Of a stretch of DNA of 64,000 nt, positions 1-64,000 are shown in pieces. Under the pieces are notes generated by a model that was not told where the DNA came from, ran no database searches, and saw only the letters and a program-made list of their open reading frames with translations. The stretch covers positions 2,680,586-2,744,585 of the forward strand of contig LJIE01000001.1 of assembly GCA_001281695.1 (NCBI GenBank), written 5' to 3'. The position numbers and the translations under genes were made by a program. The first letter of the stretch is position 1. Each line of letters starts with the position of its first letter. This stretch comes from a bacterium 336/3 (GTDB taxonomy: Bacteria; Bacteroidota; Bacteroidia; Cytophagales; Thermonemataceae).

Positions 1-151
1 TGCTTCCTCCTATTCCAGAGCCTCCTAAACCAGCAATGACTACATTTTTAATTTCGTTTGTTGGATTTGTAACTTTTTGATTGCGACCAATTTCTATAGA
101 TTTGCTCAATTGAGCAGGAAATGAGGCAATTAAATCTTGCATGCTTACCAT
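1..151 (-). CDS. Partial bifunctional phosphoglucose/phosphomannose isomerase (N-terminus)
   Basis: The gene runs off the left edge, so only the first 50 residues are visible. They read as a short helical lead-in followed by N-V-V-I-A-G-L-G-G-S-G-I-G-G-S, the glycine-rich opening of the SIS domain in bifunctional phosphoglucose/phosphomannose isomerases, which interconvert glucose-6-P or mannose-6-P with fructose-6-P. Two in-frame ATGs (ending at 151 and 142) could serve as start; the second gives M-Q-D-L-I. The gene is co-oriented with the hydrolase gene to its right, 21 bases away, so it may be cotranscribed with it. The catalytic part is outside the window, so the call rests on the N-terminal motif alone. 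Confidence 0.65.
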   Translation of the reverse strand, partial: MVSMQDLIASFPAQLSKSIEIGRNQKVTNPTNEIKNVVIAGLGGSGIGGS

Positions 152-172
152 AATCAGATTTTTATAAAATTT

Positions 173-949
173 TTATTGTGAATCTATTTCTAAAACTAAG
201 CCATCATGGGCTATTTCAATATTCTTAGGTAATTCTTTCGTTACTTCTTCATGTAAACCCATTCTATGGCTCAGATGTGTTAAGTATGTTTTTTCTGCAC
301 CAATATGTTCCGCCATTTCAATGGCTTGAGTTAAATTAAAATGTGATAAATGATCTGCTCTTTGCAAGGCATTTATAACCAATACTTTAGAACCATATAT
401 TTTCGCTATTTCTTCAGTTGCTATATAATTTGCGTCTGTAATATAAGTAAAATCTCCTATTCTAAAACCCAAAACAGGTAAATGATGATGAAAAACCTCT
501 ATAGGCAATACTTTTACATTTTCTACCTGAAAATAATGACTCTTTGTAATTTCACAAAGTTCTACTTGTGGTATTCCTGGGTATCGTTTTTCGGCAAAAA
601 TATAAGCAAACTCACTTTTGATCTGATTCAAAACTTTATGTGTTCCATACAAAGGCATATCTTTTTGTTGTTTAAAGTTGAATGCCCTAATGTCATCCAA
701 ACCTGCTGTATGGTCTTTGTGTTCGTGAGTAAAAAGTACAGCATCAAGTTTTTGCACTTTTTCACGAAGCATTTGTTGTCTAAAATCAGGTCCTGTATCA
801 ATCACAAAGTTTGTTTCCTCAGTTTCAATGAGTACTGAAGAACGCAATCTTTTATCTTTAGGATTTTGGGAACTACACACTTCACAATCGCAGGTGATAA
901 CGGGTATGCCTTGTGAAGTACCTGTTCCTAAAAATGTTACTTTAATCAT
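173..949 (-). CDS. MBL-fold metallohydrolase, PhnP-like
   Basis: 258 residues, a single metallo-beta-lactamase domain. It begins with F-L-G-T-G-T-S-Q-G-I-P and has the metal motif H75-E-H77-K-D79-H80, a later H-H-H stretch (about 153-155) and D in Y-I-T-D-A-N. Three cysteines (C20, C22, C25) near the N-terminus match the extra structural zinc site of PhnP-type phosphodiesterases. This family hydrolyses cyclic phosphodiesters; the substrate here is unknown, and no phosphonate (phn) genes are nearby. The ATG overlaps the stop of the upstream 93-residue gene by four bases, so the two are translationally coupled. Confidence 0.8.
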   Translation of the reverse strand: MIKVTFLGTGTSQGIPVITCDCEVCSSQNPKDKRLRSSVLIETEETNFVIDTGPDFRQQMLREKVQKLDAVLFTHEHKDHTAGLDDIRAFNFKQQKDMPLYGTHKVLNQIKSEFAYIFAEKRYPGIPQVELCEITKSHYFQVENVKVLPIEVFHHHLPVLGFRIGDFTYITDANYIATEEIAKIYGSKVLVINALQRADHLSHFNLTQAIEMAEHIGAEKTYLTHLSHRMGLHEEVTKELPKNIEIAHDGLVLEIDSQ

Positions 950-1227
950 TCCTGTGTAATAATTTCTTTAGCAATCAAACCTTCATACAGTTGTGCTGTT
1001 TTTTCAGAGAGTTTTTGAGTGTCCACAACAATCTGTTTTACTATTTCTATTAAACAATTTACTTTTCCTTCTAAAGAAAAATATTTATTAACAATGATAA
1101 CTTTTTTTTCTTTAAGAATGCAGTATCCAGATTTAAAATTCCCTTTTTCATAACGTAAGAAATGATCTGATTCTGCAAAAATATCCTCTATTTTACTCAA
1201 AAAAGCTGGTGTATATTTGATTTCCAT
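946..1227 (-). CDS. Conserved hypothetical protein (93 aa)
   Basis: A small acidic/basic mixed alpha-beta protein with no signal peptide or membrane segment. The core includes L-R-Y-E-K-G-N-F-K-S-G-Y-C and K-V-I-I-V-N-K-Y-F. I believe this is a conserved Bacteroidota protein of unknown function, but I cannot assign a family from sequence alone. Its stop overlaps the start of the PhnP-like hydrolase gene, suggesting a shared transcript and possibly a shared role. A TATATTTG promoter element lies 24-31 bases before the ATG. Confidence 0.8.
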   Translation of the reverse strand: MEIKYTPAFLSKIEDIFAESDHFLRYEKGNFKSGYCILKEKKVIIVNKYFSLEGKVNCLIEIVKQIVVDTQKLSEKTAQLYEGLIAKEIITQE

Positions 1228-1250
1228 TAGTTTGAAAACTTACTTTTTTG

Positions 1251-1258
1251 CAAATATA
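1251..1258 (-). promoter_or_regulatory. Bacteroidota -7 element (TATATTTG)
   Basis: On the minus strand this reads TATATTTG, an exact match to TAnnTTTG, 24 bases upstream of the 93-residue gene. There is no TTTG at the usual 19-20 base spacing; the nearest is 24 bases upstream. The assignment is inferred from consensus only. Confidence 0.45.
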
Positions 1259-1270
1259 CGTTTTTTAAAT

Positions 1271-1312
1271 AAAAAAGCTTCCCAAAGTATTAAACTTTTG
1301 GGAAGCTTTTTA
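1271..1312. terminator. Bidirectional-looking intrinsic terminator
   Basis: A stem of about 15 bp (AAAAGCTTCCCAAA with its complement, loop around 1288-1293) is flanked by an A-run on the left and a T-run on the right. In the minus direction it follows the stop of the beta-helix lipoprotein gene, ending the TonB receptor-lipoprotein transcript. Confidence 0.85.
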
Positions 1313-1332
1313 TATTAAAATATTTTCAAATC

Positions 1333-2703
1333 TTAGTATTGTGTAGTTTGTGGATTAAAGTTAGTCCAAGTAGCTGTCCAGTTGTTTGTACCAAATGCAC
1401 CTCTGAAGTTTACTTTATCAAAGTAAGCATCTGTACCTTTACCCGTCCAAACAGCACCAGTAAGTAAAGGAGAACCTGCTGTTGGTAATGTTTGAGGAGT
1501 ATTTAAGCTACTAATTGTACCTAATCTCAAATCAGCAGTATTGGCAACAGCATTGCCATAAGCAACTGTATTGAACCAGTTTGTAACATCTGTAGTAGTA
1601 AATGCAGGTGTAGTAGAACCCGCAGCAATTGTTCTATTTGCTGTTACTGTACCAGCTATTACAACACCTCTTACTTGTAAAGCATCACTTTGAGCATTAG
1701 CCCAAGTAGGTGAGCCATCTAGACGCAAACCATTAGGATAACCTACAAATACAGAGTTAAATACACTTTTTGAAGTATTTCTACGTAAGTGCATAGCATT
1801 TTGGTATGTTCCAGAACCTAAACCAGTAGCAGGTATTGTAGAAGATGTGTCTGAAGCAAAAACTGTAATATTAGCAAATACAGGAGATGTTTTAGGTCCA
1901 CTTTCAGGAGTACCAGGGTTGAAGTTATCAGACTCAAAACCATTAGAAGCAGATGCATCTGCAAAGTTTTTATCTCTTAAAGCAAAACCGTATTGTACTT
2001 TTCCATTAAATCCAAAATCAGTATCAAAATCATCATCCCAACCTCTGAAAGCTACTAAATATTTAGAATTTACTGTTCCACCAAACCATTCAAAAGAGTC
2101 ATCACCACAATAAGAAACCTGAATGTACTCAATAGTAGTACCTCTACCTACACCATACAGAGTAAGACCGTTAATCTCACTATTGGGTTGGAAAGCAATA
2201 CCTCCAAACTCAATACGAGCATATTTTAAAATACCAGAGTTATCGTTTTCATCAGAACCACCATAAGAACCACGAATACCACCTTCCATTGTAGGAGATG
2301 ATTGGTTTACAGGTGCTTTTCCAGCAATTACAACACCACCCCAGTCACCATAACCACGTGAACCAGCAACCTGATTAGAAGTAAATACAATCGGTTTTTC
2401 AGCAGTACCTTCAGCGATAAGTTGTCCACCTCTTTCTACTACCAATGTACCCTTGCTATCTTTATCTCCAAAAATAACTGTACCAGCTTCAATGGTAAGT
2501 TTTGCTCCTTCTGTTACATACACAAATCCTTTTAAAAGATATTTGTTAGTTGCTTTAAAAGTTGTTTCCCCTTTTAATTCTCCCGTAATAATGATTTTAC
2601 CATCAGGAGTTGTTTGTACAGGCGTTGTTGTAGTTTCATCTTTTTTACAAGCTATCATAGATAGTGCGATGAAAGTTAGAAATAGGAAAGTTAGCTTTCT
2701 CAT
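1333..2703 (-). CDS. Beta-helix-like surface lipoprotein partner of TonB receptor
   Basis: 456 residues. Residues 1-19 form a lipoprotein signal ending in L-S-M-I-A-C, with the +2/+3 lysines (C-K-K-D) common in Bacteroidota lipoproteins. After a Thr/Pro linker, the body shows repeated short beta-strand turns (L-T-I-E-A-G-T-V-I-F-G, G-T-L-V-V-E-R-G-G-Q-L) typical of a right-handed beta-helix, then Gly/Asp-rich loops. It lies 21 bases downstream of the TonB-dependent receptor gene and ends at a strong terminator, so the two form an operon. Genes of this type regularly accompany TonB receptors in Bacteroidota; the ligand is not known. It may bind substrate at the cell surface for the receptor. 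Confidence 0.8.
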   Translation of the reverse strand: MRKLTFLFLTFIALSMIACKKDETTTTPVQTTPDGKIIITGELKGETTFKATNKYLLKGFVYVTEGAKLTIEAGTVIFGDKDSKGTLVVERGGQLIAEGTAEKPIVFTSNQVAGSRGYGDWGGVVIAGKAPVNQSSPTMEGGIRGSYGGSDENDNSGILKYARIEFGGIAFQPNSEINGLTLYGVGRGTTIEYIQVSYCGDDSFEWFGGTVNSKYLVAFRGWDDDFDTDFGFNGKVQYGFALRDKNFADASASNGFESDNFNPGTPESGPKTSPVFANITVFASDTSSTIPATGLGSGTYQNAMHLRRNTSKSVFNSVFVGYPNGLRLDGSPTWANAQSDALQVRGVVIAGTVTANRTIAAGSTTPAFTTTDVTNWFNTVAYGNAVANTADLRLGTISSLNTPQTLPTAGSPLLTGAVWTGKGTDAYFDKVNFRGAFGTNNWTATWTNFNPQTTQY

Positions 2704-2724
2704 GGTTGTTTGTCGGGTTTATTA

Positions 2725-5571
2725 TTAAAAGTTATAAGTAACGGTTGCATTTACGGTTGTTCCAGGTCTAAAAGCTCTGAAATCAGAATCTTGACCATCA
2801 ATTTTACCATTTAAGTTAGAATCTTGTAAAAACTTAAACTTCTGATTTAAAACGTCTTGTACACTTAAACGAGCTTCCCACTTTTTATCTAAGAACGACT
2901 TAGAAATATTAAAATCTATAATGTTACGAGGCACTTCGTACAAACTGGGTTGGTTATTATTTCCTACCAAATACAATCTAGGTCCTGCTACATTATAAAG
3001 CACATTCACTTGGAACCCTCTATCTTCATCATTATAATACAAACCTGCATTCACTAAATAAGGTGATTGTCCTACCAATGTTCTGTTTTTAGGAGCATCT
3101 ACATCAGTAAGTCCTGATGAGCTGGGCCCTAAATCTACTTGGTTTCCAACATTCACATTACTCACCAAATAAGATGCATTGGCAACAATGCTCATTCTTT
3201 GGATAAATTTAGATGAAGTAAAATTATAGAAAGACTTTCTCACTTCTGCCTCAACACCATAACCTTGTGCACTTTGAGCATTTCCATAACCAAAAGCGAT
3301 AGCTGTACCACCAGCAGAAGCATTTTGTAAGTAAGCTTCCACAGGATTTTGGAAATTTTTATAAAATACTCCCAAAGAAATGAGTTCGCTTGTAGAAGGG
3401 TAATATTCCCAACGTAAGTCAGCATTATCAATGGTAGCTGTTTTTAATCTTACATTACCTCTTGTATCAGCATTTAAGTTGAAATCATAGAAATTAAATG
3501 GAGCAAGTTCTCTAAATTCAGGACGATTCACTGTACGAGAATATGCAAAGCGAATTAATTGTTTATCTGAAAGATTATATACTGCATTCAAAGATGGTAG
3601 AACACTCAATATTCTATTATCTGCATTTTCAGGTAAGCCAGAAAGGTTTAATGATTCTAATTCTTGAATGTTATATTCTGTACGAACACCTGGTGTAACA
3701 CTCATTTTTTTGCCCAAAGGAATATAACCTCCTACATAACCTGCCATCAGTGTATTAAATCCTTTGTAACTATCAATAGGGCTTGTACCTTCAGCAAAAG
3801 TGAAGCCTGTTGTTCCATTGATATTTTCAGGTCTGAATATTTGGTCAAGTGGTAGCAATTTCAAAGGTGAAATATCTGCTCCTGGTGATTGTAAATAGCT
3901 GAAATAACGAGCATCAAAATCTCTTGTTTTGCGTTCTGTATAAAATCCATAACGAAGTTTCATAGGATTACTACCTTCTACTTCTTTTCCTATTTTTTGT
4001 TCTACAGCAACATTGGCAGAATAAGCCAATTCATTCAAATTAGAAAAATAACGACCATCTGTTAAGTTTGCAGAACCAGGGATAGCCATAACATAAGGTT
4101 CGTTATTTTCACCTACTTGTCTTGTTCTGTTGGTATTGAAACGTCTCCAATCTGGTTCTTGCTTGTTGGTATAGTTCAAGCCAGTTGCCCAAGTAAGTAC
4201 AAATCTTTCATCATTCAATTTGTGTTTACCTGTAATCTGACCACCATAAAAGCTTTTTTGTTCAAAACGCTGAGAGAAGTTTCTGAAATCAAAGTTATTC
4301 AATAAATCTGTTCCTTCACGAATAAGAGATTGTCTAAAAGATTGTTGGTTGAATAAATTTTTGAATTCTATTCTGTTATCTGCATTCCAACTCAAAGACC
4401 AATTGTGTAAAGCACTCAAACGCAAGTTATTTGTATAAGTATCATCTTTGAATGTACCAATTACTTGTGCTGGGAATGTAATCTGGTCGTTTAGTAAACT
4501 ATTCTGGTTAGCTGAATAATATTGATGTGTATTAGAATAGTTGATAGAAGTAAGTGTTCCAAAACGGAAACGACCTTTATCGAAGCGTCTGCCTAGATTG
4601 AATCCAAAACGGTGGTCAGGCATTATTTTTTTACGAATAAATGCTAAATCAGAAGATAAGGCATTTGCACCTAATTGAGCTCTCTGAACAGCACTCAAAT
4701 CATTACTTAAAAAAGAAGGGAAATTGCTTGGAAGCTTTCTCAATCCATTGTCAAAGCCTAAGAAATCAGTATTGCTTCTTTGATAATCAGATACTTCATT
4801 AAATGTTGTTCCTACTCTACCACCATATCCAAAACTCACATTTGCAAAATTTTCTTCTGGAGCATTTTTAGTATAAATTTTCACAGCACCACCAGCAAAA
4901 TCACCGGGCAATTCAGGTCCACCTGATTTAAAAATTAAAACTCTATCAATCATGTTACTAGGTACTAAGTCGAAAGAGAAAGCTCTGCTATCTACTTCTG
5001 TACTGGGTGCATATATATCATTGATTAAGACAGCGTTATAACGTTGTGGCAATCCTCTGATAATGGCAAAACGATTTTCTTGAAGGGATACACCAGGAAT
5101 ACGGCGAAGTACCTGTGCTGCATCTTTGTCTTGTGATTTTTGAATTTGCTCTGAACCTATCCCTACAGCTACTTGTTCGGCTTCTTTGATTTCAGCAATA
5201 ACAGCAATACTTGTACCTGTTTCTTTACGAGCTACAATTTCAATGCCTGTAATATTATTATTTTCAGGATTTAGGGATGTGTTGATGATAACGATTTTTC
5301 CCGCAGGAACTTCCACGTTTTCAACTTCTTTGGTATCATAACCTACTGAAGTGATAACTACAGTGTATTTACCCTCTGGAATATTGGTAATCTGAAAGTT
5401 ACCATCTATATCTGTTGAGCCACCCAAAGATGTACCTTTTAGTAAAATAGTTGCCCCAATAATTGCTTCATTGGCTGCATCATCTTTTAGATTACCCTTA
5501 ATTGTTCCAGTATTTTGTGCAAAAGCACTTTGGAGAGCAAAAAATAGAATGAGTGAAAAAATGTGTCTCAT
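2725..5571 (-). CDS. TonB-dependent receptor with carboxypeptidase-regulatory-like domain
   Basis: 948 residues from the chosen ATG at 5571; an earlier in-frame start would add 11 residues in front of a clean signal peptide (M-R-H-I-F ... S-A-F-A-Q), so the later one is preferred. Order: signal peptide; carboxypeptidase-regulatory-like beta-sandwich (about 20-105: G-T-I-K-G-N-L-K-D ... G-N-F-Q-I-T-N-I-P-E-G-K-Y); plug domain with A-A-Q-V-L-R-R-I-P-G-V-S-L and R-G-L-P-Q-R-Y-N; then a long 22-strand-type beta-barrel ending in an aromatic residue (T-V-T-Y-N-F). It takes up an unknown ligand across the outer membrane using TonB energy. It has no SusD partner; its partner is the lipoprotein directly downstream. 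Confidence 0.92.
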   Translation of the reverse strand: MRHIFSLILFFALQSAFAQNTGTIKGNLKDDAANEAIIGATILLKGTSLGGSTDIDGNFQITNIPEGKYTVVITSVGYDTKEVENVEVPAGKIVIINTSLNPENNNITGIEIVARKETGTSIAVIAEIKEAEQVAVGIGSEQIQKSQDKDAAQVLRRIPGVSLQENRFAIIRGLPQRYNAVLINDIYAPSTEVDSRAFSFDLVPSNMIDRVLIFKSGGPELPGDFAGGAVKIYTKNAPEENFANVSFGYGGRVGTTFNEVSDYQRSNTDFLGFDNGLRKLPSNFPSFLSNDLSAVQRAQLGANALSSDLAFIRKKIMPDHRFGFNLGRRFDKGRFRFGTLTSINYSNTHQYYSANQNSLLNDQITFPAQVIGTFKDDTYTNNLRLSALHNWSLSWNADNRIEFKNLFNQQSFRQSLIREGTDLLNNFDFRNFSQRFEQKSFYGGQITGKHKLNDERFVLTWATGLNYTNKQEPDWRRFNTNRTRQVGENNEPYVMAIPGSANLTDGRYFSNLNELAYSANVAVEQKIGKEVEGSNPMKLRYGFYTERKTRDFDARYFSYLQSPGADISPLKLLPLDQIFRPENINGTTGFTFAEGTSPIDSYKGFNTLMAGYVGGYIPLGKKMSVTPGVRTEYNIQELESLNLSGLPENADNRILSVLPSLNAVYNLSDKQLIRFAYSRTVNRPEFRELAPFNFYDFNLNADTRGNVRLKTATIDNADLRWEYYPSTSELISLGVFYKNFQNPVEAYLQNASAGGTAIAFGYGNAQSAQGYGVEAEVRKSFYNFTSSKFIQRMSIVANASYLVSNVNVGNQVDLGPSSSGLTDVDAPKNRTLVGQSPYLVNAGLYYNDEDRGFQVNVLYNVAGPRLYLVGNNNQPSLYEVPRNIIDFNISKSFLDKKWEARLSVQDVLNQKFKFLQDSNLNGKIDGQDSDFRAFRPGTTVNATVTYNF

Positions 5572-5601
5572 AAAAAACCTTATATCCGTTAAATTTTGGT
5601 G

Positions 5602-5609
5602 CAAAGGTA
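5602..5609 (-). promoter_or_regulatory. Bacteroidota -7 element (TACCTTTG)
   Basis: Minus-strand TACCTTTG, an exact TAnnTTTG match, 30 bases upstream of the TonB receptor start. No clear TTG lies at the expected spacing upstream. This is likely the promoter of the receptor-lipoprotein pair. Confidence 0.5.
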
Positions 5610-5792
5610 TAGTAGGCGTATTACGCTTTGCTTAAAAGGATATTAAGTATTTTTTATGTTTAAAGGCTTTTTAAAGACTTTTTATTAATCTTAACATAAA
5701 TTTCTTTACATAAAATTAATATACGAAACAGCCTGTTTTGTTAAATATTTCGTAAAATAAGCTGTTTTGTATCAAAAATTTTTTCTCTTGTA

Positions 5793-6056
5793 TTAATTCT
5801 CTTTTGTCATTCTGCCTACTGCACAACTTACAAAAGATTTCGCTTTATGTAGCAAATTGTTATTTCCTTTTTCAGGATAGCCTAACTGAGAAAGTTTTTC
5901 TACAAGGTTATTTCTAATATCATTTGTACCAATTACCGTTATAGTTTCTTTTTCTACTTCTACTTTTTCAACACCAACCAAACTACTGAGAGCTTTTTTA
6001 ATGCTGTTCATACAGCCACCACATTTTATATTTTCTACTTGAATTAGATATTCCAT
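5793..6056 (-). CDS. Heavy-metal-associated (HMA) domain protein
   Basis: 87 residues. Residues 1-65 match the ferredoxin-like HMA fold: V-E-N-I-K-C-G-G-C-M-N-S-I-K-K-A with the metal-binding C12-x-x-C15 and G-V-E-K-V-E-V-E. A C-terminal extension carries a third cysteine (S-C-A-V-G-R-M). HMA proteins bind Cu(I) or similar soft metals. It is the last gene of the sulfur cluster, where it could buffer a metal or bind persulfide through its cysteines (inference). Confidence 0.85.
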   Translation of the reverse strand: MEYLIQVENIKCGGCMNSIKKALSSLVGVEKVEVEKETITVIGTNDIRNNLVEKLSQLGYPEKGNNNLLHKAKSFVSCAVGRMTKEN

Positions 6057-6085
6057 AACTTTAATATTTTTAATGTAAACAAAAA

Positions 6086-6325
6086 CTACTTTACTTCTTC
6101 AAATTCTATTTTCTTGATTTCATTTTTAGAGTATTTTGAGGCTGTATTGATAGCACAATTTGAACCCGCACAACCCAAAGCAAATAAGCCCATGATTGCA
6201 AAATAACCACCAAATATACTCAATATCCACTGATTTTCTTTCCAAGCCTGTACCATAATCATGATTCCCATGATTAAATAGATTGCTCTTCTCACATTCC
6301 AACCTGTCAAAATTCTGTTTTTCAT
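6086..6325 (-). CDS. Small inner-membrane protein (DUF2892-like) with GCA-x3-CAI motif
   Basis: 79 residues with two predicted membrane helices (about 13-28 and 33-52), resembling the DUF2892/YgaP membrane-anchor type. Right after the second helix is G-C52-A-G-S-N-C57-A-I, followed by a charged tail. The same GCA-x3-CAI signature is in the unrelated small membrane protein at 6649-6858. The gene starts four bases after the thioredoxin stop, so the two are coupled. Its role is unknown; it may handle thiols or persulfides at the membrane. Confidence 0.75.
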   Translation of the reverse strand: MKNRILTGWNVRRAIYLIMGIMIMVQAWKENQWILSIFGGYFAIMGLFALGCAGSNCAINTASKYSKNEIKKIEFEEVK

Positions 6326-6329
6326 CGTT

Positions 6330-6626
6330 CTAGGAAATATGTTGTTTCAATAAATTTACAAGTCCATTTTTAGGAACTACTCCACTTTGTCTCCAAAGCA
6401 ATTCTCCATTTTTAAATAACATGAGTGTAGGCACACCCATAATCTGATAATTTTGGGCTACTTGAGGGTTTTTATCTACATCAATTTTAATAATATTAGA
6501 TGTTTCTCCTACCTCTGCCTTTACTTCTTGCAAAATAGGAGCCATCATTTTGCAAGGTCCACACCATTCGGCATAAAAATCTACCAATACAGGTGTATCT
6601 TGATTGATTATTTCTTGGAATGTCAT
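6330..6626 (-). CDS. trxA: Thioredoxin
   Basis: 98 residues, a complete thioredoxin fold with the active site [12 protein letters not shown] (cysteines about 22 and 25), the cis-proline loop G-V-P-T-L-M-L-F, and the C-terminal helix. There is no signal peptide, so it is cytoplasmic. Thioredoxin reduces protein disulfides and also removes persulfide sulfur from rhodaneses and from CstB-like enzymes. Its place inside the sulfur cluster points to that second role here. Confidence 0.93.
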
Positions 6627-6648
6627 TTTCTACTTTTTTTAGTTAAAA

Positions 6649-6858
6649 TTAGCTTTTAGTTTGGGGTTTGTCCTGAACAAACATTCCCAAGCCCAATGTG
6701 CCCACCAGGCTACCATATAAAGTACTATTCAAGGGTTTTGAAGTAATCGCACACGTTCCACTTGCACAACCTACAAAATGCCAGTAAGCATAACCAGCCA
6801 AAGCTCCTAAAATAGCTCCCAATACATACAATTTATTTTTATTTAAAAATGCTAACAT
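6649..6858 (-). CDS. DUF6132-like small membrane protein with GCA-x3-CAI motif
   Basis: 69 residues from the ATG at 6858, chosen because a purine-rich AAAGGA lies just upstream and an earlier start would overlap the preceding rhodanese gene. Two hydrophobic segments (about 10-29 and 46-61) flank G-C31-A-S-G-T-C36-A-I. The motif and layout match DUF6132 proteins, which I recall as frequent neighbours of rhodanese and thioredoxin genes. The function is unknown. Confidence 0.7.
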   Translation of the reverse strand: MLAFLNKNKLYVLGAILGALAGYAYWHFVGCASGTCAITSKPLNSTLYGSLVGTLGLGMFVQDKPQTKS

Positions 6859-6869
6859 AGTTTTTTCCT

Positions 6870-7178
6870 TTAATCTACCAAAGAAGCTACATTTCCCCAA
6901 GAACCACCATTTACTACATTTTCAAAGCCATTTTTTTCTAAAATACTTTTGGCTTGGCTACTTCTCATACCACTACGACAAAACACAACTATGTGATTTT
7001 TACTTTTAAAACGATGCAACTGCCCCGAAATCGTATCTAATGGGATATTTACAGCACCCTTTACACTCCCCGATTTAAACTCCACAGGTGTACGAACATC
7101 CACCAAAAAAGCTCCTGCTGCAATTGCTTCTGAGAGTTTTTCGTCTTGACCAAACAATTTTTTTAAGAATCCGAACAT
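6870..7178 (-). CDS. Cytoplasmic single-domain rhodanese
   Basis: 102 residues, one rhodanese domain: D-V-R-T-P-V-E-F then the active loop V-V-F-C-R-S-G-M-R-S with the sulfur-carrying cysteine (about residue 68). It lacks a signal peptide. Such proteins accept a sulfane sulfur on the loop cysteine and hand it to a thiol. It sits between the periplasmic rhodanese gene and the DUF6132-like gene in one operon. Confidence 0.9.
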   Translation of the reverse strand: MFGFLKKLFGQDEKLSEAIAAGAFLVDVRTPVEFKSGSVKGAVNIPLDTISGQLHRFKSKNHIVVFCRSGMRSSQAKSILEKNGFENVVNGGSWGNVASLVD

Positions 7179-7191
7179 AATTTTTTAAGTT

Positions 7192-7575
7192 TTATTTTTC
7201 TACCACTTTTTGAGCTTTTTTCCATGCTGCTATACCTCCAGAGAGGTTATATACTTTCTTAAATCCTTTTTCTAACATAATTTCTACTGCTGTACTACTT
7301 CTACCACCTGCCTGACAATACACATAATAGGCTTTATTTTTATCTAATTTATCTAAACTAGCAGAAAAGCTCTGTTCACTAATATCTAATAGCTTTGAAT
7401 TTTTCAAATGCCCAGTTTGGTATTCTTCAGGGGTTCTTACATCTAAGATAACTACTCCTGTTGTTTGTGAACCTTTTTCAAATTCTTCTACTGTTAAGTT
7501 TTTAACTTTTTTCTGAGCATTTACACAAAATGTTGTGATAAATGCTACAAACACAAGCAAAAAATATCTTTTCAT
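7192..7575 (-). CDS. Exported rhodanese-like protein
   Basis: 127 residues from the ATG at 7575; a longer reading overlaps the upstream gene and lacks a signal. The N-terminus is a signal peptide (M-K-R-Y-F-L-L-V-F-V-A-F ... V-N-A-Q), so the protein is periplasmic. The rhodanese domain has V-I-L-D-V-R-T-P-E-E-Y and active loop Y-C-Q-A-G-G-R-S. It would carry sulfane sulfur outside the cytoplasm, complementing the cytoplasmic rhodanese encoded next. Confidence 0.88.
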   Translation of the reverse strand: MKRYFLLVFVAFITTFCVNAQKKVKNLTVEEFEKGSQTTGVVILDVRTPEEYQTGHLKNSKLLDISEQSFSASLDKLDKNKAYYVYCQAGGRSSTAVEIMLEKGFKKVYNLSGGIAAWKKAQKVVEK

Positions 7576-7588
7576 ACATAATTTATTT

Positions 7589-9001
7589 TTAAAGTTGAGA
7601 CAGTGTAGAAGTGCAAACAAAATTTGTCTTAGGAATATTGGTTTGTTCAATTGCTTTAAAACCTCCTGCTATATTCACTATATTATGTATACCTCTTGAT
7701 TTCAAAATGGAGGCTGCTATTACAGAACGGTAACCACCAGCACAATGAATATAATTGGTTTTATTTTCTTCAAAATCTACCAAATGTTCATTGATTTGAG
7801 CCAATGGTGCAAAAGTTGCACCTTCTATGTGCTGAGCAGAAAATTCTGAACTCTTTCTTACATCTATTACTTTGGCAGTTTTATCTATTTTGAGTCTTTC
7901 TTCAAATTCTTGAGCTGTGATACTTTCTATCATATCTACGTCTTTTCCAGCATTTTTCCAAGCATTGATGCCTCCTTTCAAATAACCCAACACGTTTTCA
8001 TAACCCACACGAGCCAGACGAGTGATGACCTCTTCTAATTTATCATCTTCTGCAACTATTACTAATGGCTGTTTGATGTCTGTGATGAGTGTTCCCACCC
8101 AAGGGGCAAAATCGCCACTTACTCCAATATTGATAGAACGAGGAATAAAACCTTGTACAAATTCATCTGGTTTTCTGGTATCAAGTACCAAAGCTCCATG
8201 TGCTTCCACAACCATTTCCAACTCTTCAGGATTCAATGGATTTAAAGCTGTATTCATTACCTCATCAAAACTCACATAACCTTTTTTATTTATCATCACA
8301 TTTTGAGGAAAATAATACGGTGGAGGTGCTAATCCATCTAATACTTTTTCAATAAATTCTTCTTTGCTCATCGCTTGAAGGGCATAATTTACTTGTTTTT
8401 GATGCCCTAAAGTATCAAAGGTTTCTTTGCTCATATTTTTTCCACAAGCTGAACCAGCTCCATGAGCAGGGTAAACAATTACCTCATCTGGTAAAACTGT
8501 TAACTTTTTCAAAGATTCGTATAAATGTCCTGCTAAATCCTCCTGACTCAAATCGCTTTTCACAGCCAAATCTGGTCTTCCAACATCTCCAATAAATAAA
8601 GTATCTCCTGTGAATATAGCGTATTCTTTGTCTTGTTCATCAAAAAGCAGATAAGTAGTTGATTCCATCGTATGCCCTGGAGTATGGATCACCTTGATTT
8701 TTGTATTTCCAAGTGTCAAAATTTCCCCATCTTGAGCAATATGTACATCATATTCTGGAAGAGCATTTGTTCCAAACACGATGGTTGCTCCTGTTTTTTT
8801 AGCCAAATCCAAATGTCCTGAAACAAAATCAGCATGGAAATGCGTTTCTAAAACATATTTTATCTTTGCTCCATTCTTTTCTGCTTTCTGGATATAACTT
8901 TCTACTTCTCGTAAAGGATCTATAATAGCTACTTCATTGCCTGATTGAATGTAGTAAGCCCCTTGAGCCAAGCAACCTGTATAAATTTGTTCTACTTTCA
9001 T
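7589..9001 (-). CDS. CstB-like persulfide dioxygenase-rhodanese fusion
   Basis: 470 residues in three domains. 1-240: MBL-fold persulfide dioxygenase with E-T-H54-F-H56-A-D58-F, the H-T-P-G-H110 motif and F-T-G-D133-T, the iron ligands of the ETHE1 family. About 255-355: a rhodanese-like domain (V-L-D-T-R-K-P-D-E-F) whose active loop reads I-V-A-E-D-D with no cysteine. About 360-460: an active rhodanese with H-C420-A-G-G-Y-R-S. This dioxygenase / dead rhodanese / live rhodanese order matches Staphylococcus CstB, which turns persulfides into thiosulfate. Downstream of the sulfite exporter gene by 12 bases. Confidence 0.88.
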   Translation of the reverse strand: MKVEQIYTGCLAQGAYYIQSGNEVAIIDPLREVESYIQKAEKNGAKIKYVLETHFHADFVSGHLDLAKKTGATIVFGTNALPEYDVHIAQDGEILTLGNTKIKVIHTPGHTMESTTYLLFDEQDKEYAIFTGDTLFIGDVGRPDLAVKSDLSQEDLAGHLYESLKKLTVLPDEVIVYPAHGAGSACGKNMSKETFDTLGHQKQVNYALQAMSKEEFIEKVLDGLAPPPYYFPQNVMINKKGYVSFDEVMNTALNPLNPEELEMVVEAHGALVLDTRKPDEFVQGFIPRSINIGVSGDFAPWVGTLITDIKQPLVIVAEDDKLEEVITRLARVGYENVLGYLKGGINAWKNAGKDVDMIESITAQEFEERLKIDKTAKVIDVRKSSEFSAQHIEGATFAPLAQINEHLVDFEENKTNYIHCAGGYRSVIAASILKSRGIHNIVNIAGGFKAIEQTNIPKTNFVCTSTLSQL

Positions 9002-9013
9002 CTTTTCAAATAT

Positions 9014-9844
9014 TTAATTCTGATTGATAAATTTATTCGTAATAAATAATTCGTGTATTAAAATATAACATGCCATCACAAGTACAAAATAACCAAAGCC
9101 TTTTTTGAGCTTTTCACCTGCTATCCAGTTTGATAGATAAGACCCTACAAATATTCCACCTGAAGCCACTACTGAAAATGTAATCAAGATTTTCCAATCT
9201 ATTTTGAGAGCCTGATTATTCAAATCGGCTAATAAAAAACCTAATAAGGAGTTTATAGCAATGATGAATAAAGATGTTCCTACAGCTTTTTTCATCTCTA
9301 ATTTCAAAAATAACACCAACGTAGGAATAATCATAAAACCTCCTCCAACACCTACAATACCTGTAATAACTCCCACTCCCAAACCTATTATAAAAACAAA
9401 AAAATAAGAATTTAGTGCTTGATTCACTGATTTTGTTTCTTCTGTTTTTTTATCTCGAATAATAAAAAAAGAGGCTATAAGCATGATAGCAGCAAATATA
9501 AGCATTAAGAGGCTGTCTTTATAAAGAGTAAAATCAACTGTTTCTATGATTTTTATAGGTATTAATGGCATCAAAAATTTTCTGACCAAAAAAACTGCTA
9601 TTAATGAGGGTAAAGCAAACCAAATACCTATTTTAGTATCTACTAATCCTTTCCTAAGATAAGTCAAACATCCTACAAAAGCCGTAAAACCTACAATAAA
9701 TAGCGAATAGGCCGTGGCTGTCGTAGCCCCTATTCCCATCACCAATACAAGTACTGGTATGGTTAATATTGAGCCTCCACCTCCTATCAATCCCAAAGAA
9801 ATGCCTATTAATGATGCCAATATGTAACCTATAATTTCTTGCAT
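9014..9844 (-). CDS. TauE/SafE-family sulfite/anion exporter
   Basis: 276 residues, about eight hydrophobic helices, with the family's paired glycine-rich repeats: G-L-I-G-G-G-G-S-I-L-T-I-P (about 18-30) and G-I-V-G-V-G-G-G-F-M-I-I-P in the second half. TauE/SafE carriers export sulfite or related sulfur anions. Encoded directly upstream of the persulfide dioxygenase, it would expel the sulfite or thiosulfate made by that enzyme, as in the staphylococcal cst locus. Confidence 0.9.
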   Translation of the reverse strand: MQEIIGYILASLIGISLGLIGGGGSILTIPVLVLVMGIGATTATAYSLFIVGFTAFVGCLTYLRKGLVDTKIGIWFALPSLIAVFLVRKFLMPLIPIKIIETVDFTLYKDSLLMLIFAAIMLIASFFIIRDKKTEETKSVNQALNSYFFVFIIGLGVGVITGIVGVGGGFMIIPTLVLFLKLEMKKAVGTSLFIIAINSLLGFLLADLNNQALKIDWKILITFSVVASGGIFVGSYLSNWIAGEKLKKGFGYFVLVMACYILIHELFITNKFINQN

Positions 9845-9869
9845 TTTATATAAATATCTTTATTTTTTT

Positions 9870-9888
9870 ATATGTTTAATATATATTT
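9870..9888. promoter_or_regulatory. Candidate ArsR operator, copy 1
   Basis: The element ATATGTTTAATATATATTT lies 26 bases before the TauE start, overlapping the ArsR stop codon. A near-identical element in the opposite orientation lies in the ArsR promoter (10206-10223), differing by one inserted A. It may be the repressor's binding site, but it is AT-rich enough that chance similarity cannot be excluded. Confidence 0.35.
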
Positions 9889-10183
9889 AGATTTTACACT
9901 TTTTCATACATTCCAAAACGCCTACAATAGCCGTTTCTTTCAAAGAATAATAAATATTTTTCCCTTCTCTCTCACAAGCCAAAATACCTTTATCTTTCAT
10001 ATTAATAAGATGATGAGAAAGTAAACCTTGATCTATATGAATAATTTCAAGCAATTCGGAAACATTCATGCGTGTATTTATGTGTAATAAGTTTACAATC
10101 TGTATTCTAATAGGGTGTGCAATGGCTTTGAGTATATTAGCTACCTTTTCGAGTCGTTCTTGAGAAAATTCTATTATTTCCAT
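9887..10183 (-). CDS. ArsR/SmtB-family repressor, probable sulfur sensor
   Basis: 98 residues from the ATG at 10183 (an earlier in-frame start would sit on the promoter element). It is a winged helix-turn-helix: A-I-A-H-P-I-R-I-Q-I-V, recognition helix I-D-Q-G-L-L-S-H-H-L, wing C-E-R-E-G-K-N-I-Y-Y-S-L. The CVC metal site of ArsR proper is absent. Cysteines are C70 in the wing and C92/C96 at the C-terminus. Persulfide-sensing ArsR members (BigR/SqrR) use a cysteine pair, so a thiol switch is plausible, though the positions differ. First gene of the sulfur cluster and likely its regulator. Confidence 0.85.
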   Translation of the reverse strand: MEIIEFSQERLEKVANILKAIAHPIRIQIVNLLHINTRMNVSELLEIIHIDQGLLSHHLINMKDKGILACEREGKNIYYSLKETAIVGVLECMKKCKI

Positions 10184-10204
10184 AGGTTTTATAAAATTAT
10201 GATA

Positions 10205-10223
10205 CAAATATATATAAACATAT
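10205..10223 (-). promoter_or_regulatory. ArsR promoter -7 element with candidate operator copy 2
   Basis: Minus-strand TATATTTG (10205-10212) matches TAnnTTTG, 21 bases before the ArsR ATG. It overlaps ATATGTTTATATATATTT (10206-10223, minus), the partner of the element at 9870-9888. A repressor bound here would block its own promoter. Confidence 0.45.
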
Positions 10224-10255
10224 CTATATATAAAAATATTTATTTACTTTGTTTT

Positions 10256-10292
10256 ACAAAAAATGCTTATAGACTACCTAAAAGCATTTTTA
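10256..10292 (-). terminator. Intrinsic terminator of the PorP/SprF-like gene
   Basis: Minus-strand stem AAAATGCTT / AAGCATTTT (loop about 13 bases) followed by a T-run on the minus strand. It overlaps the gene's stop at 10290 and separates it from the sulfur cluster. Confidence 0.65.
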
Positions 10293-11774
10293 TTTTCTTA
10301 AAACTACCCACTCTACTCTATTTTTTTCACCTTTCTTCTTAATATTTTGTCTAAGAATCCTTTCAGGTTCTATACCTTGCAGAATTAGTTGTTTACGTAT
10401 TTCGTCTGTTTGGCTTTCAAGCAAAATCTGGTTTTCATTATTTGGCTCTGTGAAAAGCACCATTTTGATTTTCAGACTAGTATCGTTGAGCATTAACTGA
10501 GCTATTTGATATAGTTTTTCTTGGTCAATAATAACATCATCTTGACGAATCCAAATAGGAACAAGCAATCTTTTATCAGCATCTTTAAGAGCTTGTTTTT
10601 TCTTCTTTACACTTACTTCTAAAGGTTCTTGAATAATGATTTTCATTCCTCCTGATTTCTCAACTCTGTTAGCATCTCCAAGTTCTTTTTTAAATTTAAG
10701 AGTTGTATCAACTCTTGTAATATTTTCTTCTTTTTTGGCTGTATCTTTGGTAATAACAGGTTTCTTTTTATCTGGATAAATAATTGGACGTTTGTTAGGG
10801 CGTTTTTTCCTACCTTCTACAGGCTTCTTCCAAATCATACTGAGTTCAAAAGCACTATTGGTTTGCCCCAGTACATTTCTGTTACCCAAAGCAAAATCGT
10901 AGCTAAAAGCAAAATGATAGTTTTCTTTTGCAAAATCTAAGCTTACAATCACTTTTTTATTGGTGTTATACCAAGAACCTAAATACAGCAGGCTCTTTCC
11001 ATCTATTTGATATCTAAAATGAGAACCTATTTGCAAGTTTCTTTTTTTAGATTGTTCTATATAACGAACAGTTGGATAAATTGACCAACTATCTTTTTCA
11101 TAAATTAAAAACTCCCCTGAAGCATTGATAAGCCAAGGTATACGACTTATTTCAGCAAACCATGTGGTATTGGGGCGATTAAGTGTATAGCCCGATACCC
11201 CAAAATGATACAATAGCTTTTGGTTATCATCTTCTCCGTACCACAAAAGCCCTGCATTGACAACAGGAAAGTCTGACTTGAAAGCCACAAAAGGCTCATT
11301 GAGAGGCAAGCCCGCATTATAACCATTGACAGTATATTGGCTTTCGGAAGTGAGTAAGTTTGGGTCTAGTCTGCGAAAGAAATAACCTCCTTGCATTCCA
11401 AATGCTAAGTGATCATAATCCGAAAAATCTACATTATATGCTAAATTTCCAATAAAAGCATTTGTTCGAAGTAATCCACCTTTTCCTGCTGTTTCATTGA
11501 GTACCCCCAAACCAAAACCTCCAGCTCTTCTGTTATTTTGATCTATAATTGGCAATGAAACTTCCAAAGCAGACGTACTGATACCCTGCCCTACACTGAT
11601 TTGCTGTCGCCTGAAATTAAAACCTACAAAAACTTCTTGTCGGGCAGCTACCCAAGCAGGATTAGAAAATAAAGGCGTAGGATAATAATATTGAGAAAAT
11701 AGAGCATTTTGAGCTTTACTTTCCAATAAAAATCCAATAAATGTTATCAACAATATGTAATAAAATCTACGCAA
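10290..11774 (-). CDS. PorP/SprF-family protein with degenerate OmpA-like C-terminus
   Basis: 494 residues. The only usable start is TTG (11774); an in-frame stop lies five codons upstream and the signal peptide (F-Y-Y-I-L-L-I-T-F-I-G ... S-K-A-Q) begins at once. Residues about 23-320 match PorP/SprF outer-membrane barrels: Q-N-A-L-F-S-Q-Y-Y-Y-P-T-P-L-F-S-N-P-A. Members anchor type IX secretion cargo or gliding components. A Lys/Pro-rich linker (about 325-400) leads to a tail (about 405-494) resembling an OmpA peptidoglycan-binding fold (Q-T-D-E-I-R-K-Q-L-I-L-Q-G-I-E-P-E-R-I). The usual helix motif N-x2-L-S-x2-R-A is only partly kept, so peptidoglycan binding is uncertain. Confidence 0.85.
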   Translation of the reverse strand: MRRFYYILLITFIGFLLESKAQNALFSQYYYPTPLFSNPAWVAARQEVFVGFNFRRQQISVGQGISTSALEVSLPIIDQNNRRAGGFGLGVLNETAGKGGLLRTNAFIGNLAYNVDFSDYDHLAFGMQGGYFFRRLDPNLLTSESQYTVNGYNAGLPLNEPFVAFKSDFPVVNAGLLWYGEDDNQKLLYHFGVSGYTLNRPNTTWFAEISRIPWLINASGEFLIYEKDSWSIYPTVRYIEQSKKRNLQIGSHFRYQIDGKSLLYLGSWYNTNKKVIVSLDFAKENYHFAFSYDFALGNRNVLGQTNSAFELSMIWKKPVEGRKKRPNKRPIIYPDKKKPVITKDTAKKEENITRVDTTLKFKKELGDANRVEKSGGMKIIIQEPLEVSVKKKKQALKDADKRLLVPIWIRQDDVIIDQEKLYQIAQLMLNDTSLKIKMVLFTEPNNENQILLESQTDEIRKQLILQGIEPERILRQNIKKKGEKNRVEWVVLRK

Positions 11775-11809
11775 GTCTCCACACTGTTAAAGTGGTTTTA
11801 TCTTTATTT

Positions 11810-13060
11810 CTACTTTGCTCTACCACCTTGTTTTCTACGAACCCAGTCAATTAAAAGATTAGAAGTAACTTGGATATTCACCATTCTGTCATTTCCTAGT
11901 TGGTATAATTTAGCAACCGTCTCATTTTCATCGGAATAAGCAACCCAGATTGTACCTACAGGTTTATCTTTAGTAGCTCCTAATGGCCCTGCAATACCAC
12001 TAGTGGCTATTCCTACATCCGTTTTAAAAAGTTTTCTAACATTTTCAGCCATTTGAAGTACAGTTTGCTCGCTAACAGCCCCATACTCTTCTATAGTTTC
12101 AGGTTTTACTCCCAAAATATTGATTTTAATATCATTGCTATAAGCAACCAAAGAGCCTTTCAGATACTCTGAACTGCCTGAATGCTGTGTAAAACAATGA
12201 GCTAAAAAGCCTCCTGTACAGCTTTCTGCAAGTGCAATAGTTTTATTTTGAGAAACTAATAATTTCCCAACTGACTGAGCCAAATCTTCTTCATCAAAAC
12301 CATAGACATATTTATCTATAATAGGCAATACTTGGTTTGTCTGCTCATCTACTTCTTTCTGAATTAAACTTTTATCGTTTCCAAAACCTGTTAATCTCAA
12401 ACGTACCATTCCAAAACTTGGTAAATAGGCTAAACGGATGTGTTCAGGCAAATTATCTTCCCATTTTTCTATTTCTTTAGCCAAATATGACTCTCCAATA
12501 CCAACTGTTTTAATCATTTTATGGAAGATATAAGGCGTTTTAAAGAATTTTTGAAGATTCTCTATCACATAGCTTTCCATTAGAAATTGCATTTCGTGTG
12601 GTACACCAGGCATTGACACAAATATTTTGCCCGACTTCTCAAACCACATACCAGGAGCTGTTCCTTTTAAATTTGGGATATAAACAGCATTAGAGGGTAA
12701 ATCAGCTTGTTGTCTGTTTACTTCAAGCATTTCTCTGCCTCTACTTTCAAAAAACTCAGTAACTGTTTTAAGGGCTTCTGAATTTCTGATAAGTTCTGTC
12801 CCAAAGAATTTACAGAGCGTTTTCTTGGTAATATCATCTTTAGTAGGTCCTAAACCACCAGTAATCAATACCACATCAGCTCTTTGCTGAGCTTCTTGTA
12901 AGCCTTCAAGTATATCTTGTTCCAAATCAGATACAACACTATGCCTGATTACTCTGATACCTATTTTATCCAACTCACTACTCATCCACTGGGCATTGGT
13001 ATTGGTGATTTGCCCATATAGAATTTCATCACCTATATTTAAAATTTCTGCTTTTATCAT
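11810..13060 (-). CDS. cinA: CinA-family protein (NMN deamidase / competence-damage inducible)
   Basis: 416 residues, the full-length two-domain form. The N-terminal MoCF-like domain has I-L-N-I-G-D-E-I-L-Y-G-Q-I-T-N-T-N and L-I-T-G-G-L-G-P-T-K-D-D; the C-terminal CinA domain has A-L-A-E-S-C-T-G-G-F-L-A and G-I-A-G-P-L-G. The C-terminal domain deamidates nicotinamide mononucleotide and the N-terminal domain is an ADP-ribose pyrophosphatase-like fold. Flanked by unrelated genes in the same orientation. Confidence 0.95.
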   Translation of the reverse strand: MIKAEILNIGDEILYGQITNTNAQWMSSELDKIGIRVIRHSVVSDLEQDILEGLQEAQQRADVVLITGGLGPTKDDITKKTLCKFFGTELIRNSEALKTVTEFFESRGREMLEVNRQQADLPSNAVYIPNLKGTAPGMWFEKSGKIFVSMPGVPHEMQFLMESYVIENLQKFFKTPYIFHKMIKTVGIGESYLAKEIEKWEDNLPEHIRLAYLPSFGMVRLRLTGFGNDKSLIQKEVDEQTNQVLPIIDKYVYGFDEEDLAQSVGKLLVSQNKTIALAESCTGGFLAHCFTQHSGSSEYLKGSLVAYSNDIKINILGVKPETIEEYGAVSEQTVLQMAENVRKLFKTDVGIATSGIAGPLGATKDKPVGTIWVAYSDENETVAKLYQLGNDRMVNIQVTSNLLIDWVRRKQGGRAK

Positions 13061-13101
13061 ACAAACTTATCTAATATTTTTCATTAGAAAACATTATTAT
13101 T

Positions 13102-14208
13102 TTACATCATTAAGTTAGGAACTTCTACAGTAAAAGTAGAGCCTTTGTCTTTCTGAGATTCTACAAAAATTTCTCCTCCCAATTTTTCTACCACTTCTTT
13201 ACATATAAATAAGCCTAGTCCTGAGCCATCACGAGCATTTGGGCTAGCTCTGAAGAACATTTCAAATATTTTATCTAAAAACTCTTCGTCTATTCCCTCT
13301 CCATTATCAATAACTTTAATAGTAGCTTTTGTTTCATCACTTTCTATTTCTATACGTACAAAAGCAGGATTAAATCGGTTTGTAACACTATACCGAATAG
13401 AATTACTGATAAGATTGCTCAATAATATCGATAGCCTTTCTTTATCAGAAACAAATTCTCCTTGTTGCTTCACAAAGGTCTCTTTTGTTATTTGTTCTGA
13501 TTTAGGCGTATAATAATGTCCTTCTAAAACTTTATCCAATATCTCTTTGAAATTAATACTTTCTTTATGTACTAATCTTCTCAGATTACCAGAATAGTTT
13601 ACAATATCATGAATAAAGCTATCTAAACGTTTAACAGTTTGTTCTTGAAGTTCTGTATATGTACGAATAAGGTTTACATCATTCTCCATCTTTACCAAAT
13701 TTATCAAACCAAGTAAATTTGCAATGGGCCCTCTAATATCATGTGCTGAACGATATACAAATTGGTCTAACTCATGGTTGGTTTTTTGAAGGCTATCTAT
13801 TAAAATTTTATTTTGTTTTTTTAGCTCTGCTATTTCTAAAGCATGATCAATGGTCTCTTTAAGTTCTTCGGCTTTCCATGGTTTAGAAATGTATTTGAAA
13901 ATTCGTCCTTTGTTAATGGCTGTAATAATAGCATCCAAGTCTGAATAACCCGTTAGCAGAATGCGTGTTACATCAGGAAATTGATGATTAATTCTTTCTA
14001 AAAACTCCACACCTGTCGTTCTTGGCATTCGTTGATCAGTAATCACTAACTGAATGGGAATTTTCTCCATTATTTCAAGTCCTTCATCTGCGGAATTTGC
14101 TAAATAAATTTCATAATGCCTTCTGAATACAGCTTTGAAGCTACTGAGATTTTTGGGCTCATCATCTATATAAAGTATTAGCTTTCTTTGCTCTATGGAT
14201 TCTGACAT
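13102..14208 (-). CDS. Response regulator-histidine kinase hybrid
   Basis: 368 residues with the receiver first. REC (about 9-125): acidic pair D15-D16, phospho-acceptor D58 in V-I-T-D-Q-R-M-P, K109-P. A coiled coil (about 125-150) leads to the DHp helix with H156 in S-A-H-D-I-R-G-P-I-A-N-L. The ATPase domain has the N box L-I-S-N-S-I-R-Y-S, G1 D-N-G-E-G-I-D-E and G2 G-S-G-L-G-L-F-I-C-K. It has no membrane segment or sensor domain, so it probably works inside a phosphorelay, its REC domain gating its own kinase. The H-box is close to that of the PAS protein at 39011. Confidence 0.92.
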   Translation of the reverse strand: MSESIEQRKLILYIDDEPKNLSSFKAVFRRHYEIYLANSADEGLEIMEKIPIQLVITDQRMPRTTGVEFLERINHQFPDVTRILLTGYSDLDAIITAINKGRIFKYISKPWKAEELKETIDHALEIAELKKQNKILIDSLQKTNHELDQFVYRSAHDIRGPIANLLGLINLVKMENDVNLIRTYTELQEQTVKRLDSFIHDIVNYSGNLRRLVHKESINFKEILDKVLEGHYYTPKSEQITKETFVKQQGEFVSDKERLSILLSNLISNSIRYSVTNRFNPAFVRIEIESDETKATIKVIDNGEGIDEEFLDKIFEMFFRASPNARDGSGLGLFICKEVVEKLGGEIFVESQKDKGSTFTVEVPNLMM

Positions 14209-14307
14209 AATTTAGTGATAAATAATAAACGAATAAAAGCGAAGCTATGAAAATAAGCGAATATTCACAAAAATTTAATACTCAAATTTAACAGGCATAA
14301 TTTTTGA

Positions 14308-14355
14308 TGTAAAAAGTATAAGTTTTTCTTGTAAATAAGAAAATAACTTTTTACA
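14308..14355. repeat. Long imperfect inverted repeat over a promoter
   Basis: Outer arms TGTAAAAAGT (14308-14317) and ACTTTTTACA (14346-14355) are perfect complements; inner arms TTTTCTT (14324-14330) and AAGAAAA (14337-14343) extend the dyad. It overlaps the -33 TTG and spacer of the promoter proposed at 14329-14359, so it could be an operator or form a cruciform. Confidence 0.6.
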
Positions 14356-14359
14356 CTTG
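14329..14359 (+). promoter_or_regulatory. Candidate promoter TTG-N20-TACACTTG
   Basis: TTG at 14329-14331, 20 bases, then TACACTTG at 14352-14359 (one mismatch to TAnnTTTG). It would start a transcript near 14366, running toward the terminator at 14536-14570. Confidence 0.4.
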
Positions 14360-14365
14360 TGACAT

Positions 14366-14570
14366 AATCTAAAACATCATATAAATGCTTTTAAGTAACC
14401 CACATATTGCAATTACAATCTGCCAAACTCTAGAGGTTGGACTGATTTGCCGTATGTCAAAGGTCTATTCTACTATTCGGGTGAAAATAAAAAAGCGTTT
14501 TTTCTTTTAAGTTGATTTAAAAACAAACGTTTAATAAAAGCCCGAACTGCTCATAGTTCGGGCTTTTTCT
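14366..14570 (+). ncRNA. Putative structured small RNA or attenuated leader
   Basis: About 205 bases between a candidate promoter and a strong intrinsic terminator, with no convincing reading frame. The middle (about 14398-14485) is less AT-rich than the flanks and holds a small hairpin around CCAAACTCTAGAGGTTGG. It is either a free-standing small RNA or a leader whose terminator controls read-through into the 82-residue gene at 14604. I do not recognise a known RNA family. Confidence 0.4.
14536..14570 (+). terminator. Strong intrinsic terminator
   Basis: Perfect 12-bp stem AAAGCCCGAACT / AGTTCGGGCTTT with a six-base loop, followed by a T-run. No annotated plus-strand protein gene precedes it, which is the main reason to suspect an RNA gene or a leader here. 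Confidence 0.9.
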
Positions 14571-14603
14571 TTATAAAGATTTTTTAACTCTAAATTTTAT
14601 TTT

Positions 14604-14852
14604 ATGAACAATTTTAACGAAAAGGGTACAAAGTGCCCTACTTTATGGAAAGGTGTAGATAGCTTAGTGCAAAACCAAGCTATGAGCGAAAATGTAGTTT
14701 ATTCTCCACGTCCTGACTGTGGCAATGACACACCAGAGCCTGAGGAGAAAACTACAGACTCAGAGGATTATGATGCTTTGGGGACATTATTGGGAAGTAT
14801 TATTGGCCTATTTACAAATGTTACATTCAAAGATTGGTTACATACAGGCTAA
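14604..14852 (+). CDS. Orphan small acidic protein (82 aa)
   Basis: 82 residues. The N-terminal half is polar with two cysteines (about 11 and 39); an acidic stretch (E-P-E-E-K-T-T-D-S-E-D-Y-D) precedes a Gly/Leu/Ile segment (L-G-T-L-L-G-S-I-I-G-L-F) and a short tail. There is no signal peptide. The frame is open from an ATG between two terminators, which supports a real gene. I do not recognise a family. The layout (polar leader, then a hydrophobic Gly-rich core) faintly recalls peptide precursors, but no maturation or export genes are adjacent. Confidence 0.5.
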   Translation: MNNFNEKGTKCPTLWKGVDSLVQNQAMSENVVYSPRPDCGNDTPEPEEKTTDSEDYDALGTLLGSIIGLFTNVTFKDWLHTG

Positions 14853-14857
14853 TTATT

Positions 14858-14890
14858 ACAAAAGCTCTCCATCAGGAGAGCTTTTGTATT
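14858..14890. terminator. Intrinsic terminator between the small gene and aroA
   Basis: Perfect stem ACAAAAGCTCTCC / GGAGAGCTTTTGT with an ATCA loop (14858-14887). It follows the 82-residue gene and overlaps the 3' end of aroA, so it can serve both convergent genes. The T-run is short in each direction. Confidence 0.7.
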
Positions 14891-16098
14891 TCTTTCCAAA
14901 AATGAGGGTAGGATTTCTTTACCACTTCATCAGCTTGTTCTATTTCCAAAAGATACAACATAGCTAAAGGAGCAAATGCCATAGCCATTCGGTGGTCTTC
15001 GTAGGTATTAATTTGTGTATTATCAATATTTTGAACTTCTTTAACTTTTCTTAACAACCAACTCCCATCTGTTTGCTCTTGAAAATCAAAGCCAAATTTA
15101 GCGACTTCATTCTTTAGGGCCAGTAAGCGATTTGTTTCTTTGATTTTAAGGCTTTCTACTCCTTTTGCTAAAAAACTAATATTTTTGGCTACACACAACG
15201 CTACAATGGTTTGAGCTAAATCGGGACAATGCGTAAAATCATAGCTTTGATTATTTTCTACTGAATTTTCAGTTTTAGTAATCAAAATCCCATCTTTCTC
15301 AAATTTGGTTTCTACACCAAAGTTCTTCATAATTTCTACAATTGCTTTATCACCTTGTAGTGAGGTTTCTTTCAAATGTGGTAAAAAGATGGTCGCTTTT
15401 TCGGAAATAGCTACTACACTATACCAATAACTTGCTGCTGACCAATCTGCTTCAATTGTATAAGCTTGTAGCTGATATTTTTGTGGTTCGATATGAATTT
15501 CATGATTGTTCCAAATATGATGTATCCCAAAATGGCTCATCAAGGCAAGTGTCATTTCGATATAAGGCTTGGAAGCCACTGCATTTTTAAGGGTTATTTC
15601 TAAACCTTGTTCCAACACTGGAGCTATCATTAATAAAGCTGAAATATATTGACTACTTATATTGCTTTCAACTTCTATCTGCTTTTTGGTTTGTTTAAAA
15701 TGTTTAATATGAATAGGTGGAAAGCCCCTTTTTTCAAGATATTCTATTTCAGCACCTAAATCCATAAGAGCCTCAACTAAAATATGAATGGGGCGTTCTT
15801 TCATTCTAGGCGTTCCAGTCAAGATTGTTTCTCTATTAGTAACGGTACAAAAAGCTGTCAAGAAACGCATGGTTGTTCCAGCATCCAATACATCTAAAGT
15901 TTTGTCTTTGGATGCCAACAAACGCTGTAATGTCTGGGTATCTCTTGCCTCCGAAATATTAGATAGTTGTGTGTTCTGAACTTCAACACCTTGAAATTGA
16001 GCCAATGCTTCAATAAGTAAAGTTCTATTACTTTCACTTTTGGAGGCTGGTAATTCTATGGTTTCTTTGATATTTTTTTTCGAAATAGATAAATACAT
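14872..16098 (-). CDS. aroA: 3-phosphoshikimate 1-carboxyvinyltransferase (EPSP synthase)
   Basis: 408 residues. Joins shikimate-3-phosphate and phosphoenolpyruvate in the shikimate pathway to aromatic amino acids. Visible motifs: E-L-P-A-S-K-S-E-S-N-R near the start, D-A-G-T-T-M-R-F-L-T-A-F (PEP-binding region), L-T-G-T-P-R-M-K-E-R-P-I, and the C-terminal E-T-N-R-L and D-H-R-M-A-M-A-F. It is slightly shorter than the usual 425-435, typical of Bacteroidota. Its start lies behind a canonical promoter; there are no other aro genes nearby. Confidence 0.95.
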   Translation of the reverse strand: MYLSISKKNIKETIELPASKSESNRTLLIEALAQFQGVEVQNTQLSNISEARDTQTLQRLLASKDKTLDVLDAGTTMRFLTAFCTVTNRETILTGTPRMKERPIHILVEALMDLGAEIEYLEKRGFPPIHIKHFKQTKKQIEVESNISSQYISALLMIAPVLEQGLEITLKNAVASKPYIEMTLALMSHFGIHHIWNNHEIHIEPQKYQLQAYTIEADWSAASYWYSVVAISEKATIFLPHLKETSLQGDKAIVEIMKNFGVETKFEKDGILITKTENSVENNQSYDFTHCPDLAQTIVALCVAKNISFLAKGVESLKIKETNRLLALKNEVAKFGFDFQEQTDGSWLLRKVKEVQNIDNTQINTYEDHRMAMAFAPLAMLYLLEIEQADEVVKKSYPHFWKEIQKLS

Positions 16099-16121
16099 AA
16101 ATATGTTTAAAGATATTTTCT

Positions 16122-16151
16122 CAAAAGTAAGATTTTTACAAATATTTTCAA
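16122..16151 (-). promoter_or_regulatory. aroA promoter (TTG-N19-TACTTTTG)
   Basis: On the minus strand TTG (16149-16151), 19 bases, then TACTTTTG (16122-16129), an exact TAnnTTTG match with ideal spacing, 23 bases upstream of the aroA ATG. Confidence 0.7.
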
Positions 16152-16187
16152 TTTTCTTATATAAATTGCCTTAAAATTGAAATACTA

Positions 16188-16658
16188 ATGGAAATTAAAG
16201 TTTTATTTGTTTGTTTAGGAAATATTTGCCGTTCACCACTTGCTGAGGGTGTTTTTTTAGAACTCATCAAAGAAGCTGAATTGAATGATAAAATCAAAGT
16301 AGATTCAGCAGGTACATCAGCTTATCATATCGGCGAACTCGCTGATTACAGAACTCGTCAAACAGCTGAACAACATGGAATAAAACTCACACACAAAGCC
16401 AGACAAGTACAAAAAGAAGATTTTCAGCTATTTGATTATGTTTTAGCTGCTGATAAATCGAATTATAATAATTTGAAAGTTTTTCAATCTGCAAATGACA
16501 GGGCTTCTTTGCATTTAATCAGGGAATGGGAAGGTAAAAATCTGGAAGTTCCTGACCCTTATTATGGTACACTCAAAGATTTTGAAGAGGGTTATCAAAT
16601 ATTAAAAAAAACTCTCAAGCCTTTTTTGGAGTATTTGAGAGCTTGTCATGGTATATAA
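16188..16658 (+). CDS. Low-molecular-weight protein-tyrosine phosphatase
   Basis: 156 residues. The P-loop V-C9-L-G-N-I-C-R15-S holds the nucleophile and phosphate-binding arginine; the general acid is in the D-P-Y-Y-G motif (about 124-128). Cytoplasmic. In bacteria such enzymes often dephosphorylate tyrosine kinases of polysaccharide export, but no such kinase is adjacent. Divergent from aroA and convergent with ispH, ending five bases before its stop. Confidence 0.93.
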   Translation: MEIKVLFVCLGNICRSPLAEGVFLELIKEAELNDKIKVDSAGTSAYHIGELADYRTRQTAEQHGIKLTHKARQVQKEDFQLFDYVLAADKSNYNNLKVFQSANDRASLHLIREWEGKNLEVPDPYYGTLKDFEEGYQILKKTLKPFLEYLRACHGI

Positions 16659-16663
16659 TTTTT

Positions 16664-17554
16664 TTAAGCACTAATTAAATCTAACTCTTCTATTTTCTCT
16701 TTTACTTTTTCCATGAGCCACATAGGAGTAGAAGTTGCTCCACAGATTCCTACTTTGTCTTCAGGAGAGAACCATATAGGCTGTATTTCTTGCTCATCCT
16801 CAACAAAGTAACTCTTTATATTATATCTTTGGCATACCAGAAACAAAGATTTCCCATTGGAGCTTTTTTTACCACTTACAAAAATAATTACATCATTGTC
16901 TTGAGAGAATTTCTCTAATTGAGGTTCTCTGTTCGACACTTGTCGACAAATACTATCATTGGCATCAAATAGAGCTAAATTTTCCGTAAATCCTTTTTCT
17001 TCAATACGTTTTTCAATCAACTCCTTCATTTTATAGAAGCCCTCTGTACTTTTGGTTGTTTGACTAAATAAAACGATTGGCTTGGAATAATCTATCAAGT
17101 CTAAATCTTCTTCAGTTGTAACGATAATAGCTTCTTTATTGGTTTGTCCTGAAAGGCCAATCACTTCAGCATGTCCTTTTTTACCATAAATCACAATTTG
17201 CCCTTGCATTTCTTTGGCTTTATCGTATGCCGATTTTATTCGATTTTGTAATTTGAGAACTACAGGACAAGAAGCATCTATGAGTTCTATATTATTTTGA
17301 AGTGCTATTTGATAAGTTTCTGGGGGTTCACCATGGGCTCTGATGAGGACTTTACAGTCGTGAATGGTGGCTAATTGTTCTCTATCAATAATAGTAAGTC
17401 CTTTTTGGGCTAGCCTTTTTACTTCTTTGTCATTGTGTACAATATCGCCCAGACAATATAGTTTCTGAGATTCTTGTAATTCCTCTTCTGCCATTGTGAT
17501 AGCATACTCTACTCCAAAACAATATCCAGAGTTTTTATCAATATTAACTTTCAT
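16664..17554 (-). CDS. ispH: 4-hydroxy-3-methylbut-2-enyl diphosphate reductase
   Basis: 296 residues from the ATG at 17554; a frame extension adds 16 residues ahead of the conserved start (M-K-V-N-I-D ... G-Y-C-F-G-V) and is unlikely. The three iron-sulfur cysteines are in G-Y-C-F-G-V, D-A-S-C-P-V-V and D-S-I-C-R-Q-V, with R-A-H-G and T-K-S-T-E-G between. It performs the last step of the MEP pathway, giving IPP and DMAPP. The gene stands alone between convergent genes and a terminator. Confidence 0.95.
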   Translation of the reverse strand: MKVNIDKNSGYCFGVEYAITMAEEELQESQKLYCLGDIVHNDKEVKRLAQKGLTIIDREQLATIHDCKVLIRAHGEPPETYQIALQNNIELIDASCPVVLKLQNRIKSAYDKAKEMQGQIVIYGKKGHAEVIGLSGQTNKEAIIVTTEEDLDLIDYSKPIVLFSQTTKSTEGFYKMKELIEKRIEEKGFTENLALFDANDSICRQVSNREPQLEKFSQDNDVIIFVSGKKSSNGKSLFLVCQRYNIKSYFVEDEQEIQPIWFSPEDKVGICGATSTPMWLMEKVKEKIEELDLISA

Positions 17555-17651
17555 TATTGCGTCTTTAAAAGCATTAAGGTAAAAAATGCAATCTTTGTTC
17601 AATCTTATAACAAATTCTTTGCCTTTTTTTGTTCATTTTGGTACAAAGTTA

Positions 17652-17692
17652 TAAAAAAAATAAGTCGGTTGTAGAACCGACTTATTTTTTAT
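17652..17692. terminator. Intrinsic terminator of the M1 peptidase gene
   Basis: Perfect stem TAAGTCGGTT / AACCGACTTA with a GTAG loop, an A-run on the left and a T-run on the right, so it can work in both directions. It follows the M1 peptidase gene on the minus strand. Confidence 0.88.
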
Positions 17693-17715
17693 TCTTCTCT
17701 ATTTAATATTCTATG

Positions 17716-19923
17716 TTATTTTTCTTTAATTCCATCAAAACTACCAGAACCAGCCGTTTTAGGAAATGAGTTGTTATTGGCATCTGTATCAGTTGTTTCC
17801 AAACTTGGATCCAAACGGAATGAAGAAACTTCTTTATCAGTAGCTATCATTCTGAATATTTCCTTGTGGTTCATACGCCAAATCTCAGCTGGGAAACGTT
17901 CAACTTGCTTTGTACCATCTTTATAAGTTACTTCTACAATCAGAGGCATTACCAGTTCTCCATTATTTTTCACTTTCAAAACATAAAAGTTTTTGTTTGG
18001 AGAAAGAGATTTTTTTTCAGCATCACTTAATATGATACCATTTTCTTCCATTCTTTTTACAGCATTGCCTAACTTTACTTCTTTAGTAGGGAAAGCCGAA
18101 GCTGTAGGCAAAGATTGTCCATTTTCTAAAATCTTATACAACGTAACTGACTCAAGACTAGGCTCATAGAAATCTACTGTATAGAACCAACCTCTCCAGA
18201 ACCAATCTAAGTCAACTCCAGAAGCATCTTCCATAGTACGGAAGAAATCAGCAGGCTCAGGATGTCTAAATTTCCATTTATTTGAATATTGTTTGAAAGC
18301 ATAATCAAATAAGTCTTTACCCATAACTGTCTCACGAAGTACATTCAGAGCTGTAGCAGGTTTACCATAAGCATTGTTTCCGAATTGTTTTACTTGCTCA
18401 GAGTTTGTCATAATAGGTACTTGAGTATCAGCAGCAGATTTCATATAACCTACAATATTAGCGGCAGGACCTCTACGAGAAGGATAAGGACGTTTTAAAT
18501 CTTTTGTCCAAGCTACTTCAGGCAATTCTTGTTCTGCTCTAAATTGTAAGAAAGAGTTCAAACCTTCATCCATCCAAGACCACTGACGCTCATCAGAGTT
18601 GATAATCATAGGGAAGTAATTGTGTCCTACTTCATGAATAATTACAGAAACCATTGCATATTTTGTTCTATCGTTGGCATCTGCATTTTTCTTACGGTCT
18701 TCTTCTGTTGCATTTGCAGGCATAGGAATTGGTCTTCCTCCATTGAAGCAAATCATAGGATATTCCATACCAAATACAGGTCCATGAACAGAAATAGCTA
18801 CTGGATAAGGATAATCAATACTATATTTTGAGTAAATATTGAGTGTATGAGCTACAGTCCATGTAGATTTTTCACCCCAAAGTGGGTTACCTTCTTTAGG
18901 GTAATAAGACATTGCCCAAACTTTTTTACCACCATTATCTACTTGGAATGCATCCCAAATAAATTTACGAGAGCTAGCCCATGCAAAATCACGAACATTT
19001 TGAGCTTTATAAGTCCAGGTTTTGCGTTCAGTTGCTTTTTTCTTTTCAGACTGAACAGCCTCATCTTGTGTTACGATGACTGTAGGTTCTTTAGCTGTTT
19101 TTGCTTTTTCCCAACGTTGTAGTTGAGCTGGTGTAAGTAAAGATGACGCATTTTGTAATTCTCCAGTAGCTGCCACCACATGGTCAGCAGGAACATTGAT
19201 ATTTACTTCATAGTCACCAAATACCAAAGCAAACTCACCACGACCTAAGAATTGTTTGTGTTGCCAGCCATATACATCGCTATATACACACATACGTGGA
19301 AACCACTGAGCCATTTCATACAAATAATTGCCATCAGCAGGAAAATACTCATATCCTCCTCTACCTCCCATTTTATTGGCATCAATTACATAAAAGCTCC
19401 ATTCCAAAGAGAAAGTAAACTTTTGTCCTTTTTTGAGGGGTTCAGGCAAATCTATACGCATCATGGTATAGTTTTCTGTATATTTTAAAAGTCCACCTTT
19501 ACTATCTTTTACATTAGAAATCATAAATCCGTGAGGAGAGTTGGTACTAGATGCCCAACCCAAGAGATTTCTACCACTATTTCCATCCAAATCAAAACTT
19601 TCTGATTTATAAGTATTTGATTCCTTTGAAAACATATTTTGGTCTAATTGTAGCCAAAGATAACGTAACTCATTAGGAGAGTTATTATAATATGTAATGG
19701 TTTCTGAACCTTTTACCCACTGCTTTGTATCGTCTAAGGTAACATTAATTTTATAGTCAGCTTTTTGCTGCCAATACTCATGCCCTGGTGAGCCATCAGC
19801 TGTACGATAATTGTTGGGAGTTGGCAACAAATAATCTAATTGTTCAAATTTAGAGCCTAAAACTTGTGCTTGCATACTTAGCACACCTGCTCCAAATAGA
19901 AAAGAAAGTATGTATTTTTTCAT
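17716..19923 (-). CDS. M1-family metallopeptidase (exported)
   Basis: 735 residues with a signal peptide (about 1-19, ending M-Q-A-Q). The zinc site is H430-E-V-G-H434 with E453 in W-M-D-E-G-L-N, the HExxH-x18-E spacing of gluzincin M1 enzymes. The N-terminal part is the beta-sandwich typical of the family (W-V-K-G-S-E-T-I-T-Y-Y-N-N-S). The usual exopeptidase GAMEN motif is replaced by F-G-M-E-Y-P-M-I-C. Probably a periplasmic or surface aminopeptidase that degrades peptides for nutrition. Confidence 0.92.
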   Translation of the reverse strand: MKKYILSFLFGAGVLSMQAQVLGSKFEQLDYLLPTPNNYRTADGSPGHEYWQQKADYKINVTLDDTKQWVKGSETITYYNNSPNELRYLWLQLDQNMFSKESNTYKSESFDLDGNSGRNLLGWASSTNSPHGFMISNVKDSKGGLLKYTENYTMMRIDLPEPLKKGQKFTFSLEWSFYVIDANKMGGRGGYEYFPADGNYLYEMAQWFPRMCVYSDVYGWQHKQFLGRGEFALVFGDYEVNINVPADHVVAATGELQNASSLLTPAQLQRWEKAKTAKEPTVIVTQDEAVQSEKKKATERKTWTYKAQNVRDFAWASSRKFIWDAFQVDNGGKKVWAMSYYPKEGNPLWGEKSTWTVAHTLNIYSKYSIDYPYPVAISVHGPVFGMEYPMICFNGGRPIPMPANATEEDRKKNADANDRTKYAMVSVIIHEVGHNYFPMIINSDERQWSWMDEGLNSFLQFRAEQELPEVAWTKDLKRPYPSRRGPAANIVGYMKSAADTQVPIMTNSEQVKQFGNNAYGKPATALNVLRETVMGKDLFDYAFKQYSNKWKFRHPEPADFFRTMEDASGVDLDWFWRGWFYTVDFYEPSLESVTLYKILENGQSLPTASAFPTKEVKLGNAVKRMEENGIILSDAEKKSLSPNKNFYVLKVKNNGELVMPLIVEVTYKDGTKQVERFPAEIWRMNHKEIFRMIATDKEVSSFRLDPSLETTDTDANNNSFPKTAGSGSFDGIKEK

Positions 19924-20004
19924 GTTGAAAAAGATGATATTTCTAAAAAATATATTTAAGTGTAACGAATTATACCAATTATTATTATAAAATTTCTTTT
20001 TATG

Positions 20005-20244
20005 TTAAGCAGAAGCTTGGTATTGTTGTTTGAGTCTAGCATATATAACTGGTGGAGAAAGCGAGTTATCTATACGTGTTTCTATGATATGAGGAAAACT
20101 TGCAATAAAAGTTGAGAGTTTCCCATATTTAATACCTCTATTACGTAAAGCAGCACCTATTTCTGCCAAATTAGCCCAACCCAATTCGTTCATAGATTCT
20201 CGAACAGATTCTCGGAGGGCATTTTCTAAAACATTGCGTTCCAT
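20005..20244 (-). CDS. Stand-alone OST-HTH/LOTUS-like protein
   Basis: 79 residues, almost all one domain. G-W-A-N-L-A-E-I-G-A-A-L-R-N-R-G, then Y-G-K-L-S-T-F-I and F-P-H-I-I-E-T-R match the OST-HTH/LOTUS winged-helix pattern, a fold proposed to bind RNA (G-quadruplex in particular) and usually attached to NYN nucleases in bacteria. Here it stands alone with only a short basic tail. Divergently transcribed from the CsgG-like lipoprotein gene. A hairpin (TTCGG ... CCGAA) lies in its 5' leader. Confidence 0.75.
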   Translation of the reverse strand: MERNVLENALRESVRESMNELGWANLAEIGAALRNRGIKYGKLSTFIASFPHIIETRIDNSLSPPVIYARLKQQYQASA

Positions 20245-20312
20245 AATTTTTTTTTTGTTTTAACAGAATTAAAAAATTTAATTCGGTAAAAGCCGAAATT
20301 ATTGGATTTTGG

Positions 20313-20320
20313 CAAAGCTA
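20313..20320 (-). promoter_or_regulatory. Bacteroidota -7 element (TAGCTTTG)
   Basis: Minus-strand TAGCTTTG matches TAnnTTTG, 68 bases upstream of the OST-HTH gene, giving a leader that contains the TTCGG/CCGAA hairpin at about 20282-20297. Confidence 0.45.
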
Positions 20321-20378
20321 GTAAAATTATAAAATATTGTAAAGATTTTTTTCAGTTTAGTTTTATTGTGCAGTTTTG

Positions 20379-20408
20379 TTGTTTTTTTTATCAAAATTCT
20401 TAATTTTG
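20379..20408 (+). promoter_or_regulatory. Promoter TTG-N19-TAATTTTG
   Basis: TTG (20379-20381), 19 bases, TAATTTTG (20401-20408): an exact match with ideal spacing, 45 bases before the ATG of the CsgG-like lipoprotein. It also supports the later start at 20454 over the earlier frame opening. Confidence 0.7.
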
Positions 20409-20453
20409 GCACAATTATTACTTACATCTGTACAGAATCAATCTAACTGTTTT

Positions 20454-21812
20454 ATGAGATATTTATACTTTCTAACATTTTTAGTGTTTGCATTACAAGC
20501 CTGCTCTGGCTCAAAGAGTTATTTTAAAAAAGGCATGAAACTAGAACAAGCAGGGATGTACCAAGAAGCCTCTCAGATGTATCTACAATCGCTTGCCCGT
20601 AACAGAAATAATATTGATGCCCAAATACAGCTCAAAAAAACTGGTCAAGCAGTTTTAGATACCAAATTGGGTGATGTTTTCAAAGCTCATAGCACTGATA
20701 ACCACAAAGGAGCTGTTTATGCTTACTTGGGTGCTCAAGATTTTGCAAATCAGGTTGGACAATACAATGTTGGGCTTTCTACTCCTCCTCAATATGAGCA
20801 ATATTTTAACCAATCCAAAGCAAAATATTTGGATGATTTGTACAAACAAGCTACTGAACTTTTAGCTCAAGAACAATTTGAGTCAGCAGACCCTATTCTT
20901 GCTGAAATCAAGAAACTTGACCCTAACTATAAAGATGTTAAGACGCTGAAGCGTACTTCATCTAATGAGCCTCTGTATAGAAGTGGCAAAGCAGAATTAG
21001 ATGCTAAGAATTACAAACAAGCTTATTATTTCTTTGACCAAATTTATCAGAATGATAAATCTTACAAAGATGCCACAACTCTACGTGAAAAAGCTCGTAA
21101 AGAGGCTGCTATCACTGTTTCTGTATTGCCTTTCCAAAATTATACTCGTTATAACAATGTAGAGCGTACCATTCAGGGTGGTGTAATTTCTTCTGTGATA
21201 GGCTTAAAAAGTCCTTTTATAGATTTGGTAGATAGAGAAAATTTACAAACCATTTTGGATGAACAGAAATTCGGTCTTTCTGGACAAGTAGATGAAGCTA
21301 CAGCAGCCAAAGTAGGTAATTTATTGGGTGTCAAAGCTGTTTTGATTGGTAAAGTAACCAATTTTACAGAAAATACAGGTAGACTTCGTAACGAAGAAAG
21401 GGTTGCTTATGAAAGCTATCAGGCTAAAGAATGGAATGCTACCCTTAATCAGTATCAAAATGTAACCAAATATCGCCGTACCAATTATATGGAGTACTAC
21501 AACGATAAAGATGTAAATGTAACCTTTGAGTATCAACTTATTTCTTCTGAAACAGGTAAAATATTGGCTTCCAATGTAGTTACCAAAAACGTAAAAGATG
21601 AAGTACGTTATGGTACATACCAAGGCGATGCAAGAAATTTGTTTCCTGGTGATGCGAATGGTGTTTTTGCAGGTGGAAATGAAAAAAATCGTTTTGACAA
21701 ACTGTTCCAAGGCAGAAGAGATTTACGCCCTACTACTGATATTACACAAAATCTTTACAAACAAATCTCTGATGAAGTATCTGCTGATGTATTCAGAGCT
21801 ATTGGAAAATAA
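20454..21812 (+). CDS. CsgG-like lipoprotein with TPR-type N-terminus
   Basis: 452 residues from the ATG at 20454, where a lipobox (F-A-L-Q-A-C) appears; an earlier reading would bury it. Residues about 20-210 are helical tetratricopeptide-like (Y-K-Q-A-Y-Y-F-F-D-Q-I-Y-Q). Residues about 215-330 resemble CsgG: V-S-V-L-P-F-Q-N-Y-T-R, L-V-D-R-E-N-L-Q-T-I-L-D-E-Q-K, L-L-G-V-K-A-V-L-I-G-K-V. CsgG proteins form outer-membrane secretion pores for curli; no curli subunit genes are here, so pore formation is uncertain. Paired with an LPP20-type lipoprotein gene 39 bases downstream. Confidence 0.8.
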   Translation: MRYLYFLTFLVFALQACSGSKSYFKKGMKLEQAGMYQEASQMYLQSLARNRNNIDAQIQLKKTGQAVLDTKLGDVFKAHSTDNHKGAVYAYLGAQDFANQVGQYNVGLSTPPQYEQYFNQSKAKYLDDLYKQATELLAQEQFESADPILAEIKKLDPNYKDVKTLKRTSSNEPLYRSGKAELDAKNYKQAYYFFDQIYQNDKSYKDATTLREKARKEAAITVSVLPFQNYTRYNNVERTIQGGVISSVIGLKSPFIDLVDRENLQTILDEQKFGLSGQVDEATAAKVGNLLGVKAVLIGKVTNFTENTGRLRNEERVAYESYQAKEWNATLNQYQNVTKYRRTNYMEYYNDKDVNVTFEYQLISSETGKILASNVVTKNVKDEVRYGTYQGDARNLFPGDANGVFAGGNEKNRFDKLFQGRRDLRPTTDITQNLYKQISDEVSADVFRAIGK

Positions 21813-21851
21813 CAATATATCTATTGAAAACAATTCTTAATAAAATTTTGT

Positions 21852-23246
21852 ATGAAAAAGTTTTTTACTCCTTTTATATATTTCTTGCTTGCTTTTGTAG
21901 TTTTGGCTTGTTCGCCACAAACTGCTCAATCACAACGTAAGAAAAATAAGAAAAAACAAACCATAGAAGCTTCTAAGCCCAAACCTGATTGGGTCATTGC
22001 CAAACCTATTACCTCCATGTATTATGTGGGCATTGGTTATTCTTCTACACGAGTGCCTAATTATCAGCAATCTGCAAAAAGCAATGCCTTTGAAGATTTG
22101 CTCTCCGAAATCAAGGTAAATATCTCAAGTACTTCTGTACTTTATCAAATGGATAAGAAAAGTTCTTTCAAAGATGAATATGAATCAACCATCAAGAGTA
22201 CTGTAAGAAATGAAATTGAGGATTTTGAGATTGTAGATACTTACGAAAATGCTCAAGAAGCAGGTTACTGGATATATTATCGTTTGTCAAAATCAAAATA
22301 CGCTGAGCAAAAACGCAAAAAAGTAGAAGGTGCTGTGGCTGTTGCCAAAGACTTTTTTCAGAAAGCTGAACAAGCTGAGCAAGAAGGACAAACAGGTACA
22401 GCCATTGATTTTTATGCAAAAACAACTTTAGCTCTTAAAGATTATTGGGCTGAAAATGTACAAGCCGATCTGAATGGAAAGAGTTTAATGCTTTCTAACG
22501 AAAGTTATACACGTATCCAACAAATTTTGGATAAAGTGATTATCTCGACACCCTCAGCAAATATCCAGCTCAAAAAACAAACAACTCAAACACCTTCTAT
22601 TCCTGTACAAGTTACCTATAAAAATCAGCCACAACGTAGTTTCCCGATTTTGGCGAGCTATATTCGTAACAAACAAGATTATACAACTACTGAAAAAGGT
22701 GAATTAAGCATTTTGTTGGATAAAATTTCTGGCGTTAGGAATAGCTTTACAGTGAATATCAATGTGGATGTTACAAAAATTATCAGTGGAAATGCAGAAG
22801 ATAAATTCTATAAGTTTTTACTCAATAGCTTTAGAAGTCCTTCCCAAACTGTTACCATCAATTTGGCTAAACCTACTTTGTTTATCATTAGTGATGAAAG
22901 AAACTTAGGTAATCCACTCAAAACTATGCTATTAAGCAACCAACTCAAAGCTATGCTTACATCAAAAGGTTATACTTTTGTCAATAGCAAAGAAAAAGCT
23001 GAAGTTTGGTTAGAATTGGAGTCTGATACAAGACAAGGTGCTGAATCAAATGGTATTTTCTTTGCCTTTCTTTCTGCAAATGTAAAAGCCATTGATGCAA
23101 AAACAGAACAGGAAATCTTTAATGAGAGCCTACCCGAAGTAAAAGGTGGACAAACTTCTTTTGAAAGAGCAGGAAACGATGCTTATCAAAAAGCTTCCAA
23201 AAATATTGATGAATCTTTTGCAAGTAAATTGGCTGAAATTCTTTAA
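21852..23246 (+). CDS. LPP20-family lipoprotein
   Basis: 464 residues; lipobox F-V-V-L-A-C at about 15-20, then a basic stretch (R-K-K-N-K-K-K-Q). Residues about 45-190 match the LPP20 domain (P-D-W-V ... Y-Y-V-G-I-G-Y-S, A-K-S-N-A-F-E-D-L). The C-terminal third (from about 330) resembles a TolB-N/CsgG-like alpha-beta unit (T-L-F-I-I-S-D-E ... A-E-V-W-L-E-L-E-S-D). It probably acts at the inner face of the outer membrane with the CsgG-like partner. Ends at a strong terminator. Confidence 0.75.
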   Translation: MKKFFTPFIYFLLAFVVLACSPQTAQSQRKKNKKKQTIEASKPKPDWVIAKPITSMYYVGIGYSSTRVPNYQQSAKSNAFEDLLSEIKVNISSTSVLYQMDKKSSFKDEYESTIKSTVRNEIEDFEIVDTYENAQEAGYWIYYRLSKSKYAEQKRKKVEGAVAVAKDFFQKAEQAEQEGQTGTAIDFYAKTTLALKDYWAENVQADLNGKSLMLSNESYTRIQQILDKVIISTPSANIQLKKQTTQTPSIPVQVTYKNQPQRSFPILASYIRNKQDYTTTEKGELSILLDKISGVRNSFTVNINVDVTKIISGNAEDKFYKFLLNSFRSPSQTVTINLAKPTLFIISDERNLGNPLKTMLLSNQLKAMLTSKGYTFVNSKEKAEVWLELESDTRQGAESNGIFFAFLSANVKAIDAKTEQEIFNESLPEVKGGQTSFERAGNDAYQKASKNIDESFASKLAEIL

Positions 23247-23271
23247 TATTTTAATTCAAAACAACTCATTT

Positions 23272-23312
23272 CCAAAACGTTCTGATGAAAATCAGAGCGT
23301 TTTGTCTTTTTA
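23272..23312 (+). terminator. Intrinsic terminator after the LPP20 gene
   Basis: Stem AAAACGTTCTGAT / ATCAGAGCGTTTT (one mismatch) with a GAAA tetraloop, then a T-rich run. The tail overlaps the -33 box of the proposed mnmE promoter. Confidence 0.85.
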
Positions 23313-23332
23313 AGGAAATTCAAGTAATTTTG
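23301..23332 (+). promoter_or_regulatory. Promoter TTTG-N20-TAATTTTG upstream of mnmE
   Basis: TTTG (23301-23304), 20 bases, TAATTTTG (23325-23332): a full consensus match. It lies about 160 bases before the mnmE start, with the palindromic repeat between them, so the transcript would begin with a long structured leader. Confidence 0.6.
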
Positions 23333-23342
23333 TGTATGAAAC

Positions 23343-23456
23343 TTCCTTATGAGCATGGGCTGACGCTCCAGCGAGGTGAGCGAAGGCTTTTGCGTAGAAG
23401 CATTGGAGCGTCTTGATTTTTTTCGTTCTTTTTGTATCAAGACAAAAAGAACAACT
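23343..23456. repeat. Palindromic intergenic repeat element
   Basis: About 114 bases, richer in G and C than the surroundings. Arms GACGCTCCA (23361-23369) and TGGAGCGTC (23404-23412) are perfect complements; a second hairpin pairs GTTCTTTTTGT with ACAAAAAGAAC (about 23425-23453). The wording (GAGGTGAGCGAAGGCTTTTG) is like dispersed palindromic repeats I have seen between Bacteroidota genes. Only one copy is in this window. Confidence 0.6.
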
Positions 23457-23493
23457 TGTATCTTTAGTCTTAACACAAATAAATTTATTCATT

Positions 23494-24870
23494 TTGAAAT
23501 ATTTAGATATATCCGATACCATTGTTGCCCCTGCTACTCCACAAGGTGTGGGAGCCATTGCAGTCATTAGAATTTCAGGCAAAAACGCTATTCAAATAGT
23601 AAACAGTGTTTTTAAAGGTAAAAATTTAGAAGCTCAAGAAACTCATACCATTCATTTTGGAACAATCCGAAAGGATTCTGGAGAAATTGTAGATGAAGTG
23701 TTGGTTTCACTTTTCAAAGAACCTCGTTCTTTTACCAAAGAAAATGTGATTGAAATTTCTTCGCATGGTTCGCCTTTTATTGTGGAGCAAATTTTGCAAC
23801 TGCTTGTAAATAAAGGAGCTAGAATGGCTCATGCAGGCGAGTTTACACGCAGAGCTTTTTTAAATGGACAGTTTGACCTTGCCCAAGCCGAAGCAGTTGC
23901 TGACCTGATTTCCTCTGATTCTCAGGCTTCTCACCAAGTTGCCATGAACCAAATGCGAGGAGGTTTTTCCAAAAAAATCAAGGATTTACGAGAAGAACTC
24001 ATTCGTTTTGCTGCTCTTGTGGAGCTTGAACTCGATTTTGCAGAAGAAGATGTCGAATTCGCTAATAGAGTTCAACTTAGAAGTTTTTTGGATGGAGTTT
24101 TGAGTTATGTCAATGAGCTTTTAAGCTCTTTTCAGTTGGGCAACGTTCTCAAAAATGGCATCCCGACTGTCATTGTAGGAAAACCCAACGCAGGGAAATC
24201 TACCCTGCTCAATGCCTTACTCCAAGAAGAAAAAGCCATTGTTTCCGATATTGCAGGCACTACTCGTGATAGCATTGAAGATGAGATTATTTTAGAAGGT
24301 ATTCGTTTCCGCTTCATTGATACAGCTGGTTTGCGTGAAACTACTGACCAAATCGAAGCGATTGGTGTTGAGAGAGCCAAACAGAAAATACAAGAAGCGT
24401 CATTAGTGATGTATCTCTTTGATGCTGCCTCCACTCCTATTTCGGAAGTAGAAACGATTGAACAAGAACTTAAAAAATTACAAAAGCCTTATTTTCTGCT
24501 TTTTAATAAAATTGACAAAGTGGATTCAACGGTTATTGAGAAACTTAAAAACTTTGAACACAGCATTTGTATTTCTGCCAAAGAACAAAAAAACCTTACA
24601 GCATTACATAATGCTTTACTTTCGGTGGTAAAAAATAAGCAAGTAAAAACTGGCGATGTGGTGATTAACAACCTCAGGCATTTTGAAGCTCTTTCTCTTA
24701 CGCAAAAGTCTTTAGAAAAGGTGTTGGAAGATATTGAAACACAGCTCACAACAGACCTACTGGCAATGGACATCCGAGAGGCTGTGATGCATTTAGGCAG
24801 TATTATTGGTGAAGTTACCAATGACGACCTCCTTGATTACATTTTCTCCAAATTTTGTATTGGAAAGTAA
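23494..24870 (+). CDS. mnmE: tRNA modification GTPase MnmE
   Basis: 458 residues from TTG at 23494. No ATG is near; an upstream TTG is in frame but runs through the intergenic repeat, whereas from 23494 the protein begins K-Y-L-D-I-S-D-T-I-V-A-P-A-T-P as usual for the family. The N-terminal folate-binding domain, helical domain and inserted G domain are visible: G-K-P-N-A-G-K-S-T-L-L-N, D-I-A-G-T-T-R-D, D-T-A-G-L-R, N-K-I-D. It ends in C-I-G-K, the conserved catalytic-cysteine tail. With MnmG it modifies the wobble uridine of several tRNAs. Confidence 0.95.
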   Translation: MKYLDISDTIVAPATPQGVGAIAVIRISGKNAIQIVNSVFKGKNLEAQETHTIHFGTIRKDSGEIVDEVLVSLFKEPRSFTKENVIEISSHGSPFIVEQILQLLVNKGARMAHAGEFTRRAFLNGQFDLAQAEAVADLISSDSQASHQVAMNQMRGGFSKKIKDLREELIRFAALVELELDFAEEDVEFANRVQLRSFLDGVLSYVNELLSSFQLGNVLKNGIPTVIVGKPNAGKSTLLNALLQEEKAIVSDIAGTTRDSIEDEIILEGIRFRFIDTAGLRETTDQIEAIGVERAKQKIQEASLVMYLFDAASTPISEVETIEQELKKLQKPYFLLFNKIDKVDSTVIEKLKNFEHSICISAKEQKNLTALHNALLSVVKNKQVKTGDVVINNLRHFEALSLTQKSLEKVLEDIETQLTTDLLAMDIREAVMHLGSIIGEVTNDDLLDYIFSKFCIGK

Positions 24871-24933
24871 AATAAGGATAAATAAAAAAAACAGTATTTT
24901 GCACATAACTGTATATAAAAACAATAAAATTGT

Positions 24934-26325
24934 ATGAGTGATTACCATTGCTTAGATATTGAATTTCCAAATATTAACTTTGATTCTTACTACATTAGAG
25001 GTAACAAAGTTAATAGTGTTCATCATGCACATTTATATACAGATGTAAATAATATTGAATTGAGATTTTTTTATGATGAGCAAACATATTTTGGTGAAAA
25101 ATTAATGGAATGGTCAAGAGAAATTAATTGGCGAAAATTTGGTTCATTTATAAAAGTGGAATTAACAAAAAACCATACAAATAAATCTTTACAAAAAATT
25201 GATTTATCAGAAGCAGAATTAATTGGTTATAAAAGCAGTTCTCAATATTATGAGAATGGAAAAAAGTATATTATTATAAAAATCAATTCTCTAAAATTTT
25301 ATTGGAATCCTAATAAAGAAATACAAAATATTGGAGAGTTTTATTTAGATGATAAAGGGTTTAGGGTTGTAGAGCCATTTTATACAGTTTTTACACGAAA
25401 GTCCTTTTTTAAAAATGACGGTAAATTCGAGATCAATCGAATGAATGATTCAAAAAAGTTTTATAAACTTGAGAAGTCTTCATTCCGTCCAGAATTTGAT
25501 GTTCATTCCAGTGACAACAAAAAAGATAGAACAGCTACAATTATAAAAAAGCCAAAAATTCAATTCAAATATCAAAATGGAATAACAGAAGAAAAAGCTA
25601 TTTTGTATGGAGATGTAGTTTTAATGTTGGCTTCGTTCTATCACCACATCAAAATTGATTATACAATCCGTAAAATATATTTGAAAGAATATACTATCAC
25701 CACAAAAACTATTGAACAAAAAAACTATTATGATATAGATGGCAATCTCCAAGGTTTTGGGATTAATTGGGACTTTAATAAATTTTTACAGTCCAGTTGG
25801 CAAGTAGAAACATTGAGGAACTTTATTCTACTTTCAAAAGCAATTGAATTATTTAATCAAGCCCTTTTGGTTGATAACTATTCTGCATTTCTAATTCGTT
25901 ATAATATCATTGAAATTTGTGATAAGCAAAAACAAGATGCAGAAAAATTTACTTCTAGTTTAACTAAACAACAAATAAAAATAAAACATGGTGAAGCCTT
26001 AGAAAAATTATTAGAAACTATTATTCCAAATGAACATGAAGATTTTAGAAAACGTTGGCAAGATGTTCAAGCTAATCTACAGAACAAACCCATGAAAAAT
26101 CAGTTGATTTCATTTTTAGAAAGCCAAAATTTAGATATTAATTCTTTTCCTATTAAAATTAAAGATTTGAAGGACTTACGAAATAATATTACACATGGGA
26201 GTATTTCAAAAGTGGATGTAGAACAACTAAGAAAAGCAAATATATTATTATACAGAATTAGTGGGATACTAATTTTAAATTTAATGGGTATTAAAGATTG
26301 GAAGTTAAATAGAATTATTAACTAA
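24934..26325 (+). CDS. ApeA-like HEPN protein, candidate defence RNase
   Basis: 463 residues, noticeably more AT-rich than its neighbours. Residues about 1-300 are a large mainly beta N-terminal region without signal peptide or membrane segments, similar in layout to the ApeA N-terminal domain. The C-terminal 170 residues are helical, with R416-N-N-I-T-H421-G, the Rx4H signature of HEPN ribonucleases, in the setting L-K-D-L-R-N-N-I-T-H-G and a final hydrophobic helix. ApeA proteins are single-gene anti-phage systems. The family call rests on architecture and motif; a non-defence HEPN protein remains possible. It begins 63 bases after mnmE. Confidence 0.6.
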   Translation: MSDYHCLDIEFPNINFDSYYIRGNKVNSVHHAHLYTDVNNIELRFFYDEQTYFGEKLMEWSREINWRKFGSFIKVELTKNHTNKSLQKIDLSEAELIGYKSSSQYYENGKKYIIIKINSLKFYWNPNKEIQNIGEFYLDDKGFRVVEPFYTVFTRKSFFKNDGKFEINRMNDSKKFYKLEKSSFRPEFDVHSSDNKKDRTATIIKKPKIQFKYQNGITEEKAILYGDVVLMLASFYHHIKIDYTIRKIYLKEYTITTKTIEQKNYYDIDGNLQGFGINWDFNKFLQSSWQVETLRNFILLSKAIELFNQALLVDNYSAFLIRYNIIEICDKQKQDAEKFTSSLTKQQIKIKHGEALEKLLETIIPNEHEDFRKRWQDVQANLQNKPMKNQLISFLESQNLDINSFPIKIKDLKDLRNNITHGSISKVDVEQLRKANILLYRISGILILNLMGIKDWKLNRIIN

Positions 26326-26341
26326 AATCACTTAGAAAACC

Positions 26342-26896
26342 ATGAAAATTGATAAAAAATTTAATACATTCACCTACAAAGAGTATTTTTTCTATATTGA
26401 TAATCATAAAAGATTTACTGATTTCAATACACTTGGTTTGTATCGTTCCATTCTTGAGAACTCAAAACTGAGTATTGATGAAAAAGTTGAAGTAAGAGAA
26501 TATGCTCATCAGTTTTTCAAAAAGCCTTTTGATTTTCTACAAGTAAAAGACCCTTATATTTTTGTAGAAATATCTACATTAGGACAAACTCTTACAAAAG
26601 CTGATAAAGACCAGATTTGGAGAAACCTCAGAAATAATCAGAAAAAGATATTAGCTGACAAAAAAATCAAACACAGAAACTTTGGCGATTATTCGAAACA
26701 TAATTGTGGTGATGAGAATTGTTTCTACAATGGACTCATGATTAAACAAGGCTCTTTCTTTGCAGAAGGTGGCATGCATTTTTATACAGATAAGCGTAAT
26801 AATTTTTTCTATCCAAAAAAAGAAAAATCTCTTCAGCAGAAGAAAGACAGAAAGAAAACAAAGACAATTATTGCAAAAGAGCTTGATTATGAGTAA
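26342..26896 (+). CDS. Conserved hypothetical protein with C-G-D-E-N-C motif
   Basis: 184 residues, soluble, basic at the C-terminus (Q-Q-K-K-D-R-K-K-T-K-T). The notable region is H-N-C-G-D-E-N-C-F-Y-N-G-L-M, with a Cys-x4-Cys that could bind metal, then G-G-M-H-F-Y-T-D-K-R. I do not recognise the family. It begins 16 bases after the HEPN gene in the same direction, so it may be its operon partner. Confidence 0.7.
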   Translation: MKIDKKFNTFTYKEYFFYIDNHKRFTDFNTLGLYRSILENSKLSIDEKVEVREYAHQFFKKPFDFLQVKDPYIFVEISTLGQTLTKADKDQIWRNLRNNQKKILADKKIKHRNFGDYSKHNCGDENCFYNGLMIKQGSFFAEGGMHFYTDKRNNFFYPKKEKSLQQKKDRKKTKTIIAKELDYE

Positions 26897-26928
26897 TATA
26901 AAATTTTAGCTTCCAACACTTTTTTAAA

Positions 26929-27294
26929 ATGAAATACACCTTCTTTTTTATAATTACCATCTTATCCCTCTCTTGTAATCAAGAAACAGATAAACCTCAA
27001 AATCAAAATACTCAGAATTTTTCTAAAAAAGAACCTGATAAAGCTGTATTTCTGATTTATGGAGAATTGGCTCCTACTGGCTATGTAGAAGAAAAAGACA
27101 GTAGCATCACACAAAAATTTGGTTTTTGTGTGCATAGAATTACAGGCTGTGAAGTAACTCCAGAATTAATTGATAGTGTGAAGGTTATCAATCAAAAAAG
27201 TAGCTCAATGATGCAGTCTAAATATGGAAAAGATTGGATACAGAAATTTGAAAAAGAGACAAATATGAAACTTGCTATTCCAAATGTGGAATAA
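26929..27294 (+). CDS. Small lipoprotein of unknown function
   Basis: 121 residues; lipobox L-S-L-S-C at about 12-16, then a Gln/Asn-rich linker. The body has Y-G-E-L-A-P-T-G-Y-V-E, F-G-F-C-V-H-R-I-T-G-C and E-L-I-D-S-V-K-V-I-N, which look conserved rather than random. I know no function for it. The protein is probably attached to the inner leaflet of the outer membrane or the cell surface. Confidence 0.7.
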   Translation: MKYTFFFIITILSLSCNQETDKPQNQNTQNFSKKEPDKAVFLIYGELAPTGYVEEKDSSITQKFGFCVHRITGCEVTPELIDSVKVINQKSSSMMQSKYGKDWIQKFEKETNMKLAIPNVE

Positions 27295-27349
27295 AATGAA
27301 TATTATTTCCTGCAAGATAAAATTCAATACATTTGATTTATAAAATATT

Positions 27350-28036
27350 ATGCAATTACTCTCAGAAGACAAGCTTATTTGGTCTGCCACAGTTGCCAAT
27401 TCAAGAATGAATCGAGAACGAAATGCAAGTGGCATCAATAGCTATGAGCAAGATATTCATTTCAAACCAGAAATCTATCTTCAAGATATACTCAATCAAA
27501 AAGGAAAAGTTGCTTGGCTTGATTTGTGTTGTGGTCAGGGCAAAGCATTATCGCAGGTTTATCAATTTTTTAGCAAAAAGAATCTATCCAAAAAGATTAA
27601 ATTAGTTGGTGTTGATCTTGTCAAAGACTTCCAAACGAATATTGACTCAGAAAGTGAGATAGAAATTTACATAACTCCCTTACTGGAGTTTACATCCAAC
27701 GAAACTTTTGATCTCATTACATGTGTTCATGGGCTTCATTACATTGGTGACAAATTAAAGGCTATAGAAAAAGCATGCTCTCTGTTATCAGAAAATTGGC
27801 TTTTTATTGCAAATCTTGATTTCAACGATATTGTTGTTGAAAATGCTTTATCAAATGATATTCTTACTTTTCTACTCAAAAAGAATAATTTTGAATATCA
27901 TTCTCGTAAAAAACTTTTAATAAAGAATGGATATGCAACGATTAATTTTAATATTTCTTATTTAGGAGCTGATGATAATCATGGAAAAAACTATACTGGA
28001 CAAGAATCTGTAAAATCATATTATTCATTCCAATGA
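27350..28036 (+). CDS. Class I SAM-dependent methyltransferase
   Basis: 228 residues. Motif I is V-A-W-L-D-L-C-C-G-Q-G-K-A-L (about 45-58), followed by V-G-V-D-L-V and F-D-L-I-T-C-V-H-G-L-H-Y, the motif II/III region of Rossmann methyltransferases. The substrate is unknown; no target-recognition domain is present, so a small molecule or protein target is likelier than DNA. Its stop overlaps the next start (ATGA), so the two genes are coupled. Confidence 0.8.
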   Translation: MQLLSEDKLIWSATVANSRMNRERNASGINSYEQDIHFKPEIYLQDILNQKGKVAWLDLCCGQGKALSQVYQFFSKKNLSKKIKLVGVDLVKDFQTNIDSESEIEIYITPLLEFTSNETFDLITCVHGLHYIGDKLKAIEKACSLLSENWLFIANLDFNDIVVENALSNDILTFLLKKNNFEYHSRKKLLIKNGYATINFNISYLGADDNHGKNYTGQESVKSYYSFQ

Positions 28037-28458
28037 AAGCATTATTTTTAACTCTATTTCTTTCTGCTCAAATCATTGCAAATGCTAAATCTTTTTCGGC
28101 AGATACCCTCAGTTTTTGGCATGTTTTCTACAATAAAATAAAAGTTAAGGAATATAATGGACACAATATGCATGAGATATTGGTATTTAAAACTACAAAT
28201 ATCAAAAAGGAAGACAGTATTACTGTTGCATATTTTCGGGATACTCCTTGTCATGATTGTCCAACAAAGCTAATTGTAGAGGATGAGAAACATTATATTG
28301 TTACTATTGGCTCTGACAAAGGTACTTTCACCCCTATTTCCGTTTCAGCAACAAAACTACTTATATATAAAAAAAAATATAATACTAACTATTTTGATGT
28401 ATACTTTTACGAAGAGAATAGAAGAAAACTATTTCTTTTTCGAATAAAACTTGAGTAG
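28033..28458 (+). CDS. Exported hypothetical protein (141 aa)
   Basis: 141 residues with an N-terminal signal peptide (A-L-F-L-T-L-F-L-S-A-Q-I-I-A-N-A). The body is beta-rich with H-D-C-P-T near the middle and Y-F-Y-E-E-N-R-R-K-L-F near the end. The family is not recognised. It is translationally coupled to the methyltransferase by a four-base overlap. Confidence 0.65.
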   Translation: MKALFLTLFLSAQIIANAKSFSADTLSFWHVFYNKIKVKEYNGHNMHEILVFKTTNIKKEDSITVAYFRDTPCHDCPTKLIVEDEKHYIVTIGSDKGTFTPISVSATKLLIYKKKYNTNYFDVYFYEENRRKLFLFRIKLE

Positions 28459-28589
28459 TTTTTAGAGAATAAAAAATAACTTAACAGAAGTAACCAATAC
28501 CTCTAGCATCAATTTTCGTAAAAAGATTGGTTTTTCCGAAATAACAAGAATTGTTTGTTTTATCAAAAACATTTAAGAATAAAGCATCT

Positions 28590-29123
28590 ATGACTGAAAA
28601 CAAAGAAATCTGGGTAAAAACAGGTTATGAAGTTTTTGCCTTACAAGGCGAAACAGGTCTTAAAATAGAAACACTTGCCAAAAAAGTAGGAATTAGCAAA
28701 TCATCATTTTATCATCATTTTGCTGATTTGGAGGTTTTTATGGAGTTTCTTCTAAAACTTCATCTCCATCAATCTCAAATCCTTGCAGAAAAAGAACGAA
28801 AAGTAAAATGTATTGATCCTGAACTCATTCATGTTTTGGTTGAACACAAAACAGACTTACTTTTCAATAGACAATTGAGGTTTCATCAAAATAACAAGGC
28901 TTATCAAAAGGTTTTAATAGAAGCTAACAGAATGATAGGATATGAGTTTGTCCATATTTGGATGAAGGATGCACAATTAAACCTAAGTCAAAAACAGATG
29001 GAAGGTTTGTATGAACTTGCTCTTGAAAATTTTTACTTACAAATCAATTCAGAAAACATTCATTATCAATGGTTATCAGATTTTTTTAAGAATTTGAATA
29101 AGATTGCCAAAAACTTTGAATAG
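28590..29123 (+). CDS. TetR-family transcriptional regulator
   Basis: 177 residues from the ATG at 28590; an earlier frame opening would add 13 residues without homology. The N-terminal HTH reads G-L-K-I-E-T-L-A-K-K-V-G-I-S-K-S-S-F-Y-H-H-F (about 24-45). The ligand-binding part is helical and variable. It probably controls the small membrane-protein genes just downstream (inference from position). Confidence 0.85.
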   Translation: MTENKEIWVKTGYEVFALQGETGLKIETLAKKVGISKSSFYHHFADLEVFMEFLLKLHLHQSQILAEKERKVKCIDPELIHVLVEHKTDLLFNRQLRFHQNNKAYQKVLIEANRMIGYEFVHIWMKDAQLNLSQKQMEGLYELALENFYLQINSENIHYQWLSDFFKNLNKIAKNFE

Positions 29124-29164
29124 CCATTGTACGCAAGCGTCTAAAACAGCTCATGATGTTGATT

Positions 29165-29172
29165 TACCTTTG
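29165..29172 (+). promoter_or_regulatory. Bacteroidota -7 element (TACCTTTG)
   Basis: An exact TAnnTTTG match 23 bases before the ATG at 29196. No clear -33 element at the usual spacing. It indicates that the small membrane-protein genes have their own promoter downstream of the TetR gene. Confidence 0.5.
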
Positions 29173-29195
29173 CAGTAAATTTAACTCCTAACACC

Positions 29196-29624
29196 ATGAG
29201 TAACATACAAACTCAAAAATTTCACAAATCATATCTAAAATTTACAGCCTTTGTAATTGGCTCTTTTGGTCCAATATTTTTTTTAGGGACAATGCTTTCT
29301 ACTTCAGAACCAGCCCGATGGACGCTTGACTTTCTAAGCTTACCCTTAGATGGTGTTCAAAATTATGATGCCCCTACTACTAGATTTTTGTCAGCATTAA
29401 CAGGTGGATTTTTATTTGGCTGGGGAGTCTGTATTTGGTGTTTACAAAAATGGGTGTATGACCTTGCCCCAGAAGGTGTTAGAAAATCTGTTTTAGTTGG
29501 AATTTTAGCTTGGTGTTGTCTAGATAGTGCAGGTTCTTTTGCCTCAGGCAATGTATCCAATATCTTTTTCAACATTATTGTATTGCTGATTGCTGTAGGT
29601 CCTCTTTGGAAATCTGCTAAATAA
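29196..29624 (+). CDS. Four-helix membrane protein of unknown function
   Basis: 142 residues with about four hydrophobic segments (about 15-35, 62-82, 98-115, 122-138). Charged loops include A-P-E-G-V-R-K-S. The family is not recognised; size and helix count recall small permease-like or DoxX-like membrane proteins, but no diagnostic motif is seen. First of three small membrane-protein genes downstream of a TetR regulator. Confidence 0.7.
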   Translation: MSNIQTQKFHKSYLKFTAFVIGSFGPIFFLGTMLSTSEPARWTLDFLSLPLDGVQNYDAPTTRFLSALTGGFLFGWGVCIWCLQKWVYDLAPEGVRKSVLVGILAWCCLDSAGSFASGNVSNIFFNIIVLLIAVGPLWKSAK

Positions 29625-29658
29625 ATTAACTAACATATTCTTTAAAATAATTCTAATC

Positions 29659-30000
29659 ATGAAAAAATTATATTTTCTCAAAGGACTATTGATTATTCAG
29701 GCAATTGGTGTACTTATTTATACTTTTTTTGCTTTTAGCAATGAAGGAGTAAACTTATTTGGTGTTTTCCTGACAAATATCACTTCTATTAACTGGAATG
29801 GACAATTCAATTTTGATTTTAGTTGTTACTTAACTCTTTCAGGTATTTGGATTATGTGGAGAAATCAATTTACAAGTTCCTCTATCTTACTGGCAATTAT
29901 AGCAGCTATTATTGGTATTATCGTTTTTGCACCTTATTTGGTGTATCTTATCATCAAAGAAAACGGAGATTTGAAAACTGTATTGGTTGGTAACAGATAA
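29659..30000 (+). CDS. Small membrane protein (113 aa)
   Basis: 113 residues with about three hydrophobic helices (about 6-25, 54-70, 74-98). A conserved-looking feature is W-N-G-Q-F-N-F-D-F between the first and second. I cannot assign a family. It follows the previous membrane-protein gene by 34 bases, so it is probably cotranscribed. Confidence 0.65.
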   Translation: MKKLYFLKGLLIIQAIGVLIYTFFAFSNEGVNLFGVFLTNITSINWNGQFNFDFSCYLTLSGIWIMWRNQFTSSSILLAIIAAIIGIIVFAPYLVYLIIKENGDLKTVLVGNR

Positions 30001-30076
30001 ATAAGTTCCTAAAAATTATACAATAAAACTCTGTTTTTCGTTTGATTATTAATAATCTTTATAAAACCAAAATTAT

Positions 30077-30280
30077 ATGAAAAACATGCAAAAAAACAGT
30101 TTGATACTTTTTATTTTGGGTATCGTGGCATTTAGTTTGAGTTTTATCATTCATCATTATAGTCCATTATCCGATTTTAGCAACGGACTCTTCAAAGGTA
30201 CATCCATTGGTTTGATTATTTTGAGCATAATTGTATCTCAAAAAAACAGAAAAAGACTTGCTACCATAAGAACTAAGTAA
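30077..30280 (+). CDS. Small two-helix membrane protein (67 aa)
   Basis: 67 residues: basic N-terminus, hydrophobic helix (about 8-26), short loop, second helix (about 40-54), basic tail (K-N-R-K-R). No family assigned. It ends just before a strong terminator and appears to close the TetR-linked membrane gene group. Confidence 0.6.
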   Translation: MKNMQKNSLILFILGIVAFSLSFIIHHYSPLSDFSNGLFKGTSIGLIILSIIVSQKNRKRLATIRTK

Positions 30281-30304
30281 AAAAATATTTGTTATATTCG
30301 TACA

Positions 30305-30345
30305 TCCTAATTTTTCTAAGAGTTGAAAAATTAGGATTTTTTGTT
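30305..30345 (+). terminator. Intrinsic terminator
   Basis: Perfect 12-bp stem TCCTAATTTTTC / GAAAAATTAGGA with an eight-base loop, followed by six T. Ends the accessory stretch before the heptose adenylyltransferase gene. Confidence 0.88.
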
Positions 30346-30400
30346 TTAATTTTGTTTGAATGAATTAAAAAGAAAAATCTAGTTTAATATCTTTAGCTTT

Positions 30401-30886
30401 ATGTCTAACTCTTCAAAAAAAATACTTTCTCTTTCAGATTTACAAAATCAGGTAAAAACATGGCAGTCTCAAAATGAGAAAGTTGTATTCTCTAATGGCT
30501 GTTTTGATATTGTACATTTAGGACATATTGATTATCTTGAAAAAGCTAGAAATCTTGGTAGCAGATTGGTTGTAGGTTTAAATACAGATACTTCTGTAAA
30601 AAGATTGAAAGGTGAAAAAAGACCCATTGTCCCTGAATATGCAAGGGCTAGAATGCTAGCGGCTATGGAGTTTGTAGATGCTGTCTGTTATTTTGAAGAA
30701 GATACGCCAAAAAGTCTGATTGAAGCAATTTGTCCTGACATTTTGGTAAAAGGAGACGATTATAAAGTCGAAAATATCGTTGGTGCAGATTTTGTATTAG
30801 CTCATGGTGGAGAGGTAAAAACAATCTCATTAGTTGATGGGTTTTCTACCTCAAAAATTATTGACAAAATCAAAAATTTTTATTAA
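30401..30886 (+). CDS. rfaE2: D-glycero-beta-D-manno-heptose 1-phosphate adenylyltransferase
   Basis: 161 residues, the stand-alone adenylyltransferase half of HldE. The nucleotidyl-transferase motifs are [13 protein letters not shown] and the later G-F-S-T-S-K-I-I. It activates heptose-1-phosphate with ATP for lipopolysaccharide inner-core synthesis. The kinase half must be encoded elsewhere. 27 bases before the zinc peptidase gene. Confidence 0.93.
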
Positions 30887-30913
30887 TCTTGTAACCCAAA
30901 CTTTTAGAGCGAT

Positions 30914-31615
30914 ATGTACTGGATTATTTTAGGTGTAACTTTTTTGGTAAGTTGGCTTGTGAGTAGCCGACTCAAGAGTAAATTTCGTCATTATTCACAG
31001 ATTCATTTAAAAGCCAATATCACTGGCAAAGAAACTGCTGAAAAAATGTTGAGAGATTATGGTATTCAAGATGTGCATGTAACTTGCGTACCTGGTGAGC
31101 TTACAGACCATTACAACCCCATGAATAAAACTGTAAACCTGAGTGAACCAGTTTATTATGGAAATTCGGCTGCATCTATGGCAGTAGCCGCCCACGAATG
31201 TGGACACGCTGTGCAACATGCCACAGCCTACAGCATGCTAAAATTCCGTTCGGTAATGGTACCTGTACAAAATGTAAGTGCTACCGTACTCAATGCTGTG
31301 ATGATGCTTTCCTTTATTGGTGGGGCTGCACTTAGACAATCCCAAGCATTTCCTACAGAATTGGTGTTGTTAATTATTATTGCAGCTTATAGTGTCATTA
31401 CATTGTTTAGCATTATAACGCTTCCCGTAGAGTTTGATGCAAGTAAGAGAGCATTGAATTGGATACAAAATCAAGGAGTGGTAAGTGGACAAGAACATGC
31501 AATGGCTAAAGACGCTTTATTCTGGGCTGCCATGACATACGTAGTAGCCGCTTTGGGTTCTATAGCCATGCTTGCCTACTATGTACTTCAACTTTTAGGT
31601 ATTAGAAGAGACTAA
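30914..31615 (+). CDS. Membrane zinc metallopeptidase (YugP-like)
   Basis: 233 residues with an N-terminal membrane helix, then A-A-H-E-C-G-H-A-V-Q-H (HExxH zinc motif at about 93-97) and two or three further membrane helices. The pattern V-P-G-E-L-T-D-H-Y-N-P and the L-P-V-E-F-D-A-S-K-R-A motif (third zinc ligand region) match the neutral zinc peptidase_2 family. Substrates are unknown. Confidence 0.9.
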   Translation: MYWIILGVTFLVSWLVSSRLKSKFRHYSQIHLKANITGKETAEKMLRDYGIQDVHVTCVPGELTDHYNPMNKTVNLSEPVYYGNSAASMAVAAHECGHAVQHATAYSMLKFRSVMVPVQNVSATVLNAVMMLSFIGGAALRQSQAFPTELVLLIIIAAYSVITLFSIITLPVEFDASKRALNWIQNQGVVSGQEHAMAKDALFWAAMTYVVAALGSIAMLAYYVLQLLGIRRD

Positions 31616-31687
31616 AAATATTTAAGACTTTTGTGTGAATATATACACAAATGACGATTAACTAATGCCATTATGGGCATTTTCATA

Positions 31688-31718
31688 AAAGTCTAAAGAT
31701 TTTTTCTTTAGACTTTTT
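31688..31718. terminator. Bidirectional-looking terminator
   Basis: Stem AAGTCTAAAGA / TCTTTAGACTT (31689-31715) with a T-rich loop and T-run, placed between the convergent zinc peptidase and DUF6048 genes. Two smaller hairpins precede it (TTTGTGT/ACACAAA and AATGCC/GGCATT). Confidence 0.8.
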
Positions 31719-32409
31719 ACTTTTTCTTAAAATCTATCAAATACCAAACACAATACTGAAAGCCCCAATTATTACGCCCCAGCCTACCAACAGAAGGGAT
31801 AGAGTAAGAACTAAAAGCTTGATCTCCCCTTACTTGTGATTTAAACTGATAACGAGCTGTATATCCCGTAAGCCATCTCTTCCAGATACGAGCTTTGAGC
31901 TCCATATTAAGTTCTATCCATGTTGCACCCAGCCTATTAGAAAGATCGACAGGTAATGTTCCAAAGGTAGCACTTTGTACCTCTGCTTTGATACTTTCAT
32001 TGTACCAAGCATTTCCAAGCCTCAAACCCAAAGCAAATACATCTTCTTGGCTTTGTTTTCCTAAAAAATTATACATCCAACCAAATCTTATAATAGAAGC
32101 TTGCGATTTGTAAATTGCTTTTTGAGAGGTCTGGTTACTTGCCAGTGTGTACTCTAAAGCCCACAAATGCTTGTTATTGAATGATATATCAGACGTAATA
32201 TGTACTGCATTTTTATCTGCAAAAGCAAATTGCCCCAATCCTATTAAATCAATACCAATACGTATACCTGTAGGTTTGGAAAAGCCTTTTTGTATGGTAT
32301 CTTTTTCTTTCTTTTTGGGCAGGCTGTCTAACTTTTGAGCTTGCACATTCAAATACAAAAAACTGAATATCAGAATATTCAATAAAAATATTTTATTTAA
32401 AATATACAT
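31717..32409 (-). CDS. DUF6048-family outer-membrane-like protein
   Basis: 230 residues from the ATG at 32409, with a signal peptide (N-I-L-I-F-S-F-L-Y-L-N-V-Q-A-Q). Alternating beta pattern and aromatic girdle suggest a small outer-membrane barrel (I-R-I-G-I-D-L-I-G-L-G, F-G-W-M-Y-N-F-L). Its start overlaps the end of the DUF6452 gene by 17 bases, and this gene pair is a Bacteroidota hallmark. The function is unknown; presumably the two work as an envelope pair. Confidence 0.75.
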   Translation of the reverse strand: MYILNKIFLLNILIFSFLYLNVQAQKLDSLPKKKEKDTIQKGFSKPTGIRIGIDLIGLGQFAFADKNAVHITSDISFNNKHLWALEYTLASNQTSQKAIYKSQASIIRFGWMYNFLGKQSQEDVFALGLRLGNAWYNESIKAEVQSATFGTLPVDLSNRLGATWIELNMELKARIWKRWLTGYTARYQFKSQVRGDQAFSSYSIPSVGRLGRNNWGFQYCVWYLIDFKKK

Positions 32410-32887
32410 CAACAGTAGTCGTTTGATTGGTAGTTTTGAGAGTTGGAGAGATCAATGAGGTTTTTACCTGCAAATTAGCATAGTCAGTTCTTACGCCACA
32501 TTCTGGTGAAGAAAGAGCTATTTTTCGAGTGTAACTAAATGCAAACGTGTCTTTTTGATTTGTGGGATTCTTGTTATAACTAAAAGCATAAGTGATAGAA
32601 TCTTTGAGTGGATTATACTTTAGTTTAGTGGTTGTAATGGAGTCCGTAGTTTTAGAAGCTTCATAAACAATTGTATTGTTTTCCTTGATTCTAATATCTT
32701 TCACATATACAAATGTATCTTTTACTACAATAGAATCTCCTCCACTCCGATTTTTCAGTATTTGTCTTGTTTTAAAATTTACTGTTAATGGTGTTTCAAC
32801 GGCATCAGCACAGATTTGTTCTAATTTTACACAGGTACTGAGAAAGGCGATTATCAATAATCCACAAAAAAATAATTTGGTTTTCAT
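32393..32887 (-). CDS. DUF6452-family exported protein
   Basis: 164 residues. The N-terminus is a lipoprotein-like signal (L-I-I-A-F-L-S-T-C), so a lipid anchor at about C19 is likely. The body is beta-rich with an E-C-G-V-R motif near residue 135 and an earlier cysteine (I-C-A-D) that might form a disulfide with it. Coupled to the DUF6048 gene. The function is unknown. Confidence 0.75.
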   Translation of the reverse strand: MKTKLFFCGLLIIAFLSTCVKLEQICADAVETPLTVNFKTRQILKNRSGGDSIVVKDTFVYVKDIRIKENNTIVYEASKTTDSITTTKLKYNPLKDSITYAFSYNKNPTNQKDTFAFSYTRKIALSSPECGVRTDYANLQVKTSLISPTLKTTNQTTTVDVYFK

Positions 32888-32900
32888 ATCTCATTGGTAT

Positions 32901-32936
32901 AAAAAAACAAAACTACAAGTATTTTGTAGTTTTGCA
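32901..32936 (-). terminator. clpP terminator
   Basis: Minus-strand perfect 11-bp stem CAAAACTACAA / TTGTAGTTTTG with a five-base loop, followed by a run of seven T on the minus strand. It ends the rsmA-clpP transcript. Confidence 0.85.
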
Positions 32937-32962
32937 ATATTTGAAATGATGTAAAATAATTT

Positions 32963-33556
32963 CTAGATTTTATCAACAATGCCATCTACAATGCCATAAT
33001 TTACGGATTCTTGTGCATCCATCCAATAATCTCTGTCAAAATCTTGCATGAGTTGCTCAAAAGTTTTTCCGCAATTTTCGGCTAAAATTCTCGCTCCCAA
33101 TTCTTTTGTTTTCAGAATTTCTTTGGCGGTAATGGCAAGGTCGCTGGCTTGCCCTTGTATATAGCCTCCAATGGCTGGCTGATGAATCATCACTCTTCCA
33201 CTTGGGTAGATAAGGCGTTTTCCTTTTGTGCCACCTGAAAGCAAGATAGACCCCATAGAAGCGGCAAGTCCAATACAAACAGTTTTAACAGGCGAAGAAA
33301 TCATTTTCATGGTATCATAGATAATCATACCAGAAGTTACAACTCCTCCAGGGCTATTGATATAAAATGTAATTTCTTCACCAGGTTTTTGGGCTTCCAA
33401 ATATAAGAGTCTATCTACAATATATTTTGCAGTTCCATCATGTACTGCACCCCACAAAAATACTTTACGTTGTTCTAAAAATTTATTGTCAAACTTATTA
33501 CCACTACTGAGGTCTTCAAATAGTTCTCGGAGGGTTTTATCGTCAGATGTAAACAT
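32963..33556 (-). CDS. clpP: ATP-dependent Clp protease proteolytic subunit
   Basis: 197 residues from the ATG at 33556; a longer frame to 33640 has no homology. The Ser-His-Asp site is S100 in G-L-A-A-S-M-G-S, H125 in R-V-M-I-H-Q-P and D174 in D-F-D-R-D-Y-W-M; S-P-G-G also present. ClpP forms the barrel that degrades proteins unfolded by ClpX or ClpA. No clpX follows it; instead it lies 97 bases downstream of rsmA. It may be a second ClpP copy, as some Bacteroidota have, but this cannot be told from the window. Confidence 0.93.
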   Translation of the reverse strand: MFTSDDKTLRELFEDLSSGNKFDNKFLEQRKVFLWGAVHDGTAKYIVDRLLYLEAQKPGEEITFYINSPGGVVTSGMIIYDTMKMISSPVKTVCIGLAASMGSILLSGGTKGKRLIYPSGRVMIHQPAIGGYIQGQASDLAITAKEILKTKELGARILAENCGKTFEQLMQDFDRDYWMDAQESVNYGIVDGIVDKI

Positions 33557-33653
33557 AATAAATGAGTTATGGTTTATAAATGTTCTTTGATTATTGCTAA
33601 TACTTGATTGTTTAAACGCAACATACACAAAACATTCCAAAACGGAAAAAAAT

Positions 33654-34442
33654 TCAAGATTTATTCAATTCTTGAGCCTGAATTTTTTGAGTAAGCAAAA
33701 TAAAGGATTCAACTGAAAGCTGTTCTGCTCTTTTATCTAGTATTGATTCAGACTTAAATTCTTCAGTTTTAATAAATTCTTTCAGAGCATTTCTAAGCAT
33801 TTTACGTCTTTGGTTGAAGCCAGCTTTGACCACTCTAAAAAATAATTTTTCATCACAATCCAATTTTTCTACAGAATTACGTTTTAATGTAATAACTCCA
33901 GACTTTACTTTGGGTGGTGGCAAAAAAACATGCTCATCTACTGTAAAATGGTAAGCAATATCGTAATAAGCTTGTAATAAAACACTTAGTATGCCATAAT
34001 CCTTGTTACCTTCTTTAGAAGCTATTCGAACAGCTACCTCTTTTTGTAACATACAGACCACTTGGCTTACTTGGTTTTTATGTTGTAAGATTTTAAAGAA
34101 AATTTGAGAAGAAATATTGTAAGGGAAATTTCCAATGATGGCTAAATTATTTTTAAATTTTTTTCCTAAGTCATATTCTAAAAAGTCTCCTTCTATAATT
34201 CTTTGATTATCAGATAGTATTGGAAAATTCTTTTTTAAATATTCAACAGATTCTGTATCAATCTCAATTACATAACTATTTGTATATGAATCTAGTACAA
34301 ATTTCGTCAGTACTCCAGTACCTGGTCCTATTTCGAGGACATCAGTATTAGAAGAGTCTATCTCAAGTAGTTTGGCTATGTTTTCTGCGATATTTAGGTC
34401 TTTTAAGAAATGCTGACCTAAGCTTTTTTTAGGTTTTACCAT
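33654..34442 (-). CDS. rsmA: 16S rRNA dimethyladenosine transferase
   Basis: 262 residues from the ATG at 34442; the frame extends 37 codons upstream but homology begins at K-P-K-K-S-L-G-Q-H-F-L. SAM-binding motif V-L-E-I-G-P-G-T-G-V-L-T and catalytic G-N-F-P-Y-N-I-S-S are present. It dimethylates two adenines near the 3' end of 16S rRNA. Together with clpP it appears to form a short operon. Confidence 0.95.
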   Translation of the reverse strand: MVKPKKSLGQHFLKDLNIAENIAKLLEIDSSNTDVLEIGPGTGVLTKFVLDSYTNSYVIEIDTESVEYLKKNFPILSDNQRIIEGDFLEYDLGKKFKNNLAIIGNFPYNISSQIFFKILQHKNQVSQVVCMLQKEVAVRIASKEGNKDYGILSVLLQAYYDIAYHFTVDEHVFLPPPKVKSGVITLKRNSVEKLDCDEKLFFRVVKAGFNQRRKMLRNALKEFIKTEEFKSESILDKRAEQLSVESFILLTQKIQAQELNKS

Positions 34443-34597
34443 GTAAAGGATATGTAAAAAACGACAAATGAATAAAATTTTGTTGTGAAAAAAAAGTTTT
34501 TTTTTGTAATTTCGTAAAATTTTTATTAAAACCTTACAAGTAGTAAAAATCAAACATCACTAAATAAATCATAGTTAAAATTAAAGAAATTAAAATC

Positions 34598-34885
34598 ATG
34601 GCAAAAAAAAACACTGATAAAAATAAGAAGTTGGTCGCTTTTTTCAAAGCGATAGCTCATCCAACTCGCATGAGCATTGTTCAACTACTGATGGAGCAAG
34701 AGCAACTTACAGTCAATACCATCTGTGAAAAGCTCGATTTAGAACAATCTCTTACATCTCACCATTTAGCAGGTATGAGAAAGAGTGGTTTGCTTACGAG
34801 CAAAAGAAATGGAAAGAATATTTATTATATGCTTGGTAGCCCAAAAATTAAAGATATTTTAGGTAGTATCAAAGAATTGTTATAG
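34598..34885 (+). CDS. ArsR-family winged-helix regulator
   Basis: 95 residues. A-I-A-H-P-T-R-M-S-I-V, recognition helix L-E-Q-S-L-T-S-H-H-L, wing R-N-G-K-N-I-Y-Y. One cysteine only, in I-C-E-K, and no metal-binding CVC or histidine cluster, so the signal is unclear. A related but distinct protein regulates the sulfur cluster. It is a single-gene unit ending in a strong terminator. Confidence 0.87.
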   Translation: MAKKNTDKNKKLVAFFKAIAHPTRMSIVQLLMEQEQLTVNTICEKLDLEQSLTSHHLAGMRKSGLLTSKRNGKNIYYMLGSPKIKDILGSIKELL

Positions 34886-34887
34886 AA

Positions 34888-34922
34888 AATAAAGGCTATT
34901 TACTCAATAGCCTTTATTTTTA
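34888..34922. terminator. Bidirectional-looking terminator
   Basis: Perfect 13-bp stem AATAAAGGCTATT / AATAGCCTTTATT with a five-base loop and a T-run; it lies between the convergent ArsR and TetR genes. Confidence 0.9.
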
Positions 34923-35588
34923 TTTTTCAAATACCAAGAATTCTAAATACTTTATAAGAGGATTATAATCTTCTTTCTCAATTCTTATTTCTGTAAGAGA
35001 AGGAAGATGTTTGGCAAAGTGAACTTGAAGATGTGATGCTTCTAATATAGTACTGCTCAATGCAAAAGGATAAGGATGATTAGGGTGTAATTCCTTTATC
35101 ATCTCTGCTATTTTTTTGCATAAAGATTTATAGCTTTTAAAAAAGCCTTCTTTATTTTCAGCATCTACTCCTTTGGTGTGATATGCTTTCGGAGATTCCA
35201 TGACCACTATTCTGTGCAAAGCTTTTTTGTCTACACTACCTAGTGAACTTTCTACAAAAGATACTTCGCTAATAGTTTTGATAGCAATATTTATTTTCTT
35301 TCTTATATCTATGATATTATTGCTTTGATAATCAATCTGAAATTCAAGCCAATTCCAATACCAATTTACAAGATATACTAAAAAATTATGCTTATTCTCA
35401 AAATATCGATATATTGAGGCTTCCGTTGAATCTATTTTATCTGCTAACTTTTTAAATGTAAATGCTTCAAAACCCATTTCATCAATCAGTAAAATTCCAA
35501 AATTAATAATTTTACGCCCGAGAGCAGTTTGTTCAGGATCTCTCACATAGATTTTTTCGTTGATTGTCATTCGGATGGTAGCTGTCAT
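34920..35588 (-). CDS. TetR/AcrR-family regulator
   Basis: 222 residues. The HTH is at about 42-68: A-F-T-F-K-K-L-A-D-K-I-D-S-T-E-A-S-I-Y-R-Y-F. The C-terminal region is helical and aromatic (V-N-W-Y-W-N-W-L-E-F). The effector is unknown, with no obvious target operon adjacent. Divergent from the Fur-family gene, so the two may share the promoter region. Confidence 0.85.
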   Translation of the reverse strand: MTATIRMTINEKIYVRDPEQTALGRKIINFGILLIDEMGFEAFTFKKLADKIDSTEASIYRYFENKHNFLVYLVNWYWNWLEFQIDYQSNNIIDIRKKINIAIKTISEVSFVESSLGSVDKKALHRIVVMESPKAYHTKGVDAENKEGFFKSYKSLCKKIAEMIKELHPNHPYPFALSSTILEASHLQVHFAKHLPSLTEIRIEKEDYNPLIKYLEFLVFEK

Positions 35589-35711
35589 GGCTTAAATGTT
35601 TTATTAAAGTATTTTTGTTGTAATTAAAGCTTGTAAAGCTATTAAAACTTTTCTAATCTCAAAATTGTTTTGAAAAAAACTAATTCTATAGAATCAAATT
35701 CATTCCTTGTT

Positions 35712-36137
35712 ATGAAACCCGAAATAGAACATATCTTAAAAGACCATAAATTACGTAATACAGATTGTAGATATGATGTGTTAGATATTTTTCTTACACA
35801 AAAGTTTGCTCTTTCTCATGCTGATTTGGAGCATTCTTTAGCAAATAAATTTGATAGAGTTACTGTGTACAGAACGCTCAAAACCTTTTTGGAAAAAGGT
35901 ATTATTCATAAAGTATTGAATGATGAGGGTACTCCTAAATATGCTATCTGTTCTTCACACTGTGAAGTTCATCAACACCACCATAATCATGTACACTTTA
36001 AGTGTGATACTTGTGGACATACTCAATGTCTTGATGACATAGCCATTCCAACTATTTCGTTACCCAATGGTTTTAAAGCCAAAGAGTTCAATTTATTGAT
36101 TCAAGGTTTGTGCCAGACCTGCCAAGTAGCATTATAA
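35712..36137 (+). CDS. Fur-family transcriptional regulator
   Basis: 141 residues from the ATG at 35712; an upstream TTG in frame lacks homology. The winged helix includes H-A-D-L-E-H-S-L and D-R-V-T-V-Y-R-T-L-K-T-F. The dimer/metal region has H-C-E-V-H-Q-H-H-H-N-H-V-H-F-K-C-D-T-C-G-H and the final C-Q-T-C, giving a structural CxxC...CxxC zinc site. Histidine richness suggests a zinc or iron sensor (Zur- or Fur-like). Confidence 0.9.
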   Translation: MKPEIEHILKDHKLRNTDCRYDVLDIFLTQKFALSHADLEHSLANKFDRVTVYRTLKTFLEKGIIHKVLNDEGTPKYAICSSHCEVHQHHHNHVHFKCDTCGHTQCLDDIAIPTISLPNGFKAKEFNLLIQGLCQTCQVAL

Positions 36138-36995
36138 ACTTTTGATTAAGTGATTATATAAATGAGGATTTTTCTGTATTTGTATAGGAAAATTCTCATC
36201 AAGTGGTATGGTATGATAACGATTCCCTATATCATACAAATCTTTTCCTTCTGCAATAGTTTTTTCTATTCGTTCTATATCTACAAAGTGTTCATTATTA
36301 AACTCTTTGTGTGAATATGCTTTTAGTTTTTCAAGAACTTTTTCAATACCTCCAAGAAAACTAAAATGCCATCCTCCATTTTCAATAACATGAATTCCCT
36401 CCCCTTCTTTGTCTCTTAGTAATCTTGTTTTTTGGATAGTTTTGACTTTATTTTTTAAATACTGATAATCAATCATTACACTACCTCTCCAAAAGCCTTT
36501 TCCATTTTTTGTTCCTTGTGCTACTACTTTTTTAGAAGCATTTTCATCTATTTGATAATGAGCACATTGATAATTCAGATAATAACAGTAATATTCTTGT
36601 TCAAAAATTTTGATTCCATTAAGTTTTGAAGCTTCTTCCAATTTACTAAATCGAGGTATTTCATCAATATCTGATACAATAATTTGGTCTGTTGACTTAC
36701 AATTTTTCAAAGCCTCAAGCATATATTCTCTTTGTCTGTTTTCATAATCCCATGTTTTGACTGGTCTTAGTTTTGTCCAGAATGTAGGGTATTTATCTAC
36801 AACAATATGAATGATTTTATCCAAAAAAGGCTCAAATCGCTTTTTATTTTCTTGAAAATAAAGAGGTTTAGGTTGTTTCTGAAAAGTTCGGGTAGCCTCT
36901 ACCAATACAAATTTGTCTACAATTTTATGGAGTTCGTTTAGTCTTATTTCTAATAAATCCAGTTCATTGAAGAATGTAAAACAATCAAATATCAT
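36132..36995 (-). CDS. Glycosyltransferase family 17 protein
   Basis: 287 residues. M-I-F-D-C-F-T-F-F-N-E-L-D-L-L-E-I-R-L, V-E-A-T-R-T-F and the nucleotide-sugar motif I-I-V-S-D-I-D-E-I-P-R (D-x-D) match GT17, the family of beta-1,4-N-acetylglucosaminyltransferases. Encoded 20 bases downstream of the ABC exporter, it may modify a glycolipid that the exporter moves (inference). It overlaps the end of the Fur gene convergently by six bases. Confidence 0.87.
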   Translation of the reverse strand: MIFDCFTFFNELDLLEIRLNELHKIVDKFVLVEATRTFQKQPKPLYFQENKKRFEPFLDKIIHIVVDKYPTFWTKLRPVKTWDYENRQREYMLEALKNCKSTDQIIVSDIDEIPRFSKLEEASKLNGIKIFEQEYYCYYLNYQCAHYQIDENASKKVVAQGTKNGKGFWRGSVMIDYQYLKNKVKTIQKTRLLRDKEGEGIHVIENGGWHFSFLGGIEKVLEKLKAYSHKEFNNEHFVDIERIEKTIAEGKDLYDIGNRYHTIPLDENFPIQIQKNPHLYNHLIKSL

Positions 36996-37015
36996 GATGA
37001 GATATACTTAAATAT

Positions 37016-38881
37016 TTAGATGAGTTTAGTTTCTGAATGATGTTTATCCTCAGTTTTAATAATTTCAGAACTTCTATACAATTTACTATAAATACTGTTG
37101 GGTAGGCTTAGAAGTTCTTGGTGTGTTCCTCTTTCTACAATATTTCCCTGATTAACCACAAGTATTTCATCAGCATTTTGTATGGTTGTAAGTCTGTGGG
37201 CTATCACCAAAGAGGTTCTATTTTTTAACAACTGATTTAAAGACTCTTGTACCAATTTTTCAGATTCATTGTCTAAAGCAGAAGTTGCTTCATCCAAAAT
37301 CAAAATTTCAGGGTTTTTGAGTACAGCTCTTGCAATACTAACACGTTGTCTTTGTCCTCCCGAAAGTTGGGAACCTCTTTCACCAATAACAGTATTGTAC
37401 TGTTCAGGCAATTGCATGATAAAATTGTGTGCATTGGCTATTTTGGCAGCTTGTACAACCTCCTCCATCGAAGCCTCTGTTCCAAAAGTGATATTATTGA
37501 AAATTGTATCATTGAATAGGATTGCCTCTTGTGTTACAATACCCATTTTGCTTCTCAGAGAATGGATGGTTATGTCTCTAACATCCTGACTATCAATTTC
37601 AATAGAACCTTGTTTTACATCATAAAACCTACAAAGTAAATCGGCAATGGTAGATTTTCCACCTCCCGAAGAGCCTACCAAAGCTACTGTTTTACCTTTT
37701 GGAATGGAAAAACTTATTTCTTTCAATACTTCTATTTCGTTTTTGTAGGCAAATTTTACATTTTTAAATTCTATTGCATTTTTAAATTCTATCAATTCTT
37801 TGGCATTGGGTTTATCTTGTATTTCAGGTTTTGCATCTACAAGTTCAAATATTCTTTCTGCTGAGGCAAGTCCTCTCTGAATTTGGCTGAACATTCCCGT
37901 AATTTCTTTAATGGGTTGTGTTACTTGCGAAAGTATTCCCAAAAAGCCGAAGAATTTGGCTGCTGAAAGAGCCGATTCTCCACTCAAAATCAAACTTCCG
38001 CCATAAAAAACAACTCCCACAACCAAACTCACACCCATAAACTCAGAAAAAGGTGAAGAAAGTTCTCTTTTATAACCAATACTTTTGAGTAAATTGGTGT
38101 AACGATTATTTTCTTTTCTAAACTTCTGAAGTACAAAGTTTTCAGCGTTAAAAGCCTTTACAATTCTAATACCTCCAAAAGTTTCATCCATAATACTTAA
38201 CACTGTCCCTATAGATTCTTGCACTTGTTTTGACTGTTTTTTCAGCCTATTGACCATTAAAGCAACAAACCCTCCTGCAATAGGAATATAAATCAATACA
38301 AAAAGTGTAAGTTCTGTTGAAATAGAAAAAAGAGCTATAAAATATAATATCAGTAAAACAGGTTCTCTTAAAATTGCTTTGAATGAACTTGTGATAGAAA
38401 ATTCTACTTCAGCAATGTCAGTAGTCATTCGAGATAGTATTCCTCCTTTACGTTGTTCAGAAAAGTAGCCTAAATGTAAATTAAGAGTATTTTCAAATAC
38501 TTGTTGACGAATTCTATTAACCAAATGAGCCTTTAAACTTTCTAAAACCCTGATGGTAAGATATTTAAAGATATTAGCCAAAAATACTGAACTCACTACA
38601 AATACACAAACAAACAATAATAAGTAATGTGAACCTTTTTCGTAGTAAATTTTAGATTGATAATATTGAAAATATGCAGTAAAGCTTTCTATTCCAAAAG
38701 TAAATGCTGGCTCACTAGGAATAAGTTTGGGTGGATTTTTAAATAAAATTTCCAATATTGGAATAATCATTGTAAAATTTACCAATCCAAATACAGATGC
38801 CAACAATGAAAATATTAAAAAGGGGACTGCAAAACTACGAAAAGGTTTTGCATAAGAAAGTAAACGAAAATAGGTTTTCAC
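37016..38881 (-). CDS. MsbA-like ABC exporter
   Basis: 621 residues, fused membrane and ATPase halves. Six helices in residues about 15-330; ATPase with Walker A G-S-S-G-G-G-K-S-T, signature L-S-G-G-Q-R-Q-R-V and Walker B I-L-I-L-D-E-A-T-S-A-L-D, then the H-loop I-A-H-R-L-T-T. The start is GTG at 38881; no ATG is in frame nearby. It probably flips a lipid or glycolipid; the adjacent GT17 gene supports a lipid-linked sugar. Confidence 0.92.
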   Translation of the reverse strand: MKTYFRLLSYAKPFRSFAVPFLIFSLLASVFGLVNFTMIIPILEILFKNPPKLIPSEPAFTFGIESFTAYFQYYQSKIYYEKGSHYLLLFVCVFVVSSVFLANIFKYLTIRVLESLKAHLVNRIRQQVFENTLNLHLGYFSEQRKGGILSRMTTDIAEVEFSITSSFKAILREPVLLILYFIALFSISTELTLFVLIYIPIAGGFVALMVNRLKKQSKQVQESIGTVLSIMDETFGGIRIVKAFNAENFVLQKFRKENNRYTNLLKSIGYKRELSSPFSEFMGVSLVVGVVFYGGSLILSGESALSAAKFFGFLGILSQVTQPIKEITGMFSQIQRGLASAERIFELVDAKPEIQDKPNAKELIEFKNAIEFKNVKFAYKNEIEVLKEISFSIPKGKTVALVGSSGGGKSTIADLLCRFYDVKQGSIEIDSQDVRDITIHSLRSKMGIVTQEAILFNDTIFNNITFGTEASMEEVVQAAKIANAHNFIMQLPEQYNTVIGERGSQLSGGQRQRVSIARAVLKNPEILILDEATSALDNESEKLVQESLNQLLKNRTSLVIAHRLTTIQNADEILVVNQGNIVERGTHQELLSLPNSIYSKLYRSSEIIKTEDKHHSETKLI

Positions 38882-38914
38882 TGAACTTTTTGAGGTGTTT
38901 TAACTATAAAAGCT

Positions 38915-38946
38915 CAAATTTAGAAGTTTTTATTGGATATTTCAAA
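38915..38946 (-). promoter_or_regulatory. ABC exporter promoter (TTTG-N20-TAAATTTG)
   Basis: On the minus strand TTTG (38943-38946), 20 bases, TAAATTTG (38915-38922): full consensus, 33 bases upstream of the GTG start. Confidence 0.7.
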
Positions 38947-39010
38947 ATTTACCAAAAACTTGAAAAAATCTAAAAAAAATAATAGATTGGCTTTGTAAAA
39001 CTATGCAAAC

Positions 39011-39997
39011 ATGATTCAGCAGAATTTCTCTTTTTGGATTCCATCATGGCTTGCCAATTCGCATATTTATGCAGTGGCAATTATTAACTTGGAAGGATTT
39101 TATGTTTATACAAATGATATTTTTCAAAAAAATTTTGTACTTGGAAGAAATGTAATAGGTTTTCCATCTGTGAAAACCATTCACCCAACAGATGCCAAAA
39201 AATGTATGGAAGCAGTGCAATATTGCTTTCAAAACCCTGATAAAACCATAGATTTAGAGCTTCAAAAACCACAACCAGATGGTCTGAGTTTTTATTTAAC
39301 ACATTGGGAATTTTCAGCACTCAAAAATGTTGATGATGTCGTTATAGGTATTATGTGTGTAGGTTACGATATTACTCGCATCAGACAAAGCCAACAAGAA
39401 CTCAAAAGTTCAGAAAGTAAATTAAGAGCTATTTTGGATAGTACAAATGATAGTAATTTACTCATCAATCCTGATTATAAAGTACTATCTTTCAATAAAG
39501 TAGCAAAAGAAAGTATCAAATTATTCTTCAATAAAGACATCCAAGAAGGTGATGATTGTTGGGAATATGTTGTTAAAGGTATGGAAAAGCATTTCAAGCA
39601 TTATTTTGATTTGGCTCTTCAAGGAGAAATTACTATCAAAGAAACTGAAATTCCGATTTCAGAAAACCAATCTGTTTGGTTTTTAATATCCTTCTATCCT
39701 GTCTATAATCAGGAAAATGAGCTTATTGGAGTATCTTACAATGCTACCAATATCAATATGATTAAAGAAAATACTATCCTTCTACAAAAACAAAATCAAT
39801 TATTGATGGAAATTGCTCGAATTCAGTCACATGAAGTACGTGGACCTGTTGCCAATATTTTAGGCTTGATTAGCATTTTTAACAAAGAAAATTTGAGTTC
39901 AGAAAATTTAAAACTGCTCGAATACCTGAAAAAATCAACTCGTGATTTGGATATTATAATTCATAAAATTGTGGACAAAACAAAAAATGTAGAATAA
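39011..39997 (+). CDS. PAS-PAS protein ending after the histidine-kinase dimerization helix
   Basis: 328 residues. Two PAS domains (about 10-125 and 135-255), then a coiled coil and a DHp-like helix with H274 in S-H-E-V-R-G-P-V-A-N-I-L-G-L. The protein stops 54 residues later, with no N, G1 or G2 box of the kinase ATPase domain, and no space downstream for one before mscL. It may be a histidine phosphotransfer or dimer partner rather than a kinase. The H-box resembles that of the REC-kinase protein at 13102-14208. An alternative is a kinase shortened by mutation. Confidence 0.82.
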   Translation: MIQQNFSFWIPSWLANSHIYAVAIINLEGFYVYTNDIFQKNFVLGRNVIGFPSVKTIHPTDAKKCMEAVQYCFQNPDKTIDLELQKPQPDGLSFYLTHWEFSALKNVDDVVIGIMCVGYDITRIRQSQQELKSSESKLRAILDSTNDSNLLINPDYKVLSFNKVAKESIKLFFNKDIQEGDDCWEYVVKGMEKHFKHYFDLALQGEITIKETEIPISENQSVWFLISFYPVYNQENELIGVSYNATNINMIKENTILLQKQNQLLMEIARIQSHEVRGPVANILGLISIFNKENLSSENLKLLEYLKKSTRDLDIIIHKIVDKTKNVE

Positions 39998-40063
39998 ATA
40001 TTTTTTTAAATGAATAAAAACAACATATATTTACGTAATTCAACATTAAACGCCTAAATTTTT

Positions 40064-40462
40064 ATGCTTAAAGAATTTAAAGAATTTGCCATGAAAGGCA
40101 ACCTCATTGACCTTGCAATTGGTTTTGTTATGGGTGCAGCCTTTACAAAAGTAACCAATGCATTCATCAATGGAATGGTGATGCCAGTAGTAGGTTTGAT
40201 TCAAGGAAAAAATCTATCAGATTGGAAAGTTGTTCTCAAAGAAGCTGTAATGGAAAATGGTAAAGAAAAAACTGCTGAAGTAGCCATTAAATATGGTGAT
40301 TTCATTAGTATGACTATTGAGTTTTTAATTGTAGCTTTTGTAATGTTTTTAGTTGTAAAAGCTGTAAACAAAATGAAGAAAAAACAAGAAGAAGTTCCTG
40401 TTGCTCCTCCAGCTCAAGAGGTATTACTCACAGAAATCAGAGATTTACTTAAAAAACAATAA
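40064..40462 (+). CDS. mscL: Large-conductance mechanosensitive channel
   Basis: 132 residues. The amphipathic N-terminus (F-K-E-F-A-M-K-G-N-L-I-D-L-A-I-G-F-V-M-G-A-A-F) and two membrane helices match MscL; the C-terminal bundle ends E-V-L-L-T-E-I-R-D-L-L-K-K-Q. It forms a pentameric pore that opens under membrane tension during hypo-osmotic shock. Confidence 0.96.
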   Translation: MLKEFKEFAMKGNLIDLAIGFVMGAAFTKVTNAFINGMVMPVVGLIQGKNLSDWKVVLKEAVMENGKEKTAEVAIKYGDFISMTIEFLIVAFVMFLVVKAVNKMKKKQEEVPVAPPAQEVLLTEIRDLLKKQ

Positions 40463-40472
40463 AAAATGGTAT

Positions 40473-40502
40473 GCCTCTGGAAATTTCCAGAGGCTTTTTT
40501 AT
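40473..40502 (+). terminator. mscL terminator
   Basis: Perfect palindrome GCCTCTGGAAA / TTTCCAGAGGC with no unpaired loop base between halves, followed by T-run. It separates convergent mscL and the DoxX-like gene. Confidence 0.9.
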
Positions 40503-41716
40503 TCATCTACTCTCCAATGAAATGACTTTTGTAAAGCAGGCATTTTACTTAAATCAAGCTTTTTAGCTTCTATCAAAAATGTATCTTTTTCTATAATTCC
40601 TGACACTTTAATATTTTTATCCTCCACAATTTGATATTGAAATATCATTTCTTTTTTATCTATTTCACGAGTTAGTTTGAAGGTTTTTCTTGAAGAGTCC
40701 ACCTCCAATTTATAATCTTGCATATTTTCGCTATCAAATTGTACAATAAAATAGCCTCTTCGATGTACAAAAAAATGCTTCCACGTTTCAGTATGATTAA
40801 CTGCAAGCGTATCTTTATTTTTTACAAAAGTGTGTACCTGATAAGCCCCATGCAAATAAGGTCTTGGAGCTTTATCATCATTAAAATTACCCATTTCAAT
40901 ATATTGCCAAAATGTTTCTACTACAAAAAACAAAATGATAATGATTTTAAATATTTTATTCCATTTATCTACTATAAAAGGTTTCCAACTAAATTCTATT
41001 GCTCCAAGCGTTACCATTTTTCCTTGAAAAAACGCTCTCAATACTTTTAAATAAGGAGCTATCAGATAAGCAGTTATGAGTAACAAAAAACTCGAATAGA
41101 GTTTTACTGAAATATCAAAACTTAGGTTTATCATCCATACATTTGCAAGCACCAAAAATAAAAGAATTGCCCCTAAAAGTTGCGTTCTACGAAACAATAG
41201 CAAGATAGCAGGCACTATTTCCATGAGTCCTGCAAAAATGGTGTAAGGTCTGGAAAGCCCCATTGTACTCCAATAGAGTAAGTCAGGGCTTATATCTCCC
41301 AGTCTTGTAAACAAAGTATTGGGTTCAGGTAAATAGAATTGCCATTTAAAAACTTTATTAAAGCCATAAATAAACATCTGAAGAGCTAAATAATATCTAC
41401 AAAACAAATATATGAAATCTACAAATATTTTGCTTTTAGAGTGTTCCCTCCATCTATAATACCACAAAAAGCCTAAAATAAAAGAACATAAGAATAAAAT
41501 AAGAGTATGAATATACAACCCTGTTGAATCAGAGCTTAGAAATACGGTATATGGTTTTTGAATGAAAAAAATATTGTCTCCTATCCATTTGATAATTGAC
41601 TCAAAAAAAGGGCTTACAAAACCTCCAACATCAGGCAAGATTTTATAAGGAAATGGAAAGGTGAATACAAATAATAAAATAAAGATACCTATAATTTTTT
41701 GAAAAGCTTTCTGCAT
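40499..41716 (-). CDS. DoxX-like membrane protein
   Basis: 405 residues from the ATG at 41716, which starts the first helix. Several membrane helices in the first 270 residues include the DoxX-type pattern G-F-N-K-V-F, P-Y-T-I-F-A-G-L-M-E-I and L-L-L-F-R-R-T-Q-L-L-G-A. A soluble C-terminal domain of about 130 residues follows (R-R-G-Y-F-I-V-Q-F). Function unknown; DoxX-like proteins are linked to redox and quinol processes, but this is weak evidence here. Confidence 0.7.
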   Translation of the reverse strand: MQKAFQKIIGIFILLFVFTFPFPYKILPDVGGFVSPFFESIIKWIGDNIFFIQKPYTVFLSSDSTGLYIHTLILFLCSFILGFLWYYRWREHSKSKIFVDFIYLFCRYYLALQMFIYGFNKVFKWQFYLPEPNTLFTRLGDISPDLLYWSTMGLSRPYTIFAGLMEIVPAILLLFRRTQLLGAILLFLVLANVWMINLSFDISVKLYSSFLLLITAYLIAPYLKVLRAFFQGKMVTLGAIEFSWKPFIVDKWNKIFKIIIILFFVVETFWQYIEMGNFNDDKAPRPYLHGAYQVHTFVKNKDTLAVNHTETWKHFFVHRRGYFIVQFDSENMQDYKLEVDSSRKTFKLTREIDKKEMIFQYQIVEDKNIKVSGIIEKDTFLIEAKKLDLSKMPALQKSFHWRVDE

Positions 41717-41786
41717 AAAAACTGTACGATTTTTGCACAATTAAAAATACATTTTTATCTTTAGAAATACTAAAATCTATCATACT

Positions 41787-42266
41787 ATGAAAAATCTATT
41801 TTTTGCACTATGTGTATTCTTATTAAATTATCAAGCTCATAGTCAAACACTTAAAATTGCTCACAAAAGCCATAGTGGCAATATGAAACATTTTGTGGTT
41901 TCTAAAACTACTCATACTTTGGGATTGCCCAGCAATTATGCTGAAAAAAAGGAAGCCGAAAGAAAAAAGAAAGATAGTATCAAACGTGCTGAGGAGAAAC
42001 AGAAACAAGATAGTATCAAGAAGGCTAAAAAGAATTCTTCCAAAAAACAAAAGAAAAGTTTACAAGAAGACTCTAAAACTGAAAAAAACTCTTCAAACTA
42101 TCAGGAATTACCAAAAACAAATATCCATAAAGCAAGTTTGGCGTACCCTGTTGCACATCAAAATACAAATGAAGGAAGTTCTAAAAATTGGATTGTTATG
42201 TTTATGAGTATTTTGCCTACATTTTTAGTTTTGTATTTTATGCTCCAAAAGATTAGATGGATATAA
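41787..42266 (+). CDS. Exported lysine-rich protein with C-terminal membrane helix
   Basis: 159 residues: a signal peptide (F-F-A-L-C-V-F-L-L-N-Y-Q-A-H-S-Q), a highly charged K-K-D-S-I-K / K-Q-D-S-I-K-K repeat region (about 55-95) likely to be a helical or disordered spacer, then a terminal membrane helix (W-I-V-M-F-M-S-I-L-P-T-F-L-V-L-Y-F). No family is recognised. It may tether something to the membrane. Confidence 0.6.
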   Translation: MKNLFFALCVFLLNYQAHSQTLKIAHKSHSGNMKHFVVSKTTHTLGLPSNYAEKKEAERKKKDSIKRAEEKQKQDSIKKAKKNSSKKQKKSLQEDSKTEKNSSNYQELPKTNIHKASLAYPVAHQNTNEGSSKNWIVMFMSILPTFLVLYFMLQKIRWI

Positions 42267-42270
42267 ACAA

Positions 42271-42298
42271 AAAAGAGCTTTTAAAGCTCTTTTTTGTT
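42271..42298. terminator. Intrinsic terminator
   Basis: Stem AAAAGAGCTTT / AAAGCTCTTTT with minimal loop, then T-run, between two convergent genes. Confidence 0.8.
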
Positions 42299-42304
42299 TG
42301 AATA

Positions 42305-42949
42305 TTAGTTTTCGTAAGGGAAATTACGAGCAATTTGTCTCATCATTCGCTCTACAAGGTCATCAGTTGAGCTTCCTACACCACCACTGACTGTACGCTC
42401 GTAACGCCATAACAACTCTGCATCAGCACCATTGTGAATGGTCATCACTGTTTTTGCTTCATTGGATGGTGCAAACCAAACACCTGCAAGTACAGCCAAA
42501 GCTACTGCTCCACCTTCAGAAATAGGTCTATCTGTAACTACAGAACCACCAATTACAGCATCCACTTCCAAAGCCTTTGCTATTTCATCCATGGTTTTAG
42601 TAGCCATATTTTCTTGTGTAATACCAGCCTTAGCAAGCAATGCGTTTGTTTTCGCTACATCCTGAAAAGTTACTGTATATTTTTTACTTTTACGTAATAA
42701 GAAAGTATAAACACTATTTTGAATATTGGTAGCCTCTAATTTCTCTTGTCTTGCAATGTCTTCTACTGTTGTATTTTTAGGCAATTTTTTCATTTTAATT
42801 GTTACCTGAAAAGGTAAAATAGCCACTGTTTTATGAATAGGAATAACACCTTTCATTTTAGGGCTTTCAAAAATTTTCTTTTGAGCAAATGCTGTTGTGG
42901 TGCTTAAGAAACACAAGAAAACCAACACTTTTAGTGTAATTTTTACCAT
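42305..42949 (-). CDS. Exported CsgG/TolB-N-like protein
   Basis: 214 residues with a signal peptide ending F-A-Q. The alpha-beta core starts K-T-V-A-I-L-P-F and continues with L-E-V-D-A-V-I-G-G-S-V-V and T-I-H-N-G-A-D-A-E-L-L-W-R-Y-E, the pattern of the small GNA1162/CsgG-related lipoprotein group. No lipobox cysteine is present, so it is probably soluble in the periplasm. It resembles the CsgG part of the protein at 20454, but the function is unknown. Confidence 0.6.
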   Translation of the reverse strand: MVKITLKVLVFLCFLSTTTAFAQKKIFESPKMKGVIPIHKTVAILPFQVTIKMKKLPKNTTVEDIARQEKLEATNIQNSVYTFLLRKSKKYTVTFQDVAKTNALLAKAGITQENMATKTMDEIAKALEVDAVIGGSVVTDRPISEGGAVALAVLAGVWFAPSNEAKTVMTIHNGADAELLWRYERTVSGGVGSSTDDLVERMMRQIARNFPYEN

Positions 42950-43100
42950 AAATAATTGTGTTTAAATTTTAAAATGATTGTAATACTTTTACAAATATAT
43001 TAGAAATAATATATAAATTTAACGTCACATAATAAAAATAATAATTTTTCGTTTTATTGTGTTATTTAAATACTGTTAAATCATAAACAAGCTTTTACTT

Positions 43101-44984
43101 ATGAAATATTTTTTATTTTTTTTAGCGTTTTTTTTCAGCTTTTCAATATTTGCACAGTCCAAAGTTAATGAGGACTCTGTATTTATCAGGCAAAATTATG
43201 ACAAATACGAGTATCAGATTGCGATGAGAGATGGCATCAAGCTATTTACTCATGTTTATGTACCTAAAGATGCTTCCAAAGACAAAAAATACCCTGTTCT
43301 GATGCAACGTACTTGTTATAGTGTTGCTCCTTATGGAAAAGATATTTATCCTACTCGTTTGGGACCTAATAGATTTCTGATGCGAGATAAATATATTTTT
43401 GTGTATCAAGATGTACGAGGCAGATATATGAGTGAAGGTATTTGGACGAATATGACTCCACACCTTGCCACTAAAAAGAAAAAAACAGAGGTAGATGAAG
43501 CTTCCGACACTTATGATACAATTGATTGGCTTATCAAAAACATCCCTAATAACAATGGAAAATTTGGACAGTGGGGCGTTTCGTACCCTGGTTTTTATAC
43601 AGCAGCAGGCATTTTAGCCAATCATCCTGCCTTAAAAGCCTCCTCACCACAAGCTCCAATTGCAGATTTTTGGTTTGATGACTTTCATCATAATGGAGCT
43701 TTGGTTTTGGGTTATTTCTTAGCATATCCTGTTTTTGGTGTTCAAAAGACTGAAAATACGACAAAAGCTTGGTATCAAAACCAAAGTATAAGACCACAAA
43801 CTACAGACGGATGGCTTTTTTATAAAGATTTGATTAATCTTAAAAACGCTGAAAAATACTATAAAGATAATTTCTTTTGGCAAGAGGCTATGAATCATCC
43901 AAATTATGACGAATTTTGGCAAAAAAGAAACCTTTTACCACATCTTAAAAATGTAAATCATGCAGTCATGACAGTAGGTGGCTGGTTTGATGCAGAAGAT
44001 TTGTACGGACCTTTAAGTATCTATAAAACCATTGAAAAATCTTCTAAAAATTATAATACATTGGTAATGGGTCCTTTTGGGCATGGTGATTGGGCAAGAG
44101 AACGTGGTAAGCACATGCACAACCATATTTATTTTGGTGATAGTGTATCAACTTTTTATCAAAGAGAAATTGAAAGTAAATTTTTCAAACATTTCTTAAA
44201 AGAAAAAGGAGATGGAAAAACTAATCTACCAGAAGCTTATTTATTTGATACTGGCAAAAAAGAATGGCGTAAATTTGACAAATATCCTGCTTCTACTGAA
44301 AAGAAGAAACTTTATTTTCATGCCAATGGCAAACTTTCTTTTGATGAACCTAATAACGAAAATGATTTTTCAGATTACGTTTCAGACCCAAAAAAACCTG
44401 TTCCTCATTCTGATAACCTCAGACAAATGTTAGGTTTTACACCTCGTAACTACATGAGCGAAGACCAGCGTTTTGCAGCCAACAGACCTGATGTTTTATC
44501 ATTCCAAACAGATATACTTACAGAAGATATCACTATTGGTGGAGAACTCTTGGCTGAACTATTTGCTTCTACAACTGGCACAGATGCAGATTTTATTGTA
44601 AAGCTCATTGATGTGTATCCTGCTAATGAGCCCAATCATGAGACTACACCTCAAAACATCATGCTTGCCAATTATCATCAAATGGTAAGAAGTGAAGTCA
44701 TGCCTGCTCGTTTCCGTAATGGTTTTGAGAAACCTGTAGCTCTTAAAGCTGATGAAACAACTCCTATCAATGTTCGTTTGCAAGATTGTTTCCATACTTT
44801 CAGAAAAGGACACAGAATTATGATACAAGTACAAAGCACTTGCTTCCCATTATTTGCTGCCAATCCTCAAAAATTTGTAGAAAACCCTTACAAAGCAAAT
44901 GAAGAAGATTTTATCAAGGCTATGATAAAAATTATGCATAATAAGAGTTTTAAGAGTGGTTTAAAAGTAGAAGTTTTTAGGTAG
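43101..44984 (+). CDS. CocE/NonD-family hydrolase (S15-like)
   Basis: 627 residues with signal peptide (about 1-19). The alpha/beta-hydrolase part has the nucleophile S161 in G-V-S-Y-P-G, aspartate in V-G-G-W-F-D-A-E and histidine in F-G-H-G-D-W, the X-Pro dipeptidyl-peptidase/cocaine-esterase arrangement; the C-terminal jelly-roll domain follows from about 400. It probably cleaves acyl esters or amides such as beta-lactam-like or glutaryl substrates in the periplasm; the natural substrate is unknown. Confidence 0.92.
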   Translation: MKYFLFFLAFFFSFSIFAQSKVNEDSVFIRQNYDKYEYQIAMRDGIKLFTHVYVPKDASKDKKYPVLMQRTCYSVAPYGKDIYPTRLGPNRFLMRDKYIFVYQDVRGRYMSEGIWTNMTPHLATKKKKTEVDEASDTYDTIDWLIKNIPNNNGKFGQWGVSYPGFYTAAGILANHPALKASSPQAPIADFWFDDFHHNGALVLGYFLAYPVFGVQKTENTTKAWYQNQSIRPQTTDGWLFYKDLINLKNAEKYYKDNFFWQEAMNHPNYDEFWQKRNLLPHLKNVNHAVMTVGGWFDAEDLYGPLSIYKTIEKSSKNYNTLVMGPFGHGDWARERGKHMHNHIYFGDSVSTFYQREIESKFFKHFLKEKGDGKTNLPEAYLFDTGKKEWRKFDKYPASTEKKKLYFHANGKLSFDEPNNENDFSDYVSDPKKPVPHSDNLRQMLGFTPRNYMSEDQRFAANRPDVLSFQTDILTEDITIGGELLAELFASTTGTDADFIVKLIDVYPANEPNHETTPQNIMLANYHQMVRSEVMPARFRNGFEKPVALKADETTPINVRLQDCFHTFRKGHRIMIQVQSTCFPLFAANPQKFVENPYKANEEDFIKAMIKIMHNKSFKSGLKVEVFR

Positions 44985-45010
44985 TTCATCTTGAATTTTA
45001 TAATTTGTTT

Positions 45011-45046
45011 ATGCAGGCTTACTTATTAAAGCCTGCATTTTTTGTT
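45011..45046 (+). terminator. Intrinsic terminator
   Basis: Stem ATGCAGGCTT / AAGCCTGCAT with a short loop and T-run, after the CocE-like gene. Confidence 0.88.
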
Positions 45047-45123
45047 TTTCTGGCGAATAACTCAAAGACTTTTTGTTTTTTATTGAATTTCTTACTTACT
45101 TTGCATAAAAAACCTTACAAATT

Positions 45124-46800
45124 ATGCAAAAAACTTATAAACCCTTTGGCAATTTATGGTATGTTGCCTTCTTGGGAACACTTAGTTTGCTAATCAGTGC
45201 TTGTGGTGGTGGTAAAAATGCTCCTGAGCACACCAAACTTATCCCTAAAGATGCTGCGATTGTAGCTCGTTTAGATGTAAAACAATTAACAGGAAAAACA
45301 ATTTCTCTTGACAAACTCGCTAGTAAAGAAAATCTAAAAGAAATGGGTGCTTCTGAAAACGAAGCAGAAAAAGCATCTCAAAATATCAAGAGGTTTTTAG
45401 ATTCAGGTATCGACTTTTTAAACAAAGTTTATGTCTTCTCTAATGATGTGGATATGAAGAGAGGTAGTTTTGTAGGTGTTACTTTTGCAGTTGATAATGA
45501 GGAAAAATTGACTAAGTTCATCAAAGATGATGCAACATGGAAAGATATGAAAGATGCCAAAAAGCCTGAGTTCAAAGAAGAAGGTAAAATTAAATTTGCC
45601 ATTTTTGAGAAAAATGCTGTGATGGCTTGGAAAGGTAAAGTAGGTGTTTTCATGACGAAAGATGATGTAACAACTACTGATGTAAAGAAATTATTTGAAA
45701 TGAAAAGTGATGAGACGTTGGTTAGTAGCAACGATAGTTTCAAAGACGCTGCTGGAAGTAGTTATGATGCTTCTATTTGGATGAATTTAGATAAACTTTC
45801 TGCAAACAACATGCAAGCAAATATGGCTTTGAGCATGGCTGGCATTGATAACAAAGGTACTTCTATGAATGTAGGTTTTACTTTTGAAAAAGGTAAAATT
45901 GTAATGGATGCAGACTATACAGGAAACGAAGATATCAACAAACTATACAGCAAAATTGTAAATGACAATGTAAAATCAAGTGTTTTCAAAAACATTCCTA
46001 TTGAAAATGCAGATGCAGGTTTTAGTTTCTCTCTTAACATCGAAGGTTTAGTAAGTGTTCTAAAAGACAAAGGTGTTTTGAGTACTGTAGAAGATAATTT
46101 AAAAAAATCAGGATTAACAGTAGGTGATATCACTAAAGCATTGAGTGGAGATGTAATTGGTGTGGTAAGCAAAGTAAATTTTGATTCTAAAGGAAGACAA
46201 ATGCCTGAATTTGTAGTTTCTATTGGTGTTAAAGATAAAAAAGCTTTTGAGAAAGTAGTAGATGCTATCAATGCTAAAGAAGCTCGTGGAGCTTTGATTA
46301 AAAAAGATAATGTTTATGAAGCTCCTGGTGGTGCGGGATTCTTGGTTATCAAAGATGATGCTGCTTATGTAACCATGACGGCTTCTATCAAAGATGGTAT
46401 TAACAAAGGTGATAGTAAACTAAAAGGTGACTTCAAAGACCAGTCTGGTAAATTTGCTTCTGTAATGTATGTAGGCAAAGGAATGTCTGATAGCTGGATC
46501 GCTTCTAAAGAATATCAAAACTCTGGTTTTGGTAAAGTTTATGGTAAAAACTTCCCTTTTGAAGGAGGTATCATGAAGGCTAAAAACATGAAAAACAAAA
46601 AGAGTCAAACAGAAATAGAAATTATCATGACAGACAAGAATCAAAACTCTTTACTTGTTTTGATTGATATGGCTAAGAAGTCTGAACAAGTAAGAAAAGA
46701 AGAGCGTAAACGTTGGGAAAAAGACTTTGATATGGACTCTCCTGATAGCGATATGCCAAAAGTAGAAGAAGATGAACCCAAAGTTTTAGAAGAAAAATAG
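45124..46800 (+). CDS. DUF4836-family lipoprotein
   Basis: 558 residues; lipobox L-L-I-S-A-C-G-G-G at about 25-33. The N-terminal domain has L-I-P-K-D-A-A-I-V-A-R-L-D-V-K-Q-L, then repeated long alpha-beta units, matching DUF4836. The C-terminal tail is acidic (D-M-D-S-P-D-S-D-M-P). Anchored to the outer membrane or surface. The function is unknown; conserved across Bacteroidota. Confidence 0.82.
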   Translation: MQKTYKPFGNLWYVAFLGTLSLLISACGGGKNAPEHTKLIPKDAAIVARLDVKQLTGKTISLDKLASKENLKEMGASENEAEKASQNIKRFLDSGIDFLNKVYVFSNDVDMKRGSFVGVTFAVDNEEKLTKFIKDDATWKDMKDAKKPEFKEEGKIKFAIFEKNAVMAWKGKVGVFMTKDDVTTTDVKKLFEMKSDETLVSSNDSFKDAAGSSYDASIWMNLDKLSANNMQANMALSMAGIDNKGTSMNVGFTFEKGKIVMDADYTGNEDINKLYSKIVNDNVKSSVFKNIPIENADAGFSFSLNIEGLVSVLKDKGVLSTVEDNLKKSGLTVGDITKALSGDVIGVVSKVNFDSKGRQMPEFVVSIGVKDKKAFEKVVDAINAKEARGALIKKDNVYEAPGGAGFLVIKDDAAYVTMTASIKDGINKGDSKLKGDFKDQSGKFASVMYVGKGMSDSWIASKEYQNSGFGKVYGKNFPFEGGIMKAKNMKNKKSQTEIEIIMTDKNQNSLLVLIDMAKKSEQVRKEERKRWEKDFDMDSPDSDMPKVEEDEPKVLEEK

Positions 46801-46817
46801 TCTTTTAACTTTATTTG

Positions 46818-46860
46818 ATAAAGACCAATAGCCTAAAGGTTGTTGGTCTTTATTTTTTTA
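46818..46860 (+). terminator. Intrinsic terminator
   Basis: Stem ATAAAGACCAA / TTGGTCTTTAT (loop about 12 bases) and T-run, after the DUF4836 gene. Confidence 0.82.
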
Positions 46861-46888
46861 TGGATATTTGTGTTTTAATCTGTAAAAA

Positions 46889-47719
46889 ATGCAAACAGTA
46901 AAAAAGAAATTTTTTGATAAAGTAGAAATCTTCAAATTTGGCTCTGCCCCTATTGGTAAGCCCATTATGACTGTCTGCAATTATTGGCTAGAAGGTTTGA
47001 TGATAGACACAGCCCAAATCAATGCAAGAAAAATTGTAGCAAAAACATTTGAAGGAAAAAATATTCAACAAATTGCTCTTACTCACTGGCACGAAGACCA
47101 TATTGGCAATACAGATTTTTTCTACGAAAAGTATAATCCTGTTATCTACGCCCACCCTTTTACAGCCAAAAAGATACAAGAAGGTTTCAAAGTATTACCC
47201 TATGAACAATATATGTTTGGGCGAATCAATCCTTCTGATATTCAGTTTTCTGAATTTCCTGAAACTATAGAAACAGAAAATTATAAGTTATTACCTATTT
47301 ATACTCCTGGGCATTCCATTGACCATACTGTTTTTCTTGAACCCAAACAAGGTTGGCTTTTTGCAGGAGATTTATTTGTGAGTACAAAAATTAAATATTT
47401 TAGAAAGGGAGAAGATTTGGGTGAGCAAATAGAATCTATCAAAAAAATTCTTCAATACGATTTTGATGTGATTTTTTGTGGACATTATCCTCAATTTAAA
47501 GAAGGGAAAGCCTTATTTCAAAAAAAACTACAATATTTTGAAGATTTTTATGGAGAAGTTAGCAGTCTTTATGCTCAAGGGAAAAACTTAAAAGAAATCA
47601 TGCGAATACTGCGTCTCAAAGAGATTTACTGGCTCAAATGGGCTACTTTTGGAGATGTAAGTGTTGCCCACATGGTAAATTCTGTGATTATCAGAGAACA
47701 ATCTAAGCTTTTTGCCTAA
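46889..47719 (+). CDS. MBL-fold metallohydrolase (cytoplasmic)
   Basis: 276 residues. Metal motif L-T-H-W-H-E-D-H (about 67-74), later T-P-G-H-S and F-A-G-D; the C-terminal helical part contains L-K-E-I-M-R-I-L-R-L-K. This resembles the MBL hydrolases with a C-terminal winged segment (lactamase_B type). Lacks a signal peptide. The substrate is unknown. Confidence 0.88.
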   Translation: MQTVKKKFFDKVEIFKFGSAPIGKPIMTVCNYWLEGLMIDTAQINARKIVAKTFEGKNIQQIALTHWHEDHIGNTDFFYEKYNPVIYAHPFTAKKIQEGFKVLPYEQYMFGRINPSDIQFSEFPETIETENYKLLPIYTPGHSIDHTVFLEPKQGWLFAGDLFVSTKIKYFRKGEDLGEQIESIKKILQYDFDVIFCGHYPQFKEGKALFQKKLQYFEDFYGEVSSLYAQGKNLKEIMRILRLKEIYWLKWATFGDVSVAHMVNSVIIREQSKLFA

Positions 47720-47803
47720 AATAATTTTATTTTCCTTAAGAACCACACAACTTTTTGAATAGAATAGGTGTCTATGAGAAGTATCTATTTACTTTTTAAG
47801 TCT

Positions 47804-49438
47804 ATGAAGTATTTCTTTTTCACTTTATTTATTTTCTACACCCAATTAAGTTTCACCCAAAATAGTTTGTATTACAAAATCAGAGTAGACACAACAAATA
47901 CACCACAAATCATTGTTAATCTTAGGTTTACAGCCCCTAAAACTAACAAAAGTACACTTACTCTTCCCTCCTCTTTTGGTAGCCAAGAAAAGCTCTACAA
48001 TGCAATTCAATATGTAAAAGGTATCAAACCCAATAGTTTGGTTATCAATAAAGAAAAGGAAGGTATCATTGAGATAAATCATAAACCTTTGGAAGAAATA
48101 GAAATTGAATATGCTTTGATTCAAGATTGGCAAGGAGATTTAATTTATCCAAAAAATTATAGAGCTGTTATTCAAAAGTCTTTTATACACCTGACAAGCA
48201 ATGCTTTATATATTTTCCCTGAGTATTTAAAAAAAGAGACAATTCGTGTAACACTTGACTGGCAAAGTTTACCACAAAATTGGGCTATTGCTCATAGTTT
48301 AGCTTGTGAGCAACGTATCAGTACACATAGAATTTCAGCAGATAATTTTCTTAATACATTATACGTAGCTGGCGATTTCAGAATCCATAAAGCAATGGTT
48401 AAAAATAAACCTATTTTTCTTGCCCTCAGAGGGAATAAATGGCTTTTTAAAGACCAAGAATTACTTGCAACGCTCCAAAGTGTAATTGAAGCAGAACGTA
48501 ATTTTTGGAAAGACCACAAAGAACCACACTATCTTGTAACGCTGATGCCTTTTGTGGGCGAAGGCAGTTTCAATGGTTCTGCCTTGCATCAGTCTTTTTT
48601 ACTTTCCATGACACAAGAGTTCCCAAATGATATTTATATCAAAAGTCTTTTGGCTCACGAGTATTGCCACAGATGGCTTGGTGTAGAGGGTATCAAAATT
48701 AAAAGTAATAATTTAGAAAATGCTTGGCTTACAGAAGGTTTTACAGATTATTACACTTATAAAATTCTTTGGAAAAACAATCTGATTTCCAAACAAGAAT
48801 ACATTGAAAAAGTAAATGAGTGTATCATAGATTACTCTTTATCTCCTGTTATCAATGCTCATAAAGATACTCTGGGAAATAATTTCTGGAAAAGCAGAGA
48901 TTATCAAGTTTTTCCTTACAAAAAAGGATTTGTATATGCTTTATATTTGGAACAACTCATTCAAAAGAAAACAAATTATCAACGCTCTTTGGATGATGTG
49001 ATGTTTGCTTTACTCAAAAAGTCAAAAAAACAACAAGAAATTACAGAAAAAGATTTTATTGAGGTAGTCAGTAAACTAATTGGGCAAGATATTTCTCCTA
49101 TCCATAACAATTGGATTGTAAAAGGTGGCTCGATTCCCATAGAATCCGGAAGTATTATAGGTGTAAAAGATGAAATGAAAGAAATAGGCTTATTTGATGC
49201 AGGTTTTAACTTATTTGAATCTATAAAATCAAATATTATTATAAGTGTAAAAGAAGGAAGCGAAGCATGGAAAGCAGGTTTGAGAGATGGACAAAAAGTT
49301 AAAGGTTTTTCCTATGACTATGGAAAAGCTCATATTCCTATTAAATTTACAATAGAAGATTTTGACCAAAAAATCAAAAACATAGAATATTACCCTATGG
49401 CTCAAGAAAAGAAAACCATCAGGCAATTTATTCCGTAA
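47804..49438 (+). CDS. Exported gluzincin peptidase with PDZ domain (M61/M1-like)
   Basis: 544 residues from the ATG at 47804, which begins a signal peptide (K-Y-F-F-F-T-L-F-I-F-Y ... S-F-T-Q); earlier in-frame ATG and GTG add 10-12 residues without a better signal. Zinc site H-E-Y-C-H-R-W-L-G, followed by A-W-L-T-E-G-F-T-D-Y-Y with the third ligand. A PDZ-type domain follows (about 445-530; V-K-E-G-S-E-A-W-K-A-G-L-R-D-G-Q). The order matches M61 glycyl aminopeptidases, though the HExxH to WLTEG spacing is closer to M1. Confidence 0.85.
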   Translation: MKYFFFTLFIFYTQLSFTQNSLYYKIRVDTTNTPQIIVNLRFTAPKTNKSTLTLPSSFGSQEKLYNAIQYVKGIKPNSLVINKEKEGIIEINHKPLEEIEIEYALIQDWQGDLIYPKNYRAVIQKSFIHLTSNALYIFPEYLKKETIRVTLDWQSLPQNWAIAHSLACEQRISTHRISADNFLNTLYVAGDFRIHKAMVKNKPIFLALRGNKWLFKDQELLATLQSVIEAERNFWKDHKEPHYLVTLMPFVGEGSFNGSALHQSFLLSMTQEFPNDIYIKSLLAHEYCHRWLGVEGIKIKSNNLENAWLTEGFTDYYTYKILWKNNLISKQEYIEKVNECIIDYSLSPVINAHKDTLGNNFWKSRDYQVFPYKKGFVYALYLEQLIQKKTNYQRSLDDVMFALLKKSKKQQEITEKDFIEVVSKLIGQDISPIHNNWIVKGGSIPIESGSIIGVKDEMKEIGLFDAGFNLFESIKSNIIISVKEGSEAWKAGLRDGQKVKGFSYDYGKAHIPIKFTIEDFDQKIKNIEYYPMAQEKKTIRQFIP

Positions 49439-49483
49439 AACTTCGTTGGATAGGATTATCTCAACTTAAAACTTTATTTCCCT

Positions 49484-50455
49484 ATGAAAAAACATCACAT
49501 TCTTTATTTCCTTGTTTCAGTTGCATTATTGAATTGTAAGAAAAAAGATTCTCCTGCTACACCACAAAACGTTCAACCCACTAATGATGTAGAAAGTATT
49601 GCTATTTTTCCTGCCTCACATCCACTCAATGCAGATATTTCTTCTGCTCCTATTGACGCCAATTCTTCTGTTATTCTTGCCAATATTGGTTTAACGACAG
49701 GTTTATTCCCTGATTTTGGGTCTGGTTTATGGGAAGGTGCTCCTATCGGAATTCCTTTTGTAGTAGTAGGCAACGGGCAACCTCAAGTGCCTGTTACGTT
49801 TAGAGGCAACAATTATGATGATGATTATGGCGATGAAAGCGACCAAGGTCCTTTTCCTATTCCTCTTGATGCTCCCATTGAAGGTAATGGAAGTGGAGAT
49901 AGTCATGTAATTACAGTAGACACAGATAATGGCGTATTGTATGAGCTTTACAATGCAAGCCGTACTTCTAATGGTTGGGCTGCTTCTTCTGCTGCCAAAT
50001 TCAATTTGAAAGTTGAAGAATACAGAACAGATGGCTGGACATCTGCTGATGCTGCTGGGCTTCCAATTTTTCCTTGTTTAGTTCGTTACAACGAAATAGA
50101 AAAAGGTGAAATTGACCATGCTATTCGTTTCACTATTCCTCGTTCTAAAATCTATCAGGGTTATGTACACCCTGCAAGACACCAAGTTTCAGGTTCAAAG
50201 GCTAACAATTTATTGCCTTTTGGTGCAAAATTAAGACTTAAAGCAAATTTCGATATTTCTGGATTTTCTCCACAAAATCAGGTGATTTTAAAAGCCTTGA
50301 AAAAACATGGGCTTATTTTGGCTGATGTAGGCTCTTCGATGTATGTTTCGGGTGTTCCTGATGAAAGATGGAACAATCCAGACCTGAAAAAACTCGGAAA
50401 CGTAAAGGTAAGCGATTTTGATGTGATTCAGATGGGAACTATCAAAGGAAAATAA
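49484..50455 (+). CDS. Secreted lipoprotein of a widespread unknown family
   Basis: 323 residues, lipobox V-A-L-L-N-C-K-K at about 13-20. The body has I-G-I-P-F-V-V-V, V-P-V-T-F, G-W-T-S-A-D-A-A-G-L-P-I-F-P, G-E-I-D-H-A-I-R-F-T and V-H-P-A-R-H, then L-R-L-K-A-N-F-D-I-S-G-F-S. I recall this strongly conserved set from uncharacterised exported proteins in several phyla. The Arg/His motif and conserved aspartates suggest an enzyme; no function is known to me. Confidence 0.72.
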   Translation: MKKHHILYFLVSVALLNCKKKDSPATPQNVQPTNDVESIAIFPASHPLNADISSAPIDANSSVILANIGLTTGLFPDFGSGLWEGAPIGIPFVVVGNGQPQVPVTFRGNNYDDDYGDESDQGPFPIPLDAPIEGNGSGDSHVITVDTDNGVLYELYNASRTSNGWAASSAAKFNLKVEEYRTDGWTSADAAGLPIFPCLVRYNEIEKGEIDHAIRFTIPRSKIYQGYVHPARHQVSGSKANNLLPFGAKLRLKANFDISGFSPQNQVILKALKKHGLILADVGSSMYVSGVPDERWNNPDLKKLGNVKVSDFDVIQMGTIKGK

Positions 50456-50481
50456 TTTTAGTTTTTCTTTAAAATTTACAA

Positions 50482-50523
50482 TAGCTATTTTGGGCTTTAT
50501 GCTTGAAATAGCTACTTTTTTTG
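50482..50523 (+). terminator. Intrinsic terminator
   Basis: Stem TAGCTATTT / AAATAGCTA (loop about 15 bases) followed by T-run. Confidence 0.72.
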
Positions 50524-50557
50524 TGTAGATTTGTTTATACCTTTCATGTATATTTCT

Positions 50558-51487
50558 ATGAAAATTCTAATATTTATATGCATTTGTAGCTTCCCCTTTA
50601 TTTCATTATTTGGACAGAAAAAAGCGGAAGCAGAAATAGAAGCTCAAATCCTTTTCGAAAAAGCTGTTCTATTACATACTCTTCCAGAAGAACTCGCTTT
50701 GACTCAGGGAAAAGATAGTATATCCTTTCAATATGCAAAAGAATTGGAGAATGACATATACGAAGAAGCCCTTGATTTATATAAAACCTTTATAGAAAAA
50801 TATCCTAAATCAAAATTGATTTACAGAGCTTTGTATAATAAGGGTTCATTGGAACGATATTTAAAAATGAACTGGGAAGCCAATAATACTTTTCAGGTTT
50901 TGCTAAATAGCAAAGCAAATGATCAAGAAAAAGGTGGTAAGGGTTCAGGCATTATGGCTGAGCCTTACGCAAACTATAAACATGAAGCAGCCAAAGAATT
51001 AACTCTTATTGCCATTGAATACAAGTCTTATGAAGAGGCTTTGAAGTATCTTGATTTAATGAAAAAATACCCTTATCACCATTTTTGTGGAAATGAGTAT
51101 GCTACTGACGAAATTTATACACAAGGATTGTATGCTCAATGTTATATTGGGTTAAATGAAAATCAAAAAGCCATTCAGGTTCTTTTACCAAGTCTGCTAG
51201 AAAATGGTCTTGCTGATAATTCTGCTCTGGTTCAGACATTATATGATATTTTAATAAAATTGTATTCCAAAGACTCATTAAAGGCTCAATACGAGTACGC
51301 CTTTAAAAACTATCAATCCAAAACCATCAAAAGAAAGAAAAACTCGTATGATATTTTATTTATTAAATTTCTAGATACGGAAATAGAGTTACCAGTAGAT
51401 TCTTTTTATCAAAAAAAAGAGTCTTTGGATAAACGTATTAATCATATCTATACAGACTCATTGTTTTATAAGCTTTTATCTCAATAA
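50558..51487 (+). CDS. Exported tetratricopeptide-like protein
   Basis: 309 residues from the ATG at 50558, where a signal peptide begins (I-L-I-F-I-C-I-C-S-F-P-F-I); an earlier TTG opening is less likely. Helical repeats follow, e.g. Y-E-E-A-L-D-L-Y-K-T-F-I-E-K-Y-P-K-S and N-Q-K-A-I-Q-V-L-L-P-S-L. A scaffold of the envelope with no further clue. Three bases before the Crp-like gene, so probably cotranscribed. Confidence 0.75.
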   Translation: MKILIFICICSFPFISLFGQKKAEAEIEAQILFEKAVLLHTLPEELALTQGKDSISFQYAKELENDIYEEALDLYKTFIEKYPKSKLIYRALYNKGSLERYLKMNWEANNTFQVLLNSKANDQEKGGKGSGIMAEPYANYKHEAAKELTLIAIEYKSYEEALKYLDLMKKYPYHHFCGNEYATDEIYTQGLYAQCYIGLNENQKAIQVLLPSLLENGLADNSALVQTLYDILIKLYSKDSLKAQYEYAFKNYQSKTIKRKKNSYDILFIKFLDTEIELPVDSFYQKKESLDKRINHIYTDSLFYKLLSQ

Positions 51488-51490
51488 GCT

Positions 51491-52099
51491 ATGAAAACAC
51501 ACTCCTCGCCTATTCTTGACGAAAAACTCAAAGAGCATGTACTCATTCAGTATCTTTCAAGATTTACAACCGTTTCAGAAGAAGATGCTCTCATTCTTCT
51601 TGAAAACTTAGATGTTCGTTCTTTTAAAAAAGGTGATATTTTACTTAGAGAAGGGCAAATTTCTCCTTGGTGTTATTTTGTACTCAAAGGTTGTGTCAGA
51701 CAATATTATCTTGTAGATGGTGAGGAAAAAACTACCAATTTCTTTACAGAAGGCACTCCCATTAGTTTGTATGAAGGTTTTTATAAAAATGCTCCTGCTA
51801 AATATTATTTAGTTTGTTTAGAAGACTGTTATCTTTCTGTGGGACTACCCGAAGACGCTTCTCACCCACTTGCTACCAAATTTGAGCCTGTTTGCCGTTT
51901 ATCTTCCCAAGAAGAATCAAGTAAATATCAAGAAATGCTTGCGATGTATATGATTTACAACCCTGAAGAACGCTATCTGAATTTACTACAAACAAGACCT
52001 GATTTGATTGAAAGAGTTCCTCAGTACTACTTGGCAAGCTATTTAGGCATTACTCCCGAAACCCTCAGCCGAATTCGCAAACGAATTATGTCTAAATAG
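51491..52099 (+). CDS. Crp/Fnr-family transcriptional regulator
   Basis: 202 residues. Cyclic-nucleotide-binding-like beta-roll (about 25-140: F-K-K-G-D-I-L-L-R-E-G-Q) and a C-terminal HTH Y-Y-L-A-S-Y-L-G-I-T-P-E-T-L-S-R-I-R. No Fnr cysteines. In Bacteroidota this type is often encoded beside an NAD(P)-dependent oxidoreductase, as here, and may respond to oxidative or electrophilic stress. Confidence 0.88.
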   Translation: MKTHSSPILDEKLKEHVLIQYLSRFTTVSEEDALILLENLDVRSFKKGDILLREGQISPWCYFVLKGCVRQYYLVDGEEKTTNFFTEGTPISLYEGFYKNAPAKYYLVCLEDCYLSVGLPEDASHPLATKFEPVCRLSSQEESSKYQEMLAMYMIYNPEERYLNLLQTRPDLIERVPQYYLASYLGITPETLSRIRKRIMSK

Positions 52100-52148
52100 T
52101 TATTCTTCTTTCTTGACGAAAATCAATGAAATTGCCTAAACTGCTTTG

Positions 52149-52156
52149 TAATTTTG
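52149..52156 (+). promoter_or_regulatory. Bacteroidota -7 element (TAATTTTG)
   Basis: Exact TAnnTTTG match 24 bases before the oxidoreductase start; a TTTG is present closer than usual. Confidence 0.5.
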
Positions 52157-52180
52157 TAAAAGATTAATCTAAATCTATAT

Positions 52181-53155
52181 ATGAAAGCAGTTGTAAGAAC
52201 CCAATACGGAAAATTTGAGGATATTCTTTTCATCAAAGAAGTAGAAAAACCCACGCCCAAAGACAACGAAATTTTAGTAAAAGTCTATGCCACTACCATC
52301 AACAGAACAGATTGTGCTGTTACAAGTGGTTATCCTTCTATTATCAGGCTTTTTACAGGTCTTCCTACGCCCAAACAACCCATTGTAGGCACTGACTTTG
52401 CAGGTGTTGTAGAAGCCATAGGCAAAAATGTAAAACTCTTTCAAACAGGTGATAAAGTTTTTGGATTTGAAGATACAGGCATTGCCTCACAAGCCGAATA
52501 CATGACAATTGACGAAAACAAGCCTATCGCTATCATTCCTGAAAATATTAGTTTTGAGCAGGCAGCAGCCAGTTTGGAAGGAGCTCATTATGCAATTAAT
52601 TTTTTCAATAAAGTAAAATTAAATCCCAGCCATAAGGTGCTCATCAATGGAGCTTCTGGGGCTATTGGCTCGGCTGCTACCCAGTTTCTAAAGGCTCAGG
52701 GCTTGTATGTGGCTGTTACATGCCCTACTAATACCATAGAACAAGTACGTTCTTGGGGTGTTGATAAAATAATGGATTATACCCAAGAAGATTTCACAAA
52801 AGATAACCAAATCTACGATTTTGTATTTGATGCTGTTGGAAAAAGCTCTTTTGGTAAATGCAAGCCTCTGCTAACTCCAAAAGGCGTTTATATCTCCTCA
52901 GAATTGGGCAAAAACTCTCAAAATCCATTTTTAGCCCTTATTACACCATTTTTAGGAGGGAAAAAAGTGATATTTCCCTTCCCCTCCAACATCAAAGCGA
53001 GTATAGCATATATTTCAGATATGCTCAAACAAGGAAAATTCAAGCCTCTGATAGATAGAGCCTATTCTTTAGACCAAGTTGTAGAAGCATACCAGTATGT
53101 ACACTCAGGAAAGAAAATTGGTAATGTGATTTTAAGTATTCATCCAGCTATATAA
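52181..53155 (+). CDS. NAD(P)-dependent alcohol dehydrogenase / quinone reductase-like
   Basis: 324 residues of the MDR superfamily. N-terminal GroES-like domain (I-V-G-T-D-F-A-G-V-V-E-A-I-G) and Rossmann domain with V-L-I-N-G-A-S-G-A-I-G-S-A-A. Zinc ligands of the classical alcohol dehydrogenases are absent, so it is closer to zeta-crystallin-type quinone reductases. Encoded next to the Crp-like regulator that probably controls it. Confidence 0.9.
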   Translation: MKAVVRTQYGKFEDILFIKEVEKPTPKDNEILVKVYATTINRTDCAVTSGYPSIIRLFTGLPTPKQPIVGTDFAGVVEAIGKNVKLFQTGDKVFGFEDTGIASQAEYMTIDENKPIAIIPENISFEQAAASLEGAHYAINFFNKVKLNPSHKVLINGASGAIGSAATQFLKAQGLYVAVTCPTNTIEQVRSWGVDKIMDYTQEDFTKDNQIYDFVFDAVGKSSFGKCKPLLTPKGVYISSELGKNSQNPFLALITPFLGGKKVIFPFPSNIKASIAYISDMLKQGKFKPLIDRAYSLDQVVEAYQYVHSGKKIGNVILSIHPAI

Positions 53156-53286
53156 TTTTTTAGTAGCATAAAACATGATTCATTTGGCATATTTATTGCT
53201 CGAAGTTAATCAATACCACACTTCAAATTTTATGAAAGCCAAGCCTAAAGCTTTTTATTTAGGCATCACTAAAATTAATATAACTT

Positions 53287-53664
53287 ATGAGAAAAAATAC
53301 TTTTACCTTCGTTGCCCTTTTAATGCTTATTTTCGCAGGTTTTGGATGCAAAAAAAATGAGCCTCAACCCTCTTCTTCATGTATTGAGGGTGTTGTTATT
53401 GCTCAACGAGGAGATGTAGTAAGTGGTTTGCCTACTTGTACATCAGTTGTTCAAATTACCAATCGAAATATTGGAGTTTCTTGGTTTGGAAACAATAATT
53501 GTGTATTTATTTTCAATTTGCCAGCTTCGCTGAGTACAAAGAACACAAGAGTTTTCTTTAGGAGTTACACACAAATTCCTTCTCCTTTATTTACAACAGA
53601 CTGTACGCAACCACCTGCTGAGTTTACAATCAATGCAGAAGGAATTGCTGGTCAATGTCAATAA
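53287..53664 (+). CDS. Small lipoprotein (125 aa)
   Basis: 125 residues; lipobox F-A-G-F-G-C-K-K-N at about 16-24. The body has five further cysteines (C-I-E-G, P-T-C, N-N-C, D-C, G-Q-C), probably paired in disulfides, and a beta-rich pattern. The function is unknown. Confidence 0.65.
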   Translation: MRKNTFTFVALLMLIFAGFGCKKNEPQPSSSCIEGVVIAQRGDVVSGLPTCTSVVQITNRNIGVSWFGNNNCVFIFNLPASLSTKNTRVFFRSYTQIPSPLFTTDCTQPPAEFTINAEGIAGQCQ

Positions 53665-53672
53665 TAAAATCT

Positions 53673-53708
53673 AAAGCCCTCATCATTTTGAGGGCTTTTA
53701 TTTTTTGC
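53673..53708 (+). terminator. Intrinsic terminator
   Basis: Stem AAAGCCCTCA / TGAGGGCTTT with a six-base loop, then T-run. Confidence 0.88.
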
Positions 53709-53803
53709 CTTGATTATGTAATTTTAAAGGTAAATGAGTAAATTTTAGTATCCGTTGAGTATTTTTTATTCTCTCGATACCAAATTGTACTAACTATTTC
53801 GCC

Positions 53804-53877
53804 TTCGTTGGTGTTCTTCACCAACGAAAAATAAGTGAAGTTCGTTGGTGGTGTCGCTATGCTAAAACACCACCAAC
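53804..53877. repeat. Competing hairpins built from GTTGGTG repeats
   Basis: TTCGTTGGTG (53804-53813) pairs with CACCAACGAA (53819-53828); the same TTCGTTGGTG recurs at 53841-53850, and GTTGGTGGTGT (53844-53854) pairs with ACACCACCAAC (53867-53877). The middle arm can also pair with the second copy, so two folds exclude each other. It lies in the gap between the lipoprotein gene and the 3' end of the RNA-repair cassette. Confidence 0.7.
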
Positions 53878-53923
53878 AGCAGTAAAGCCCGAAGCAATCT
53901 TTATTTTATCAACTTTACATTAT

Positions 53924-54802
53924 TTAAAAATCCCCATAATATACTTGGAAGCAAGGCAAACGGAGTTCGTCTCGCCACATATATACCACTTGGTTTCTAT
54001 CATCCAATACAAATTCAATCATGTATTTGTCTTTAATATAAGTATTGTATATTTCTGTTTTAATGATAGAGTCTTTTCGGGTATCAGCCGTTTTACGCAT
54101 CAAAAGCTCATCGAAATGTACTCCATAACGCTCCAGCCAAGTAAGCGTTTGAGGCTTGTATTGGTCTTCACGAGCCGAAATTAAAAGAATTTTATAGCCA
54201 TTTTTAGCATACTCTTTCAATACACCCAATACAGGCTTGTTGGGCAAATCTTTATCGCAAGTGCTTGCATTATAAGGGTCTCGGTCTTGCATTAAGCAAA
54301 GCGTTCCATCCAAATCGCAGATAATTGCCTTCGGCAAAGCCTCATTTTGCACAGCATAACGAGTTTCATCTTTGATGAAATTTCGATACATCTCACGAAT
54401 CACTTTCTCTCCTACTTTGGCTTTTCCTTCTCGTTTGCTATCATTTTCGATACATTGTTCCAAATAAACCTCCATATCTTTCACTTCTACTTTTACAGAA
54501 TCGTTGTTTTTCTTGTTAAACTCCTGCACCAGCTGATTGATACGAACAATATTCTTTTCAGAAAGGTTGGTATCATCTACAATTACATGTTTTCCATCTT
54601 CCAACGCTTTTATAATCAGCATATCACGCACCTGTTTGATAAATTTTTCGTTTCCTTTGCTTGTATAACCGTTATCAAACATCATTCTCAAATCATCTCG
54701 GTTTATTCTTTTATATGAATTAGGGTTTTGAGCCACCAAATTTTTCGCATAAGTAGATTTTCCACTCCCTGGCAATCCACGCATAATAATTACTTTTTTC
54801 AT
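53924..54802 (-). CDS. T4 Pnkp-like polynucleotide kinase-phosphatase
   Basis: 292 residues from the ATG at 54802; an upstream reading adds 14 residues without homology. It matches phage T4 Pnkp (PseT) across its length. Kinase: Walker A G9-L-P-G-S-G-K-S-T17, catalytic I-N-R-D36-D-L-R39, V-I-V-D-D-T-N. Phosphatase: D163-L-D165-G-T of the HAD family, L-D-D-R-N-Q-V-V, and C-terminal F-Q-V-Y-Y-G-D-F. T4 Pnkp adds a 5' phosphate and removes 3' phosphates so RNA ligase can seal tRNA breaks. Third gene of the cassette, 101 bases after the nucleotidyltransferase gene. Confidence 0.92.
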   Translation of the reverse strand: MKKVIIMRGLPGSGKSTYAKNLVAQNPNSYKRINRDDLRMMFDNGYTSKGNEKFIKQVRDMLIIKALEDGKHVIVDDTNLSEKNIVRINQLVQEFNKKNNDSVKVEVKDMEVYLEQCIENDSKREGKAKVGEKVIREMYRNFIKDETRYAVQNEALPKAIICDLDGTLCLMQDRDPYNASTCDKDLPNKPVLGVLKEYAKNGYKILLISAREDQYKPQTLTWLERYGVHFDELLMRKTADTRKDSIIKTEIYNTYIKDKYMIEFVLDDRNQVVYMWRDELRLPCFQVYYGDF

Positions 54803-54903
54803 TTTACAATTAACATTTATCATTGAACATTTAATAGTGGACAAGCATCATTGAACATTGATAATCGTCCTTTTTCTTTTCTCTCTTCTCTCTTTTCCTA
54901 AAT

Positions 54904-55698
54904 CTAATAATTTACTCCATTCTCCATTGCCTCATAAAACAGTTCCAAATCCATGTATTCAGTTTGTTTAGATAGGTAAATCTTTGTTTTTGAAAGCTCA
55001 CACAAGAAATTATCGAGTTTTTTCTGTTCTTGTGTCTCCATCACCCTGCAAATCTTTTTCTGTTCGAGCATTTGAGTTACTTGTTTACGTATATTTTCGG
55101 CTTTTTCAAGCAGAATGTCTGCTTCACTGGCTTTCTCTTTAAAATTTAAAGTTTTAAAATACTCCAATCGCTCTTTAATTTGCGGATGATTGATTTGTAA
55201 ATCTTTTTTTAAAATTCCTTCTGCAAACAAAACGCCTCTATCTATATGCAAAAGCCTTTTGGCTTGTTCTCTTTCCAAAATAGAAGGAATCAAGTATTTT
55301 CTATCTCTTTTACAAAAACCTGCATAAGCTTTGACTATGTTATAATTATAGAAATTTGTTCGGTTTTCATACAAATATCCCAACACAGAGTTTTTGAGTG
55401 TTTCGGTGTGCAAAGACTCAAAATAAACACTCGAATCGCCAGAGAGAATATTTTGGATGAATGTATAAAGATCTTCAAAAATATAATCTGTGTTACTCGC
55501 TTCATCTTTATACTGCAAAGTATGGTGTAAATCGAGAAAGCTGTGTTGTTTGTTATAGCTTGGCACATAAATACACAACATATCTGTGTCGCTATCAGCG
55601 TTTTTTACACCATACAAAGCAGAACCTACTTCTATTTCTACAAGTGTCGCTTTTTGAAGCGTTTCTAATAATTCAGTATTTTTAAAGTGAATATTCAT
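54904..55698 (-). CDS. Minimal nucleotidyltransferase (YcgL/COG3541-like)
   Basis: 264 residues. The polymerase-beta-type motif is V-G-S-A-L-Y-G-V-K-N-A-D-S-D-T-D-M-L-C (about 22-40), with the catalytic D-x-D and a Gly-Ser turn; further acidic residues follow in the first 90 residues. The C-terminal half is helical and charged. YcgL-type proteins are predicted nucleotidyltransferases of unknown substrate. Between an RNA ligase and a Pnkp gene, it may add or modify nucleotides at RNA ends (inference). Six bases separate it from the ligase gene. Confidence 0.8.
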   Translation of the reverse strand: MNIHFKNTELLETLQKATLVEIEVGSALYGVKNADSDTDMLCIYVPSYNKQHSFLDLHHTLQYKDEASNTDYIFEDLYTFIQNILSGDSSVYFESLHTETLKNSVLGYLYENRTNFYNYNIVKAYAGFCKRDRKYLIPSILEREQAKRLLHIDRGVLFAEGILKKDLQINHPQIKERLEYFKTLNFKEKASEADILLEKAENIRKQVTQMLEQKKICRVMETQEQKKLDNFLCELSKTKIYLSKQTEYMDLELFYEAMENGVNY

Positions 55699-55704
55699 AG
55701 TTTT

Positions 55705-56727
55705 TTATTCGTAAATATTGAGAGCAAAAGCCTTTTGAAACTCTGGACGAATCATTTTCCAGATAATCGGTGCATAATTGTTTTTATCAAGCATCGAAAA
55801 CAAAACAGAAGGATATTTACAAGTCATAAAGTACAAGGCAGTTTCTTTACGAGACTCCAATACTTTAAAGTCTTTCAAACACTGATTTTCAATTTCTTTG
55901 AAGGAAGTATTTAATTCGTCCACTGTTTTCTTCACCCAATCGTAGAATTCATCTGGCACTCGGTCTAAAATTTCATCAAACGACTGGTTTTCTTTCATGT
56001 ACTCCCAAATATTAATCGTTGAAACTCGTGTAACCAATCGGTGCAAACGCAAATATTCCTCAAACTTAATTTTATAACGCAAGCCGTTTGCAAATTTCAC
56101 CACAAAACCCTCTTTGTTTACTTCTTCCAATTCTTTGAGTGTCGTTATATCTTTAATTCCATGATATTTCTTTACAATCGGGAAACCAATAGCCTCCAAA
56201 GGCAAATCTAAACCAGTTTCATTATCAATAATTGCCAAAAGCACCAATTCTTCCATATCTCCATAATCTACCACAATTCGGTTCTGAGGATAAATAATCT
56301 CAAACAAGTAAGTTTTACCTTTTTCTAATTTATTCAAAGCGTGTTTGTATTTGGAGTATAAAAGTTCGTTGGCTTTATCTGATTGCTCACTTGCAAACGA
56401 CCCTCTTGATGCCATAAAAGGCTTATCTTCTATCCAGTACAAAATACCCAAAGAACCATCCATTTTTTCAAATACTTCAAAAGGCTCGTTTGGTAACACT
56501 TGGTTTTCTTGCTCCCCAAGATTAAAAAACTTACCGAAAGGACGAGCTACTATTTCATAGTTTTCGTTCAAGATTAAACCTCTGCAAGCAAGTGTTACTT
56601 CATTCCAAACTCTTTCGTACTGAACTGTTGGTGAGTAATTATAGATATACAAATTGTGTTCAGGGTGGCGTTGTACCTCCAAATAACCTGCTTCAAGCAT
56701 CTGATTTAATAACTCTATATTTTTCAT
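55705..56727 (-). CDS. T4 Rnl1-like RNA ligase
   Basis: 340 residues. Nucleotidyltransferase motifs in order: E-K88-M-D-G-S (motif I, adenylated lysine), C-R-G-L-I-L upstream, Y-L-F-E-I-I-Y-P (motif III), E-G-F-V-V-K-F (motif IV) and Y-K-I-K-F-E-E-Y (motif V). A C-terminal helical domain of about 100 residues resembles the tRNA-specific region of T4 Rnl1 (374 residues). It seals 3'-OH/5'-phosphate RNA ends. First gene of the cassette, downstream of a 10-bp inverted repeat. Confidence 0.9.
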   Translation of the reverse strand: MKNIELLNQMLEAGYLEVQRHPEHNLYIYNYSPTVQYERVWNEVTLACRGLILNENYEIVARPFGKFFNLGEQENQVLPNEPFEVFEKMDGSLGILYWIEDKPFMASRGSFASEQSDKANELLYSKYKHALNKLEKGKTYLFEIIYPQNRIVVDYGDMEELVLLAIIDNETGLDLPLEAIGFPIVKKYHGIKDITTLKELEEVNKEGFVVKFANGLRYKIKFEEYLRLHRLVTRVSTINIWEYMKENQSFDEILDRVPDEFYDWVKKTVDELNTSFKEIENQCLKDFKVLESRKETALYFMTCKYPSVLFSMLDKNNYAPIIWKMIRPEFQKAFALNIYE

Positions 56728-56769
56728 TTCAATATTTTCTATTCTTTTGTTGTCTTAACTGATACAAAA

Positions 56770-56804
56770 CAAATACATAATTACGCATTCAAATTGCGTA
56801 ATTA
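56770..56804 (-). promoter_or_regulatory. Inverted-repeat operator candidate upstream of RNA ligase
   Basis: TAATTACGCA (56778-56787) and TGCGTAATTA (56795-56804) form a perfect dyad with a seven-base spacer, 51 bases from the ligase ATG. Immediately downstream on the minus strand is TGTATTTG (56770-56777), one mismatch from TAnnTTTG. The dyad would occupy the promoter spacer and -33 region, the usual place for a repressor or activator site. Confidence 0.6.
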
Positions 56805-56875
56805 AAATATTTTTTATAAAAGTTTAAAATATTTGTGATAGTACCTTGAAAATACACTTTTTTGAGATCTAAGCA

Positions 56876-56914
56876 TAAAAAAAGGAGAGACTTTATAGTC
56901 TCTCCTTTTTTTAT
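56876..56914. terminator. Intrinsic terminator of the fasciclin gene
   Basis: Perfect 12-bp stem AAAGGAGAGACT / AGTCTCTCCTTT with TTAT loop, A-run left and T-run right, so usable both ways. Confidence 0.9.
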
Positions 56915-56932
56915 GTTTATATTTTTTTGTGA

Positions 56933-57529
56933 TTATGGCATCACTACTTTATCAATCACGTGAACTACACCACTACCAGCTGCTACATCAGCAGTAGTTA
57001 CGTTAGCACCGTTTACGGTTACTTTTCCGTCTTTTTTCTCTACTTTCAATTTTTTACCTTGTAGAGTTGTAACTTCAGTAACGCCATCTTTAATGTCTGA
57101 AGATTTGATAGTACCTTTTACAACGTGGAATTTCAAAACATCAGCCAATTTAGCTTTGTTTTCAGGTTTTAAAAGGTCAGCCAAAGCTTTTTTATCCACA
57201 GCAGCAAATGCAGCGTTGGTTGGAGCAAATACAGTGATGCTATCAGAAGCATTGCTTAAAGCACCTACTAAATCAGCAGCTTTTACAGCAGTCACCAATG
57301 TACCAAAGTTAGTGGTATCAGCCATTGCTACATCTACAACAGATTTAGGTTTGTTAGCTTCAGCAGCTTTTTTATCAGCTTCTACTTTTGCTAAAGAATC
57401 CTCTGTTGTCTTTTTTGCTAAAGAATCTGCTTTTGCTTTGTCAGCATCCTGACCACCTTTGTTATCACAAGCTGTGAACGCTACGGCACCTGCCATCATA
57501 GCAGCTACTAACATTTTGTTTGCTTTCAT
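56933..57529 (-). CDS. Fasciclin-domain lipoprotein
   Basis: 198 residues. Lipobox A-V-A-F-T-A-C-D-N (C21), then a K-A-D-S-L-A-K / E-D-S-L-A-K spacer (about 30-60), then a single fasciclin domain (F-G-T-L-V-T-A-V-K-A, T-V-F-A-P-T-N-A-A-F-A, L-K-F-H-V-V-K-G, G-V-V-H-V-I-D-K-V-V-M-P). Fasciclin domains mediate adhesion or bind small ligands at the cell surface. Confidence 0.92.
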   Translation of the reverse strand: MKANKMLVAAMMAGAVAFTACDNKGGQDADKAKADSLAKKTTEDSLAKVEADKKAAEANKPKSVVDVAMADTTNFGTLVTAVKAADLVGALSNASDSITVFAPTNAAFAAVDKKALADLLKPENKAKLADVLKFHVVKGTIKSSDIKDGVTEVTTLQGKKLKVEKKDGKVTVNGANVTTADVAAGSGVVHVIDKVVMP

Positions 57530-57633
57530 GTTTGAGTTTAATTTTTAATAGATTAAAAGTAATGCAAGTATAACAGAAAAACTTTTGAATTGTTTTTCAA
57601 TTACCTAAAAAATATGTTAAATTTTTATTAAAT

Positions 57634-60600
57634 TTATTTCATGACCTGTATCCACCCCTTACATTTTGCTCCTGAGGGGGTTTCAAATGAATAGTAATAC
57701 AAGCCTGCTACAATTTCTTTTTGGTTTCCCCACTCGTTTTGATAGTTACTCGTTTTATATATACGTTTCCCCCATCTATTCCAAACTTCGAGCTTAGAGC
57801 CTTTTTCTGCAATTTCAAATGTTTCATTGATATTGTCATCGTTGGGAGTAATGATATTGGCAGGTATATCAAGTGGTGGTACTTCTATGACTCGCTGTTG
57901 GGTTACTTGACATTTACTCCCTTTATAATTTAATGTAATAGTATAAGATTGACCTGCATTTGGGAATGTATAGATAGGTGGTGCAATACCCTGTAAAACT
58001 GTTCCATTACTGATAGTCCATGTTACATTTTCATCTAATATTTCTAAAAGTAAGCTATCAGGAACATTGAGTTTCATTCTGATACTGTATGGACTAAAAC
58101 AATCTTTGATAAGTTTGGTTTCATACTCTAAAAGGGGCAGTTTATCCACTTTTACTTTTATCTTCCGAGTAGCTGTACAACTATCATTTTTCAAAACAAG
58201 TGTATAAACAATATCCTCTTCGGGTGTACAAATAGGATTGGGGATATTTGGATTATTGAGATAAGTACTTGGTGTCCATTGGTATGTAACTGCTCCACTC
58301 GTAGAAAGTTGAACGCTCCCTCCCTGACATACAGAAAGACTATCTTCCAAAATAAACCCTGGCATGGTTAAATCGAGCTTTTGAGTAGTAACTAGTGGCG
58401 ATTTACAAGCCGAACTACTAAATACTGTAAGCGTAATAGTATAAATTCCTGATGCTCTGAAATCGTAAAAAAAGTCTTTTTGTGTATTTTGATTCACAAT
58501 CTGCTGTCCTGATTGGTTAAATATTTGCCATAAGAAACTTTCTGCTCCCACAGAGAAATTCTTAAAAAATACTCTATCTACACAAACCACACTATCAGGT
58601 GCTATGACAGCAAAGTCATTTTTGGGGTCTTGAGCTTGAAATGCCACACTCAAATCAAAAGAGAACTTAAAAGCTGCATTATTGCAATTCATACTATTAT
58701 TGGTATTAGACCAAGCCCCTGGAGTTGTTGGAAAGCCATTCGTATCACCACAAGAAGCACATACAGCATGATATATTGTTCCATCTTTAGAAAAACGGCT
58801 TGTTCCTCCATCCACATGGTCGCCTCTTTCTGAAGAAGCGTTTTCTCCGAAAAATGTTCCATAGATTAGACTTTGCATATCTTTTTTGAAGACTGCCAAG
58901 TAAAAATCACTCCCATTTACGGTTGTACGCCTGTAAGCATTGGCTGTTGTAGGCAGGTTTCGGGTATCACTCGAGGAGTTATTTCCTCCCGAAGTTGAAT
59001 TGGTATTACCTCCCCAGCCTGCAATATAAATATTGCCACAATTGTTATCTGTAACCACTAAGAAAGCAGTAGGCGAAAAATCTGGAGCTCCATCTCCTGA
59101 ACCAATTCGGGTACTCCAACGACTTGTAGTTAAGTCGGGGCTGATTTTGTGAATAAATTGCCCACTATTAGGGTTGTTATAGACACCCGAAGAAACTGGA
59201 TAATTACCAAATGTTTGTCCAAAGGCATAGACTTCTTGGTCAGCATCTAAATCTATGAAAAATGCGACATCAGCAGCACTTGTACCCAAATAAGTAGATT
59301 TCTGTAAAACACCTGATGGAGAATATATAGCAATAAAACCATCATCGTTACCTCTTGCTGTCGGATTCAATGTTCCTGTTGTATTGGGCAGGCTTGAGCT
59401 TGTAGTGCCTCCTCCAACATACACATCATTTACATTATTTGTCTTGATAGAAAGTGCAAAGTCTAACCCACTTCCTCCAAAATAGTTACCCCAAATAATA
59501 TTTAGATTTTCATCCATTTTGATAACAATTCCATCTTGCACACCAGTAATACTACCCGTTATTCCTGTAATAGTGTTGGAGCGAGTTGTTGAGGCGATAT
59601 ATACGTTTTTATCTCCATCTGTATAAATATCACCTCTCAATTCATCACCATAGTTATGAATAAAAGTTCCTGAACCTACTGGTTTTACTCCATCATTACC
59701 TGTTCCACCTATAAATCTTGAACGGTTAAGCGTTCCATTGGCATTGAGCTTCATTACGAATATATCACTACCATTTGCATAATTATTTCCAAGAATTTCC
59801 ACACTAGAGCCACCTTGAAAAGTTTGTCCAAAATTGAAAGGGAAATTGCCTGAAGAAGTCGTTCCAAAAATTAATAAACGATTGTCTTTATCTACGACCA
59901 AACTATGAGGCACTTCTGAACCTGCTCCTCCTATAAAAATGAGTTGCTCTAAAACTGTTCCATCAGCTTTGTAGCGATATATTACTACATCACTTACCAA
60001 AGGATTTCCACTACTATTCACCCCACCTCCTCCAATACGAATAGGCCCTGTAAATCTTGGAAAATCTGTACCATAAGTAGTCCCACCTGAATACAGTCTT
60101 CCCTGATTATCAGGAGTTGCTGTGGTAGCCCAATTGTCTGAACGTCCACCAGAATACGTGGAAAAAATGAGTTCAGGGTCTATAATCAGTGGGTATTTAT
60201 TATCATAACCTTTTGGAAAATAAAAGCTTAACTGATTTTTCTTTAGAATAAATTCTGTAGGAATTTCTATTTTTTGATTATTGATAATTTGATAACTATA
60301 AGGGCGTTTTTCGTAAATACTACCCACGATTGTCTTGATTTCAAGTGTCCCATCAGGCAATAACTCCACAGCAGAAGCATGTTTGATATTCATCTTTATT
60401 TTTCGGGCATCAGCTTCGGGGGCCACTATAAATTCGTATTTCAAAGAATTACCTTTCGAGAAAATATGGTAGTCAATATCATCATAAAGATTTTCATAAT
60501 AAAGTTCTTCATAATGGCTTACATTTTCTGCCCATTTTTTGGGGTCATTGCCTAATAGATAAGTAGCCTTTTCAGGTGTTATTTTTTTAGGATGAATCTT

Positions 60601-60927
60601 TGTTTTGGGATTAGATTTTACAAAATCTATTATAAAACTATGAGCATTCATGGCTTCATGCTTATGCTCATCTTTTTCCTTATGAAGTTCTTTGTGTTTA
60701 AAGTAATCTAAGGCTTTACCATCATAAAAACTGTATTGGAGAGAGTTTTGATAGGCAAATAAGAAGCCACTTGGCAAATCGGCTCTGTATAAAACAGAAT
60801 CGTTCCACTGATGTTTGTTTTCTACAAAACGAATAGTATTCTGCTCTAAAATAGTTTTTTCATGTATTTTTTGAGCTTGTACAAAAGATACAAATAGAAA
60901 TAAGGATGGTAGTATAGATGATTTCAT
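57634..60927 (-). CDS. Large secreted protein with PKD domain and T9SS type B sorting signal
   Basis: 1097 residues. Signal peptide (S-L-F-L-F-V-S-F-V-Q-A-Q); N-terminal domain (about 25-240: F-V-E-N-K-H-Q-W, Y-D-D-I-D-Y-H-I-F) of a family common in Bacteroidota; then about 450 residues of SBBP-like beta-propeller repeats (G-G-S-G-L-D-F-A, V-G-G-G-T-T-S-S-S); a PKD domain near 770-850; and a C-terminal T9SS type B/gliding-associated signal with I-I-T-P-N-D-D-N-I-N and V-W-N-R-W-G-K-R-I-Y. Exported by type IX secretion, likely to the surface. Confidence 0.92.
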   Translation of the reverse strand: MKSSILPSLFLFVSFVQAQKIHEKTILEQNTIRFVENKHQWNDSVLYRADLPSGFLFAYQNSLQYSFYDGKALDYFKHKELHKEKDEHKHEAMNAHSFIIDFVKSNPKTKIHPKKITPEKATYLLGNDPKKWAENVSHYEELYYENLYDDIDYHIFSKGNSLKYEFIVAPEADARKIKMNIKHASAVELLPDGTLEIKTIVGSIYEKRPYSYQIINNQKIEIPTEFILKKNQLSFYFPKGYDNKYPLIIDPELIFSTYSGGRSDNWATTATPDNQGRLYSGGTTYGTDFPRFTGPIRIGGGGVNSSGNPLVSDVVIYRYKADGTVLEQLIFIGGAGSEVPHSLVVDKDNRLLIFGTTSSGNFPFNFGQTFQGGSSVEILGNNYANGSDIFVMKLNANGTLNRSRFIGGTGNDGVKPVGSGTFIHNYGDELRGDIYTDGDKNVYIASTTRSNTITGITGSITGVQDGIVIKMDENLNIIWGNYFGGSGLDFALSIKTNNVNDVYVGGGTTSSSLPNTTGTLNPTARGNDDGFIAIYSPSGVLQKSTYLGTSAADVAFFIDLDADQEVYAFGQTFGNYPVSSGVYNNPNSGQFIHKISPDLTTSRWSTRIGSGDGAPDFSPTAFLVVTDNNCGNIYIAGWGGNTNSTSGGNNSSSDTRNLPTTANAYRRTTVNGSDFYLAVFKKDMQSLIYGTFFGENASSERGDHVDGGTSRFSKDGTIYHAVCASCGDTNGFPTTPGAWSNTNNSMNCNNAAFKFSFDLSVAFQAQDPKNDFAVIAPDSVVCVDRVFFKNFSVGAESFLWQIFNQSGQQIVNQNTQKDFFYDFRASGIYTITLTVFSSSACKSPLVTTQKLDLTMPGFILEDSLSVCQGGSVQLSTSGAVTYQWTPSTYLNNPNIPNPICTPEEDIVYTLVLKNDSCTATRKIKVKVDKLPLLEYETKLIKDCFSPYSIRMKLNVPDSLLLEILDENVTWTISNGTVLQGIAPPIYTFPNAGQSYTITLNYKGSKCQVTQQRVIEVPPLDIPANIITPNDDNINETFEIAEKGSKLEVWNRWGKRIYKTSNYQNEWGNQKEIVAGLYYYSFETPSGAKCKGWIQVMK

Positions 60928-60978
60928 GAGCTAATGGGTATTTGCAGGCTTAAATTTAGGAAGTATTTTATAAAAAGC

Positions 60979-61018
60979 AAAAAACGTACAAGAATGATAA
61001 TCTTGTACGTTTTTATTT
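60979..61018. terminator. nrdB terminator
   Basis: Perfect 13-bp stem AAAACGTACAAGA / TCTTGTACGTTTT with a seven-base loop, after nrdB on the minus strand. Confidence 0.88.
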
Positions 61019-61040
61019 ATCATTAAACAAACATGAACAA

Positions 61041-62030
61041 TTAGAAATCTTCGTTTAAGCTGAATTTTTGGTCATCTTTACCTGCCATTACTCCTGATTT
61101 TTGGTATTCAGCAACTCTTTTTTCAAAGAAATTGGTTTTCCCTTGCAAAGAAATCATTTCCATGAAAGGGAAAGGGTTTTCAACTTTATAATATTTGTTA
61201 TAACCCAAAGAAATCAGTAATCTATCAGCCACAAATTCAATGTATTGGTTCATCAATCGAGAGTTCATGCCTATCAAATCTACTGGAAGAGAGTCTGTAA
61301 CAAACTCTTGTTCTATTTTTACAGCATCTGTGATAATTTCAAAAACTTTTTCTTCTGATATTTTATTAACAACATATTTGTTATACAACATACAAGCAAA
61401 GTCACAGTGCAGACCTTCATCTCTGGAAATCAATTCATTAGAGAATGTAAGTCCTGGCATTAAGCCTCTTTGTTTGAGCCAAAAAATTGAACAAAAACTA
61501 CCTGAAAAGAAGATTCCTTCAACAGCAGCAAAAGAGATAAGTCTTTCAATAAAATTCCCTTGTTCTATCCAACGCAAAGCCCAATCTGCTTTTTTAGTTA
61601 CACATGGGATATTATGAATAGCATTTAATAAGAAATCTTTTTGTTTGCCATCTTTGATATAGGTATCTATGAGTAATGAGTATGTTTCTGAATGGATATT
61701 TTCCATCATGATTTGAAAGCCATAAAAACATTTGGCTTCTGCTATTTGTACCTCATTGATGAAATTGATTGCCAAGTTTTCATTGACAATACCATCACTT
61801 GCTGCAAAAAAAGCAAGTACATGAGAGATAAAATGCCTTTCACCATCATTTAGACTTTCCCAGTGTTTTTGATCCTGAGAGAGGTCTATTTCTTCGGCTG
61901 TCCAGAAACTTGCTTCTGCTTTTTTGTACATTTGCCATACATCGTGGTGTTCGATGGGGAAAAGCACAAATCGGTTTTTGGTTTCTTGGAGCAATGGCTC
62001 ACTACTACGAAGGAGTTCGGCTTGTGTCAT
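61041..62030 (-). CDS. nrdB: Class I ribonucleotide reductase small subunit
   Basis: 329 residues. The iron ligands and radical tyrosine are in the [20 protein letters not shown] region (metal ligands and Y), with W-x-A-E-E-I-D and E-G-I-F-F-S-G nearby. The short length and the C-F-Y-G-F-Q motif match the eukaryotic-type (mouse R2-like) class Ia subunit. It ends in an acidic Phe tail (L-N-E-D-F) that docks into NrdA. The large subunit gene is not in this window. It makes deoxyribonucleotides. Confidence 0.94.
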
Positions 62031-62349
62031 AAACTTAAATATATTTTGAGACTCTTGTCTGAATTCAACATTTTGTAAAAAAAAATGGTTTATAAATTAT
62101 AGAAACTTATTTTTTTACTTTTATTTTTGCTTCTGAAATTCAGTATTTTATTATTGTATTTGAGTAAAAAATCAAGCGAAATTAATCATTTTTAAAGATA
62201 CCTCAAGAATAAAAATGATTTTTTATTTAAACTATATTGCTACAAATACTCTACACTATTTGAGATGTTTTTTATGTAATAAAGAAGCAAATTTTACAAG
62301 AATATTGTAACTTTGAACAATATATATTTTTAGAAGCTTAAATTTGTCC
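62031..62349. other. Intergenic region with one promoter element
   Basis: 319 bases, AT-rich, between divergent nrdB and the exported protein gene. Apart from TAACTTTG at 62308-62315 (TAnnTTTG, 34 bases before the ATG at 62350) I see no gene, hairpin or repeat. It presumably holds both divergent promoters. Confidence 0.5.
62308..62315 (+). promoter_or_regulatory. Bacteroidota -7 element (TAACTTTG)
   Basis: Exact TAnnTTTG match 34 bases before the exported-protein ATG; no good -33 partner. Confidence 0.45.
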
Positions 62350-62763
62350 ATGAAATTTATACAACTGATATTATTTTTGTTGATTTCACATCATGCTTTT
62401 GCTCAAGTCAAAGTTATTAAAGAAAAATCCAATGTAACAGGACAAGAGAATGAGTGGAAAATTGTTGGAAAAGATGCTATTGTTGTGAGAGATTCAGGTT
62501 CTCATTATATTCAAATCCATATCAGAGAAACGAAAGATGCTTTGTATGGAAATCGTTGTGCAGAAGTTGCTGCTCAAAAAATGGGTATTGAATTCATCAT
62601 TATTCCTAAAGATATTGGTTTTGGCATGAAGTTGAAGCATTTTTTGGGTACAAATCTTAATAGCTACATTAGAGCTTTTTTTAAGAATGGTTTTTTTTGG
62701 CGTAAACGCCTAAAAAAGAAAATTAAGGAATGTAGAGAGATGACAAGCGATTATATTAGGTAG
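62350..62763 (+). CDS. Exported basic hypothetical protein
   Basis: 137 residues from the ATG at 62350 (a TTG two codons earlier is in frame). Signal peptide F-I-Q-L-I-L-F-L-L-I-S-H-H-A-F-A-Q; body with N-R-C-A-E-V-A-A-Q-K-M-G; and a strongly basic tail (W-R-K-R-L-K-K-K-I-K). No family recognised. It directly precedes a glycosyltransferase gene cluster and may belong to it. Confidence 0.6.
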   Translation: MKFIQLILFLLISHHAFAQVKVIKEKSNVTGQENEWKIVGKDAIVVRDSGSHYIQIHIRETKDALYGNRCAEVAAQKMGIEFIIIPKDIGFGMKLKHFLGTNLNSYIRAFFKNGFFWRKRLKKKIKECREMTSDYIR

Positions 62764-62775
62764 AATTTATTGTAT

Positions 62776-63906
62776 ATGCAAGACAAAAGAATTAACATCA
62801 CTTATATTATTTCTGATATAGATAAAGCCCTTGCTTTTGAATGGATTGCACAAGAGTTAGATCAGCAAAAATTTCAACTAAGTTTTATTTTACTTAATAA
62901 AAATCAAGGGTGTTTTTTAGAAAATTGGTTAAAAGAGAGAAATTTTCCTGTCTTTTATGTTCATTATGCAGGTAAAAAACAATTATGGTCATCTTTTTGG
63001 AAAGTTAGGTCTATTTTAAAGAAACTTAAAACACAAGTTGTTCATTGCCATTTATTTGATGCTAGTCTTATAGGATTATTAGTTGCAAAATCTTTGGGTA
63101 TAAAGAACCGTATATTTACTCGTCATTATTCTACGTTTCATCACGAGTATTTTCCCAGAGCAGTCTATTACGATAAGTTCATCAATAGTTTGGCTACTGA
63201 TATTGTAGCCATCAGCCAAAATGTACAAAACGTTTTGGTTCAGAAAGAAGGTGTACCAATCAAAAAAGTACACTTGATTCATCATGGATTCAAGTTAGAA
63301 CTTTTTAGAGATGTTCCTCCTGAAAAAATACTACATTTAAAACAAAAATATAATTTGGATGAGAAATACCCTGTTGTAGGTATCATTGCACGCTGGACTC
63401 ACTGGAAAGGCATACAATATATCATTCCTGCTTTTAAGAGTCTTTTAAATCAATATCCTCATGCTCATTTGGTTTTGGCAAATGCTCATGGAGATTATAC
63501 TCAGGAAATCAGACAATTATTGGCAGATATACCATCCTCTCATTATACTGAAATCCGTTTTGAGCAAGATTTAACAGCCTTGTATAAAACTTTTGATGTT
63601 TATGTCCATACTCCCATTAATGCTGAAGTAGAAGCCTTTGGACAAACTTATGTGGAAGCACTTGCAAGTAATATTCCAAGTGTATTTACCTTATCGGGTG
63701 TAGCTAATGAATTTATTCAACACGAACAAAACGCCTTGGTTGTAAATTATCAAGATTCTAATGCCATTTCAACATCTATTTTTAGACTTTTAAATGATAA
63801 AGCTCTTCAAAAAAACATACAATCCAATACTCAAAAAAGTATAAGCAGTTTATTTGATTTAAGCATCATGATTCATCTATTATCTAATTTGTATCTTTCT
63901 AAATAA
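62776..63906 (+). CDS. Glycosyltransferase family 4 protein
   Basis: 376 residues from the ATG at 62776; a TTG two codons earlier is less likely. GT-B fold: an N-terminal domain with V-V-H-C-H-L-F-D-A-S, and a C-terminal nucleotide-sugar domain with V-V-G-I-I-A-R-W-T-H-W-K-G and E-A-F-G-Q-T-Y-V-E-A-L-A (the E-x7-E motif). It adds a sugar to a polysaccharide or lipid-linked intermediate. Followed by another glycosyltransferase gene. Confidence 0.9.
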   Translation: MQDKRINITYIISDIDKALAFEWIAQELDQQKFQLSFILLNKNQGCFLENWLKERNFPVFYVHYAGKKQLWSSFWKVRSILKKLKTQVVHCHLFDASLIGLLVAKSLGIKNRIFTRHYSTFHHEYFPRAVYYDKFINSLATDIVAISQNVQNVLVQKEGVPIKKVHLIHHGFKLELFRDVPPEKILHLKQKYNLDEKYPVVGIIARWTHWKGIQYIIPAFKSLLNQYPHAHLVLANAHGDYTQEIRQLLADIPSSHYTEIRFEQDLTALYKTFDVYVHTPINAEVEAFGQTYVEALASNIPSVFTLSGVANEFIQHEQNALVVNYQDSNAISTSIFRLLNDKALQKNIQSNTQKSISSLFDLSIMIHLLSNLYLSK

Positions 63907-63931
63907 AATCTTTTTTGTTATACATCAGATT

Positions 63932-64000
63932 ATGAGCAATATTTTTTTTTCTATTATTGTACCTACATACAATCGTGCTGGTTTATTGCCAAAAACCGTT
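63932..64000 (+). CDS. Partial glycosyltransferase family 2 protein
   Basis: Only the first 23 residues are in the window: S-I-I-V-P-T-Y-N-R-A-G-L-L-P-K-T-V, the standard opening of GT-A family 2 glycosyltransferases. Continues past the right edge, extending the glycosyltransferase cluster. Confidence 0.85.
   Translation, partial: MSNIFFSIIVPTYNRAGLLPKTV

Follow-up and report, generated by a model that had tools for sequence, protein, structure and literature searches.

The three adjoining genes for an RNA ligase, a nucleotidyltransferase and a polynucleotide kinase-phosphatase found in the 64,000-nucleotide stretch of DNA analysed here (the window) probably form an inducible operon for the repair of RNA, most likely tRNA, as part of a regulon whose operator is palindromic and whose second arm includes tRNA mimics. 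By analogy, this regulon would be the Rnl1/Pnkp counterpart of the Y RNA/RtcB operon. That an RlaP-type nucleotidyltransferase (NTase) accompanies an RNA ligase is already known; the new part is the palindrome, together with the tRNA-like operon linked to it.

The ligase, nucleotidyltransferase and kinase-phosphatase cassette

The genes run in the order Rnl1, NTase, Pnkp (Table 1). As a preliminary description of the window had proposed, all three reading frames are present with their active-site residues intact, and the NTase frame begins 6 bases past the Rnl1 stop. The open frame listed for Pnkp reaches a TTG at 54844; residue 1 of T4 Pnkp aligns with residue 15 of this listed ORF, and translation probably starts at the ATG at 54802, so that Pnkp would begin 101 bases after the NTase stop. 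The cassette, presumably transcribed as an operon, is flanked by two terminator-like hairpins. No nuclease was recognised adjoining it, nor was Hen1 found among the genes beside it (Pfam and the ORFs of the window), and PADLOC returned two matches (3.5e-4 and 8.9e-4).

Table 1. Features of the cassette and its borders, in window positions
Feature	Position	Strand	Basis
Rnl1 (T4 Rnl1-type RNA ligase, 340 aa)	55705..56727	-	Pfam, PHROG, alignment to 2c5u
NTase (short Pol-beta nucleotidyltransferase, divergent RlaP family, 264 aa)	54904..55698	-	Pfam RlaP, profile matches, AlphaFold2, fold matches
Pnkp (T4-type polynucleotide 5'-kinase/3'-phosphatase, 292 aa)	53924..54802	-	Pfam, PDB matches, start codon
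Palindrome, putative operator	56778..56804	.	perfect TAATTACGCA-N7-TGCGTAATTA
Terminator-like hairpin between fasciclin gene and cassette	56872..56917	.	sequence
Terminator-like hairpin after Pnkp, two-way, with convergent 125-aa ORF	53673..53698	.	sequence

Rnl1 matches Pfam RNA_lig_T4_1 above the cut-off (7.5e-20, 72.2 bits against 28.3) and the T4-type ligase of PHROGs (7.7e-73). Its segments KMDGS, FEIIYPQNRIV, KEGFVVKF and YKIKFEEY align with T4 Rnl1 (2c5u); we take these to hold the catalytic residues and to be ligase motifs I, III, IV and V, and the alignment bears out the complete set read earlier from the sequence. The score against NCBIfam TIGR02308, the T4 RnlA equivalog, falls below its cut-off (92.7 bits against 242.25), and the protein is, by its sequence, a relative of T4 RnlA and not its equivalog.

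In Pnkp, Pfam recognises both HAD_PNKP (1.5e-47) and AAA_33 (3.1e-19); the protein matches the polynucleotide kinase of PHROGs (3.6e-89) and, in the PDB, Pnkp1 (4.8e-64) and T4 Pnkp (1.2e-40). The alignment with Pnkp1 (4xrp) covers GLPGSGKS, NRDDLR, DLDGT, LDDRN and the GDF tail, segments in which we assume the catalytic residues of the P-loop kinase and the HAD phosphatase to lie. With both domains present and these residues aligned, the earlier reading of a full T4 Pnkp homologue stands, kinase and phosphatase sites included.

Rnl1 and Pnkp of phage T4 together make up a phage tRNA repair system. The window holds the same two enzymes with conserved active sites, but its cassette is chromosomal, with adjacent genes, an added NTase and a putative palindromic operator. 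Pfam AAA_13, which we take to be the PrrC/RloC-type family, gave only sub-cut-off matches in this genome, and a PrrC/RloC partner was rejected on that account.

The NTase scores above the cut-off for Pfam RlaP (PF10127; 2.6e-6, 27.7 bits against 23), matches an NTase family of PHROGs (6e-17) and, in profile comparison, finds longer RlaPs (2.3e-7 and 1.6e-5); a PDB sequence search using its profile gave nothing meaningful. G25, S26, D37, D39 and D71, which make up the Pol-beta G-S...D-x-D pattern and a third acidic residue, are invariant in nine family members. The protein differs from the longer RlaPs in belonging to a short subfamily (217-283 aa among the members examined), and is 18-22% identical to the two of them that were aligned. 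From these comparisons it is classed as a short, divergent member of RlaP; the "YcgL-type nucleotidyltransferase" of the preliminary description was thus right as to nucleotidyltransferase and too loose as to YcgL. The same genome encodes another RlaP, with a WYL protein beside it.

What might such an enzyme do next to a ligase? Its role had been called open, but a prediction has been published: RlaP would restore nucleotides lost from cleaved RNA before ligation (PMC7824862, citing Burroughs and Aravind 2016, in the excerpt available). The window NTase, adjoining an RNA ligase as that family does, fits this description, and the restoring role stands as a prediction in the literature examined, the excerpts of which hold no biochemical test of RlaP. 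The alternative of a regulatory or signalling NTase, one that modifies a protein or, like HalB, makes an oligonucleotide, draws on its AlphaFold2 model (pLDDT 87.3), an NTase domain with a helical bundle: the fold is matched best by HalB (Z 8.8, rmsd 4.0, 165 residues) and antibiotic (ANT) nucleotidyltransferases, and its helical half matches HEPN bundles at Z about 8. These Z-scores are however near the level of common arrangements, and the modelled likeness to HEPN may be just such an arrangement; moreover, the gene is flanked by those for a ligase and a kinase-phosphatase, and the sequence relatives of its product are RlaPs, which makes a signalling role distinctly unlikely.

The palindrome and the linked tRNA-like operon

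The full 27-base palindrome ends 50 bases short of the Rnl1 start codon, and its 21-base core, TTACGCA-N7-TGCGTAA at 56781-56801, lies 53 bases before that start. Two exact copies of the core occur in the 4.7 Mb genome, one before Rnl1 and the other before a tRNA-like operon 604 kb from the cassette (L269). The 927,252 bases of 80 bacterial ligase loci hold 84 variants of the core, where five shuffles gave 2, 3, 0, 2 and 1; eleven control cores of the same composition gave 0-4, as did other spacers, but for spacer 6, which gave 14. Within 400 bp upstream of Rnl1 a variant is found in 26/80 bacterial loci (the other 54 have none there) and in 0/80 viral loci. Where the NTase is of the window's type, the site precedes Rnl1 in the window and in L047 (= L008), and is lacking before Rnl1 in L009, L054 (= L010), L050 and L055; in Flavobacterium, sites stand before the array of tRNA-like RNAs, NTd, Rnl1 and Hen1, varying by locus. 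The palindrome is taken as the putative operator of a regulon, with TACGCA-N7-TGCGTA and close variants as its core. Neither the palindrome nor the linked operon figured in the preliminary description.

The protein that binds the operator is probably a WYL-domain regulator. WYL genes in 28/80 ligase loci fall in one cluster with the WYL protein that neighbours the other RlaP of this genome, and a palindrome site lies somewhere in 24 of these 28 loci against 24 of the 52 others, a partial linkage. At L017, a WYL-RlaP locus, a search for the 27-base palindrome with at most 3 mismatches, which would miss a diverged variant, found none, and none was seen in the intergenic stretch inspected.

The L269 operon consists of four tRNA-like RNAs followed by a RING-type protein and two proteins of predicted NTase fold (NTd). 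The RING-type protein (758 aa, about 66% identical to its Flavobacterium counterpart) matches NCBIfam RING_SCO0854 at 2e-39, below the cut-off, and searches matched it neither to Ro60 among PDB sequences (E 0.1) nor to TROVE in Pfam (E 1). For NTd, the first 19 fold matches are all NTases, the best at 2.7e-3 and none under 0.001; profile comparison with RlaP was empty, and a sequence relationship between the two was rejected.

The acceptor, D and T arms of the tRNA-like RNAs look canonical, while the anticodon arm is interrupted, in all 4 L269 units and in 15 aligned Flavobacterium units, by a hairpin insert bearing GGTCAA-N7-TTACTYC, of which the L269 array holds 8 copies. Two L269 units match Rfam tRNA (RF00005) at 48.2 and 45.6 bits (cut-off 29), the other two being unlisted at E 1, and ARAGORN called no tRNA in L269; RF00005 also gave 15 matches in 11 of 14 other sources, spanning 109-155 nt. 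The YrlA model (RF02553) scores 23.2 bits, below its cut-off of 69, and apart from tRNA no Rfam family matches above cut-off. Covariation among the Flavobacterium units (96.7% paired; 8 pairs with both partners changed, compared with 2.6 when shuffled and 0-1 when slid) supports an RNA structure, and the array may represent a new class of noncoding RNA. Searches of an open-licence library for tRNA-like RNAs tied to RNA repair listed no title or abstract describing it, a slight sign of novelty.

Could these units be genuine pre-tRNAs, whose inserts are excised and whose halves are joined by Rnl1 and Pnkp in a protein-based bacterial tRNA splicing? Besides the canonical-looking arms and the ligase encoded in the Flavobacterium operon, it speaks for this that removal of the insert would leave the Flavobacterium unit with an unbroken 5-bp anticodon stem, GG+ACA opposite TGTCC. 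Helices 4 and 6 of that unit are paired in 100% and 97.8% of cells; the stem shows no covariation, four of its five pairs being invariant and the only variation in the fifth a broken pair. With the insert standing out as a side hairpin, however, the stem can also form without any cut; two of the four tRNA-likes here have inserts near the anticodon loop and, on inspection, no clean 7-base loop; and 24 genomes with arrays have no Rnl1 match. Splicing accordingly appears quite improbable.

How closely is the array tied to the ligase? In 18 Flavobacterium loci the array and the RING-type gene lie upstream of Rnl1; NTd and Pnkp are further neighbours in this genus. Each of the 18 Flavobacterium RING-type copies for which upstream DNA is available has 4-7 motifs, along with one or two palindromes. 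Among the non-Flavobacterium multi-motif arrays scanned, the palindrome accompanies 3 of 8 (L282, L284 and L285); of the five without it, one is cut by a contig end. Among 343 genomes of the order, which do not include the Rnl1 genome G767, a multi-copy array is present in 6/7 with a window-type NTase against 31/336 others, and in 13/30 with Rnl1 against 24/313 others, Fisher tests on such tables ignoring relatedness; conversely, 24 of the 37 genomes with an array are without Rnl1, and a multi-copy array is missing from 17 of the 30 Rnl1 genomes. These 37 are what is left of 40 genomes with at least 2 motifs on one strand once three with scattered motifs were dropped; 29 were seen clustered among the places listed and 8 were judged by strand count alone, a reversed control pattern reaching at least 2 on a strand in 9 genomes. 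Eleven viral stretches fit the gapped pattern with a single motif each, and since ARAGORN found no tRNA in the seven of them scanned, they were taken as chance and viral arrays were rejected.

Such figures bear on a plainer alternative, namely that this is an ordinary RlaP-type repair cassette whose palindrome matches by coincidence or is a general stress operator, with no joint pathway. The 24 array genomes without Rnl1 would agree with it, as would the lack of a site before Rnl1 in four of the six other window-type NTase locus rows and the published standing of RlaP as an RNA-ligase-associated NTase (PMC7824862, in the excerpt available). It is nevertheless rather unlikely, given two exact sites in 4.7 Mb, placed before Rnl1 and the array operon, the adjoining Flavobacterium genes with sites among them, and 84 sites against 0-3 in shuffles.

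Distribution and origin of the cassette

Pnkp is present in 60/80 ligase loci, an NTase of any of four clusters in 33/80 and the window-type NTase in 4/80, and among 395 genomes of the phylum the latter was found in its own genome only. Rnl1 occurs in 6/7 genomes with a window-type NTase against 25/383 NTase-negative ones (390 in total; Fisher p = 1e-6, relatedness ignored). A stricter table, which counts strong Rnl1 matches only and omits the genome that holds the window, one member of a pair of congeners and a phage-like contig, gives 3/4 against 18/383 (p = 5e-4). The expected co-occurrence thus holds for Pnkp with the ligase and for Rnl1 in NTase genomes, but not for the window-type NTase across ligase loci, and the complete trio is uncommon.

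Is the cassette a recently captured phage counter-defence module? Phages often carry such genes (ligases in 1918 and Pnkps in 3080 of 50,697 records), 4 phage records (from three phages) and 4 viral contigs include a window-type NTase, and ligases on viral contigs reach 56% identity to the window Rnl1. In a quick tree of 94 ligases, 50 of them viral, the 54-row set with all bacterial ligases also takes in 10 of the 50 viral rows. The smallest starred set around the window Rnl1, however, comprises 22 rows, the window and 21 bacterial genome contigs, and no viral row; the highest identities of the window Rnl1, 67-68%, are to chromosomal Flavobacterium ligases, against up to 39.5% for phage ligases among the best-ranked matches listed; and the palindrome is absent from all 80 kept viral Rnl1 loci. 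The tree and the identities led to rejection of recent capture as the main reading, and it seems very improbable indeed; the same 22-row set supports the earlier proposal that this RNA-repair operon is chromosomal and joins an extra NTase to a T4-like ligase and Pnkp. In three congeners and one other family member (9.4-14.5 kb), compared as candidate empty sites, a homologue of the 1097-aa neighbour is present in surroundings unlike the window's, so that insertion or loss cannot be dated.

Proposed mechanism and related systems

In the preferred reading, that of an inducible tRNA repair operon, Pnkp would heal the 2',3'-cyclic-phosphate/5'-OH ends of ribonuclease-cut RNA, the RlaP-type NTase would add nucleotide(s) back at the healed 3'-OH before sealing, and Rnl1 would seal the healed, restored RNA ends. 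The palindromic operator, probably WYL-bound, would join the cassette and the tRNA-like operon in one regulon, the tRNA mimics most likely acting as decoys or sentinels for anticodon nucleases, or as platforms binding repair proteins. We tentatively propose an as yet undescribed Bacteroidota RNA-repair regulon in which GGUCAA-N7-UUACUUC tRNA-like arrays partner Rnl1/Pnkp and several NTases, as nuclease decoys or as pre-split tRNAs for the ligase; were the latter true, bacteria would possess a protein-based tRNA splicing or tRNA-rebuilding system. Palindrome-marked operons uniting a ligase, a healing enzyme, several NTases and their own tRNA-like RNAs offer a natural test bed for the RlaP prediction. 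Should the mimics prove to be decoys, sensors or substrates, they would connect damage to tRNAs with their repair across many Bacteroidota and provide a compact experimental handle on NTase function.

Two described systems invite comparison, each from the part of its source available. The Capnocytophaga Pnkp1-Rnl-Hen1 complex (PMC4411300) contains in Pnkp1 the closest solved sequence relative of the window Pnkp; its ligase, which resembles the Pnkp ligase domain, works with Hen1, whereas the window has an Rnl1 ligase with an NTase instead. Many of the Flavobacterium loci hold the Rnl1 set and the Pnkp1-Rnl-Hen1 set together. With Salmonella rsr-yrlBA-rtcBA (PMC7790460) the system proposed here shares ligase-based repair, a noncoding RNA with a tRNA-like domain and dedicated regulation, but has Rnl1/Pnkp for RtcB/RtcA in the cassette, a RING-type protein that gave no Ro60 match for Ro60/Rsr, and a palindrome and WYL neighbours instead of RtcR; unlike the Y RNA, the tRNA-likes of this genome bear an anticodon-arm insert with a repeated motif. 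Pieces of the tRNA look-alike array recur in many related bacteria.

The cassette and its enzymes

The cassette comprises three genes, encoding an Rnl1-type RNA ligase, a nucleotidyltransferase (NTase) and a T4-type Pnkp. Two terminator-like hairpins bound these genes, which therefore look like a single predicted transcription unit. The ligase is recognized both by Pfam RNA_lig_T4_1 and by the PHROG of T4 ligases, and T4 Rnl1 can be aligned with it across motifs I to V; its score lies under the NCBIfam threshold for the T4 RnlA equivalog. Both domains of Pnkp match T4 Pnkp, with a better match to Pnkp1, a protein of Capnocytophaga according to a passage of PMC4411300. The NTase is a short, divergent RlaP, because it passes the RlaP Pfam family ("RNA repair pathway DNA polymerase beta family"), if barely (27.7 bits, cut-off 23), its profile matches two longer RlaP groups (2.3e-7 and 1.6e-5), its GS...D-x-D site and third Asp do not vary among nine relatives, and its AlphaFold2 model (pLDDT 87.3, confident) combines an NTase domain with a helical bundle. 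The closest PDB folds, little above background, are the Hailong NTase HalB and antibiotic nucleotidyltransferases. Judged from the alignments, the sites of the cassette's enzymes are intact.

The preliminary description proposed that the NTase adds an end-restoring step. This agrees with what is predicted for RlaP but is already in print: a passage of PMC7824862, citing Burroughs and Aravind (2016), has RlaP putting back lost nucleotides before ligation, so that the idea amounts to a published prediction. The same source notes that in jumbo phages the distribution of RlaP parallels that of RNA ligases, and several counter-RNase repair systems contain RlaP, as stated in part of PMC6514570.

Coordinates of the features (window = 2,680,586-2,744,585 of contig C1; genome size 4.71 Mb; L269, own-genome locus)
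Feature	Position	Strand	Remark
Rnl1	56727-55705	minus	first gene of cassette
NTase	55698-54904	minus	between Rnl1 and Pnkp
Pnkp	54802-53924	minus	start = ATG, likelier than the TTG of the ORF listing
Terminator-like hairpin	56872-56917		between upstream fasciclin gene and cassette
Terminator-like hairpin	53673-53698		other flank of cassette
Palindrome TAATTACGCA-N7-TGCGTAATTA	56778-56804		directly upstream of Rnl1
tRNA-like array, four units, eight modules	L269:7150-8000 = G000:C1:2133149-2133999		upstream of RING-type protein gene
tRNA-like units	L269, about 7252-7373, 7451-7575, 7592-7711, 7781-7910		

Partners and descent of the ligase

Searching named genomes with the window ligase gave 142 confirmed relatives, the best 80 of which (mostly Flavobacterium, Saprospiraceae and Cytophagales) were retained with at most 6 kb per side, contig ends shortening some. 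Among these best 80 of 142 loci, Pnkp is found in 60 (in 32 it directly follows Rnl1, at a distance of at most 300 bp), an NTase from any of four clusters in 33, a WYL-domain regulator in 28, Hen1 and a PNKP-type ligase in 19 each, and the window-type NTase in 4. Conversely, 390 genomes of the window's order include 7 with the window-type NTase, 31 with Rnl1 (weak matches included) and 6 with both (Fisher p = 1e-6, kinship ignored). A stricter table, without the own genome, one of two congeners and the phage-like contig, and with strong Rnl1 matches only, gives 3/4 vs. 18/383 (p = 5e-4). Co-occurrence of the three genes, which the preliminary description proposed to test, is mixed: Pnkp is frequent near the ligase and most genomes with the NTase also have Rnl1, but few ligases have the window-type NTase beside them.

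Four of the seven genomes have this NTase adjoining Rnl1: the own one, G031, G046 and G056; in G525 it lies on a phage-like contig close to a broken ligase, in G515 the two are on separate contigs, and in G005 (81% complete) it is present and Rnl1 was not found. Among 395 genomes of the phylum it occurs in the own genome alone. Four phage records (two being one phage) and four viral contigs carry it; an Rnl1-like protein is also matched in all three phages, at E values from 1.2e-8 to 1.8e-66, and in none of the four contigs, which are possibly fragments. In two Taibaiella loci (L050 and L055), Rnl1 stands amid varied NTases (two RlaP types and the window type), with two Pnkp-cluster proteins, Hen1 and a PNKP-type ligase around it; L050 adds a PF01909 NTase and a member of NTd, a family with a predicted NTase-like fold. 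What we take to be a slipin/band-7-like protein accompanies Rnl1 in 7 of the 80 loci (L052, L058, L059, L070, L074, and others). Stop codons or split frames interrupt Rnl1 at L070:5941-7014, G027:C5:56781-57785 and G525:C18:37938-38909, so the ligase sometimes decays away.

A quick tree was made of 94 ligases thinned from 80 viral and 80 bacterial loci (50 viral and 43 bacterial rows, some of the latter from metagenome bins). The starred set of the window ligase has 22 rows, 21 from bacterial contigs and none viral; its neighbor is a Flavobacterium ligase (67% identity). Against a clean split, 10 of the 50 viral rows share a starred set of 54 rows with all 43 bacterial ones, and ligases of viral contigs are up to 56% identical to the window ligase. 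We read the cassette as a chromosomal resident in Bacteroidota, with a degree of exchange between them and phages.

A shared palindrome and a tRNA-like array

The palindrome upstream of Rnl1 is a putative operator. Genome-wide, the 21-base core TTACGCA-N7-TGCGTAA is found exactly twice; allowing at most two mismatches gives 12 matches vs. 14 for the reversed control, so the exact sites alone stand out. Variants (xxxCGCA-N7-TGCGxxx, at least two of three outer pairs) number 84 across the best 80 of 142 bacterial ligase loci (927,252 bases), counts that are not independent since many loci are Flavobacterium. Controls gave 2, 3, 0, 2, and 1 (five shuffles), 0–4 (eleven same-composition cores) and 0–4 (other spacers, but 14 at spacer 6). 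In 26 of these 80 loci the 400 bp ahead of Rnl1 contain a variant; none precedes the 80 viral ligases kept over that distance. Seventeen of 28 sites upstream of Rnl1 begin 55–65 bases ahead of the ORF start, a measure that gives 74 for the window site, and outside Flavobacterium such sites occur in Saprospiraceae, Emticicia, Arcicella, Cyclobacteriaceae and Bernardetiaceae. Depending on the locus, further variants precede Hen1, NTd, the array or the WYL gene. Of the cassettes that include the window-type NTase, two (those of the window and L047) have the site ahead of Rnl1, and four (L009, L054, L050 and L055) have none there. The WYL protein is the obvious candidate regulator: beside a second, longer RlaP of the own genome (L017:7097-9306, C1 about 1.713–1.714 Mb) lies a divergently oriented WYL gene that clusters with those in the 28 ligase loci. 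The intergenic stretch between these two genes gave no palindrome site.

The second exact core site (C1:2,133,128-2,133,148 = L269:7129-7149) is 604 kb from the window site. Downstream of it come ~850 bases without a listed ORF of 50 aa, a 758-aa RING-type protein ~66% identical to the one upstream of Rnl1 in Flavobacterium and related to NCBIfam RING_SCO0854 (2e-39, under cut-off), and two NTd proteins. NTd is an unannotated family for which Pfam gives nothing above cut-off; searched with its model (pLDDT 92.3), the first 19 PDB rows are all NTases (best E 2.7e-3). Its proteins (L269:10323-11890, L023:5221-5961, L102:824-1540) have a motif of the FGSxxSxDxD type and are predicted to fold like NTases; they are close to Rnl1 in 20 of the 80 loci and also occur on a viral contig bearing the window-type NTase. 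On its other side the palindrome is flanked by a divergent pair of genes, one for a YCII-domain protein and one for a sigma factor (L269:5428-7027). The pair starts ~100 bases away, so the palindrome could serve it instead of the array operon. The link between cassette and array is shown here by the shared rare palindrome and in Flavobacterium by gene order.

Each array unit, by inspection, has acceptor, D and T arms, and a hairpin (ATTAYC...GGTCAA-N7-TTACTTC) interrupts its anticodon arm; a permuted form of the module recurs between units, making eight copies, one with TTACTCC. Two of the four units pass the Rfam tRNA cut-off (48.2 and 45.6 bits), and ARAGORN calls no tRNA in the L269 array. 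The motif, absent from the window, occurs in 20 of 269 loci (18 Flavobacterium and two overlapping own-genome loci). All 18 Flavobacterium RING-type genes with upstream DNA are preceded by 4–7 exact motifs and one or two palindromes, and the interrupted tRNA-like form is visible in the 15 arrays aligned. A structure named by the authors (tRNA arms and module helices, 56 pairs) was tested on these 15: 96.7% of cells are paired, a figure biased in its favor since the structure was drawn from one of the rows. Both-side changes are for this reason the stronger sign of RNA structure, with 8 pairs vs. 2.6 shuffled (in helices 9 and 10, for example, C-G replaces U-A and G-C replaces A-U). The covariation score was equalled in 0/500 shuffles and further pair types in 14/500; sliding the structure by 1–3 columns left 31–49% paired and 0–1 both-side-change pairs. 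One pair of module helix 1 is broken in 13 of 15 rows. The array is possibly a new noncoding RNA class.

Proposed working and spread of the array

Expression would rise upon tRNA damage; Pnkp would heal the ends, the NTases restore nucleotides and Rnl1 seal, while the tRNA mimics might be nuclease bait or a gathering point for repair proteins. The closest parallel, which may work alike, is the Salmonella rsr-yrlBA-rtcBA operon, where RtcB is paired with a Y RNA; in a passage of PMC7790460 its authors raise a competitive-inhibitor role for the tRNA-like domain of YrlA. The cassette regulon is not filed under that kind, however, because the RNA family test failed here, the ligase differs and the regulator probably does too. 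The cassette itself is a further example of an already known type; the newness lies in the palindrome and tRNA-like array, which together make a new variant beyond it.

The motif was found in 87 of 343 genomes from the order, and in 40 of them it stands at least twice on one strand (with the reversed control motif, 9 genomes reach this); less 3 with scattered places, 37 count as array genomes, 29 seen clustered and 8 by count only. In 20 fetched loci, the RING-type gene lies on the same strand in 8/8 with several motifs, 3 of them with the palindrome, and it is found in 1/12 with a single motif. Kinship ignored, arrays are commoner with Rnl1 (13/30 genomes vs. 24/313, p = 1e-6) and with the window-type NTase (6/7 vs. 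31/336, p = 7e-6; 5/6 without the own genome). Because some array genomes are without Rnl1, the array has an independent life apart from it. Members of genus g25 that were searched have no Rnl1 but on the phage-like contig of G525, and their arrays may serve other enzymes. Multi-motif arrays adjoin the RING-type gene in three loci of this genus, L288 (G525:C34), L291 (G028) and L292 (G489).
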